A stretch of 39,586 bases of DNA from Candidatus Eiseniibacteriota bacterium (GTDB taxonomy: Bacteria > Eisenbacteria > RBG-16-71-46): NCBI GenBank assembly GCA_005893295.1, contig VBOY01000011.1, positions 1-39,586 on the forward strand. The letters are read 5' to 3'. The translations under genes were made by a program, and so were the position numbers. The notes below the pieces were generated by a model. That model did not search any database. It saw only the letters and a list, made by a program, of their open reading frames with translations, and was not told the origin of the DNA. Every line of letters starts with the position of its first letter. Position 1 is the first letter of the stretch. Below are positions 1 to 39,586 of this stretch, piece after piece.

Positions 1-778
1 ACGGGAACGCCGCCGCGATGAAGATCTTCTTCCCGTCCGGGTTGGTGATGCCCAGGATCAGCATGTGCTCGGCGAGCCAGCCTTCGTCGCGCGCCTGCAC
101 CGAGGCGATGCGCAGCGCATGGCACTTCTTGCCCAGCAACGCGTTGCCGCCATAGCCGGAGCCGTACGACCAGATCTCGCGCGTCTCGGGGAAATGGCAG
201 ATGTACTTGGTCGTCCGGTTGCACGGCCACGGCGAGTCGCTCACCAGGGGATCGAGCGGTGAGCCGACCGAGTGCAGCCCGCGCACGAAGGCGCCGTCGC
301 GCCCGAGGGCGTCCAGCACGCGCGCGCCGACGCGCGCCATGATGTGCATGCTCGCCACGACGTACGGTGAGTCGGTGATCTCGACCCCGATCTTGGCGAT
401 CGGCGAGCCGATGGGGCCCATGCTGTAGGGGATCACGTACATCGTCCGGCCCCGCATCGAGCCGCGGAACGCCTCGGTGAGCACGCGCCTCATCTCGGCG
501 GGCTCGCGCCAATTGTTGGTCGGGCCCGCATCCTCCTGCGTCTGCGCGCAGATGAACGTGAACTCCTCGACGCGCGCCACGTCGGCGGGATCGGAGCGCA
601 CGAACACGCTGTTGGGTCGCTTGCTCGGATCGAGCCAAATCGCGGTGCCCGCGTGCACCATGCGCCGCAACGCGACCTGATATTCCTCATCCGAGCCGTC
701 GCACCAGACGACCTCCTCCGGCCGGCACAGGGTCGCCGCCTCTTGGGCCCAGGTTTCCAACTCCTTGTGCATGGTCAT
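1..778 (-). CDS. pckG: Phosphoenolpyruvate carboxykinase (GTP), 5' part only
   Basis: Converts oxaloacetate and GTP to phosphoenolpyruvate, GDP and CO2 in the cytoplasm, the first step of gluconeogenesis. About 259 N-terminal residues are visible, beginning [10 protein letters not shown], against roughly 600 for the family; the rest lies beyond the left edge. Family hallmarks seen are [24 protein letters not shown], the run [12 protein letters not shown], and [11 protein letters not shown] near residue 235, which is the conserved substrate-binding loop. The GTP-binding P-loop lies outside the window. The start at 778 is preceded by AGGAG about 14 bases upstream; an in-frame ATG at 772 is equally possible. 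The gene is transcribed leftward, away from the decayed remnant next to it. Confidence 0.96.
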
Positions 779-1116
779 GGGCTCGCCTGTGCTCTCCTCT
801 CGTCGTGGACGGCTGGGTCGTGCGCCGTGGCGGAATCGGCCCCGTGGCCTGTGCGCGACTTCACGGGGGCGAGTGGAACTCGGCCTGCGGGTTCTGCGGG
901 AAGGTTCGGCCCCCCCCACCCGCAAGGCAAAAGGCGGAATGACTCTATCTGGTCGGCCGCGGCCGATCAAGGTGTGGCGACCCGGCAGCACCAGCAACCG
1001 AGCGGCGCGCGCGGGGGATGGTGCACGGCAACCGGGGCCGCCGCGCCATCACAGGGGCCGCGAACGAGCGGCGCGGCCAGGGGCGCTCGTGCTGATGGAG
1101 GGCGAACGCGAACGTA
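779..1116. other. Non-coding spacer upstream of pckG
   Basis: This stretch of 338 bases has no convincing gene; open frames here lack coding character. It holds the upstream region of pckG and a perfect 14-base palindrome, TCGGCCGCGGCCGA, at 953-966, which could be a regulator site or simply a GC-rich coincidence. I see no clear -10/-35 pair. Confidence 0.4.
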
Positions 1117-1690
1117 CTATCGGATAAAGACGATCTTGCGGCTTTCGGACTCGCTGGCCGTCGACAGCCGCAGCCGTAAACACCGCTGGGAAGCAGCCGC
1201 CCCCCGCCGTCGCGGCCATCCCAGATCAGGCTGTGGGTGCCCGCCGGGTACTCACGCGACGCGGCCAAGGTGCGGACGCGCTGCTCTGCCTGCGACGCGG
1301 CGAGTCCGTTGCCGCCACCGTGAAGGAGAAGCTCTGCCCTTCGGTCGGCGAGTCGCTCACCGTGGTGCTGCTGTCGGCGAGCGCATGGGAGCCGACGGTC
1401 GTGAACTGAGGTGGCAGGTTCATGTTCCGCCGCGCCGCATAGAGCTGGGGCTCGTTCGCGCCCGGGACCGCCGGGTTCAAGGCCAGCAGCGCCAGCCGCG
1501 CGCCGTCCGGCGAGAGGATCGGATCGACCGGCGAGAGGATCGGATCGAGGGACACGGCCGCCAAGATCCACTGGGGAGGATCATGAGGGGCTCTCTGCGG
1601 CCCCGGCCAGTTTTCATCAGCGGGCCAGGCGACACCCGCTGCGATCGGCTGCGCGAGCCATGGCAAGAGCGGCGCTCATCGAAACTCACG
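1117..1690 (-). pseudogene. Decayed secreted protein with beta-propeller-like part and C-terminal FlgD-Ig domain
   Basis: Three successive minus-strand frames carry pieces of one protein. The first (about 1690-1290) contains LDPILSPDGARLALLAL, resembling PD40/TolB-type propeller blades, then PPQFTTVGSHALADSST and a FTVAATD segment typical of Ig-like domains. A second frame (about 1290-1170) reads RVRTLAAS...YPAGTHSLIWDGRDGGG...LPSGVYG, a classic FlgD-like Ig domain. A third frame ends ESRKIVFIR then TAG at 1119-1117, the usual tail of such secreted proteins. At least two frameshifts and an internal deletion separate the pieces, so it cannot make a working product. A 21-base tandem duplication lies inside it. 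Confidence 0.72.
1507..1548. repeat. 21-base perfect tandem duplication
   Basis: The unit CCGGCGAGAGGATCGGATCGA (spans 1507-1527) is repeated exactly at 1528-1548. On the minus strand this duplicates seven codons in frame (SPVDPIL), inside the decayed propeller-like segment, so it looks like a slippage duplication in DNA no longer under selection. Confidence 0.9.
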
Positions 1691-1868
1691 CCGGAAGAGC
1701 CTGGGGAGTTAGTGCTCTGCCGTTGGCCCGCGACTCGTTAAGGCTACCGCCGCGCACATTCGCGAGCAACATGATTCCCGCGCACCCAGCCCTTGCGCGC
1801 AGTCGCTTGGTGGCGCATCTTAACTGCCCGATTTCGAATCTCAAGACCAGGCGAACGGGAGCAAATCG

Positions 1869-2008
1869 ATGCCGAGAAAGAAGCAGGCGAGATCGGGTGC
1901 CAGGCGCTCGCATGGTGCGGCGCCGGGGCGAGGTCGAGCCAAGGCCAAGCCGATGCGGGCTGGCGCAAGGTCCGCGCCGCGTCGTGCACCAGCGAAGGCC
2001 AAACCTGC
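1869..2008 (+). other. Lys/Arg/Ala/Pro-rich leader frame, probable true N-terminus of the VOC gene
   Basis: An ATG at 1869 has a strong Shine-Dalgarno, GGGAG at 1857-1861 with 7-base spacing, and opens a very basic sequence (MPRKKQARSGARRSHG..., ...APAKAKPAR) of the kind often fused to the front of small bacterial proteins. Near 2009 it would need a one-base shift to enter the frame of the VOC protein, which at that point reads DQAAAASSAAPPLML, a natural linker. No other good ribosome-binding site serves the VOC frame. I therefore think this is the authentic 5' end of that gene, separated by a real or sequencing frameshift. Confidence 0.5.
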
Positions 2009-2049
2009 GCGACCAGGCCGCTGCCGCCTCCAGCGCCGCACCTCCCCTG

Positions 2050-2451
2050 ATGCTGGGGCCGAGCCAGATCGGTTGCGCCAGCCAGCACATGGACTACACC
2101 TCCCACGCGATGGACGAGGTGAAGCGCTTCTACACCGAGATGCTCGGCTTCTCGAACTTCGAGCACGATCCCAAGATCAACTACCTCTTCGTGGCGACCG
2201 GGCCGAGCTCGAGCCTCGGGTTCATGCCTCCGGTGCCTGGTCCACCCGAGCTGTGGCGCCCGCCGCGCGAACCCGCCATCTACTTGATGGTGCGAAACGT
2301 GGATCGGGCGCACGCCGACTTGGTGGCCAGGGGAGCGATGTTCCAGCAGAGCCCGACCGACATGCCGTGGGGGCACCGCGTGGCGATCCTGCGCGATCCC
2401 GAAGGCCGCACCGTATGCCTGGCCGAGCAGCGCTCACGAGCGAACCCATGA
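2050..2451 (+). CDS. VOC / glyoxalase-fold protein
   Basis: A 133-residue vicinal-oxygen-chelate fold protein. Recognisable parts are MDYTSHAMDEVKRFYTEMLG (helix following the first strand), the paired strands around YLFVATGPSSSLGF, and RVAILRDPEGRTVCLAE, the usual C-terminal strand of glyoxalase/bleomycin-resistance domains. The family includes lyases, dioxygenases and binding proteins; the substrate cannot be told from sequence. ATG at 2050 has no ribosome-binding site and a second ATG occurs at 2092; the better translation signal is at 1869 in another frame (see the leader entry), so the 5' end is uncertain. Its TGA overlaps the transaldolase ATG (ATGA), which makes it the first gene of the tal-pgi operon. 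Confidence 0.8.
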   Translation: MLGPSQIGCASQHMDYTSHAMDEVKRFYTEMLGFSNFEHDPKINYLFVATGPSSSLGFMPPVPGPPELWRPPREPAIYLMVRNVDRAHADLVARGAMFQQSPTDMPWGHRVAILRDPEGRTVCLAEQRSRANP

Positions 2452-3575
2452 CGAACGCCAGGAGACTTCTGGATCTGGGCCAGAGCGTGTGGCTCGATTT
2501 CATCCGGCGCGGGCGCCTGCTCGATGGCGAGTTCGACCGCCAGATCGAGCAAGGGGTAGTCGGCGTGACGTCCAACCCCACCATCTTCCAGCTTGCGATC
2601 GCCGCGGGCACCGACTACGACGCCGCGATTCAAGCCGGGATTGCGCGCGACCTGGAGGGCCCGGCGCTGTTCGAAGCCATCGCGGTCGAAGACATCCAAA
2701 TGGCGTGCGACCGGCTGCGGCCGGTGTTCGAGCGCACCGGCGGCCGCGACGGGCGCGTGAGCATCGAGGTGAGCCCACGGCTCGCCCACGACACGGCGGC
2801 GACCCTCGAGGAAGCACGGCGGCTCCACCGCTCGGTGGCGCGCGAGAACGTGATGGTCAAGGTGCCGGCAACCGCCGCAGGCCTGCCGGCGATCAAGATC
2901 CTCACCGCCGAGGGCCTGTGCATCAACGTCACGTTGATCTTCTCGCTCGCCCGCTACGAGCAGGTGATCGACGCCTACCTTCGGGGGCTCGAGCAGCGCC
3001 TCGCCCAAGGGCTCGCGCTGGATCGCATCTTCTCGGTGGCCTCGTTCTTCGTCTCCCGCGTGGACACCAAGGTGGATGCGGCGATCGAGGCGGCATCCGC
3101 CGCGCTTCCCGAGGGGGCTCGCGAACGCGCCGAGCTGTCGAACTGGCGCGGCCGCGCAGCGATCGCCAACGCCCGCCTCGCCTACCGGAAGTTCCGCGAG
3201 CATTTCGCTGAGCCGCGCTTCGCGCCGCTGCGGGCCGCCGGAGCCCAGGTGCAACGGCCGTTATGGGCATCCACCAGCACCAAGAACCCGGCGTACCGCG
3301 ACGTGCTCTACGTCGAAGAGTTGATCGGGGCGGACACGGTGAACACGATGCCGCCCCAGACGCTGGCCGCCTTCAACGATCACGGCACGGTCGAGCCGCG
3401 CATCGAGCGCGACCTGGTTCACGCGCACGCGCTGTTCACCCGGCTGCCGGCGCTCGGGGTACCGGTGGATCGCTTGATCGAGGCGCTCGAGCAGGAGGGC
3501 GTGACGGCGTTCGCCAAGTCCTACGAGGCGCTCCTGGCCGCTCTGGAGACCAAGCGACGGGAGATGGTGGCGTGA
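2448..3575 (+). CDS. tal: Transaldolase
   Basis: Transfers a dihydroxyacetone unit between sedoheptulose-7-phosphate and glyceraldehyde-3-phosphate in the non-oxidative pentose-phosphate pathway. The 375-residue protein has GVTSNPTIF at 39-47, the DTAATLEEA region, the Schiff-base lysine in VMVKVPAT (Lys138), NVTLIFS, and STKNPAY/DTVNTMPP near the C-terminus. This is the longer transaldolase type that in many bacteria is adjacent or fused to glucose-6-phosphate isomerase, as here. The ATG at 2448 overlaps the upstream stop by 4 bases, and its own TGA overlaps the GTG of the next gene by 4, so the three genes should be translationally coupled. Confidence 0.97.
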   Translation: MTNARRLLDLGQSVWLDFIRRGRLLDGEFDRQIEQGVVGVTSNPTIFQLAIAAGTDYDAAIQAGIARDLEGPALFEAIAVEDIQMACDRLRPVFERTGGRDGRVSIEVSPRLAHDTAATLEEARRLHRSVARENVMVKVPATAAGLPAIKILTAEGLCINVTLIFSLARYEQVIDAYLRGLEQRLAQGLALDRIFSVASFFVSRVDTKVDAAIEAASAALPEGARERAELSNWRGRAAIANARLAYRKFREHFAEPRFAPLRAAGAQVQRPLWASTSTKNPAYRDVLYVEELIGADTVNTMPPQTLAAFNDHGTVEPRIERDLVHAHALFTRLPALGVPVDRLIEALEQEGVTAFAKSYEALLAALETKRREMVA

Positions 3576-5350
3576 GCCGCGTGGGGATCACGCTCCCCGC
3601 AGGCCCGACGCAGGCGCTCGAGGCGCGTCTCCAGCACCTCGACCGCGACCATTTCGCCCGCCGGCTCTCCGACCGCGACCCGACGCTGTGGGGCGCGGAC
3701 CCGGCGCGCCAGCAGGTGGCCGCTCGGCGCCTCGGGTGGCTCACTGCGCCGGCGACCATGAAAGCCCAAGCGCCGGCGCTGCGCGCGTTTCGGGACGAGT
3801 GCGCCGCCGAGCGTCTCGACCAGGCGATTCTGATCGGCATGGGGGGCTCGAGCCTGGCGCCCGAGGTGCTGCGCGACACCTTCGGCATGAACACCCACCC
3901 GGCCTCGGGGGGCGAGGCACGTGCGACCAGCGCGTCGAGCCGATCCTCGCTCACGGTCCTCGACACCACTTCCCCGGACGAGGTGGGCGCGGCCCTGGCC
4001 GCGCACGATCCTCTGCGCACGCTGTGCATCGTTTCGTCCAAGTCGGGAAGCACGATCGAGGTCTCTTCGCTCGAGAAGTGCTGTTACGAATGGGCGCGCG
4101 CGGCGCGCGGCGACACGGTGGGTCGTGGGTTCGTGGCCGTCACCGACCCGGGCACCGCCCTCGAGCGACTCGCTTCCGATCGCGGCTATCGGCACACCTT
4201 CTCGGGCGATCCCGACATCGGTGGGCGCTATTCGGCCCTCTCGCCTTTCGGCCTGGTGCCGGCGGCATGGATGGGGATCGACCTCGACCGTCTCCTCGAT
4301 GGCGCCCAGGGCGAGATCGACACGCTGACCGGCGCGGCACGCGCCGACCGCATCGAGGGAGTGCGCCTCGGCGCGGCGCTAGGCGAGCTGGCCCTCGCCG
4401 GCAGCGACAAGGTGACGCTGCTGCTGGGCCCGGGCCTCGAGGCGCTGGGCCCTTGGGTCGAGCAGCTTCTCGCCGAGAGCACGGGCAAGGAAGGCAGGGG
4501 GCTGATTCCCGTGATCCAGGAGCCCCCCGATCCCGCCGCTCAGGCGGGCGCAGATCGCCTGTTCGTGGCGGTTTCGCTCGACCGCCACGATCGATCGCTC
4601 ACCGCGAGACTCGATTCACTGGCTCGCGCCGGCCACCCGGTGCTCGAATGGACGCGTTCCTCGGCACTCGATCTGGGTGCCGAGTTCGTACGCTGGGAGA
4701 TCGCGACCGCCGTGGCCGGGGCGGTGCTCGACGTGGATCCGTTCGACGAGCCCAACGTGGCCGAAGCCAAGCGCGAGACCCATGCCCTGCTCGAGACGTT
4801 CGCCGCCCGCGGCGCGCTGCCGGAGCGCGCCGTGGCGGCGCGGGCTGGAGGCGTCGAGGCGGTGGTCCCGGCCGCGCTCTCGGAGTCCCTCGGAATGCCT
4901 GCCAAGGACGGCGACCCTGGGTCATGCGTGCGGGCGCTGCTCTCGCTCGCCCGGCCCGGCGACTACGTGGCGCTCCTCGCCTTCCTGCCGCGCACCCGCC
5001 CGATCGTCACCCGGCTCGAACGGCTGCGTCAGGTGATCGGGCGCCTGACGCGGCACGCGACCACGCTCGGTTACGGCCCGCGTTATCTGCACTCCACCGG
5101 GCAGCTCCACAAGGGAGGCCCCAACACCGGCATCTTCCTCCAGCTCACCTGCGACGAGGACGAGCGCGCCATCCCCGGAGAGCGCTACGGATTGGGGACG
5201 TTGCGACGGGCGCAGGCCGATGGCGATCTCGACGTGCTCGCGCGGCACGAGCGGCGCGCGCTGCGCGTCCACCTGGGCCGCGCCGCCGAGGACGGACTCG
5301 TGCGGCTGGCCGCCGCCCTCGAGGCGACCCGGGAGATCCACAGCGCATGA
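3572..5350 (+). CDS. pgi: Glucose-6-phosphate isomerase (tal-pgi type)
   Basis: Interconverts glucose-6-phosphate and fructose-6-phosphate. The 592-residue protein shows the SIS fold: IGMGGSSLAPEVL near 88-100, the sugar-phosphate loop SSKSGST at 155-161, and the signature GGRYSALSPFG at 217-227. The C-terminal part, with GYGPRYLHSTGQLHKGGPN, matches the isomerase half of bifunctional transaldolase/isomerase proteins rather than the E. coli Pgi type. GTG at 3572 is chosen because it makes a GTGA overlap with the tal stop and the homology begins within about 15 residues; the reading frame stays open upstream of it. The two activities are thus split here but still coupled. The stop overlaps the next ATG by 4 bases. 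Confidence 0.95.
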   Translation: MSRVGITLPAGPTQALEARLQHLDRDHFARRLSDRDPTLWGADPARQQVAARRLGWLTAPATMKAQAPALRAFRDECAAERLDQAILIGMGGSSLAPEVLRDTFGMNTHPASGGEARATSASSRSSLTVLDTTSPDEVGAALAAHDPLRTLCIVSSKSGSTIEVSSLEKCCYEWARAARGDTVGRGFVAVTDPGTALERLASDRGYRHTFSGDPDIGGRYSALSPFGLVPAAWMGIDLDRLLDGAQGEIDTLTGAARADRIEGVRLGAALGELALAGSDKVTLLLGPGLEALGPWVEQLLAESTGKEGRGLIPVIQEPPDPAAQAGADRLFVAVSLDRHDRSLTARLDSLARAGHPVLEWTRSSALDLGAEFVRWEIATAVAGAVLDVDPFDEPNVAEAKRETHALLETFAARGALPERAVAARAGGVEAVVPAALSESLGMPAKDGDPGSCVRALLSLARPGDYVALLAFLPRTRPIVTRLERLRQVIGRLTRHATTLGYGPRYLHSTGQLHKGGPNTGIFLQLTCDEDERAIPGERYGLGTLRRAQADGDLDVLARHERRALRVHLGRAAEDGLVRLAAALEATREIHSA

Positions 5351-6606
5351 GCCGCGAGGGTTCGAAGCATGACGCACGCCGCGCCGAAGCGAGGCGCCCG
5401 ATCCGCCCGCTACGGCGCGCCCTCACGGCGTGGCTCTTGACGGCTTCGGCTCTGGGCCCGGCGTGCGGCTCGGCCGAAACCGCGCCAGCCCCCGCGAGCG
5501 CCGTCACCGCGCCATCGTCGAGCGAAATCGATCTGCTGCGCCGCGTCGCCGAACGCTACCGCGACATCCAGAGCTGCGATCTTCGCGCCCGCGTCCAATA
5601 CGAGATCGGGGCCGGGGCCTCGCAGCAGAAGCTCGACGTCACGTTCGTGCTCGCGGCCGCCCGACCCGGGCGGCTGCACGAGGAGATCCGAGGTGCTCAG
5701 CAGGGCTCTCTGCGGGTCTCCAATGGAGCCCAGACCTGGATGTACTTCGAAACCCTTGGGCAGTACACGCGCGAAGAGACGGCCCCACCCGACCCGACCG
5801 CCGTCGACTCCGCGATGATCGCCTCCGGGCACGCCGGGCTCACCGGCAACTTGCTCTACCTGTACCGCCGGCTCGGGACCGGGCTACGAAGCGCGCGCAC
5901 GCTGCGCCAGGAGTCGCTCACGGTGGGAGAAGCCTCGAAGCCCTGTGTCGTCGTGGAAGCGAGCTACGAGCACCCGTCCGCCGACACCGAGGAGCAGCCA
6001 CGGCTGCTGTGGATCGATCCCGAGCGCGCCCTGGTGCTCAAGTCACAGTTCGTCGTCCGGCAGAAGGTGGGAGACCAGATCGTGGAGCGCAAGGAGGTCG
6101 TGACCTACTCGCGCGTGGACGTCGACACGCCGGTCGCCGCCACCGAGGTTGCCCAGTTCTCGATGCCCGGGGCCAAGGAGCAGAACCTGAGCGGCCGCGC
6201 GGCGACCGACTTCACGCTCAAAGACTTGGCCGGCAAGGCCCACAGCCTGAAGGGCCAACGCGGGAAGGTCGTGCTGCTCGATTTCTGGGCCACCTGGTGT
6301 GGACCGTGCCGCATGCAGATGCCCAAGGTCGACATGCTGAGTCGAGAGTTCCGCAACAAGGGGCTGGTCGTGTTCGCGATCAATGAGGGCGAATCCGTCG
6401 CCGCGGCAAACGCCTATCTGAAGAAGAACCGGTACACGACCATGGCCTTGCTCGACGGCGATCAGGCGGTGGGGCGGAGCTATCAGGTGACGGGGATTCC
6501 GACGCTGTTCGTGATCGACCGCCAGGGCACGATCGTCGCGCACTACGTGGGGGTGCACACCGAAGAGAGCCTGCGCGCGGCCCTCAAGAAGGCGGGCATT
6601 CAGTAG
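5347..6606 (+). CDS. TlpA-like exported thioredoxin with N-terminal LolA/DUF2092-like domain
   Basis: A 419-residue envelope protein. Residues about 22-40 form a hydrophobic export signal after an Arg-rich n-region, ending in GPAC (Cys40), an imperfect lipobox, so it may be a lipoprotein. Residues about 60-270 resemble LolA/DUF2092-type beta-sheet domains that bind lipid or lipoprotein (DLRARVQYEIG, RLLWIDPERALVLKSQF). Residues about 283-419 are an AhpC/TSA-TlpA redoxin with WCGPC (Cys318/Cys321), followed by GIPTLFVIDRQG with the cis-proline. It probably reduces or delivers disulfides outside the cytoplasm. It is the last gene of the VOC-tal-pgi operon through an ATGA overlap; a metabolic link to tal-pgi is not obvious. 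Confidence 0.88.
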   Translation: MSREGSKHDARRAEARRPIRPLRRALTAWLLTASALGPACGSAETAPAPASAVTAPSSSEIDLLRRVAERYRDIQSCDLRARVQYEIGAGASQQKLDVTFVLAAARPGRLHEEIRGAQQGSLRVSNGAQTWMYFETLGQYTREETAPPDPTAVDSAMIASGHAGLTGNLLYLYRRLGTGLRSARTLRQESLTVGEASKPCVVVEASYEHPSADTEEQPRLLWIDPERALVLKSQFVVRQKVGDQIVERKEVVTYSRVDVDTPVAATEVAQFSMPGAKEQNLSGRAATDFTLKDLAGKAHSLKGQRGKVVLLDFWATWCGPCRMQMPKVDMLSREFRNKGLVVFAINEGESVAAANAYLKKNRYTTMALLDGDQAVGRSYQVTGIPTLFVIDRQGTIVAHYVGVHTEESLRAALKKAGIQ

Positions 6607-6638
6607 CCTCAGCGTCCGCTTCGCCCCGATCGATCACG

Positions 6639-7616
6639 TCACCGGAACAGCTCGAGCGCCGCGGCCAGCTCGACGTTGCCACCGGAGAGAATCACGCCCG
6701 CGCGCCGGCCCGCGCAGGCGACGCGTCCCTCGAGCAGAGCCGCCAGCCCCAGCACTCCGGTGGGCTCGACCACCAGCTTCATGCGCTCCCAGACGAAGCG
6801 CATCGCCCGCACCAAGGCCTCGTCCGGCACCGAAACCATGTCGGCCACGTGCCGGCGAATCACTCCGAACGTCAGGCGCCCGAGCGACGGGGTGCGCGCG
6901 CCGTCGGCGATCGTTTGCCGGCTCTCGACCCGCGTGAGCTGGCCGCTCTGGAACGAACGCACGCCGTCGTCGCCGGCGTCCGGCTCGACGCCGATCACGC
7001 GGCAACCGGGCGCCAGCGCCCTGGCGGCGAGCGCCGCGCCCGAGATGAGCCCGCCGCCTCCGACCGGAACCAGCAGCAGGTCCATGGGGCCGGCATCCTC
7101 GAACAGCTCGAGCGCCGCCGTGCCTTGGCCCGAGACGATGTCGGGATGGTCGAACGGCGGAACCAGCACCAGGCCGCGCGCGCGCGCCAGTCGCTCGGCC
7201 ATTGCCTCGCGGCCCTCGCCCGCCTGGTCGTAGAACGCGATCTCGGCTCCGTAGTCGCGAGTGGCTTGGATCTTGGCCTGCGGCGCGGAGCTCGGCATCA
7301 CGATGGTCGCGGGGATCCCGATCTCGCGTGCCACCAGGGCCACCGCCTGGGCATGGTTGCCCGACGAATACGCGACCACGCCGCGCCGGCGCTGGTCCTC
7401 GGGGAGCCGCGAGATCATGCAGTGGGCGCCCCGCAGCTTGAATGCGCCGGCGCGCTGCAGGTTCTCGCACTTGAGGAACACGCGGGCGCCGAGTCGTCGA
7501 TCGAGGGTGCGCGAGGTCGCAACCGGCGTGCGATGCGCCACGCCCTCGAGGCGCGCACGCGCCTCGAGCAGGCGACGCAGCAGGTCATCGTCGTCGGCCG
7601 CGGTGGGGTCGCTCAT
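6639..7616 (-). CDS. Threonine/serine dehydratase, PLP-dependent
   Basis: Fold-type II PLP enzyme that deaminates L-threonine (or L-serine) to 2-oxobutyrate (pyruvate). In the 325-residue protein the PLP lysine is in GAFKLRGA (Lys60), followed by SSGNHAQAVAL (substrate loop), the PLP-phosphate loop PVGGGGLISG and a C-terminal LSGGNV. It lacks the regulatory ACT-like domain of biosynthetic IlvA, so it fits the short catabolic TdcB-like or serine-racemase-like group; the exact substrate is undetermined. ATG at 7616 overlaps the fumC stop by 4 bases (ATGA), so it is coupled to fumC. An upstream in-frame extension lies entirely inside fumC and is disregarded. Confidence 0.92.
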   Translation of the reverse strand: MSDPTAADDDDLLRRLLEARARLEGVAHRTPVATSRTLDRRLGARVFLKCENLQRAGAFKLRGAHCMISRLPEDQRRRGVVAYSSGNHAQAVALVAREIGIPATIVMPSSAPQAKIQATRDYGAEIAFYDQAGEGREAMAERLARARGLVLVPPFDHPDIVSGQGTAALELFEDAGPMDLLLVPVGGGGLISGAALAARALAPGCRVIGVEPDAGDDGVRSFQSGQLTRVESRQTIADGARTPSLGRLTFGVIRRHVADMVSVPDEALVRAMRFVWERMKLVVEPTGVLGLAALLEGRVACAGRRAGVILSGGNVELAAALELFR

Positions 7617-9022
7617 CCCCCGGAGCTGCCGCCCTGCTCGAGCCCCGGCTCGGTCTGCCGGCGCGGGTCGAGCGCTCGGTCGATCTCCTCGGCCGACAGC
7701 GTCGTCATCTCGCGCGCCAGCTCCCGCACCGGGAGCCGCTCCTGGAACGAACGCTTGGCGATCTCGGCCGCGCGATCGTAGCCGATCAACGGATTGAGCG
7801 CGGTGGCCATGCTGGGCGAGATCTCGACGTAGCCGAGGCACGTCTCCTCGTTGGCCTCGAGCCCAGCCACCGCCTTGTCGGCGAACACGCGCGCGACGTT
7901 CGACAGCAGCCGAATGCTCTCGAGCAGGTTGCGGGCGATCATCGGCAGCATGGTATTGAGATCGAGTTGCCCGCCTTGCGCGCCGAGCGTGATCGCCACG
8001 TGATTCCCCGTCACTTGGGCCGCCACCTGGATCACCGACTCGCAGATCACTGGATTCACCTTGCCCGGCATGATGCTCGAGCCGGGCTGGACCGCGGGAA
8101 GCGTCACCTCACCCAACCCGCAGCGCGGACCGCTGTTCATGAGGCGCACGTCGCCCGCGATCTTCATGAGGCTGGATGCCACGGAGTTGAGCGCCCCGCT
8201 CGCCCAGGCCGCGCCGTCCTGGGCCCCTTGGGCCTCGAAGTGATCGCGGGCCTCGACCAATTCCGTCCCGGTGAGGCTCGCCAGCTCGGCCGCCATGCGG
8301 CGTCCGAACTCGCGGTGGGTGTTGAGCCCGGTGCCGACCGCCGTGCCGCCGATCGCCAGCTCCCGTAGATCGGGCAGCGTGGCTCGCACGCGCTCGATGC
8401 CGTGCCGGACCTGCGAGGCGTAGCCTCCGAACTCCTGGCCGAGCCGGATCGGGGTGGCGTCCATGAGATGGGTGCGTCCGGTCTTGACGATCCCGTCGAA
8501 CTCGCGCGCCTTGCGCTCGAGCGCCGAAGCGAGGTGCGCCAGCGCCGGAAGCAGGTCACGTTCGATCGTCAACAGAGCCGAGACGTGCAGCGCGGTGGGG
8601 ATCACGTCGTTGCTGCTCTGGCCGAAGTTGACGTGGTCGTTCGGGTGGACCTTCTTTCCCAGCAGCTCGCCGGCGCGGTGGGCGATCACCTCGTTGGCAT
8701 TCATGTTGGAGCTGGTTCCGCTGCCGGTTTGAAACACGTCGATGGGAAACTCGGCGTCCCACGTGCCATCGGCGACCTCGCGGGCCGCGCGCTCGATCGC
8801 GCCCGCCAGGTCCGCGGGCAGCAGCCCGAGCGCCGCATTCACGCGCGCGGCGGCAACCTTGATCCACCCCAGGGCGTGGAGGAACGCCGGCGGCAGCGGC
8901 TGCCCCGAGATGGGGAAATTCTCGACCGCACGCTGGGTCTGCGGGCCGTACCGCGCTTTGGCCGGCACCTTCATCTCGCCCAGGCTGTCCTTCTCGATGC
9001 GAAAGTCCGCCCTGGTCGCCAT
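7613..9022 (-). CDS. fumC: Fumarase class II
   Basis: Reversibly hydrates fumarate to L-malate in the TCA cycle. The 469-residue length is typical of iron-independent class II fumarases. Visible motifs are the QTGSGTSSNMNANEV run, GRTHLMDATP, and the superfamily signature GSSIMPGKVNP. The start is ATG at 9022 because AAGGAG stands 6 bases upstream and the protein begins directly with the family's N-terminus (FRIEKDSLGEMKVP); the open frame reaches 54 bases further but without family similarity. The gene lies 101 bases downstream of the OsmC gene and overlaps the dehydratase by 4 bases. Confidence 0.97.
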   Translation of the reverse strand: MATRADFRIEKDSLGEMKVPAKARYGPQTQRAVENFPISGQPLPPAFLHALGWIKVAAARVNAALGLLPADLAGAIERAAREVADGTWDAEFPIDVFQTGSGTSSNMNANEVIAHRAGELLGKKVHPNDHVNFGQSSNDVIPTALHVSALLTIERDLLPALAHLASALERKAREFDGIVKTGRTHLMDATPIRLGQEFGGYASQVRHGIERVRATLPDLRELAIGGTAVGTGLNTHREFGRRMAAELASLTGTELVEARDHFEAQGAQDGAAWASGALNSVASSLMKIAGDVRLMNSGPRCGLGEVTLPAVQPGSSIMPGKVNPVICESVIQVAAQVTGNHVAITLGAQGGQLDLNTMLPMIARNLLESIRLLSNVARVFADKAVAGLEANEETCLGYVEISPSMATALNPLIGYDRAAEIAKRSFQERLPVRELAREMTTLSAEEIDRALDPRRQTEPGLEQGGSSGG

Positions 9023-9123
9023 CGCGCGCTCCTTGGACCCTGCCCGATCGCCCTTTCTCCCGGCTGGCGGCGGCATCCTATCACTTCACGTTGCGCGCGC
9101 CGCCGAAGCCGCTGCCTCCGCGT

Positions 9124-9546
9124 TCACGCCCGGAGGATCTCGTATCGGCTGGTGATCTCGGCCCCGTGAGCGAGCATCGCATGGACCGAGCAGTACTTGG
9201 TGTCGCTGAGGCGGATCGCTTCCTCGATCGCGGCGGCCTTCAGGCTTGGTCCACGCAGCCGGTGGACGATCTCGATGCGCGTGAAGACGCGCGGGTGCTC
9301 GGCTCGCCGTTGGCCCTCGATCACGACCTCGTAGCCGGTGACCACTTGGCGTTTCTTGCGCAGGATGCTGATCACGTCCATCCCCGTGCACCCTCCGAGC
9401 GCCGCGAGCACCGCCTCGACCGGCGAAGCTCCGTCACGTCCCGAGGTGCCGGCGAGCGGCAGCTCGGCTCCGCTCTCGAACCGCGAGACGAAGCGAAGAC
9501 CCGGCGCGTCCACCGTGTCGAGGACGACGCGCGCGCGCTTACCCAT
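9124..9546 (-). CDS. OsmC family protein (peroxiredoxin-like)
   Basis: A 140-residue OsmC/Ohr-fold protein. The two catalytic cysteines are present in LGGCTGMD (Cys53) and TKYCSVHAML (Cys119), the arrangement used to reduce organic hydroperoxides with dihydrolipoyl or thiol donors. The DGASPVEAVLAALGG stretch is characteristic of the YhfA-like OsmC subgroup. Its ATG lies within the end of the NADH dehydrogenase gene (8-base overlap, ATGGGTAA), so the two are coupled; protection of the quinone reductase neighbourhood from peroxides is a plausible but unproven reason. Confidence 0.92.
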   Translation of the reverse strand: MGKRARVVLDTVDAPGLRFVSRFESGAELPLAGTSGRDGASPVEAVLAALGGCTGMDVISILRKKRQVVTGYEVVIEGQRRAEHPRVFTRIEIVHRLRGPSLKAAAIEEAIRLSDTKYCSVHAMLAHGAEITSRYEILRA

Positions 9547-10915
9547 CTGCCAGCCCCGCGCGCCGGCGGTCCGGCGTCGTCCCGTGCTCGCCGGCGCTGG
9601 CCCCCGGCCCCAACGACAGGTTCAGCTCCTCGTCGCTCAAGATCTGGCGGCGGCTCAGGATCTGTGACACGTCGTGCTCGAACCACAGATGCGTCAGATG
9701 ATCGATTCCCACCTCGAGCTGCTTGCGCAATCCCACCATCTTGATGAGGTAGGCGCTCGCCCATAGCAACCAGCCCAGCCGCCCCGAGATCGGGATTCCG
9801 AACAGCTCCACCACCGAGCTGTGCTTGCCGAGCGAAATGATGTAGCCCATCTCCCGATACTCGAACGGCTCGATCGGGCGCCCGGTCGCCCTCTGCACCA
9901 GGAGTTTCCCCACGTAGCTGCCCATCTTGACCGCGGTCTGCGCCAGCCGCGGCTGGAACGTCCCGTCGCCGCGGTCGGCGGCGGCGCAATCCCCGATCAC
10001 GAACACGTCCTCGCGCGGCCGGCCCTCGCGGTCGAGTCCACGGAGGAACTCGTCCACCTTGATGCGTCCGTCGGGCACGCGTGACATGGGCAGGGTCTGC
10101 ACCAGCCCCGGGGGCCGGACGCCCGCCGTCCAGACGATGGTGAACGCCTCGACGAGGCTGCCGTCCGCCAGGTGAACGCACCGGGGCTCGACCCGCGTCG
10201 CGCCGGCGCCGAATCGAAGCGTCACGCCGCGCCGTTCGAGGAAGCGCCGCACGTAGTCCGAATGCTCGGGCCGCGCGTTGGCGACCACGCGGTTCTTGCT
10301 CTCGATCACCGTGACCGAGAGGTGCGACGCATGCAGGCTGGGAAACATCGGCAGCAGGGTCTCGCGCGCCATCTCCACCAGCTCGGCGGCCACCTCGACC
10401 CCGGTCACCCCACCACCGACGATCGCGAAGGACAGCAGCCGACGCCGCTGCTCCATGCTCTCCGCCTGCTCGGCCATCTCGAACAGCTCGACCACGCGCG
10501 CCCGCAGCGTCATCGCGTCCACCAGCGTCTTGAACGGGCGCGTGTTCTCGATCGCTCCGGGCACACCGTAGTACTCGGTCTCGCTGCCGACCGCGATCAC
10601 CAACACATCGAAAGGCTCGACCAGGTTGTTGTGGAGGCGCACGCGGCGCCGGTCGAGGTCGATCTCGATCACCTTGTTCTTGTGGAAGCGGATGTGCCGG
10701 TGTCGGGCCATCTCGCGGAACGGATAGACGATGTGTCGCGTCTCGACCGCACCGGTCGCCACCGCGGGCAGGAGAGGATTGAACTGGAAGAAGTTCTCCT
10801 TGTCGATCAGCAGCGTGTCCCAGTAGCCACGCGCGGCGCGCGAGCGCCCCACCGAGCGCACCACGTCGAGCCCGCCGAACCCGCCCCCGAGGATCAGCAA
10901 TCGCCTACCGGCCAT
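9539..10915 (-). CDS. ndh: Type II NADH:quinone oxidoreductase (NDH-2)
   Basis: Non-proton-pumping flavoprotein that passes electrons from NADH to membrane quinone. The 458-residue protein has the FAD dinucleotide motif GGGFGG at 10-15, a second Rossmann motif GGGVTGVEVAAEL for NADH, and the FAD-ribityl motif FVIGDCAA. The C-terminal segment (YLIKMVGLRKQLEVGIDHL) is the amphipathic membrane-anchoring region of NDH-2. ATG at 10915 gives the usual short N-terminus before the first beta strand; an ATG six codons upstream (10933) is possible, and neither has a strong ribosome-binding site. It heads the run ndh-osmC-fumC-dehydratase and is divergent from the glycosyltransferase. Confidence 0.93.
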   Translation of the reverse strand: MAGRRLLILGGGFGGLDVVRSVGRSRAARGYWDTLLIDKENFFQFNPLLPAVATGAVETRHIVYPFREMARHRHIRFHKNKVIEIDLDRRRVRLHNNLVEPFDVLVIAVGSETEYYGVPGAIENTRPFKTLVDAMTLRARVVELFEMAEQAESMEQRRRLLSFAIVGGGVTGVEVAAELVEMARETLLPMFPSLHASHLSVTVIESKNRVVANARPEHSDYVRRFLERRGVTLRFGAGATRVEPRCVHLADGSLVEAFTIVWTAGVRPPGLVQTLPMSRVPDGRIKVDEFLRGLDREGRPREDVFVIGDCAAADRGDGTFQPRLAQTAVKMGSYVGKLLVQRATGRPIEPFEYREMGYIISLGKHSSVVELFGIPISGRLGWLLWASAYLIKMVGLRKQLEVGIDHLTHLWFEHDVSQILSRRQILSDEELNLSLGPGASAGEHGTTPDRRRAGLADG

Positions 10916-10972
10916 GCCAGCGCAGCATACCATGGCAGCGCGTGGTGCCTGGCTTTGGTAGGCTCGCGCCTC

Positions 10973-11932
10973 GTGCCCGCGCTCTCCGTGCTGCTGCCGG
11001 TTCGTGACGCCGGACCGTATCTCGCCCCCTCGCTCGCGTCGCTGTGGCGCCAGACCTTCACCGACTTCGAGGTGGTCGCGGTCGACGACGGTTCGAGCGA
11101 CGCCTCGGGCGAGATGCTCGAACATGCCGCCACCCACGAGCCTCGCTTGGTCGTGTTGCGACAGCCGGCGCGCGGGCTTCCGTCCGCGTTGAACCTCGCG
11201 TTCGCCCACGCCCGCGCGCCCGTCCTGGTTCGCCACGACGCCGACGACCGGTCGCATCCATGCCGCTTCGAGCTGCAGCGCGCATTCCTGCGCGTCCATC
11301 GGGATGTCGGGGTCCTGGGAACGCGCGTGCGGCTCTTCCCGTCGTCCGCGGTGGGGGTCGGGATGCGGCGCTGGGCTCGCTGGCACAACCAGCTCCTCAC
11401 GCACGAACAGATCGCGGCCGAGGCGTTGATCGACAGCCCGCTGGCGCATGGCACCGCCATGCTGGACCGAACCGCGCTCGAACAGGTGAACGGTTGGGCG
11501 GAGCGCGGCTGGCCGGAGGATCTGGACCTATGGGTGCGGCTGCTGGAGGCCGGGGTTCGCTTCGCCAAGCTGCCGGGCGCGCTCTACGCCTGGCGACAGC
11601 ATGCACGCAGCGCCACGCGCTGCCAGCCGCGCTATCGGCCCGAACGATTCGATGCGTTGCGGCTCGAAACCTTGGCGCGCGGCTTGCTGCGCGAGCGGCC
11701 GGCGCTCACGCTGGTGGGAGTCGGGGCCAGCCTCGCTCGCTGGCGCGCCTTGCTGTCCGCGAACGGCTACCAGGTGATCCCGCTCGCCCAGGGCCATCCT
11801 CCCCCCGAGCCGCCCACATGGGCACCTCCGATCGTGCTGGTGTTCGGCGCGGCGGCCGCGCGTGCGCGTTGGCGCGCCGCATTCGCCCGAGCGCATCGGG
11901 TCGAAGGGCGCGAATTCTGCTTTGTCGCGTGA
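10973..11932 (+). CDS. Family 2 glycosyltransferase
   Basis: A 319-residue GT-A fold transferase using a nucleotide sugar. Motifs: LSVLLPVRDAG at the N-terminus, nucleotide-binding VDDGSSD (about 38-43), metal-binding DAD at 89-91, and the catalytic-base region WPEDLDLWVRLLEAG (acidic pair 182-183). The last 75 residues (about 245-319: LTLVGVGAS...) form an extra Rossmann-like tail of unknown role. No membrane segment is seen. GTG at 10973 is preferred since it immediately precedes the first strand; the open frame upstream is the antisense of ndh. No strong ribosome-binding site is visible. Start codons of ndh and this gene are 57 bases apart, so they share a short divergent promoter region. 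Acceptor unknown. Confidence 0.85.
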   Translation: MPALSVLLPVRDAGPYLAPSLASLWRQTFTDFEVVAVDDGSSDASGEMLEHAATHEPRLVVLRQPARGLPSALNLAFAHARAPVLVRHDADDRSHPCRFELQRAFLRVHRDVGVLGTRVRLFPSSAVGVGMRRWARWHNQLLTHEQIAAEALIDSPLAHGTAMLDRTALEQVNGWAERGWPEDLDLWVRLLEAGVRFAKLPGALYAWRQHARSATRCQPRYRPERFDALRLETLARGLLRERPALTLVGVGASLARWRALLSANGYQVIPLAQGHPPPEPPTWAPPIVLVFGAAAARARWRAAFARAHRVEGREFCFVA

Positions 11933-11953
11933 ACTGCCCCGGTCCATATGTTA

Positions 11954-11983
11954 TTGATTTGTCGACCCGCTTGCGTTTGTATT
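11954..11983 (+). promoter_or_regulatory. Possible promoter of the small HTH gene
   Basis: TTGATT at 11954-11959 and TGTATT at 11978-11983 are separated by 18 bases. A second -35-like TTGACT lies at 11983-11988 and could pair with TAGTGT at 12008-12013, which would place the -10 inside the palindrome. The whole 11940-12030 interval is clearly more AT-rich than its surroundings. Prediction by eye only. Confidence 0.3.
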
Positions 11984-12003
11984 TGACTGCGAGCTAGTGA
12001 TAT

Positions 12004-12029
12004 GGCCTAGTGTGCTGCGTTACTAGGCC
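12004..12029. promoter_or_regulatory. Palindromic operator-like site before the HTH gene
   Basis: GGCCTAGT (12004-12011) and its exact reverse complement ACTAGGCC (12022-12029) flank 10 bases. A third copy of the CTAGT core lies at 11994-11998. The site sits between the likely promoter and the ribosome-binding site of the HTH gene, where a repressor operator or a leader hairpin would act. Confidence 0.5.
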
Positions 12030-12050
12030 GCTCACTCCAGGGAGGACGAC

Positions 12051-12380
12051 ATGCCCAAGACACGTCGCAGGCGCCGCACCTACACCCTCGATCGCCGTAC
12101 CAGCATACTCGAAGTCGCGCAGAAACAGGGCCTCACGGCGGCCCAGGTGCAGCGGAAGTTCGGCGTCACGCCGGTCACATATTACTCGTGGCGCAAGAAG
12201 TATCTGCACGCGGGACGCGGCGCGTCCTCCACCGTCCGCGGCACGGACCTCACGCGGCAGCTCCGCACCACGGTTCAGGCTCGGGTGCGCACCATCCTGC
12301 CGGGCATCGTGCGCAACGAGGTGAATCAATACCTGAACACGCTGTTCGGCGGCGGGCGCGGGCGCACGCGCAAGACGTGA
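12051..12380 (+). CDS. Small helix-turn-helix protein (IS3 OrfA-like HTH)
   Basis: A 109-residue, strongly basic protein. Residues about 28-51 (LTAAQVQRKFGVTPVTYYSW) form a helix-turn-helix of the homeodomain-like type found in IS3-family OrfA proteins and in stand-alone regulators. The N-terminus (MPKTRRRRRTY) and C-terminus (GRGRTRKT) are basic tails; the middle (about 65-95) looks helical and may oligomerise. GGAGG at 12041-12045 sets the start. There is no OrfB transposase, terminal inverted repeat or target duplication nearby, so I read it as a regulator or nucleoid-type DNA-binding protein rather than a mobile element. The palindrome upstream suggests autoregulation (inference). Confidence 0.75.
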   Translation: MPKTRRRRRTYTLDRRTSILEVAQKQGLTAAQVQRKFGVTPVTYYSWRKKYLHAGRGASSTVRGTDLTRQLRTTVQARVRTILPGIVRNEVNQYLNTLFGGGRGRTRKT

Positions 12381-12404
12381 GCCCCCGCTTCCGATCCGTC
12401 GTCA

Positions 12405-12433
12405 CGCGGCCCGGGCATCCCGTCCGGGCCGCG
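12405..12433 (+). terminator. Strong GC hairpin after the HTH gene
   Basis: CGCGGCCCGG (12405-12414), a 9-base loop, and the exact complement CCGGGCCGCG (12424-12433). It starts 25 bases after the HTH stop codon. There is no T-run, so it is a terminator candidate of the non-classical kind, or half of an alternative-fold switch with the next hairpin, with which it shares three bases. Confidence 0.45.
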
Positions 12434-12453
12434 GCTCCGTAGAGCGGAGCCGC
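12431..12453 (+). promoter_or_regulatory. Hairpin that encloses the ribosome-binding site of the following gene
   Basis: GCGGCTCCG (12431-12439), loop TAGAG, CGGAGCCGC (12445-12453): a perfect 9-base stem ending directly at the ATG at 12454. The Shine-Dalgarno GGAG at 12446-12449 is inside the 3' arm, so folding would hide it. Its first three bases are also the last three of the preceding hairpin, so the two compete at their shared edge. Confidence 0.5.
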
Positions 12454-14397
12454 ATGAGCAGCGAGCCTACCGCCGCGTCTGGCGTGGCCGCCGCCGCGGG
12501 CCCCGAAAAAGCCTCGAGTCCGCCCCCCGTCCCCCCGCTGCCGCGCTGGGCGTGGGTCGTTCTGGTGGTGTTCGCCGGGGGCGCCGCTTGCTATCGCAGC
12601 GCCGACGAGAACGCCTGGTTTCACCTCGCCGCGGGACGCTCGATCCTCACCCACGGCTGGCCAACGCGCGAGACCTGGTGCTGGATCGCATACGGTCAGA
12701 GACCCTGGCTCCCGGGCTGGGCTCACGACGTCACGCTGTATGGACTCTACGCCCTCGGGGGGAACGTCGCGATCGCGCTGTGGCGGGCCGCGTGGGCCGC
12801 CGTGACGATGGCGCTCGGCCTCACCATCGTGCGCCGCCTGGGTGCAGCCTCCTGGGCCGGCGCGCTGGTCGCGATCCTCGTCCTCGCGGTGGCACGTCCG
12901 CAGCTCGAGCCGCGCCCCGAGGCGATCGTGCCGGCGCTCGTGCTGCTCGCGATCGCCCTGTTCGAGGGTGCGCGCTCGTCGGGCCGAGATCGCACGCGTT
13001 GGCTGGTACCGGGGCAAGTGCTGTGGACCAACGTGCACTCGAGCTGGGCTCTCGGGCCGTTCTTGGCCTGGAGCTATTCGTTCGCGGAAAGTTGGCGCGA
13101 GGGCTCTGCTCCCAAGGACACGGCGTCGTCCGACGCCGCGCCCTCGGCCGCTCGGGTATCGACGGCGACCACCATGCGCTGGCGCCAATGGCTCGTCCTG
13201 GGTCTGGTTCTGTGGGCGGCCTCGGCCCTCACCCCGACGCCGCTCCTATCGCTCGCGACGCCCCTCAGGTTTTTGAGCGGCCTGCTCGACGACCCCGCGG
13301 AGGGTCGCGCGCCGGACTTGCGCGTCTGGACGTGGGCGGAGGACCACCGCGATCCGTTCACCGCGCTGCTCGCCCTGGCGTTCCTCGGAACGCTCCTCGG
13401 CAGTCATCGCGCCCAGCGGGCCTCGCCCGCCCTGGCGATCTTCGCCTTGATTGCTCTCGGGCTCGGCGTCATGGGCGTACGGTTTCGCGCGCTGGCGGCC
13501 TGGGCGTGCCTCGGGCCGCTCGCGGTCGCCTTGAGCGGACCCGCCGCGCCCTGGCGCCGGGTCGCGCAAGGGCTGGTCGTCGTCACCGCCGGTGCGGCCG
13601 GCGCCGCGTGGCTCGTGGTGGCTCCCCAATTCCGGCTTGGCGTCACGCCGCTCCCCTCTTCGGCGCCGGTCCGGGCGGTCGCGGTCGCCGATTCCTTACG
13701 TCTCTCCGGTCCGGTCCTCAATACCGCCCCCTTCGGCGGCTACCTGCTGTGGGCGCGCGGTGATTCGCATCCCCCGTTCGTGGACGGGCGCGGCCGCGGA
13801 AACCCCGGGACGCTGTCGCTTCTCTCACGCTCGGAGATCGACCCGGTGGCGCTGGACTCTCTCGTGCGAGCGTGGGACTTCCGGTACGCGATCGTGGAAC
13901 CGCCACCGGGATCCGCCACCACGCTCGCGACCTTGCTGTCGCGCGAGCTGAACTGGGCGCTCATCTTCTACGACGACGACGGGCTCCTGTTCGTGCGTCG
14001 CAAGGACTATCCCGCGCTCGAGCCGCTCGCCTACCGGTTCGTGACTCCCGACGAAATCCAAATGCGCCTGTGGACCCAACGCACGCTCACCGACCCCGGG
14101 CTCGAGAAACTGTTCGAAGCCGAGCTGGAGCGGGCGCGCCGCGAGTCCTCTCGCCACGCGCGCGCCAGCTGGTGGCTCGCCGAAGTGGCGCTGGCGCACG
14201 GCGACGGAACGCGGGCGGTGGCGATGCTGAACGAGGTCGAGCGGCTCGCCCCCGAGACGAGGGGCTTGGCGCTCAAGCAAGGGATGTCGCGCCGCCTGGT
14301 GGGCGATCTCGCGGGCGCCCGCGCCGCGTTCCGCCGCGCGCTCGCAAACCCCGACGACGCTGAGACCGCCCAGGAGGAGCTCCAGCTCTTGAAGTGA
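12454..14397 (+). CDS. Polytopic membrane protein with C-terminal TPR-like region (GT-C-like)
   Basis: A 647-residue protein of unknown function. After a 30-residue Pro/Ala-rich cytoplasmic start come about 9-10 hydrophobic segments between residues 31 and 395. The first external loop has the pattern DENAWFHLAAGRSILTHGWP, resembling the acidic/His loop of GT-C lipid-linked glycosyltransferase-like membrane proteins. A soluble domain (about 400-520) follows, then helical TPR-like repeats (about 560-647: RASWWLAEVALAHGDGTRAV, DLAGARAAFRRAL). I infer a role in cell-surface glycan or polymer assembly; the family is not certain. Translation initiates at a hairpin-embedded ribosome-binding site. 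It converges on pgl with 19 bases between stops. Confidence 0.8.
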   Translation: MSSEPTAASGVAAAAGPEKASSPPPVPPLPRWAWVVLVVFAGGAACYRSADENAWFHLAAGRSILTHGWPTRETWCWIAYGQRPWLPGWAHDVTLYGLYALGGNVAIALWRAAWAAVTMALGLTIVRRLGAASWAGALVAILVLAVARPQLEPRPEAIVPALVLLAIALFEGARSSGRDRTRWLVPGQVLWTNVHSSWALGPFLAWSYSFAESWREGSAPKDTASSDAAPSAARVSTATTMRWRQWLVLGLVLWAASALTPTPLLSLATPLRFLSGLLDDPAEGRAPDLRVWTWAEDHRDPFTALLALAFLGTLLGSHRAQRASPALAIFALIALGLGVMGVRFRALAAWACLGPLAVALSGPAAPWRRVAQGLVVVTAGAAGAAWLVVAPQFRLGVTPLPSSAPVRAVAVADSLRLSGPVLNTAPFGGYLLWARGDSHPPFVDGRGRGNPGTLSLLSRSEIDPVALDSLVRAWDFRYAIVEPPPGSATTLATLLSRELNWALIFYDDDGLLFVRRKDYPALEPLAYRFVTPDEIQMRLWTQRTLTDPGLEKLFEAELERARRESSRHARASWWLAEVALAHGDGTRAVAMLNEVERLAPETRGLALKQGMSRRLVGDLAGARAAFRRALANPDDAETAQEELQLLK

Positions 14398-14416
14398 GGC
14401 GGGCGGCGCCCCGAGG

Positions 14417-15169
14417 CTAGCGACCCCGGAAGGTCCATGCCCCCGCGGCCGCGCGGTCCACCAGCCAGGTGCGGCCGCGCAGCAAGCGCGCCGGAAGGGC
14501 GCCCACGTCCGGCGAGCCGTCGAGCGCGAGCGCCACGGCACGCGCCTTCGCCGAGCCGGAGGCCAGCACGACCACCTGGCGCGACTCCTCGAGCACGCGC
14601 GGCGTCACGGTGAGGCGCCGCGACGGCGGCTTCGGGCTGTCGAGCACCGCCACCACGCGGCGCTCGCGTTCGGCAAGCGAGGCCGCGTTCGGAAACAACG
14701 AAGCGACGTGCCCATCTTCACCCACCCCCAGCACCAGGAGGTCGAGCGGCGCCACCAGCAACGGTTCGTACTCCGCCGCCGCGGCGTCGAGATCGGGCGC
14801 CTCGCCGCGCATCCGGTGCAGGTGCGCGGGCGGGATCGCCACTGGGCCGGCCAGCGTCTCGCACACCAGTCGAAAGTTGCTCTCCGGGTCGGTCGGAGCC
14901 ACGCCCCGCTCGTCGGCGAACGACACCTCGGTTCGCGACCAGTCGATCCGGCCGGCAAGGCCGGCGAGCCGCCGATAGAGTCCCAGCGGAGTGCGCCCGC
15001 CCGAGACGCCGAAGCGGAACGTGCCCCGCGCCCGGATCGCCTCGCCGGCGGCGGCCACCACTCGATCGGCGGCGGCACGCGCCAGCGCTCCAGGGCCGGG
15101 GAATACCTCCAGCTCCGCCACGGTGCCGCCCGTGCGGCCCCTCCCGCGCCCGGCTACGGCTCGCGCCAT
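14417..15169 (-). CDS. pgl: 6-phosphogluconolactonase
   Basis: Hydrolyses 6-phosphogluconolactone to 6-phosphogluconate, the second step of the oxidative pentose-phosphate pathway. The 250-residue protein of the NagB/Pgl (DevB) family shows FRFGVSGGRTPLGLYRRLA, SFADERGVAP with SNFRLV, and the LVLGVGEDGHVASLFP signature with its conserved Gly-Glu-Asp-Gly-His. The ATG at 15169 has a strong GGGGGGAG 8 bases upstream and lies inside zwf (16-base overlap), so it is coupled to zwf. A GTG at 15121 is a weaker alternative. Third gene of gnd-zwf-pgl. Confidence 0.94.
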   Translation of the reverse strand: MARAVAGRGRGRTGGTVAELEVFPGPGALARAAADRVVAAAGEAIRARGTFRFGVSGGRTPLGLYRRLAGLAGRIDWSRTEVSFADERGVAPTDPESNFRLVCETLAGPVAIPPAHLHRMRGEAPDLDAAAAEYEPLLVAPLDLLVLGVGEDGHVASLFPNAASLAERERRVVAVLDSPKPPSRRLTVTPRVLEESRQVVVLASGSAKARAVALALDGSPDVGALPARLLRGRTWLVDRAAAGAWTFRGR

Positions 15170-16665
15170 GTGCGATGCTCCCCCCGCATCCACTCGTCGC
15201 AATGGGCCGGGCCCCAGGAGCCTGGCTCGTAGTTGGGGAACGGGCCGGCCGCGTGCTCTTCGAAGTAACGGACGATCGGATCGATCCATCCCCACGAGGT
15301 CTCGACCCAGTCGCGCCGCGAGAATAGCGTGGCGTCGCCGCGCATCGCGTCCAGCAGCAGGCGCTCGTACGCCTCCGGAGGCTCGCCCCCGAAGGCCTCC
15401 GTGTACTTCATGTCCATGGTCAAGGCGCCCACCATGAAGTCGTCCCCCGGAACCTTGGATGCGAACTCCAGCTGGATCCCCTCGTCGGGCTGAATGCGCA
15501 GCGTGAGCACGTTGGGCTTCACGAACTCGCACACGTCTGGGCGCCCGAACAAGCTGAGCGGGATCGGCTGCAGATGAACCGACACCTCGGTGGCGCGCTT
15601 CTTGAGCTTCTTGCCGGTACGCAGGTAGAACGGCACACCCTGCCAGCGCCAGTTGTCCACGAAGACGCGCAGCGCGGCATAGGTAGGCACCATGGAGTCC
15701 GGGGCCACGCCCGGCTCCTCGCGGTAGCCTCGATACTGGCCCAGCACGACGTCCCGCCGGATCGTGTCCGACCACGGATCGCGGAGCGCGTTCAAGACCT
15801 TCAGTTTCTCGCTGCGAATGTCATCGGCGCCGCCGGTGGTGGGCGGCTCCATGGCGGTCAGGGCGAGCACCTCGAGCAAGTGGTTTTGCACGATGTCGCG
15901 CAGCACGCCCGTCTGATCGTAGAACTTCCCGCGGGTCCCCACACCCACCGTCTCGAGCGCGCAAATCTCGACGTAGTCCACGTACTTCCGGTTCCACAGC
16001 GGCTCGAAGATGCTGTTGGCGAAGCGCAGCACCAGGATATTCTGCACCGTTTCCTTGCCCAGGTAGTGATCGATGCGAAAGATCTGCGACTCGTCCAGCA
16101 CCTCGGCCGCGAGCCGGTTGAGCGAGCGGGCCGATTCGAGGTCGCGTCCGAACGGCTTCTCGAGAATCACTCGGCTCCACGGGCCTGCGCCAGGCGGGTG
16201 GATCAGGCCGGCGCGTTTGAGCCCACGCAGGATCGTCCCGAATTCGGTGGGGGGCGTCGCCAAATAGAACAGGCGATTGCCCTCGAGGCCGAACCGATGG
16301 TCGAGCTGCTGGAGCCGCGCCGAGACGCGCTCGAATGAAGCCCCGTCCTCGAAATCGCCCGACACGTAGTCGACGCCTTCGGCGAACCGCCGCCATAGCT
16401 CGGGATCCAGCCGGCGCCGTGAGAACTCGCTCACGGCAGCGCGCATCTCCTCGCGGAACGCCTCGTTCGTGAGGCCCCGCCGCGCCACGCCCAGAAGCGC
16501 GAAGCGGTCGGGGAGCGTGCCGCCCATCGCCAGGTTGTAGAGGGCCGGGAGCAGCTTGCGGCGCGAGAGATCGCCACCGGCGCCGAACACCACCAGGGTG
16601 CACGGCGGCGTCTGCACGCGGCGCGTGGGCGCCGAGGGTGGAATCGCGGCGACCCGTGTCGCCAT
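15154..16665 (-). CDS. zwf: Glucose-6-phosphate dehydrogenase
   Basis: Oxidises glucose-6-phosphate to 6-phosphogluconolactone with NADP+ or NAD+, the entry step of the oxidative pentose-phosphate pathway. The 503-residue length is normal. The N-terminal Rossmann motif is FGAGGDLSRRKLLPALY; the substrate signature RIDHYLGKE holds the catalytic lysine and His; RVILEKPFG is the conserved coenzyme-side motif; VPFYLRTGKKL and the C-terminal GPFPNYEPGSWGP also match. ATG at 16665 follows GAAGGAG with 8-base spacing; the ribosome-binding site lies in the end of gnd, whose TAG is only two bases before this ATG. An internal in-frame continuation upstream belongs to gnd's antisense frames and is not used. 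Confidence 0.97.
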   Translation of the reverse strand: MATRVAAIPPSAPTRRVQTPPCTLVVFGAGGDLSRRKLLPALYNLAMGGTLPDRFALLGVARRGLTNEAFREEMRAAVSEFSRRRLDPELWRRFAEGVDYVSGDFEDGASFERVSARLQQLDHRFGLEGNRLFYLATPPTEFGTILRGLKRAGLIHPPGAGPWSRVILEKPFGRDLESARSLNRLAAEVLDESQIFRIDHYLGKETVQNILVLRFANSIFEPLWNRKYVDYVEICALETVGVGTRGKFYDQTGVLRDIVQNHLLEVLALTAMEPPTTGGADDIRSEKLKVLNALRDPWSDTIRRDVVLGQYRGYREEPGVAPDSMVPTYAALRVFVDNWRWQGVPFYLRTGKKLKKRATEVSVHLQPIPLSLFGRPDVCEFVKPNVLTLRIQPDEGIQLEFASKVPGDDFMVGALTMDMKYTEAFGGEPPEAYERLLLDAMRGDATLFSRRDWVETSWGWIDPIVRYFEEHAAGPFPNYEPGSWGPAHCDEWMRGEHRTWREP

Positions 16666-16667
16666 TT

Positions 16668-17564
16668 CTATTTCTCCTTCACCGCGTGGCCGCCGAACTC
16701 GGCACGCAGCGCCGCCACCACCTTGTCGCGGAACGAATCGGCCTGGCGCGAGCGGAAGCGCGCGAGCAGCGCCAGCGTGAGCAGGGGCGCCGGCACGTCG
16801 TGACGAATCGCCTCCTCCACTGTCCAGCGTCCCTCGCCGGAATCCTCCACGTAGCCGCGAATCCGCTCGAGTCCCGGGTCTTTCGCGAACGCCCGCTCGG
16901 CCAGCTCGAGGAGCCACGAGCGCACCACGCTGCCTTGGTTCCACAGGTGCGAGAGCCGCTCGAGATCGTAACCGTACTCGCTCGCTCGCAGGATCTCGAA
17001 GCCCTCGGCGTAGGACTGCATCAGGCCATACTCGATGCCGTTGTGGATCATCTTGGCGAAGTGGCCCGCGCCCGCGGGGCCGACATGGAGCCAACCGTCG
17101 GGCGGAGCGAGCGTGTCGAGGGCCGGCGCGAGCCGAGCGATCGCATCGGAGTCGCCGCCCAACATCATGCAAAAACCCTTCTCGAGCCCCCAGATCCCGC
17201 CCGAGGTCCCCACGTCCACGAATTGCACTCCGCGAGCCTTGAGGCGTTCGTGACGACGACGCGAATCCCGATAGTTGGAGTTTCCCCCATCCACGACGAG
17301 GTCGCCCCTCCCCAGCTCGGGCTCCAGCCGGTCGATCAGTTCGTCCACCGGTGGGCCGGCGGGAATCATCGCCCATAGCGTACATGGTCGTGCGAGCGAG
17401 CCCACGAGGGCCACGGGATCGGCGGCCCCGGTGGCGCCACGCGCGCGGGCCGCCTCGATCGGGCCTTCGCTGCGGTCGGTCGCGACCACGCGATGGCCGC
17501 CCTGCAGGAGCCGCGTGGTCATGTTGAGACCCATCCGCCCCAAGCCGATGAATCCCAGCTCCAT
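16668..17564 (-). CDS. gnd: 6-phosphogluconate dehydrogenase, decarboxylating, short type
   Basis: Oxidatively decarboxylates 6-phosphogluconate to ribulose-5-phosphate. The 298-residue protein is the short (YqeC/GntZ-like, often NAD-preferring) form rather than the 470-residue E. coli type. It has the coenzyme motif GFIGLGRMGLNM at the N-terminus, DGGNSNYRDS, the catalytic stretch FVDVGTSGGIWGLEKG, and the catalytic lysine in HFAKMIHNGIEYG. AAGGAG stands 5 bases before ATG 17564. First gene of the gnd-zwf-pgl operon on the minus strand, divergent from a membrane protein gene, with a 241-base intergenic region. Confidence 0.95.
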   Translation of the reverse strand: MELGFIGLGRMGLNMTTRLLQGGHRVVATDRSEGPIEAARARGATGAADPVALVGSLARPCTLWAMIPAGPPVDELIDRLEPELGRGDLVVDGGNSNYRDSRRRHERLKARGVQFVDVGTSGGIWGLEKGFCMMLGGDSDAIARLAPALDTLAPPDGWLHVGPAGAGHFAKMIHNGIEYGLMQSYAEGFEILRASEYGYDLERLSHLWNQGSVVRSWLLELAERAFAKDPGLERIRGYVEDSGEGRWTVEEAIRHDVPAPLLTLALLARFRSRQADSFRDKVVAALRAEFGGHAVKEK

Positions 17565-17623
17565 GGTCGCTCCTTGCGTGGTCGTGCTCGTCCCGCGCCG
17601 CCATCGCGGTGGCAGAGCCACAG

Positions 17624-17651
17624 ATTTAACCACGGAGAGGCCGCGGCGCAA
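17624..17651 (-). promoter_or_regulatory. Possible promoter of gnd-zwf-pgl
   Basis: On the minus strand TTGCGC (17651-17646), 16 bases, then TTAAAT (17629-17624), about 60 bases before the gnd ATG. It is the only AT-rich hexamer in the divergent region. A visual prediction with imperfect boxes. Confidence 0.28.
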
Positions 17652-17805
17652 ACGATGCCTGCGCGGCGACGGGGCTCGGCGCGAGGCATCGTGGGTGCCG
17701 GCCCTTCGTCTGCCGCGTCGGGGTGTTCTATGCTCGGGTCGCGTCGTCGTCGTCGGCGATCGCCGAGACGCGAGCCGGTTCGGCAGACCACGCGGGGATC
17801 CGACC

Positions 17806-19689
17806 ATGGCCTCGAGAGCGGTTCCCAGGCGAAGGCAGCCGGATCGCTCGCGCGCACCGTCGGTTCCCGAGCCGCCGAGGATCGCGCGTGATCCGTGGGG
17901 CTGGGCGAGTCTCGCCGCGCTGCTTCCCTTGCTCCTGAAGAGCCTCGGCGCCCCGCTCGGCGAGCCGGTCGCGGACGACTTCGACTTCCTCCACCACGCG
18001 CTCCTCCTCCACCGTCATGGACTGCTCGATGGCGGCGGATCGGCGGCGTTCTGGCGACCGCTCGCCCACCAGATCTATTACACGGCGCTCGGTCCCCTGA
18101 TCTTGACCCACCCCTGGGCCGTGGCCGCTCTCCACGGCGTGTTGCTCGCGCTCTGCGCGCTCCTGCTGTACCGCACCTTCCGGTGGCGCTTCGCCGGGCC
18201 CGTCGCCGCCGCCTGCGCCACGTTCCCGTTGCTCGCCGAATCGGCGCGCGAGCTGATTGCGTGGCCGAGCCATTTCGTCGAGCTGGGAACGCTCTTCTTC
18301 GCGGTGGTGGCCCTTCACGAAGCCGCGGCGCGCCGGGGCATCCGCGCGTTCCTCGCGCTGGCGGGCTCGCTGCTGTGCAAGGAGACCGGCGTGGTGGCGG
18401 CGTTGCTGCTGCCGTGGATGCCCGCCGTTCGCGGCCCGATCACGATGCGCGAGCGCCTGCGTTGGGCGGGCGGGGCAGGCCTGGTGCTGCTCGGCTACGG
18501 CGTCCTCTACCTCTATACCCGCCGGCATGCGGGGCTCGAGCTACCGCATCACCTCGAAACCGATCGCGCGATCGCGGCCACGCCGTGGCTCACGCGCCTC
18601 GGCTGGTCGTTCTGGAACAGTCTACGCGCGATGATGAGCTTGCCGGCGATCCCCTCGAGAGACGACGCCTTCTTCGGCGTGGCGGCGGCCGCGCTGGTGG
18701 TGGCGGCGGGCGTGTTCCTGATCGCCGACCGCACGCGACGCGCGCGACTCGAGCCCGCGCGCCCGTGGATCCTGTGGGGCCTTGCCTGGTTCCTCGTGTT
18801 CGCCATGGGCCTGACCGCGATCTACCCGATTTGGGCCCCGTACCGCGCGGCCTTCGGCGCGATCGGCCTGGGAGTGGCGCTGGTAGCCTGGCTCGGCGCC
18901 GGCGAGCCGTGGCTGATCGCGCCCCTCGTGGCGCTGCGGCTCGCCACCGTCGCGGCGAGCCCGGGTCCTCCGCCACTCGTCTCGTCGTCGGCGCCCGAGT
19001 CCGGCGCGTTCATCGACTTCGAGCGTCTGGTGCGGTTGCAACGGCTGATGATCGATACTCGCACCACGCTTCAGGCAGCCTTCCCGACCCTGCCGCACGG
19101 CGCGCGCGTCGGCCAGCACTACATGCCGCGCGGCGCCCTCTATGCGTTCGAAGGCGACAAGGCGCTCCAGATCTGGTATCGAGACACCACGGTGCGCTGG
19201 GTGCCCTTCACCGCGTATCGCAGCGACCCCGGCCTCAGGCTGGCGACGATCGTGGAGTATCAGCCGCATCGGGCGCCCCAGGCGGCGCTGGTCGAGCCCG
19301 CGGCGATGCGTGCGCTGCTGGAGGCCGCGGACCGAATCGCTCGCTCGGACTGGGCCGGCGCCCTGGCCCGTCTGGGGCGAGCCGATTCGCTCCAGAGAGA
19401 CGCGGGTGCCGCGGTATTTCGCGCCACCGTCGCATCCAAGCGGGCGCTGTGCCGGCTCGAACTGGGGGCCGCCGACGACGCCGCGCGCGAGGCCCGCCAC
19501 GGACTGGATCTGTGGGCCGACAACTTCGACTCGCGCTACGTGCTCGCGAGCGTCGCCCTGGCCCGCGACCAGCTCGACGAGGCCGAGGCGCAGCTCGACA
19601 CGCTGCTCGCCGCCTCCCCCGGCGATTCGAGCGCGGCTCAATTGCTCCGCACGGTGCGCGCGACCCGAGCGCAGCGTGCGCGCCCCTGA
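17806..19689 (+). CDS. Polytopic membrane protein with C-terminal TPR-like region (GT-C-like)
   Basis: A 627-residue protein. A basic N-terminus of about 30 residues precedes roughly 10-11 hydrophobic segments (about 33-395). The first outer loop has ADDFDFLHHALLLHRHG, an acidic pair near the membrane as in GT-C/PMT-like transferases, followed by FWRPLAHQIYY, which is common in these family members. The region about 400-510 is soluble; residues about 515-620 are helical TPR-like repeats (ALARLGRADSLQRDAGAAV, DEAEAQLDTLLAASPGDSSAA). Overall architecture repeats that of the proteins at 12454 and 25548. ATG 17806 is chosen since the frame upstream is antisense to gnd; GGGG precedes it by 8 bases. 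It converges on the MFS gene. Confidence 0.82.
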   Translation: MASRAVPRRRQPDRSRAPSVPEPPRIARDPWGWASLAALLPLLLKSLGAPLGEPVADDFDFLHHALLLHRHGLLDGGGSAAFWRPLAHQIYYTALGPLILTHPWAVAALHGVLLALCALLLYRTFRWRFAGPVAAACATFPLLAESARELIAWPSHFVELGTLFFAVVALHEAAARRGIRAFLALAGSLLCKETGVVAALLLPWMPAVRGPITMRERLRWAGGAGLVLLGYGVLYLYTRRHAGLELPHHLETDRAIAATPWLTRLGWSFWNSLRAMMSLPAIPSRDDAFFGVAAAALVVAAGVFLIADRTRRARLEPARPWILWGLAWFLVFAMGLTAIYPIWAPYRAAFGAIGLGVALVAWLGAGEPWLIAPLVALRLATVAASPGPPPLVSSSAPESGAFIDFERLVRLQRLMIDTRTTLQAAFPTLPHGARVGQHYMPRGALYAFEGDKALQIWYRDTTVRWVPFTAYRSDPGLRLATIVEYQPHRAPQAALVEPAAMRALLEAADRIARSDWAGALARLGRADSLQRDAGAAVFRATVASKRALCRLELGAADDAAREARHGLDLWADNFDSRYVLASVALARDQLDEAEAQLDTLLAASPGDSSAAQLLRTVRATRAQRARP

Positions 19690-19707
19690 CCCGCACCCGC
19701 GGCGCCG

Positions 19708-20907
19708 TCAGGACGCCGTGGTCGGCCGCTCGGGCGCCGGTTGTCCGACCTCCACCGCTGCCACCCGCCCTCGCACGTCCGGCAGCGCGAGCGCGCACGT
19801 CACGCCCATCAGCATCAGGCTCGCCAGGCTGAGCAGCGCGACGTGCAGCCCGCGCGCGTCGGCGAGCGCGCCGACCGGGCCGATCAGCAGCGCCCCCAGG
19901 CCCCAGGCGGCCCCCATGAGCAGGCTCGAGATGGTCGAGGCGTGTCGCGGGGACAGTTCCTGGCCCATCACCACGTTGACCGGCAGCGAGGTCTGGAGCA
20001 CGAAGCTGCCGAGCGCCAGGCAGGCGAGCCCCACCCAACCGGGCAGGAACAGAAACGCGGCATACAGCGGCGTGGCTCCGAGGAACGAGCGCAGCACCAC
20101 CGCGCGCCCACCCCACCGGTCGGCGAGCCAGCCGCCCAGGAATCCTCCCAGCGCGCCGCTCATCAGGTAGATCGTCACGATCGCCCCGCCCGCGGTGACG
20201 CTGTAACCGAGCGCGTGCAGGTGGAGGGGCAGAAAGGTCATGAACCCGTAGGAGACCGCGGAGCGGCACACCGTGGCCAGGTAGAGCAGGGCCAGCGGGT
20301 GCAGGAACGGCTTTAAGTCCGACCATCGCGGGCGCGCTCCCACGTGACGCGCACGCGGGCGCACCCGCGACAACCACGCCATGAGCAACCCCGACACCAC
20401 CAGACCCGGCAGGGCCGCAACCCAGGTGCGGGCGAGCCCGAACGCATGCACCACGCCGACCGCGAACAGCGGCCCGATCGAAAAGCCCAGCGTGCCTCCG
20501 GTGACGAAGAACGCCATCGCCATGCCGCGGCGCGGCGAGACCTCGGCCGAGAGCGAGGCCGCCTGCGGATGGAACGCCGCCACGCCCAACCCGCCCAGCA
20601 TGAGGAGCGCCACCAGCCAGCCGTAGCTAGGTGCCTGTCCGACGCCGCTCAGGAACACGGCAGCGCACAGCGGACCGAAGGCGACGAACCAGGGTCGGTG
20701 CACGCGATCCGAGAGCCAGCCGAACAATGGCTGAGCGAACGACGAGGCGATCGAGGCGAGCGCCACCAGGGTGCCCACCAGCGTGAGGCTCAGGTGGAGC
20801 TTGGCGACCAGCAGTGGGAGAAGCGGCGAGAAGAAGCTGGAGTAGGAATCGATCGTGAAGTGGCCGAGGGCGAGGATCCCGAGCCGCGGCGTGAAGAACC
20901 TGCGCAT
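19708..20907 (-). CDS. MFS transporter, fosmidomycin-resistance (Fsr)-like
   Basis: A 399-residue inner-membrane transporter with 12 predicted helices in two halves. LALGHFTIDSYSSFFSPLLPLL in the first helix is the hallmark of the Fsr subfamily (drug export driven by proton uptake), and the loop motifs GWLSDRVHR (after TM2) and GWLADRWGGR (second half) match MFS loop 2-3 signatures. The TM4-5 region reads AAFHPQAASLSAE, the Fsr pattern. Natural substrate is unknown. ATG at 20907 gives the standard Fsr N-terminus; the frame continues upstream without coding character, and no clear ribosome-binding site is seen. Confidence 0.88.
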   Translation of the reverse strand: MRRFFTPRLGILALGHFTIDSYSSFFSPLLPLLVAKLHLSLTLVGTLVALASIASSFAQPLFGWLSDRVHRPWFVAFGPLCAAVFLSGVGQAPSYGWLVALLMLGGLGVAAFHPQAASLSAEVSPRRGMAMAFFVTGGTLGFSIGPLFAVGVVHAFGLARTWVAALPGLVVSGLLMAWLSRVRPRARHVGARPRWSDLKPFLHPLALLYLATVCRSAVSYGFMTFLPLHLHALGYSVTAGGAIVTIYLMSGALGGFLGGWLADRWGGRAVVLRSFLGATPLYAAFLFLPGWVGLACLALGSFVLQTSLPVNVVMGQELSPRHASTISSLLMGAAWGLGALLIGPVGALADARGLHVALLSLASLMLMGVTCALALPDVRGRVAAVEVGQPAPERPTTAS

Positions 20908-21258
20908 GATGAAGAGCGACCATAGCACAGGCCCGCGCGGCGTTACGTGGCGCGCGATCCGGAGTCGCGACGGGATGCGTGTGCCGTGAAGTCGAAGGAC
21001 GTGGTTCACCCGGGCTTCCGGTGGCCCGTTGGAACCAAGGCCCGCGCCGACCGACGTGGCGCCGCGGCTCCACCGTCGCCTTGCCCCCGCGCGCCGTGTC
21101 GTGGCTCTAGAACTTGGGCTTCTCGAGCTGACCGATCAGCGCCTTGAGGGTACGGTGAAGTACCTGGTCGACATCTCCCCAGGATCCCGTGGCTCAGCGT
21201 TGGAGCGCGAAACGCTCTGCGGACAGCGAAGTTGCTCTCGGGAGTTGCGAACATGGTT

Positions 21259-21280
21259 CAACACGCCCCGGGGCGTGTTG
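21259..21280. repeat. 22-base perfect palindrome
   Basis: CAACACGCCCC followed by its exact complement GGGGCGTGTTG, no loop. It sits in the HNH remnant, at the place where its reading frame breaks. Confidence 0.85.
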
Positions 21281-21325
21281 CGTGAGTGGCGCGACCATGC
21301 CCGGGGATGGTTGCGGGGGACCTCG

Positions 21326-21343
21326 ACTGTCCGCACGGACAGT
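21326..21343. repeat. 18-base inverted repeat
   Basis: ACTGTCCG (21326-21333), two bases CA, then CGGACAGT (21336-21343). It lies 45 bases from the 22-base palindrome, in the same remnant. Confidence 0.85.
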
Positions 21344-21529
21344 TGCTCGATGACCGCATGGGCCGAAGGTGCGGCGATGGGGTCGACCCTGGCCGGCAAC
21401 TCGGGGCATGGGAAACGCTCCGCGAGCAGCCGCTCGATCTCGGATTTGGTCTGGTGAGCCGCCTTCTTGTGGTCGCCGCAAGCAGGAAACGGCCGCGGGT
21501 GAAGCCGGCAACGTGTCTACACTTCGCTC

Positions 21530-24202
21530 CTAAGCGGCGCGCGCTTCGGGCGGCACGAGTGCCTCGACGCGTCCGACCTCGACGTCGGCCCGCGCCAGCA
21601 CCTGGGGCAGCGACTTCAGATCTTTCTCGCGCCCGAGCCGTTCGATGTGGGCGAACAGCGACGCGCACCGCGCCGCGCCCAGCGTCGCGCACATGCCCTT
21701 CAAGCCATGGGCTTCGAACTCGACTGCCGAGGCTTCTCCCGCGGCTGCGCGCTCACGGAGCTTCGCCAGCCGAGGCCGCGCGTGCGTGTAGAACGCTCGC
21801 AGCAGGATGTCCTTGAGCTCGGCGCTCCCCATGCTGGAGGAATCCAAGCGCCGCTCGTCGAGCACCGGCTCGGCGTCCGCGATCGGCACGACGATGGCCG
21901 GCGGCGCGTCGGACGGTGGGCTGGCGTCGTTCGTGTCCGAGCCGGGCGAGGGGGCCAGGACGCTCGGCGTCGGGCTTCCGCCCCCTCGCGGGGAGGCAGC
22001 GCCGGTCGCGTCGCCCGCCTTCAACTCGGGCCGTGTCCAGCGCTCGATCGTGGATGCCAGCCCCTGCAAATCGATCGGCTTGGGCAAGTGATCGTCCATG
22101 CCGGCATCCAGGCAGCGCTGCCGGTCGACCGGCCGGTGGTGCGCGGTCATCGCGATCACCGGCGTGCGGCGGCCCTGCTCGACGTCGACGCGGCGGATCT
22201 CGTCCGTGGTCTGGTAGCCATCCATGTCGGGCATCTGGATGTCCATCAAGATGAGATCGAACGGCTGGCGCGCGTGGGCCTCGATCGCCGCCGCCCCGCT
22301 GGCCGCGATCTCCGGCTGGTAGCCGGCACGCCGCAACGCCGCGACCGCCACCAGGAGGTTGACCGAGTTGTCGTCCACCACCAGCACCCGCGTCCGCTGG
22401 CGCCGCTGCTCGGCCACCGAGTGGCGCGTCACGATCGAAGGCGACGTTTCGGGCCGCGGCGGGACGTCGCCTGCCGGCGCCCCGCGATGCAACACCTCGA
22501 TCAGGGCGTCGTAGAGATGAGACTGTTGGACCGGCTTGAGCAAGTAGGCCGAGTAGCCCAGCGTTTGGGCCCGTGCGGCGTCGCCGCGGCGTCCCAGCCC
22601 GGTCGTCAGCATGAGCAAGGTCGCGGCGAGCGTTGCGTCCTGGCGGATCATCGGAGCCAGCTTCTCACCGTCGATTGCCGGCAGCTGCATATCGATGATC
22701 GCCAGCCGGTACGGTGTGCCGCGCCCCGCCGCGGACCGCATCGCCGCCAGCGCCGCGTCGCCGTCCGCCACCTCGACGCTCTCGCATCCCCAGGTCGAAA
22801 GCATCTCGGTCAAGGCGATGCGCATGCTCGGCGACGGGTCCGCCACCAGGATCCGCAGGCCCTTGAGCTCGACCTCGGGAGCGCGCGATGCCTCGGGGGT
22901 CACCTGCTGCTTTTCGAACGGCAGCCGGAACCAGAACGTGCTCCCGCGGCCCGGCTCGCTCTCGACGCCGACCTGTCCTCCCATGAGCGCCACCAGGCGG
23001 CGCGAAATCGCGAGCCCCAGACCCGTGCCGCCGAAGCGACGTGCGATCGACGAATCGGCCTGGCCAAACACCTCGAACAGGCCCGATCGCTGCGACTCGG
23101 TCATGCCGATTCCGGTGTCGTTGACCGCGAAGCGCACGCTCACTTGCTGCGGGTTCTCGTGGACCGGATCGACTTGAATCGACACCTGGCCGTGCTCGGT
23201 GAACTTGAGCGCGTTGCCGGCGAGGTTGATGAGCACCTGACGGAGCCGACCCGGATCGCCGCGCAGCTGCGACGGCAGGTTGTGGTGGACCGCGCACGTG
23301 AACTGGAGCCCCTTTTCTTCGGCGCGCGGAGCCAGGATCGCGCTCACGCCGTCCATCGTGAGCCGCAGATCGAAGTCGATGGTCTCGATCTCGAACTTGC
23401 CCGCCTCGATCTTGGAAAAGTCGAGGATCTCGTTCACCAGCTCGAGCAGCGCCTCGCTCGAGGTCTGGATGACCTCGGCGAAATGCCGCTGATCGCGGTC
23501 GAGGTTGGATTCGAGCAGCAGCCGCGTCATGCCGATCACGCCGTTCATCGGCGTCCGGATCTCGTGGCTGACGGTGGCGAGGAATTCGTCCTTGAGGCGG
23601 GCCGCCTCGCTGGCTTGCGCGGCGCCCGCGGTGAGCGAGCGCACCTTGCGCCGCAACGCCTCGAGCTCGAAGGTGGCGCGGTGCACGTCGTGGAGGCCGG
23701 CGACGTAGCCGCTCCATCCGCCGGCGACCTGAATGCGCTTGACGCGCGCCGCCACCCAGACGATGCGCCCGTCTCGCGTCACCAGCGGCAGGTCGCGCGC
23801 GATCTCGGTCGCCGATTGGTGATGCCGGCGCAGGAAGAAACCGGCCAGGCGTTTGCGCTTGGCCGGGGCGAGGAGCACGAGGAAGGATTGGCCGAGCAAC
23901 TCGGGAGCGGCGTAGCCCGTCATCTCCTCCGCAGCCCGGTTGATCCAGGCGAGCCGGCCCTCGGCATCGCAGCAGATGAGTGGGTCGGGCACCAGGTCAC
24001 GGATGTCCGAGGTTGCCTGGGGCCGGGCCTCCGCGGACCTCGGCGCGTGGCCGGCCCCGGAGGATGACAGGTGTCGCGGCGCCGCGTGCAGGGTCTGGGC
24101 TTTCACCGAACTCGCTTGCGCAGCAGAAGCCGACCCGGAGCCGGGGGATCCGGAACCGGGTGAGGGACGTGGGCGCGGGGGATCACCCGGGCTATAGGCC
24201 AC
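21530..24202 (-). CDS. Hybrid sensor histidine kinase (PAS-HisKA-HATPase-REC-REC-Hpt)
   Basis: An 890-residue BarA-like phosphorelay kinase. Residues 1-65 are a disordered Ser/Pro/Gly-rich region with no membrane helix, so it is probably cytoplasmic. PAS about 66-185; HisKA with [11 protein letters not shown] (His213); HATPase with N-box [11 protein letters not shown]1 NDTGIGM, G2 [10 protein letters not shown]; first receiver about 450-575 (Asp504 in IIDMQLP); second receiver about 605-722 (Asp654 in [11 protein letters not shown]); Hpt with AHGLKG (His832). All phospho-acceptors are intact. GTG at 24202 is preferred, with GGAG 8 bases upstream, over a TTG at 24229 that lacks one. No output response regulator is adjacent, so its target is encoded elsewhere. 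Confidence 0.95.
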
Positions 24203-24366
24203 GAGACGTTCTCCGTGGTGAAACCGCAAAGGCCGGGCCGGGCGCCACCGACGCCGGGCGGACGGCGAGCGGCGATCGCCAAGCCTCGCCAGAGCCCATG
24301 CGCCGGTCGCGGGGAAGTGGTTATCGGCGGCGGGTTAGTCCGGCTTGAGGCGCCGCGGAACGGGGG

Positions 24367-25023
24367 TCAGGAGCCTGTCTTCAGGCGATCGCGGTAGAGC
24401 TTGTGGAGCTTCGCCACCTTGGGAGCGATCACGAACTGGCAGTACGGCAGGCCAGCGTGCTTGTCGTAATAGCCCTGGTGGTAGTCCTCGGCCGCGAAGA
24501 ATTCCTTGTACGGGAGGACCTGGGTCACGATCGGGGCCTTGAAGACCTGCTTCGCCTTGAGGTCCGCGATGGTTTGCTCGATCGCGACGCGTTGCTCCGG
24601 TGAGTGATAGAAGATGGCCGAACGATACTGGGTGCCGACATCGGCGCCCTGGCGGTTGGGCGTCGTCGGATCGTGGAACGCGAAGAACACGCGGAGCAGG
24701 TCGCGATACGAGATCACCGCCGGATCGAAGGTGATCTGTACGGTCTCCGCGTGGCCGGTGGTGCCCGTGCAGACCCGCTCGTAGCTCGGCTTCGAGACGC
24801 TGCCGCCGGAGAACCCCGCGGTGACGCTCTGCACCCCCTTGAGTCGTTCGAAGATCGCGTTCATCGACCAGAAGCAGCCACCGGAGAAGGTCGCTGTCTC
24901 GCTCGCGCCAGCCGGCGGAGTGGCTGGGGTCGGCGCACCCCAGGCGACGGCCGCAGCGAGCATCGCGGCAAACGTGAGCAATTCGTAAAGGACCCGACTG
25001 CGGTGTCCGTGGCTCCCAGTCAT
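24367..25023 (-). CDS. msrA: Peptide methionine sulfoxide reductase A, exported form
   Basis: Reduces the S-epimer of methionine sulfoxide in proteins. The 218-residue protein carries a hydrophobic signal sequence (about residues 11-30) before the catalytic domain, so it should act in the periplasm or cell envelope. The catalytic cysteine is in GGCFW (Cys50); the core motif DVGTQYRSAIFY, YHQGYY and the C-terminal AGLPYC (Cys195, likely resolving) are all present. ATG at 25023 is used because AAGGAG lies 6 bases upstream; the ATG two codons earlier directly abuts the Shine-Dalgarno. The frame remains open upstream without similarity. Confidence 0.95.
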   Translation of the reverse strand: MTGSHGHRSRVLYELLTFAAMLAAAVAWGAPTPATPPAGASETATFSGGCFWSMNAIFERLKGVQSVTAGFSGGSVSKPSYERVCTGTTGHAETVQITFDPAVISYRDLLRVFFAFHDPTTPNRQGADVGTQYRSAIFYHSPEQRVAIEQTIADLKAKQVFKAPIVTQVLPYKEFFAAEDYHQGYYDKHAGLPYCQFVIAPKVAKLHKLYRDRLKTGS

Positions 25024-25209
25024 CGGCATCTCCTTCGGCGGGCGGCTTGCCAACATCAGTTTAGCGCAAGGAGTACGCGAGAGGCCCGTGGACGGCACCA
25101 GGGAACCTTGGGTCCCCCGTGGTCGTCTCCACACGCGACGCGGCCGAGCCGAGGTGCCCATACGCGACGAAGCTGCTAGGGTTGCAGCTCCACTTTTCGA
25201 GAGCATCCG

Positions 25210-25551
25210 ATGCGCGTAGCGGCACTCTACGACGTTCACGGCAGCCTGTGGGCCCTCGATGCCGTGCTGGCCGAGATCGATCGCAAGGGTGGCGCCGATC
25301 GAGTCTTGATCGAAGGCGACGTCTGCTGGGGGCCGCGACAGACCCTGGAGCGTCTGATCGCGCGCGGGGCGGGCCCGGAGAGCCGCCTCCGCGAAGCCCT
25401 CGCGGGGGTCGGGCAGGCGCGCGACATTCGCGCCAGCGACTTCCCGGCGAACGACGAATACGTGCAGCTTCTGCTCGAGCCTCCGAGTGGAGATTGGGCG
25501 GCCACTTTCTTCGAGGACATGGCGGCAAAGCGGGCACGCCCCACCTCGTGA
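25210..25551 (+). pseudogene. Truncated YfcE-like metallophosphoesterase
   Basis: The 113-residue frame begins MRVAALYDVHGSLWALDAVLAEID and continues IEGDVCWGPRQTLERL, i.e. the first two metal-binding motifs (DxHG and GD) of YfcE/YmdB-type phosphoesterases. It then jumps to DIRASDFPANDEYVQLLLEPP, which matches the C-terminal end of these roughly 240-residue proteins. The middle, with the GNxD/H and GHxH metal ligands, is missing, and the second motif reads GDVCWG rather than the expected GDvv.GP. An internal in-frame deletion of about 120 residues fits. It is therefore probably inactive, although the reading frame is intact and its TGA overlaps the next GTG by 4 bases. Confidence 0.6.
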
Positions 25552-27662
25552 AGACTCGTCGGCGACGCCCGGCTCGTCCCGAGCGGCGCGGGCTCGAAGT
25601 CATCCTGCATGCCGAGTCGAGCGCCGACCCGCAGCGGGAAGCGCTCGGCACGGTTCTCGCGATCGCCACGCTCTCGCTCTTCGGCGTCGCCTTGCTGTTC
25701 ATGGCCTTGGGCCCTCACCGCATCGGCGACTACGGCACCGAGACCGACTTCTACGGCTCCTACGCCGAGGGCGCGCGACAGATCCAGCGCGGCGTACTCG
25801 ACCCATCGCGCTACGGCGTGGTGGGACCCATCTACGAGCTGGCGCTCGCCGGAGCCGGCCTGCTGGCGCGCGACCTGTTCCTCGCTGCCGAGTTGCTCTC
25901 GGCGGCGGCGGCGGTGGCGACGCTGCTTCTTTGGTTCGTGCTGCTCCGCCGGCGCCATGGCGCCTGGATCGGGCTCTTCGCGATCGCCTTCATGGCCACG
26001 AACCCGACGTTGTTCCACTACGGCTACTCGGCCTCGACCGACGCCTTGGCTCTCGCCCTGCAAGCTGGCGCACTGTGCCTCCTGTTCGCCACGTCGGGCC
26101 CACGCACCGCAGCGCTCGCGGGGTTGGTGGCCGCACTGGCGTTCCTCACCCGCTACACGGCGGTGACGTTGCTTCCCGCCGGGCTCATCGCCACCCTCGC
26201 CCGAGGCCGCGCAAGAGGCGATGGAGGACGCAAACAGGCGCTCGCCTTCGCGGCCGGCTTCCTGGCTCCGGTGGGGATCTGGATCGCCTACTCGCTCGCC
26301 TCCGGCACCGGGTTCGCGTTCCAGCTCCACCACAACCTCGCGTTCGAGGTCTACGCGCGGCCGCGCGGCATTCCGTGGGATGCCTACCAGCGCGATTTGC
26401 AGCCCGGCTTTCACTCGCTGTGGGACGTGATCGCGCGCGACCCCGCGGCGGTCGCGTGGCGGCTGCTCGTGAACTGCGGGGCGCACTTGGCCGAGGACGC
26501 ACGCCTGCTGCTCGGCTGGCCTGTGGCGGCGGCGGTCACGGCCGGCTTGGTGCTCGGCGCGTGGAGCGGAGCCCTGCGCCGAGCATGCCCGCTCGCCGCG
26601 ACCGGCGTGCTTTGTTTTTTGTCGTTCGTGCCGGTTTTCTACTCGGATCGTTACTCGCTTGCGCTGCTGCCGTTCTACGCCGCGCTCGCTGCCTATGCAT
26701 TCGCCTCGCCACGCTTCGCGTTCGCCGTGACGAGGAGATCGCCGGCAAAGCGCGGGCGCGGCATTCCGCTCAAGACCGTGCTGGCGCTGGTGCCTCTGGC
26801 GCTGTCCCTGGCGGCATCCGTCCGACTTCAGCGGATGGTCCTCACCCAACAACCCACCGAAGCACTCGACGCCGGCCGCGTGCTTCGCGCTCTCGCGCAT
26901 CCCGGGGAGCGCGTGATCGCGCGCAAGCCCCAGGTCGCTTACCTGGGCGGCATCGAGGCGTTGCCGTTCCCCTTCGCCGAGTCACTCCAGGAGCTGGCCG
27001 CTTACGCGCGGGTGCACAAAGCACGCTGGCTCTTCTACGGATGGCCCGAGGTGGAGGCCCGTCCCTGGTACCGGCATTTGATCGACACCACGGGAGCGGT
27101 CCCCGGGCTCACCGTGCGGTACGCGAGAATGTGGACCTGGCGGCCCGGGGTGCTCTACGAGATCGGGCCGGCGTTCGGCGAGCGTCCCTCCTGGTACGAC
27201 GACTCGCTGCTGGTCGCGCTTCACGACACGCGGGTGCGGCTGCTGGAGCGGCCAGGCGATGCGGATCTCCTGGCTCTGGCCGGAGTCATCGAGCTCGATC
27301 GCGGCCTGGTGCGGGACGCGACCGAGCACCTGGAGCGCGCGGCCGACCGGCGGCCGACCGATCCCCACGTGTTGCTGCCGTTGGGCCAGGCCCTGCTGCA
27401 ATCCGGCGACCCGCGGCGGGCCTCGATCGCGTTCACGCGCGCCGAGCAGGTCTCTCCGGGCAACCTCGAGGCACGCCTGGGCCGGGGCTGGGCGAGCCTG
27501 CTGGCGGGCCAGCGCGAGGAAGCGGCCTCGCTGTGGCGCCCGGTGATCGGGCTCACCCGCGACGCCATCACGCTGGAGCGCATGGCCGCGCTCTATCAGG
27601 AGCTCGGGGATGACAGCGCGGCGGCCGTGGCACGCGCGGCACGGCGCCGACTCGGGCCATAG
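25548..27662 (+). CDS. Polytopic membrane protein (ArnT/GT39-like) with C-terminal TPR repeats
   Basis: A 704-residue protein. After a basic, 30-residue N-terminus it has about 10-11 hydrophobic segments (about 35-430). The first outer loop carries IGDYGTETDFYGSYAEGARQI, an acidic pair followed by Tyr-rich sequence as in GT39/ArnT-like dolichyl- or polyprenyl-phosphate-sugar transferases. A soluble part (about 440-560) and TPR-like repeats (about 565-700: LLALAGVIELDRGLVRDA, PLGQALLQSGDPRRASIAF) follow. GTG at 25548 overlaps the stop of the phosphoesterase remnant (GTGA), hence coupled translation; no separate ribosome-binding site is evident. Function inferred only as cell-envelope glycosylation or similar. 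Confidence 0.82.
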   Translation: MKTRRRRPARPERRGLEVILHAESSADPQREALGTVLAIATLSLFGVALLFMALGPHRIGDYGTETDFYGSYAEGARQIQRGVLDPSRYGVVGPIYELALAGAGLLARDLFLAAELLSAAAAVATLLLWFVLLRRRHGAWIGLFAIAFMATNPTLFHYGYSASTDALALALQAGALCLLFATSGPRTAALAGLVAALAFLTRYTAVTLLPAGLIATLARGRARGDGGRKQALAFAAGFLAPVGIWIAYSLASGTGFAFQLHHNLAFEVYARPRGIPWDAYQRDLQPGFHSLWDVIARDPAAVAWRLLVNCGAHLAEDARLLLGWPVAAAVTAGLVLGAWSGALRRACPLAATGVLCFLSFVPVFYSDRYSLALLPFYAALAAYAFASPRFAFAVTRRSPAKRGRGIPLKTVLALVPLALSLAASVRLQRMVLTQQPTEALDAGRVLRALAHPGERVIARKPQVAYLGGIEALPFPFAESLQELAAYARVHKARWLFYGWPEVEARPWYRHLIDTTGAVPGLTVRYARMWTWRPGVLYEIGPAFGERPSWYDDSLLVALHDTRVRLLERPGDADLLALAGVIELDRGLVRDATEHLERAADRRPTDPHVLLPLGQALLQSGDPRRASIAFTRAEQVSPGNLEARLGRGWASLLAGQREEAASLWRPVIGLTRDAITLERMAALYQELGDDSAAAVARAARRRLGP

Positions 27663-27725
27663 GGAATCGCGCGTCCGGCTCCGCTTCCGTCTGCGGGACC
27701 CCCTGACCCCAGCCCGAGGAAGCGG

Positions 27726-28511
27726 ATGAAGATCCTCTGTACGTGGTTGGCGTTGGCATCGCTCGCCTGGCCGGCGAGCGTGACTCACGCCGAAGTCAAG
27801 ACCCGAGAGATCGACTACACGCAGGGTGAGACGCCTCTGCAGGGCACGCTCGCTCGGAACGACGCAATCAAGGGGAAACGTCCGGGCGTGCTCGTGGTTC
27901 ACGAATGGTGGGGACACAACGCTCATGCGCGCAGGCAAGCGGAGCGCCTGGCGCGGGCCGGATACGTGGCGTTCGCGCTCGACATGTACGGCAAGGGCAA
28001 GGTGACCACGCACCCCGATGAGGCCCAGGCGTTCGTGGCCGAGGCGACCAAGGACCCGGCGGTCATGGCGGCACGCTTCGAGGCGGCGCGCCAGCAGCTG
28101 GTGCAGGATCCGCACGTGGATTCGACGCGCATCGCGGCGATCGGGTACTGCTTCGGGGGCGCGGTCGTGCTCGGAATGGCCCGCTCGGGCGCGGATCTCA
28201 AGGCGGTGGCGACGTTCCATGGAGCCCTCGCCACGCGGCATCCGGCCGAGCCCGGCATGGTTCGCGCCCGCATCCTGGTCATGACGGGCGCCGCGGATTC
28301 CCTGGTGCCCCCCGCACAAGTCGCGGCGTTCGAGCAGGAGATGAGAGCGGCGGGAGTACACTTCGATGTGATCCGCTACCCGGGCGCAAAACATGGGTTC
28401 ACCAACCCGGATGCCGCCTCGTATGGCATGGAGTCGTTGGCTTACAACGCCGACGCGGATCGGAAGTCCTGGGCGGCGTTGCTCAGGTTCTTCCGGCAGG
28501 CGCTGAAGTAG
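27726..28511 (+). CDS. Secreted dienelactone hydrolase family protein
   Basis: A 261-residue alpha/beta hydrolase. Residues 1-22 form a signal peptide (ALASLAWPASVTHA, cleavage after A-x-A), so it acts outside the cytoplasm. Features of the family are VLVVHEWWG (55-63), the nucleophile elbow GYCFGG (Cys142), Asp191 after MTGAAD, and His223 in AKHGF; a Cys rather than Ser nucleophile is characteristic of dienelactone hydrolases. Natural substrate is unknown; many secreted paralogues are general esterases. GAGGAAGCGG precedes the ATG. It is isolated, converging on the next gene. Confidence 0.93.
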   Translation: MKILCTWLALASLAWPASVTHAEVKTREIDYTQGETPLQGTLARNDAIKGKRPGVLVVHEWWGHNAHARRQAERLARAGYVAFALDMYGKGKVTTHPDEAQAFVAEATKDPAVMAARFEAARQQLVQDPHVDSTRIAAIGYCFGGAVVLGMARSGADLKAVATFHGALATRHPAEPGMVRARILVMTGAADSLVPPAQVAAFEQEMRAAGVHFDVIRYPGAKHGFTNPDAASYGMESLAYNADADRKSWAALLRFFRQALK

Positions 28512-28589
28512 CGAGCTCGCGCGTCTCTGCAGGCGCGGAGTCGCGGCTTGCTGCTCGACGCATACGCGCGCGCCCGGCGAGTCACGCTG

Positions 28590-29639
28590 TCACTTTCGCT
28601 TCGAGAAAGGGCTTTCCCAAGCGATCACCATGCGCCATTGGCCGGTGTCGTCCTTGCGCCACAGGTGTGCGAACGCACCGGTGTCGGGCCTCGCGGCGCC
28701 CCGCGCGCGGGCGATCATGAGCCCGTACGCGTAGCCCAGATCCCAGGACTTGGCGACGCCGTTGCCGCGGTATTCCCACGTGGCCTCACGCGGCTGCCCT
28801 TGGAACGCGGCCGCCGCGGCGTCCGGGCCGAGCACCGGCAGCGCCCCGTCGAGATCGGTGCGCAGGTCACCCGCCGACACCTCGCGGAACGCACGTTCCC
28901 AGGCGCTCTTGCGCGCATGCCAGGTGAGCGTGCGCTCCGCCGCCATCAGCTGGTTCTTCTCGTGCGCGGTGCGCCGGTACTCGTAGTCGGCGCGGCTACG
29001 CACGCCGGCGTTGAAGAGCCCCACGCCGAGGCCGAGACCGCCCGATCCCACCGAAACACCGGCACCGGTGCCGACCCCGATGCTGGCGCCGCCGCGTCCC
29101 ATGCCCGCGCCGACCTCGAACCCGCTCCTCTTCCACGCGTTCGAGTCCGGAGGAGCGTGGCCCGGACCTTCGCGCACCTTGACCTCCCGCGGGCCGTGCT
29201 CGGGTCTCGGGTGCGAGGTGCCACAATCGAGCGCCACCTCCCAGGCCCCACGGGCGTTTCTACGCCAGACGGTGACGAAGTGACCGTGGTCCTCCTTCGC
29301 ATTGGCGCTCGCCCGATACATCCAGGGGCCGGTCGAGAACCCCAGGTCACCGGCGCCCGACAGCTCGACGAACTCGGGGGCCCATTCGAGCACGCCCGGC
29401 ACGTCGCGGCGCACGAGCCAGCTCTGCTTGCCGTTGATCGGCCCCGGACGAAACACCACCGCATCGTCGGCCAGGTAGGTGAGGAACGCCGCACGCATGC
29501 CCTTGGCGACCGATAGAGCCGAGAACGCGCGTTCGGCGCCGATCAACGAGTCGATCGGGCGCGCGGCCGCAACCGCGAGCGTGGTGAACAGGCCGAATGC
29601 GACCAGCAAGGACCCGAACCGAGAAAGATTCTGGAGCAC
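28590..29639 (-). CDS. Exported protein with two NTF2/DUF4440-like domains and a Gly-rich linker
   Basis: A 349-residue protein. A signal peptide spans about 1-26 (LLVAFGLFTTLAVAAA). Residues about 28-145 form one NTF2-like (DUF4440) domain (SLIGAERAFSALSVAKGM, FLTYLADDAVVFRPG); residues about 222-345 form a second (LMAAERTLTWHARKSAWERAF, HLWRKDDTGQWRM). Between them 175-212 is a glycine/valine-rich run resembling a fibre-like or glycine-zipper linker. NTF2-like domains bind small ligands or have lyase/isomerase activity; no catalytic residues can be assigned. GTG at 29639 has GGAGG about 7 bases upstream. Its neighbour upstream on the same strand is the NHL protein. Confidence 0.78.
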   Translation of the reverse strand: MLQNLSRFGSLLVAFGLFTTLAVAAARPIDSLIGAERAFSALSVAKGMRAAFLTYLADDAVVFRPGPINGKQSWLVRRDVPGVLEWAPEFVELSGAGDLGFSTGPWMYRASANAKEDHGHFVTVWRRNARGAWEVALDCGTSHPRPEHGPREVKVREGPGHAPPDSNAWKRSGFEVGAGMGRGGASIGVGTGAGVSVGSGGLGLGVGLFNAGVRSRADYEYRRTAHEKNQLMAAERTLTWHARKSAWERAFREVSAGDLRTDLDGALPVLGPDAAAAAFQGQPREATWEYRGNGVAKSWDLGYAYGLMIARARGAARPDTGAFAHLWRKDDTGQWRMVIAWESPFSKRK

Positions 29640-29680
29640 GCGAGGCCCTCCGAGGGGCGGGAGGGCTGTCGCGCTTCTCG

Positions 29681-29779
29681 CTAGCCTGCGTACTCGTATG
29701 TGACCTCGATCAAGCTGCCGCGCCAGTAGGGGATCCAGTAATCCCCGAAGCCGGGGCGACTCCGGTGGCGCTCACCGGC
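29681..29779 (-). pseudogene. Orphan C-terminal fragment
   Basis: Between the NHL gene and the NTF2-like gene, a minus-strand frame reads AVSVTWAGERHRSRPGFGDY and IPYWRGSLIEVTYEYAG before TAG at 29683-29681. The text looks like the end of a beta-rich domain and has coding character, but there is no start codon with a ribosome-binding site, and it runs out of frame into the end of the NHL gene. It could be a remnant of a gene displaced by or deleted into its neighbour, or chance. Confidence 0.25.
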
Positions 29780-29784
29780 CCACG

Positions 29785-30765
29785 TCACCGATACCGCGCC
29801 TTGATTCGGCCCCAGCTCGTGGTCTCGACTGGTACGACGCTGTCGCCGCCAAACTTGGTGGCATCGTGTTGCGTGCCATCGGTCACGAACACGTTTCCCG
29901 TGCCGTCGATCGCGACGCCGACGATGCCCTCGAACTGACCGTCACCGCTCCCGTAAGTGCCCCACGAGGTGAGGAAGGTCCCGTCGGTCTTGAAGGCTTG
30001 AACGCGGAAAACGTCCACCGCGCAGACGACGCCCGACGACGAGACGGCGACATCCTCCGGGAAGTCGAACTGTCCGTCCCCGACGCCGTGGGATCCCCAC
30101 TGGCCGAGATACGAGCCCGCGCTGCTGAACTTCTGCACCCGATGATTCCCGAAGTCCGCCACGTACAGGTTGTCCGAAGCATCGAAGCCCATTCCGCCCG
30201 GCTGGTTCAGCTGCCCATTGCCCGAGCCATCGCTGCCGAACTGGGTCAGGAACGTGCCGTCGCTCGAGAATTTCTGGATGCGAGCAGCGGTGCCGGCGAA
30301 ACCGCTCGTGACGTAGACGTTCCCGGCGTGGTCGACGCCGATCGACCTGGGGAAGTTGAACTCATTGGAACCCGTGCCCGCCGAGCCCCACGTGCGCACG
30401 AAGCCTCCGGTGTCGGTGAGCTCCTGCACGCGGCTGTTTCCGGCCTCCAAGACGTAGAGGTGTCCGTTGGGCCCAATCGCGAGATCCTCGGGGACCTCGA
30501 ATTCACCGTTCCCGGTCCCGAAGGTTCCCCACTGTGAGACGTACACACCATTGTTGGTGAACTTCTGAATTCGATCGTTATTCTGGTCTGCGATGTAGAC
30601 GTTGCCCGCCACGTCCGTGGCCACACCACGAGGGTAGGCGAACTCGCCGTTGCCAGGCCCGGGGCTGCCCCACTGGAGAAGAAACGACGGAGGTGTTTCG
30701 CTCGCCACCGCGACCTGGGCGGCGAGAACGGCAAACAACGGAAGAAGCCTCGCGACGCGTTTCAT
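29785..30765 (-). CDS. Secreted NHL-repeat beta-propeller protein
   Basis: A 326-residue protein. Signal peptide about 1-22 (LLPLFAVLAAQVAVA). Six NHL repeats of about 45 residues make a six-bladed propeller; each blade has the pattern WGxxGxGxGEFxxPxG(V/I)AxDxxGNVYVxDxxNxRIQKF. Such propellers bind proteins, RNA or peptides, or act as peptidyl lyases; no catalytic site is evident. The tail VPVETTSWGRIKARYR recurs, in my recollection, at the end of secreted proteins in Eisenbacteria-like genomes and may be a sorting signal. Start ATG at 30765 with GAGG upstream. A 15-base palindrome lies in its upstream region. Confidence 0.9.
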   Translation of the reverse strand: MKRVARLLPLFAVLAAQVAVASETPPSFLLQWGSPGPGNGEFAYPRGVATDVAGNVYIADQNNDRIQKFTNNGVYVSQWGTFGTGNGEFEVPEDLAIGPNGHLYVLEAGNSRVQELTDTGGFVRTWGSAGTGSNEFNFPRSIGVDHAGNVYVTSGFAGTAARIQKFSSDGTFLTQFGSDGSGNGQLNQPGGMGFDASDNLYVADFGNHRVQKFSSAGSYLGQWGSHGVGDGQFDFPEDVAVSSSGVVCAVDVFRVQAFKTDGTFLTSWGTYGSGDGQFEGIVGVAIDGTGNVFVTDGTQHDATKFGGDSVVPVETTSWGRIKARYR

Positions 30766-30911
30766 GATGCGGCCCTCATGCGACGCGCGGAGGGCGGGCG
30801 CCCTCCCGGGCCTCCCACGCGAACCGGTCTCGGGAAGGCTCCGCCTCTCACCGTCGAGCCGGACGGCTTACGATCCGGCCCTGCCGGTCCTATGTGCAGA
30901 CCGGCTATCTT

Positions 30912-30926
30912 ATAGGCTAAGCCTAT
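30912..30926. promoter_or_regulatory. 15-base palindrome upstream of the NHL gene
   Basis: ATAGGCT, A, AGCCTAT: perfect arms of 7 around one base. It lies 147 bases before the NHL ATG and just past the DUF2277 stop, in the most AT-rich part of the spacer (TATCTTATAGGC). It could be an operator or a small terminator of the DUF2277 transcript (no T-run). Confidence 0.4.
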
Positions 30927-30938
30927 GGGGGCGGCGGC

Positions 30939-31238
30939 TCAACCGTCAAAACGCGGCCGGACGTTTGCCCCGGTGCCGAAGCGCTTGGCCGTCCGCATTT
31001 GGGCCTTGATTGCCTCGGCCCCTCGATCGCGCGGAGGGGCCGTCGTGACCAAGGATTCGAGCAAGCGGCGGGCGATCACCGCGATGTCCTCGGCCGCCTT
31101 GTCGAACGCCCCCTGATTCGCCTGAGACGGCTTGTGGAACCCCGTCAGCTTGCGAACGAACTGGAGCGAGGCGGCGCGCACTTCGTCCGCGGACGCCGGG
31201 GGATCGAAGTTGAAGAGTGTCTTGATGTTCCTGCACAT
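30939..31238 (-). CDS. DUF2277 family protein
   Basis: A 99-residue protein of a widely conserved but uncharacterised family. The N-terminal signature MCRNIKTLFNFDPPA is diagnostic, followed by EVRAASLQFVRKLTGF, KPSQANQ and the C-terminal LVTTAPPR. Helical, cytoplasmic, no catalytic motif assigned; the N-terminal Cys is invariant in family members I recall. GGGAGG 7 bases upstream fixes the ATG at 31238; the longer open frame upstream is not used. It follows the flavoprotein gene by 49 bases on the same strand and may be the distal gene of the lipid cluster, or an independent gene. Confidence 0.93.
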   Translation of the reverse strand: MCRNIKTLFNFDPPASADEVRAASLQFVRKLTGFHKPSQANQGAFDKAAEDIAVIARRLLESLVTTAPPRDRGAEAIKAQMRTAKRFGTGANVRPRFDG

Positions 31239-31287
31239 CCCATGTCCTCCCGCAGGGTCTTGCGAAGGCTCCATCGGCACGACCGGC

Positions 31288-32442
31288 TCAAATCCTACCA
31301 CCCAAGCGGCGTGACGGGCCGAACTCGAACAGCGCCCGCGTGCCGCCGGCGACGCCGAGCAGGTGGGAGAGCGCGGTCGGCCACGAACGCAGCGCGCCAA
31401 GGGCAGGCGGAACGAGCCCGGGATGCCGGGCGAGCCACAGCATGCCTCGCGTGACGGTCGCGTAATCGCGTAGCAGGGCCGCACGCCCTCGCTCGAACTC
31501 GGGAAACCAGGAGTCCGCCTCTGCGACTCCGCGCGACGCGAAGCGCGCGAGCAGCTCTGCGCCCTGCAGCGCGTGGGTCATGCCGCCACCGGCGATCGGA
31601 TCGAGGGCTCCCGCCGCATCGCCCAGAAGCACCACGCCCGGCGCGGTGCCACTCCGCGCCCCCGCCAAGGGGAACGTTCCGCGCACGGGCGTCAGCCGGG
31701 ACGCTCCGCGGAGGCGCTCGGCGAGAAGTGGCTGTGCGTGCCACCAGCGCTCGAACAGGATCTCGGCCGGTGCGTGAAGCGGTTCTGCGTCGGCCAGTGC
31801 CGCGACCAGCAGCTCGCCTCGCGGGAGCGACGCGACGTAGAGCTCGTGGCCCTTGCCGAGGTAGATGTCGACCCAGGGCGACGCCTCGAAGCCGTCGGCG
31901 ACCCGAAAGTGGGCCCGCATACCAAGCCGGCGCCGCCGCAGCGCTCGATCGAGTCCCAGCGCCCGCCGGATGCGCGAGTGGACACCGTCCGCCGCGACGA
32001 TCAACGGCGCCCGATGCGCGGCTCCGTCGATCATCAGGCCGGTGACCCGACCGCGCTCGACGATCGGACCCTCGACCATCGCTTTCGTCCGTGCGCGCAC
32101 GCCGGCGGTACCCGCCGCCGCCTCGAAGAGCACCCGGTCGAGCACGACGCGGCGCTGGGCGAGACCTTCCCGCGGGCCGGCGCCAGCCGGAAACCGCCCA
32201 GACACCACCCTTCCGCGGAAGTGGTAGCGAACCCCTCGAAACGGCATCCCTCCCACCCCGTCGACCAGACCGAGACGCCGCAGCACCGCGACCCCGGCCG
32301 GCATGAGTCCCTCTCCGCACGCCTTCTCGCGCGGGAAATCGTCACGCTCGAACAGCTCGACCGCGAGCCCCGCGCGTCCCAGAAGGATCGCCAGCGTGGA
32401 GCCGGCGACGCCTCCTCCCGCGATCAGGACGTCGGGCTTCAT
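31288..32442 (-). CDS. FAD-dependent oxidoreductase, geranylgeranyl reductase / aromatic hydroxylase type
   Basis: A 384-residue flavoprotein of the PHBH-like fold. FAD-binding GGGVAGS is at 9-15 and the acidic ERDDFPREKACGEGL follows with the CGxGL pattern of geranylgeranyl-reductase-family members; ADGVHSRIRRALG and LLGDAAGALDPIAGGGM are the second and third FAD motifs. It could reduce isoprenoid-type double bonds or hydroxylate a phenolic lipid; the location directly behind a type III PKS parallels SrsC, the flavin hydroxylase that oxidises alkylresorcinols to quinones in Streptomyces griseus. ATG at 32442 lies 17 bases after the PKS stop, so same operon. The C-terminal part (about 300-384) is hydrophobic and could approach the membrane. 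Confidence 0.9.
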   Translation of the reverse strand: MKPDVLIAGGGVAGSTLAILLGRAGLAVELFERDDFPREKACGEGLMPAGVAVLRRLGLVDGVGGMPFRGVRYHFRGRVVSGRFPAGAGPREGLAQRRVVLDRVLFEAAAGTAGVRARTKAMVEGPIVERGRVTGLMIDGAAHRAPLIVAADGVHSRIRRALGLDRALRRRRLGMRAHFRVADGFEASPWVDIYLGKGHELYVASLPRGELLVAALADAEPLHAPAEILFERWWHAQPLLAERLRGASRLTPVRGTFPLAGARSGTAPGVVLLGDAAGALDPIAGGGMTHALQGAELLARFASRGVAEADSWFPEFERGRAALLRDYATVTRGMLWLARHPGLVPPALGALRSWPTALSHLLGVAGGTRALFEFGPSRRLGGRI

Positions 32443-32459
32443 GGGGCCTCGCCGAGTGC

Positions 32460-33536
32460 TCAATCCCAGCGCAGCAGCAGCATGTCCGCGCTGAAGCCCG
32501 GGCCGAAGGCGGCGAGCAGACCATGAGCACCGCTCGCCGGCGTGTGCCGCGCGAGCCATTCGTGAAGCACGAACAGAACCGATGCGCTCGACTGGTTGCC
32601 GTACTCACGCAGCACGTGCCAGGAGCACTCCGTGTCCTGGCGCGTGAGACCGAGCTCCTCCTCGATGAAGCAAAGAAGCTTCTGCCCGCCGGGGTGGACG
32701 ATGAAGGCGGACAGCTCCTCGCGGCGCAGGCCAGCGCGCGCCAGGAAACCGTCCACCAGCCCCCGGACGCGCTCGCGAATCATGTCGGGCACTTCGCGCG
32801 AGAGAACGATATGGAAACCACCCTCCTTGAGATCGAACCCCATCGCATCGAGGGAGCGCGGGAAGAGATAGCTTTCGGTCCGGACGATTCGCGGCCCCCT
32901 TCCCTCGTGTCCTACCACGACGACCGCCGCCGCGCCGTCGCCAAACAGGATCGAGGAGATGAGATTGGCCTGCGAGGTATCGTGCCTCTGGAACGTGAGG
33001 CTGGGCAGCTCCACCGCCACGATCAGCACCGTAGCCCCGGAATATGCGCGCAGGAAATCGGCAGCGCGTGCCAGCGCGGAAGCCCCGGCCGCGCAGCCCA
33101 GCTCCGTGATCGGCAGCCGGCGCACGTCGGGCCGGAAGCCGAAGCGGTTCGCGAGGTGCGCATCGAGCGAAGGAATCATCACCCCGGTACACGACACGGT
33201 GATCACCAGGTCGACAGCCGTGGGCGGGAGCCCGGCGCGTGCCAGGCAATCGGCCGTCACCTCGGCCCCGAGCCGAACCGAGTGCTCGGCGTACGCCCGG
33301 CTGATCTCATCGAGCGGTCGAGGCTCGATGATGTCGTCGATCGGCTGGACGCAATAGCGCTGGTTCACCTCCGAGTGCCCGACGATGGCCAGCATCGCCT
33401 GCAATCGCGCCCCATCCAACGAAAAGACGCGTTGCAAATACGCTCTCACCTCGTCCTGACCGATGCAGAACGGAGGCACGGCCGTGGCCGTGGCCGCGAT
33501 GGTGACCGGCCCTTCGGACCGGCGTTCCGGAGTCAT
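32460..33536 (-). CDS. Type III polyketide synthase (chalcone/stilbene synthase family)
   Basis: A 358-residue homodimeric-type enzyme that extends an acyl starter with malonyl-CoA and cyclises the chain. The catalytic triad is visible: Cys148 in ITELGCAAGAS, His281 in FIVHPGGQK and Asn314 in YGNQSSAS; LLFGDG-like ILFGDGAAAVVVV and the C-terminal AFGPGFSADM loop (GFGPG in plants) are also present. TCTGVMIPS-like SCTGVMIPSLDAHL is conserved. Bacterial relatives make alkylpyrones or alkylresorcinols from long-chain acyl starters. The operon also contains a YceI-like protein upstream (9 bases) and a flavoprotein downstream (17 bases). ATG 33536 has only a weak ribosome-binding site, consistent with coupling. 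Confidence 0.95.
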   Translation of the reverse strand: MTPERRSEGPVTIAATATAVPPFCIGQDEVRAYLQRVFSLDGARLQAMLAIVGHSEVNQRYCVQPIDDIIEPRPLDEISRAYAEHSVRLGAEVTADCLARAGLPPTAVDLVITVSCTGVMIPSLDAHLANRFGFRPDVRRLPITELGCAAGASALARAADFLRAYSGATVLIVAVELPSLTFQRHDTSQANLISSILFGDGAAAVVVVGHEGRGPRIVRTESYLFPRSLDAMGFDLKEGGFHIVLSREVPDMIRERVRGLVDGFLARAGLRREELSAFIVHPGGQKLLCFIEEELGLTRQDTECSWHVLREYGNQSSASVLFVLHEWLARHTPASGAHGLLAAFGPGFSADMLLLRWD

Positions 33537-33545
33537 ACCGCCGGC

Positions 33546-34145
33546 TCAGCGAGCAAGTGCGATCTCGAATTCGACCCGGACTTCGTCCTTGACCCTCACG
33601 GTGCCGCCCGCGACGGTCACGGGTTTGATACCGAAGTCGGTCTGCTTCAGCCGGGCCGAGCCACGATAGGATTCGCTCGCGCGTGTCACCTTGAGGCTCA
33701 CCGGTCGCGACTGGCCGTGCAGCTCGAGGGTTCCGCGCACCGACCAAGACTCCTGGCCGGTCTTCTCGATCGCGGTCGATCGGAATCGAATCTCGGGGAA
33801 ACGCTCGACGTCGAGGACCTTGGGCCCCAGCATGGTCCGCTGAACTTCAGATCGCTTGCGCTCCGCCAGGTCGGGATCGAGCACCCGCAGGGTTCGCGAT
33901 TCCACGCGAAGTTCGACGGACGGCGCCCCAGCGTCCACGGTTCCCGCGGCCAAGGGGGCAGCGATCTCGTGGTCGTGGGCGAACCGCGAGAAGATCCCAG
34001 ACTTGGACACGAACACCGTCATATGCGAATGGTGGGCGTCGATCGGGCGCGAGTCGTCGGCCCACGCAGGAGCCGCGAGGCCGACCACGAAGAGGATCAG
34101 GACGAGCGAGGCGCTCGTACCGCGGCACAGCGATGCAAGTCTCAC
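33546..34145 (-). CDS. YceI-like periplasmic lipid-binding protein
   Basis: A 199-residue exported protein. Signal peptide about 1-29 (LVLILFVVGLAAPAWA). The rest is the YceI lipocalin-like barrel: IDAHHSHMTVFVSKSG near the mature start, VLDVERFPEIRF, VRGTLELHGQSRPVSLKV and ARLKQTDFGIKPVTVAGG. YceI members bind polyisoprenoid or amphipathic molecules in the barrel. GTG at 34145 has an excellent AAGGAG 6 bases upstream. It is the first gene of the operon with the type III PKS, 9 bases apart, so a role as carrier for the PKS-derived lipid is a reasonable inference. Divergent from the ACP gene. Confidence 0.92.
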   Translation of the reverse strand: MRLASLCRGTSASLVLILFVVGLAAPAWADDSRPIDAHHSHMTVFVSKSGIFSRFAHDHEIAAPLAAGTVDAGAPSVELRVESRTLRVLDPDLAERKRSEVQRTMLGPKVLDVERFPEIRFRSTAIEKTGQESWSVRGTLELHGQSRPVSLKVTRASESYRGSARLKQTDFGIKPVTVAGGTVRVKDEVRVEFEIALAR

Positions 34146-34236
34146 GACTCACTCCTTCCACCAAGATACCCTTTCGATGGGACGCCCACCAACCGAGTCG
34201 CCTCAATTCGGCCGGGTGTCTCGCGCCGGATGAGGC

Positions 34237-34242
34237 TATCAT
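34237..34242 (+). promoter_or_regulatory. -10-like element upstream of the ACP-KS genes
   Basis: TATCAT, preceded by GGC, stands 39 bases before the ACP ATG. A matching -35 box is not clear. Weak evidence, but it is the best -10 candidate in the 136-base divergent spacer with the YceI gene. Confidence 0.25.
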
Positions 34243-34281
34243 GGGGCCCTCGCAAGCGGATTCACCCCCTCGAGGGACCAC

Positions 34282-34566
34282 ATGGACGACACCCTGACCG
34301 AACAAGTTTGCCTCGCCTTGTCCAAAGTGAAGCGCATCCCGAGGGAGGACATTGCCCCGGAGAACACGCTCGAATCCCTGCACCTGGATTCCCTCGACAC
34401 CATCACGCTTATGTTCGAGCTGGAGGAGTCACTGGGGGTCACGATTCCCGACGACCAGGTGCGCGGCATTGCGACGGTGCACGACATCATCGAAGGCATG
34501 CGCCGTCTCAAAGATGGCGCGTCAACCGGCGCATCGCCGAACGCTCCCGCGACGGCCGAGACCTGA
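34282..34566 (+). CDS. Acyl carrier protein
   Basis: A 94-residue carrier protein. The phosphopantetheine attachment serine is Ser37 in HLDSLDT, followed by the helix-II sequence ITLMFELEESLGVTIPDDQ typical of ACPs. Residues about 78-94 (DGASTGASPNAPATAET) are a flexible tail, longer than in housekeeping ACPs. AGGG 5 bases upstream of the ATG falls inside the palindrome CCCTCGAGGG (34267-34276). Only 3 bases separate its stop from the ketosynthase, so the two form a unit, comparable to NodF-NodE or other specialised ACP-KS pairs. Likely holds an acyl chain for the adjacent lipid pathway. Confidence 0.93.
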   Translation: MDDTLTEQVCLALSKVKRIPREDIAPENTLESLHLDSLDTITLMFELEESLGVTIPDDQVRGIATVHDIIEGMRRLKDGASTGASPNAPATAET

Positions 34567-34569
34567 CCG

Positions 34570-35787
34570 ATGCAACGGCGCGTGGTCGTCACCGGGCTCG
34601 GCTGCATCAGCGCGCTCGGAGCGAACACACGGGAGTTCTGGTCCGCGCTCTGTGAATGCCGCCCGGGCATCGGGCCGCTGCACGCCGTCGAGCCCGGCCG
34701 GCTGCGCTTCTCGAACGGCGCCGAGGTGCGCGGATTCGTGCCGGCCGCCCATTTCGAGCCGTCGCGTCTGGACCTGCTCGATCGGTTTGCGCAGTTCGCG
34801 CTGGTCGCCGCGCGCGATGCGGTGACCGACTCGGGGCTCGACTGGACCCGCGAGTTGCGCGATCGCACCGCGGTGATCTGCGGCAGCTCGATCGGCGGCC
34901 AGACCAGCCACGACGATCAGTTCCTCGAGCTCTATCATCGGAATCGGGATCGCGTACACCCGCTCACGATCCCGCGAGTGATGTCGAACGCCGGCGCGAG
35001 CCATATCGCGATCGAGTTCGGGCTCACCGGGCCCACGTTCACCATCTCTTCGGCTTGCTCGTCGTCCAACCACGCGATCGGACAAGCGCTCTGGATGGTC
35101 CGTGAGGGTCGAGCCGACGTCGCCCTGACGGGGGGCAGCGAGGCACCCTTCAGCTACGGGATCCTGAAGGCGTGGGAGGCGATGCGCGTGGTCGCGCCGG
35201 ATACCTGCCGGCCATTCTCGCGGGATCGAAAGGGGCTGATCCTCGGAGAAGGGGGCGCGATGCTGGTGCTCGAACCGCTGGATGCCGCGCGCGCGCGCGG
35301 CGCCCGAATTTACGCGGAGCTGGCGGGCTCGGGTCTATCGGCCGACGCACATCACGCCACGCAGCCCCACGTTGCCGGACCGGCCCGCGCGATGCGCGCC
35401 GCGCTCGCGGATGCCGGTCTCGCGCCCGAAACCATCGGTTACATCAATGCACACGGCACGGGAACCCTCACCAACGACCCGGTCGAGGCGCGCGCCATCC
35501 AAGAAGTGTTCGGCGCGCACGCCGCCGCGATTCCGGTGAGTTCGACCAAGTCCCTCCACGGACACGCGCTGGGCGCTGCGGGAGCGCTCGAAGCCGTCGC
35601 CACCGTTCTGGCCCTTCATCACGGCCTGTTGCCGCCGACCGCGAATTTCACGGCCTCCGATCCCGAATGCGGGCTAGATGTCGTGCCCAACCACGCCCGT
35701 GCGGTGCGCCCCGAGGCTGCACTGTCGAACGCCTTCGCGTTCGGCGGCCTCAACGCCGTCCTCGCCTTTCGGGCGCTCTCAAACTGA
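34570..35787 (+). CDS. Beta-ketoacyl-ACP synthase (FabF/NodE-like)
   Basis: Condenses malonyl-ACP with an acyl chain. The 405-residue thiolase-fold protein has the nucleophile in SSACSSSNHA (Cys163), the first catalytic His in NAHGTGTLTND (His295), Lys327 in SSTKS and the second His in GHALGAAG (His332), and the gatekeeper region near the C-terminus reads NAFAFGGLNAVL, the FabF type (F-GG-N). It is thus a full condensing enzyme, not a chain-length factor. Linked to the preceding ACP by 3 bases. The position beside a type III PKS suggests it supplies or tailors the long acyl starter. Its stop codon lies in a stem shared with the converging methyltransferase gene. Confidence 0.94.
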   Translation: MQRRVVVTGLGCISALGANTREFWSALCECRPGIGPLHAVEPGRLRFSNGAEVRGFVPAAHFEPSRLDLLDRFAQFALVAARDAVTDSGLDWTRELRDRTAVICGSSIGGQTSHDDQFLELYHRNRDRVHPLTIPRVMSNAGASHIAIEFGLTGPTFTISSACSSSNHAIGQALWMVREGRADVALTGGSEAPFSYGILKAWEAMRVVAPDTCRPFSRDRKGLILGEGGAMLVLEPLDAARARGARIYAELAGSGLSADAHHATQPHVAGPARAMRAALADAGLAPETIGYINAHGTGTLTNDPVEARAIQEVFGAHAAAIPVSSTKSLHGHALGAAGALEAVATVLALHHGLLPPTANFTASDPECGLDVVPNHARAVRPEAALSNAFAFGGLNAVLAFRALSN

Positions 35788-35819
35788 GGGTTGCTTCGAG
35801 CTTGTGGGCGAAACCCTCA
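35785..35819. terminator. Hairpin spanning both stop codons of two converging genes
   Basis: TGAGGGTT (35785-35792) and AACCCTCA (35812-35819) are exact complements around a 19-base loop. The first three bases are the stop of the ketosynthase on the plus strand, and the last three give the TGA of the methyltransferase on the minus strand. It could end transcription in both directions; there is no T-run on either side. Confidence 0.45.
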
Positions 35820-36527
35820 CCCGCCGCGCCACCGGGCCATGAAGAGGTGACTGAAGAGACCGGCGGGACTCTCGTCGAGGCGCCACGCCTCGGACTTGGG
35901 CCAGTGGTCCGAGATCTCCCGGGCCGTGAAGCCGGCTCGTACGCTGATCGCGCCGTCGTGACGCGTCACCGAGTTGCAGCCGATCCATCCCATCCATCGA
36001 CAGGCGGCGAGGACGAACCGCGAGCGGTGGGGCTCGCAGGCCGCGAACGTCTCGCAGCTCTCCGCCACTCGGCCCAGCAGGGCTCGCAAGGGCGCCTCGG
36101 CAAAGTGATGGAGGAACAAGTTCGCGACCATCATCGTCCGCTCGCCAGGCCTCGCCGCGGCCAGCCAGTCGAGGACATCTGCGGCTACGATCTCGATCTC
36201 CCAATCCAGCTTTCGGAACGCCTCTCGCGTCGCGGCGCTCACCAGCTCCTGCCGGTCGACGAGGATCGCTCGCACGTGGCCGCACGACCGCGCCAGCCGC
36301 CGAGCGATGCTCAGGAGCAGCGTGCCGTCTCCCGCACCCAGGTCGACCAGGCGCTGGATATCGAGACCCAATCCCCCCCTTCTCAGGAGGCGCGCCATGG
36401 AATCGACGTGGCCCATCAAACGGTTCAGCCGTTGAAGATCCCGTCGAGAGCGTATGGCGTCCGGATCGCCGGCGGGCAATTGATCGAGCCATTCGGGCTC
36501 GACCCGACGGGGGAGCGTGCGTGGCAT
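35817..36527 (-). CDS. Class I SAM-dependent methyltransferase
   Basis: A 236-residue Rossmann-fold methyltransferase. Motif I is VDLGAGDG (61-68), motif II the acidic strand end around VDRQ, and NLFLHHF corresponds to motif post-II. The N-terminal EWLDQLPAGDPDAIRSRRDL (about 12-31) is, to my recollection, typical of methyltransferases found next to bacterial type III PKS genes, comparable in role to SrsB, which methylates alkylresorcinols. A longer frame starts at ATG 36641, but its extra 38 residues have lower third-position GC and no similarity, so 36527 is preferred; neither has a strong ribosome-binding site. It converges on the ketosynthase with 29 bases between the stops. Confidence 0.86.
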   Translation of the reverse strand: MPRTLPRRVEPEWLDQLPAGDPDAIRSRRDLQRLNRLMGHVDSMARLLRRGGLGLDIQRLVDLGAGDGTLLLSIARRLARSCGHVRAILVDRQELVSAATREAFRKLDWEIEIVAADVLDWLAAARPGERTMMVANLFLHHFAEAPLRALLGRVAESCETFAACEPHRSRFVLAACRWMGWIGCNSVTRHDGAISVRAGFTAREISDHWPKSEAWRLDESPAGLFSHLFMARWRGG

Positions 36528-36596
36528 CGCGGGATTCCCGAGCGAAGTGAGTCGCGGGATCGCTTCGGCGGAGCGCACCGGGCGCGACCCTAGGAT

Positions 36597-36609
36597 GTCC
36601 GATTCGGAC
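36597..36609. promoter_or_regulatory. 13-base inverted repeat in the divergent spacer
   Basis: GTCCGA, T, TCGGAC: perfect 6-base arms. It lies between the methyltransferase gene and the ABM-like gene, where divergent promoters must be; TAGTGTTTGCACTTTG next to it is AT-richer. Possible operator. Confidence 0.3.
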
Positions 36610-36750
36610 GTAGTGTTTGCACTTTGAGCGCCGAGACCCATGACCTGGAACTCAGGGAGTACGGAGATCGTGGCTCAGCGGGCAACTGGCGAAGTCGCTT
36701 TCGAGCCGTCCCTGACAAAACGAGGGTTCCCCAAACTCAAGGAGGCAGCC

Positions 36751-37044
36751 ATGCCGATCGTTGCAGTGTTTCAGTCCCCGAGTCTCACCAAGGAGCGCTA
36801 TGAAGAATCGGTTCGCCAGCTGACCGGCGGCAAGAGCCGAATGGCGTCACCTGCCGACTGGCCCGTGGAGGGCCTCCTGGTCCACGCGGCGGGAGAGGGC
36901 GACAAGGGCTTCCGCGTCGTGGACGTCTGGACATCCGAGGATGCGTTTCGTCGCTTCGGCGAGAAGCTGATGCCAGTCCTCAAGGCCGTGGGAGTCGAAG
37001 GCGAGCCCGACATCTACCCTGCGCACACCTTCGTCTCCGAATGA
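36751..37044 (+). CDS. Small ABM-like (dimeric alpha/beta barrel) protein
   Basis: A 97-residue cytoplasmic protein. MPIVAVFQSPSLTKERYEES begins with the strand-helix of ferredoxin-like dimeric barrels; GLLVHAAGEGDKGFRVVDVW and SEDAFRRFGEKLMPVL continue the same pattern seen in antibiotic-biosynthesis-monooxygenase-like and YgiN-like proteins, and DIYPAHTFV closes the sheet. GGAGG 6 bases upstream sets the ATG at 36751; the open frame extends further upstream but lacks the signal. No catalytic residue can be named. Could be unrelated to the lipid cluster or an accessory to it. Confidence 0.82.
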   Translation: MPIVAVFQSPSLTKERYEESVRQLTGGKSRMASPADWPVEGLLVHAAGEGDKGFRVVDVWTSEDAFRRFGEKLMPVLKAVGVEGEPDIYPAHTFVSE

Positions 37045-37215
37045 AAGAGAGCCTTGCCGCCGTCGATCTTCTCGAGGCTGGTTCTGGAAGGCTGATTTGC
37101 TCATCCTGAACGAAGCACTGCATCCCTTCCCGCCGCCGATACCGGGCTCCATCGCTCGGCGGCGGGGACGGGAATCTCGACCTACGGTCACAATCCTGAG
37201 CCGACGACCGGGCGC
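37045..37215. other. Intergenic spacer with a strong stem-loop
   Basis: No gene seen. It holds the stem-loop at 37124-37171 and otherwise no recognisable element. To the right, up to 37712, is an orphan coding-like fragment and further unassigned GC-rich sequence, including the palindrome GCCCCCGGGGGC at 37506-37517 and the G6-TTCT-C7 hairpin at 37467-37483. Confidence 0.4.
37124..37171 (+). terminator. Long GC stem-loop after the ABM-like gene
   Basis: CCCGCCGCCGA (37129-37139) pairs exactly with TCGGCGGCGGG (37156-37166) around a 16-base loop, and the stem extends outward with one mismatch to 37124 and 37171. It lies 80 bases after the stop codon; no T-run follows. Confidence 0.45.
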
Positions 37216-37350
37216 CTAGAATTTCGACTCCCCCACGATTTCGAATTCCGTGTATCCGCCCGCCTCCAAGACGCGGCGCAGGCGGGGATACGTGCGCTCA
37301 CCCTCGATGAGGTGGACGATCAAGTGGTCCGTCAGCGGGCCGCGCGGCAC
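37216..37350 (-). pseudogene. Orphan C-terminal fragment
   Basis: On the minus strand, GPLTDHLIVHLIEGERTYPR and LRRVLEAGGYTEFEIVGESKF precede TAG at 37218-37216. These 40 residues have coding character (mixed helix and strand) but the open frame upstream is low-complexity Arg/Pro-rich and has no usable start. I do not recognise the family; it may be the end of a gene otherwise lost. Confidence 0.3.
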
Positions 37351-37712
37351 CTGCGGTCGAGAGTCCTGCGCCGAGCGAACGGCGCCACTTGGCGGCGCGT
37401 CACTCTGACTACGTCGGCGCGCCGACGCGTCACGCCTCCACGGCTCGGGGATGTCCCCGGGCGTCTGGGGGGTTCTCCCCCCCATCAATAGGGCGTCTTC
37501 CCAATGCCCCCGGGGGCGCCGTCTGTGATCTCATGTCGCCCGATAGGTGTTGGCTCCCGAATCATCTGGTGGGCTCCCCGGGCACGTCCACCGGGACGGA
37601 GCGTGCGGCGCGAACAGCCGGCCGATGCTCGAGAAGTGGCTCGCAAGCCGACGCTCGAGAAGGTGGCCGGCGCCGGCGACACTGGAGAAGGCCGACTCGG
37701 AGAAGTCCCTCC

Positions 37713-38327
37713 TTGAAGGCAAGCGTTTGGCTGTGCCTAGCCCTGTTCGTGGCACAGCCTGCCCGTTCCAAGCCCTGGCAGGCGATCAACCCCGGCGGCG
37801 GCGGCGCGTTCGTCGACGCCGATCGCGCTCCGTCTACCAGCCGCATGCTGGTTGCCGCCGATATGGCAGGAATCTATTACAGCGACAACGACGGCGAGTC
37901 GTGGTCACTGCTGGGCGGCCATGACGGGTTCACCAACAGCCATCAGGAGCTGGCGGCGTTCTTCAGCGATGACACCGCCTACGTGGGTGGTGAGGGTGGC
38001 CTGTGGCGCAGCACCACCGTGCCGTACGGGTGGCTCAAGCAAGAGCTGCCGTTCGGAGTGGCGCCGCCGCGCGTGCGCTCCATCGCCTGGGGGCTCAGCA
38101 CCATCTACGTCGCCGGTGACACCAGCGACGCCCAGATCGTGCTCTGGAAGAGTACCGATCGCGGTGCCTCGTGGTCGCAGCTCTCGACCACGGGGCTGCC
38201 GAGCCCGGGCTGCGCAGTGAAGCTTCTGGTGGTCGCTCTATCGCAGCGCGGATGGCGGGCTGTCGTGGACGAACATCGGGCCGGTGGTGGATGGCGGGGC
38301 CTGGGAGGTTGCCGACGCGGCCTATGA
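37713..38327 (+). CDS. Secreted Asp-box (BNR) propeller protein, N-terminal part before frameshift
   Basis: Begins at TTG 37713 with signal-peptide text KASVWLCLALFVAQPARS, then mature WQAINPGGGGAFVDAD, the beginning of GH74/sialidase-like propellers. Asp-boxes seen: SDNDGESW and STDRGASW. After about residue 168 the frame loses the pattern (VKLLVVALSQRGWRA...) and stops at 38327, while the Asp-box pattern resumes in the next frame. It is therefore the front half of a longer, frameshifted gene. GGAG lies 10 bases upstream of the TTG; a start further upstream would not give a signal peptide. Confidence 0.7.
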   Translation: MKASVWLCLALFVAQPARSKPWQAINPGGGGAFVDADRAPSTSRMLVAADMAGIYYSDNDGESWSLLGGHDGFTNSHQELAAFFSDDTAYVGGEGGLWRSTTVPYGWLKQELPFGVAPPRVRSIAWGLSTIYVAGDTSDAQIVLWKSTDRGASWSQLSTTGLPSPGCAVKLLVVALSQRGWRAVVDEHRAGGGWRGLGGCRRGL

Positions 38328-39586
38328 TGGCAACGGCCTGGTGCCGGCGGACATCTATGCGTCGGTCTACCTGGACGACGGCCCACATGGACGCGTCTAC
38401 CGCAGCACCGATCAGGGCCAGAGCTGGGGCGAAGTGTTCCCGCTCGGCGGCAACCTGGTGGTGACCGCGCCCGCGCACTTGTCGGTGTGGGATGTCAAAC
38501 AGGACTACGCGAAGGCGAGCGGCGACAGCTCGGGCGTGTGGACGACCGCCAGCGCGGGCCTGGATTGGTCGCATGGCTCGAGTATCGAGGCATCGGAGCG
38601 CGGCTGGACAGGGGTGTCGAGCTGGGCCTACGGCAAGAACCTCTATCACATCGCCAACACCATCCGAGCCGGGGGCCGGTTGTGGCTGACATCATCGTTC
38701 GTCTGGAAATCCACCAACGGCGGCGACACCTGGACCAGCGCCTTCACCCAGCGGCTCGCCAATACCTCACCCCCCCGATGGTCGTCGCGTGGGATCGACA
38801 ACAGTAGTCCGATGGCGATCGCGAAGGCCGGCGGATGGCTGTTCGCCGGCTGGGCCGACCTGGGGGTGTGGCGCAGCCCTGACGGTGGGCAGTCCTGGGA
38901 GTCCAGCAATGACAGTGCGCTGACCAACCTCGGCGGCGTGGGATGGGATGGCCACGGCGGCAACGCCTACGCGCTGGTGGCGGACCCCAGCGGCAACGGT
39001 CACGTCTGGGCCACCAATGGCCCCCGGGCTACGGCCACCAACGTCATCCGCTCCACGGCGGAGGGCGCACCGGGGTCGTGGGTCAAGGCGACCTCCAGCG
39101 CCTCGACTGCCTTTGCGGACACCTTCGTCTCCGCGCTGGCAATCGATCCTTCGAGCGCCCCGGGCTCGCGCGTGGTCTACGCCGTGGCGGCAGGCCGGCT
39201 CTACCGGAGCAGCGATGATGGGCAGAGCTTTGGCCTCGCTTGCGACTGCGACGGCGGGGTCCAGGTGGCGGCGGTGTCGGGATCGCTGGTGCTGGCCGGG
39301 GGCGAAGCGGGGCTGTTCAAGAGCGTCGACGGCGGCTCGAGCTTCACCCGGATTGCGTCCGCGACCTTTCCGCCCGAGGCGTCGACCAGCCTCACGCTGC
39401 TCAAGCAGCGCCGCTGGGTGGGCCCACACGCCATCGTCATCGACGGCTCCCATTATGCCGTGGCCAGCTACGGCGACGGCTCCACCAGCGCGGCCGACCG
39501 GGGAGTGCTGGTCTCGAGCGACGGAGGGGTGACCTGGACGGTGTCGCTGCGCGATGGCTTCAGCCAAGGCCTGATCCGGGATGGCT
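38221..39586 (+). CDS. Asp-box (BNR) propeller protein, continuation in the next frame, runs off the window
   Basis: From about 38221 the +1 frame is open to the window end (455 residues) and continues the propeller: SLYRSADGGLSW, VYRSTDQGQSW, WKSTNGGDTW, WRSPDGGQSW, YRSSDDGQSF, FKSVDGGSSF and VSSDGGVTW are successive Asp-boxes, about one every 60-90 residues. Together with the part upstream this makes a protein of more than 600 residues similar to GH74 (xyloglucanase-type) or other exo-acting sialidase-fold propellers; catalytic acids cannot be assigned. The switch occurs between 38218 and 38230, where the in-frame TGA lies. Either an assembly indel or a real frameshift; the even preservation of all blades argues for a recent event. 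Confidence 0.7.

Follow-up and report, generated by a model that had tools for sequence, protein, structure and literature searches.

What would six adjoining genes built around a type III polyketide synthase (PKS) make in this bacterium, and do all six serve the same product? The genes lie in contig VBOY01000011.1, of which a stretch of 39,586 nucleotides (the window) was analyzed; the source genome is fragmented (189 contigs) and 87% complete. A Pfam profile search of the six open reading frames placed all six families above the Pfam cut-offs, and the locus is laid out as follows.

31288..32442, minus strand: FAD-dependent oxidoreductase with a group A flavin monooxygenase fold (384 aa; PF01494, FAD_binding_3, 56.8 bits)
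32460..33536, minus strand: type III PKS (358 aa; PF00195/PF02797, Chal_sti_synt_N/C)
33546..34145, minus strand: predicted exported YceI-family lipid-binding barrel (199 aa, GTG start; PF04264, 76 bits)
34146..34281, no strand: divergent intergenic region between the YceI and ACP genes, with putative promoters (136 bp; read from the sequence)
34282..34566, plus strand: acyl carrier protein, ACP (94 aa; PF00550, PP-binding; phosphopantetheine serine S37)
34570..35787, plus strand: FabF-type beta-ketoacyl-ACP synthase, KS (405 aa; PF00109/PF02801, ketoacyl-synt N/C)
35817..36527, minus strand: cytosolic SAM-dependent methyltransferase, MT (236 aa; PF13649, Methyltransf_25, 31.7 bits; PRK06202-like)

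Gene content and relatives of the locus

The minus-strand YceI, PKS and FAD genes are separated by gaps of 9 and 17 bases, the MT gene converges with the KS gene, and GC3 is 0.80-0.82 across all six genes. A preliminary description of the locus had given this layout and held that the catalytic residues were intact; the open reading frames and Pfam matches confirmed the first point, and a residue check of the PKS, KS, ACP, FAD protein and MT confirmed the second. The PKS has the invariant Cys-His-Asn triad of type III enzymes (C148/H281/N314), the KS has C163/H295/H332, S37 of the ACP lies in a DSL motif, and the flavoprotein and the MT retain their GxGxxG-DG-GD motifs and SAM motif (DLGAGDG), respectively.

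Among 47 genomes of the phylum, we found a window-type PKS (at least 61%) together with a window-type KS (80%) in three others (G031, G032, and G034), all of which keep the divergent PKS/ACP-KS layout; the ACP-KS pair thus adjoins the PKS in 4/4 Eisenbacteria-like genomes with this KS type. G034 has an MT copy, 57% identical, in the same convergent place (L107), and its FAD gene runs into the end of a separate contig, oriented as it would be if it stood behind the PKS. The FAD and MT proteins had no match in G031 and G032, where an ICMT-type membrane methyltransferase directly follows the PKS. By this difference in gene content, the locus has two tailoring versions, one with ICMT and one with FAD plus SAM-MT.

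A PKS profile scan of 84,980 species genomes yielded 186 relatives, and 80 loci were read. Related PKSs in Acidobacteria, Myxococcota, and Bacteroidota adjoin the same families in varying combinations. At the acidobacterial locus L056, KS-ACP diverges from YceI-PKS-ICMT-FAD; L055 has the same arrangement without YceI, and L057 holds ACP-KS and PKS-ICMT-FAD-MT. Bacteroidota and genome G002 combine FAD/MT/PKS with KS-ACP, mostly along with SDR and FabZ-like genes, and several of the Bacteroidota loci also hold a presumed PPTase gene, assigned from sequence only. The PKS, FAD, and MT trio is found in Bacteroidota, G002, and G033. In the PKS tree, the window PKS falls in a clade of eight rows (support 95), with KS-ACP at 7/8, FAD at 5/8, SAM-MT at 3/8, and YceI at 2/8. 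Because the set recurs in other phyla, these comparisons indicate that the six-gene grouping exceeds chance and is not accidental. Each family does co-occur with the PKS in relatives, contrary to what would have refuted the preliminary description, but YceI does so patchily and ACP-KS is also found outside PKS loci.

ACP-KS and YceI genes beside type III PKSs

The KS is the second FabF-like gene of its genome, the housekeeping FabF being located elsewhere (C142), near a FabH-like gene. Its clade is separate from housekeeping FabF in the KS tree (support 100/100). The Bacteroidota-type KS (100/100) and the window-type KS (100/100) are themselves distinct lineages, so KS-ACP came to adjoin type III PKSs at least twice. 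We rejected the idea that the window-type KS is exclusive to PKS loci: it was linked in 11/11 copies of an initial set and in genomes chosen by PKS, which reflects ascertainment, and exclusivity was refuted by a sample of 200 genomes from one acidobacterial class, chosen independently of PKS. In that sample, 43/200 genomes (about one-fifth) harbor a window-type KS, 4 of those 43 with a window-type PKS, and genome-level co-occurrence of ACP-KS with PKS was not significant (Fisher p 0.24 and 0.39). A PKS was near the pair in 3/40 fetched acidobacterial loci, and a polysaccharide deacetylase gene lay upstream of the ACP in 17/40. Since the pair is mostly unlinked to PKSs and does not co-occur with them at the genome level, it may serve another lipid.

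Physical linkage points the other way. Of the 24 acidobacterial genomes holding both genes, 8 have the KS no more than 2 kb from a type III PKS, with ~0.04 expected (P~2e-17, a value that assumes independent genomes, which these are not fully, although the eight span two PKS lineages), and the link to a type III PKS changes 8 times along the KS tree. By its distribution, the pair is thus a secondary fatty-acid unit, portable and repeatedly placed beside type III PKSs. One reading of the window is that the PKS, FAD, and MT core makes its phenolic lipid from ordinary acyl-CoA, like the loci of Planctomycetota and cyanobacteria, and that the ACP-KS is a portable bystander making a separate lipid. 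It draws on the stand-alone occurrence of the pair, on the deacetylase neighbors, and on planctomycete PKSs, of which 4/6 tested gave C15/C17 alkylresorcinols in Corynebacterium glutamicum, attributed to acyl-CoA starters without a special KS (PMC10896814). Given the repeated linkage, the adjacency in all four Eisenbacteria-like genomes, and the independent recruitment of KS-ACP in Bacteroidota, we consider a bystander role somewhat unlikely.

A functional link between the ACP and the PKS has a precedent in the cylindrocyclophane pathway (CylB/CylD/CylH/CylI), where a chain on an ACP/type I PKS is handed to a type III PKS to give an alkylresorcinol (PMC8086630). CylI is among the solved PKSs nearest to that of the window, and its example makes direct ACP feeding plausible here, although CylD/H are multidomain type I PKSs and the locus described here holds a single discrete KS of the FabF type. 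The pair had been proposed to replace a dedicated fatty acid synthase; in Acidobacteria it lies mostly away from PKSs, so this role is put forward as a hypothesis only.

The YceI protein has a hydrophobic, signal-like N terminus, and its AF2 model (pLDDT 78) matches the polyisoprenoid-binding protein TT1927b, BcnA, and E. coli YceI. A Foldseek match to 1wub (E 2.5e-12) and PF04264 together support a predicted lipocalin-like barrel of the YceI family, in agreement with the lipid-binding barrel first suggested. The window protein has its fold and Pfam family in common with the YceI lipocalins TT1927b, E. coli YceI, BcnA, and GNA1030, but its gene is linked to a type III PKS instead of a cytochrome b561 gene. 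Structures of the family hold octaprenyl compounds (octaprenylphenol) or ubiquinone-8 (PMC9113575). A library search found no literature linking YceI with type III PKSs.

YceI copies 45-55% identical to that of the window are found directly upstream of the PKS at four acidobacterial loci (L056, L098, L100, and L122), which branch in different regions of the PKS tree and share with the window a common FAHDH motif region. We found seven close copies in 40 PKS-bearing genomes, which had been partly picked to include the five YceI loci, so that the fraction of genomes means little; 5/7 copies abut a PKS and 2/7 are alone, a more informative number that is far above chance, yet also tilted by the choice of genomes. 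The presence of YceI at PKS loci is patchy: it is absent between PKS and ACP in the three closest relatives (G031, G032, and G034), and on the PKS tree its occurrence in 5 rows takes 5 changes to explain. Such a pattern, with the two solitary copies, would be expected if YceI were unrelated cargo, a stress or antioxidant lipocalin whose gene landed between those of the PKS and the ACP by accident. The recurrence of the same subfamily upstream of PKSs reduces this explanation to a rival that we find rather doubtful. A further argument against it is the PKS operon of 'Saltatorellus ferox', a planctomycete-like strain. Besides two methyltransferase genes and one for a lipoprotein, that operon has a 'lipid/isoprenoid-binding protein' gene, upstream of an alkylresorcinol PKS (PMC10896814). 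The same operon tempers the earlier view that the gene combination is without precedent, which stands for the ACP-KS and for the repeated YceI-PKS adjacency.

The tailoring core and the nature of the product

The window clusters a type III PKS with a FAD oxidoreductase and a methyltransferase, and this core is an already known kind of locus (hid/pkq/srs type). The same three kinds of gene form hidABC of cyanobacteria, which makes hierridins (PMC8086630), and a Planctomycetota operon: among PKS genes of planctomycetes, 58/96 belong to methyltransferase-oxidoreductase-PKS operons resembling hidABC (PMC10896814). Both are likened to the window by gene content; they differ from it in gene order, and no ACP-KS is mentioned for them. 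Also alike in gene content are the pkqABC-type operons of Mycobacterium and Streptomyces, which yield polyketide quinones serving respiration (PMC9927152), and the S. griseus srs operon, in which PKS, methyltransferase, and oxidoreductase/hydroxylase turn an alkylresorcinol into a quinone. These are actinobacterial and, unlike the window, have no ACP-KS or YceI described. The likeness to SrsABC proposed at first therefore holds for the kind of locus, but close analogues extend beyond it to the pkqABC-type and hidABC/planctomycete operons, and the analysis supports a lipid pathway in which a flavoprotein and a methyltransferase accompany a type III PKS. What remains new is that a discrete FabF-type KS and its ACP accompany this core, and that YceI genes are repeatedly found next to the PKS.

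The solved structures nearest to the PKS are the alkylpyrone synthase Pks11, the RppA-like 1u0m, and CylI. DpgA was the top NCBIfam match and was rejected as an assignment, scoring 183 bits against a cut-off of 425.

For the flavoprotein, the AF2 model (pLDDT 85) gave squalene epoxidase as best fold match, with flavin halogenases and GGR-like proteins also among the top Foldseek matches. Copies 57-65% identical occur at acidobacterial PKS loci and in G034. We discarded a flavin-dependent halogenase (WxWxIP motif absent) and a geranylgeranyl reductase (YxWxFP motif absent; TIGR02032 at 124.7 bits, below the cut-off of 158.8). Judging from its gene company, a ring hydroxylase is our best guess. 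The fold also spans halogenases, epoxidases, and reductases, which counts against ring hydroxylation.

Methylation differs between the window and most of its relatives. A SAM enzyme belongs to the set in the window, as first described, but the methyltransferase beside the PKS in most relatives is of the ICMT type, the commonest neighbor of the PKS family (64/93 loci); more distant SAM-MT relatives adjoin the PKS in Bacteroidota, G002, G033, and L057. B. subtilis reportedly carries a PKS-methyltransferase pair (BpsA/BpsB-like), and PF04140 was matched in B. subtilis in the control set. At BpsA-BpsB and at ICMT-linked type III PKS loci, ICMT comes after the PKS, whereas the window locus has no ICMT and contains a cytosolic SAM-MT and a FAD protein instead. 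We also dismissed a displaced ICMT: the genome encodes a single ICMT, which maps to a different contig and does not resemble the cluster type. An alkylpyrone or methyl ether as in the BpsA/BpsB-like pair, with the flavoprotein acting on the alkyl chain, would suit the prevalence of ICMT in the family, the proximity to Pks11, and the squalene epoxidase fold match, but is improbable for a locus that lacks ICMT, in a genome whose one ICMT is of another type, and that has the FAD and cytosolic SAM-MT set of resorcinol/quinone operons.

A proposed pathway to a phenolic lipid

We propose that the locus directs five steps toward a methylated, ring-oxidized phenolic lipid, most likely one of the membrane. 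First, an ACP-bound fatty chain would be lengthened or shaped by the FabF-type KS with the general reductases and dehydratase of the cell, and the acyl- or beta-ketoacyl-ACP would be passed to the PKS, bypassing free CoA. The PKS, clearly of type III, would then add malonyl units and close the ring of the presumed product. The flavoprotein, of evident group A fold, would hydroxylate the ring, and the SAM enzyme, whose class is clear, would methylate it, in the place taken by ICMT in most relatives; the order of these tailoring steps is putative. Finally, the predicted YceI barrel would bind the long-chain product in the periplasm, for delivery or for redox or antioxidant use, by analogy with YceI proteins that bind ubiquinone-8 or octaprenylphenol. 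The product is most likely derived from an alkylresorcinol and possibly an alkylquinol or quinone, an alkylpyrone being less likely. We give the complete five-step reading a probability of about one-half; its weakest links are the feeding by ACP-KS and the ligand of YceI.

A bolder version, which we regard as unlikely, is a phenolic-lipid pathway of Gram-negative bacteria with two special features. Starters would pass straight from the ACP of a portable ACP-KS to the PKS, and a YceI subfamily devoted to the polyketide lipid or quinone would act as the pathway's private carrier in the periplasm, tying biosynthesis to redox reactions there or to delivery to the outer membrane.

Polyketide quinones have been reported as respiratory carriers in Mycobacterium and Streptomyces (PMC9927152). 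If the acidobacterial and Eisenbacteria-like loci make such lipids, this chemistry extends to widespread, mostly uncultured soil phyla. With an ACP-KS next to the PKS, it becomes possible to test whether acyl-ACP feeds type III PKSs directly, and the recurrent pairing of YceI and PKS genes gives a definite hypothesis on what the YceI lipocalins, a family without a settled physiological cargo, might bind.

Genes flanking the type III polyketide synthase

Among the genes bordering the type III polyketide synthase (PKS) and its flavoprotein partner, both in the window and in other bacterial groups, were the following neighbors.

Window 30942-31238, minus strand: DUF2277 gene, just 3' of the flavoprotein gene on the same strand, with a gap of about 50 bases
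L106, L109, L110, L113 and L117 (myxococcal-type loci): Peptidase_U32-family gene, immediately upstream of the PKS
L060, L061, L066, L070, L074, L079, L088, L097, L102 and L127 (one acidobacterial group): small 4Fe-4S ferredoxin gene, immediately upstream of the PKS

The DUF2277 gene of the window was not found as a member of the recurring set around the PKS. At a contig edge in the close relative G034 (L034, 1-305), the PKS is split over two frames near its C-terminus, which reflects either a frameshift or an assembly error.

ACP-KS and YceI-family genes, mostly away from the PKS

The window-type pair of acyl carrier protein (ACP) and ketosynthase (KS) was present as a stand-alone unit in about one-fifth of the sampled acidobacterial genomes, and a polysaccharide deacetylase gene (PF01522) lay immediately upstream of the ACP in 17/40 acidobacterial KS loci (L215-L254). 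A more distant relative of the YceI lipid-binding barrel, with a GHDH motif, adjoins a sugar-transporter-like gene in L187 (4862-5548), with no PKS in its neighborhood.

A fatty acid cassette adjoining the PKS

Bacteroidota, and as a variant one Eisenbacteria-class genome, carry the following cassette.

L124, L126, L128, L129, L130, L133 and L036: flavoprotein (FAD)-methyltransferase-PKS-SDR-FabZ-KS-ACP(-PPTase)

No enoyl reductase was noticed in these loci. The cassette represents a near-complete dedicated type II fatty acid set adjoining a type III PKS.
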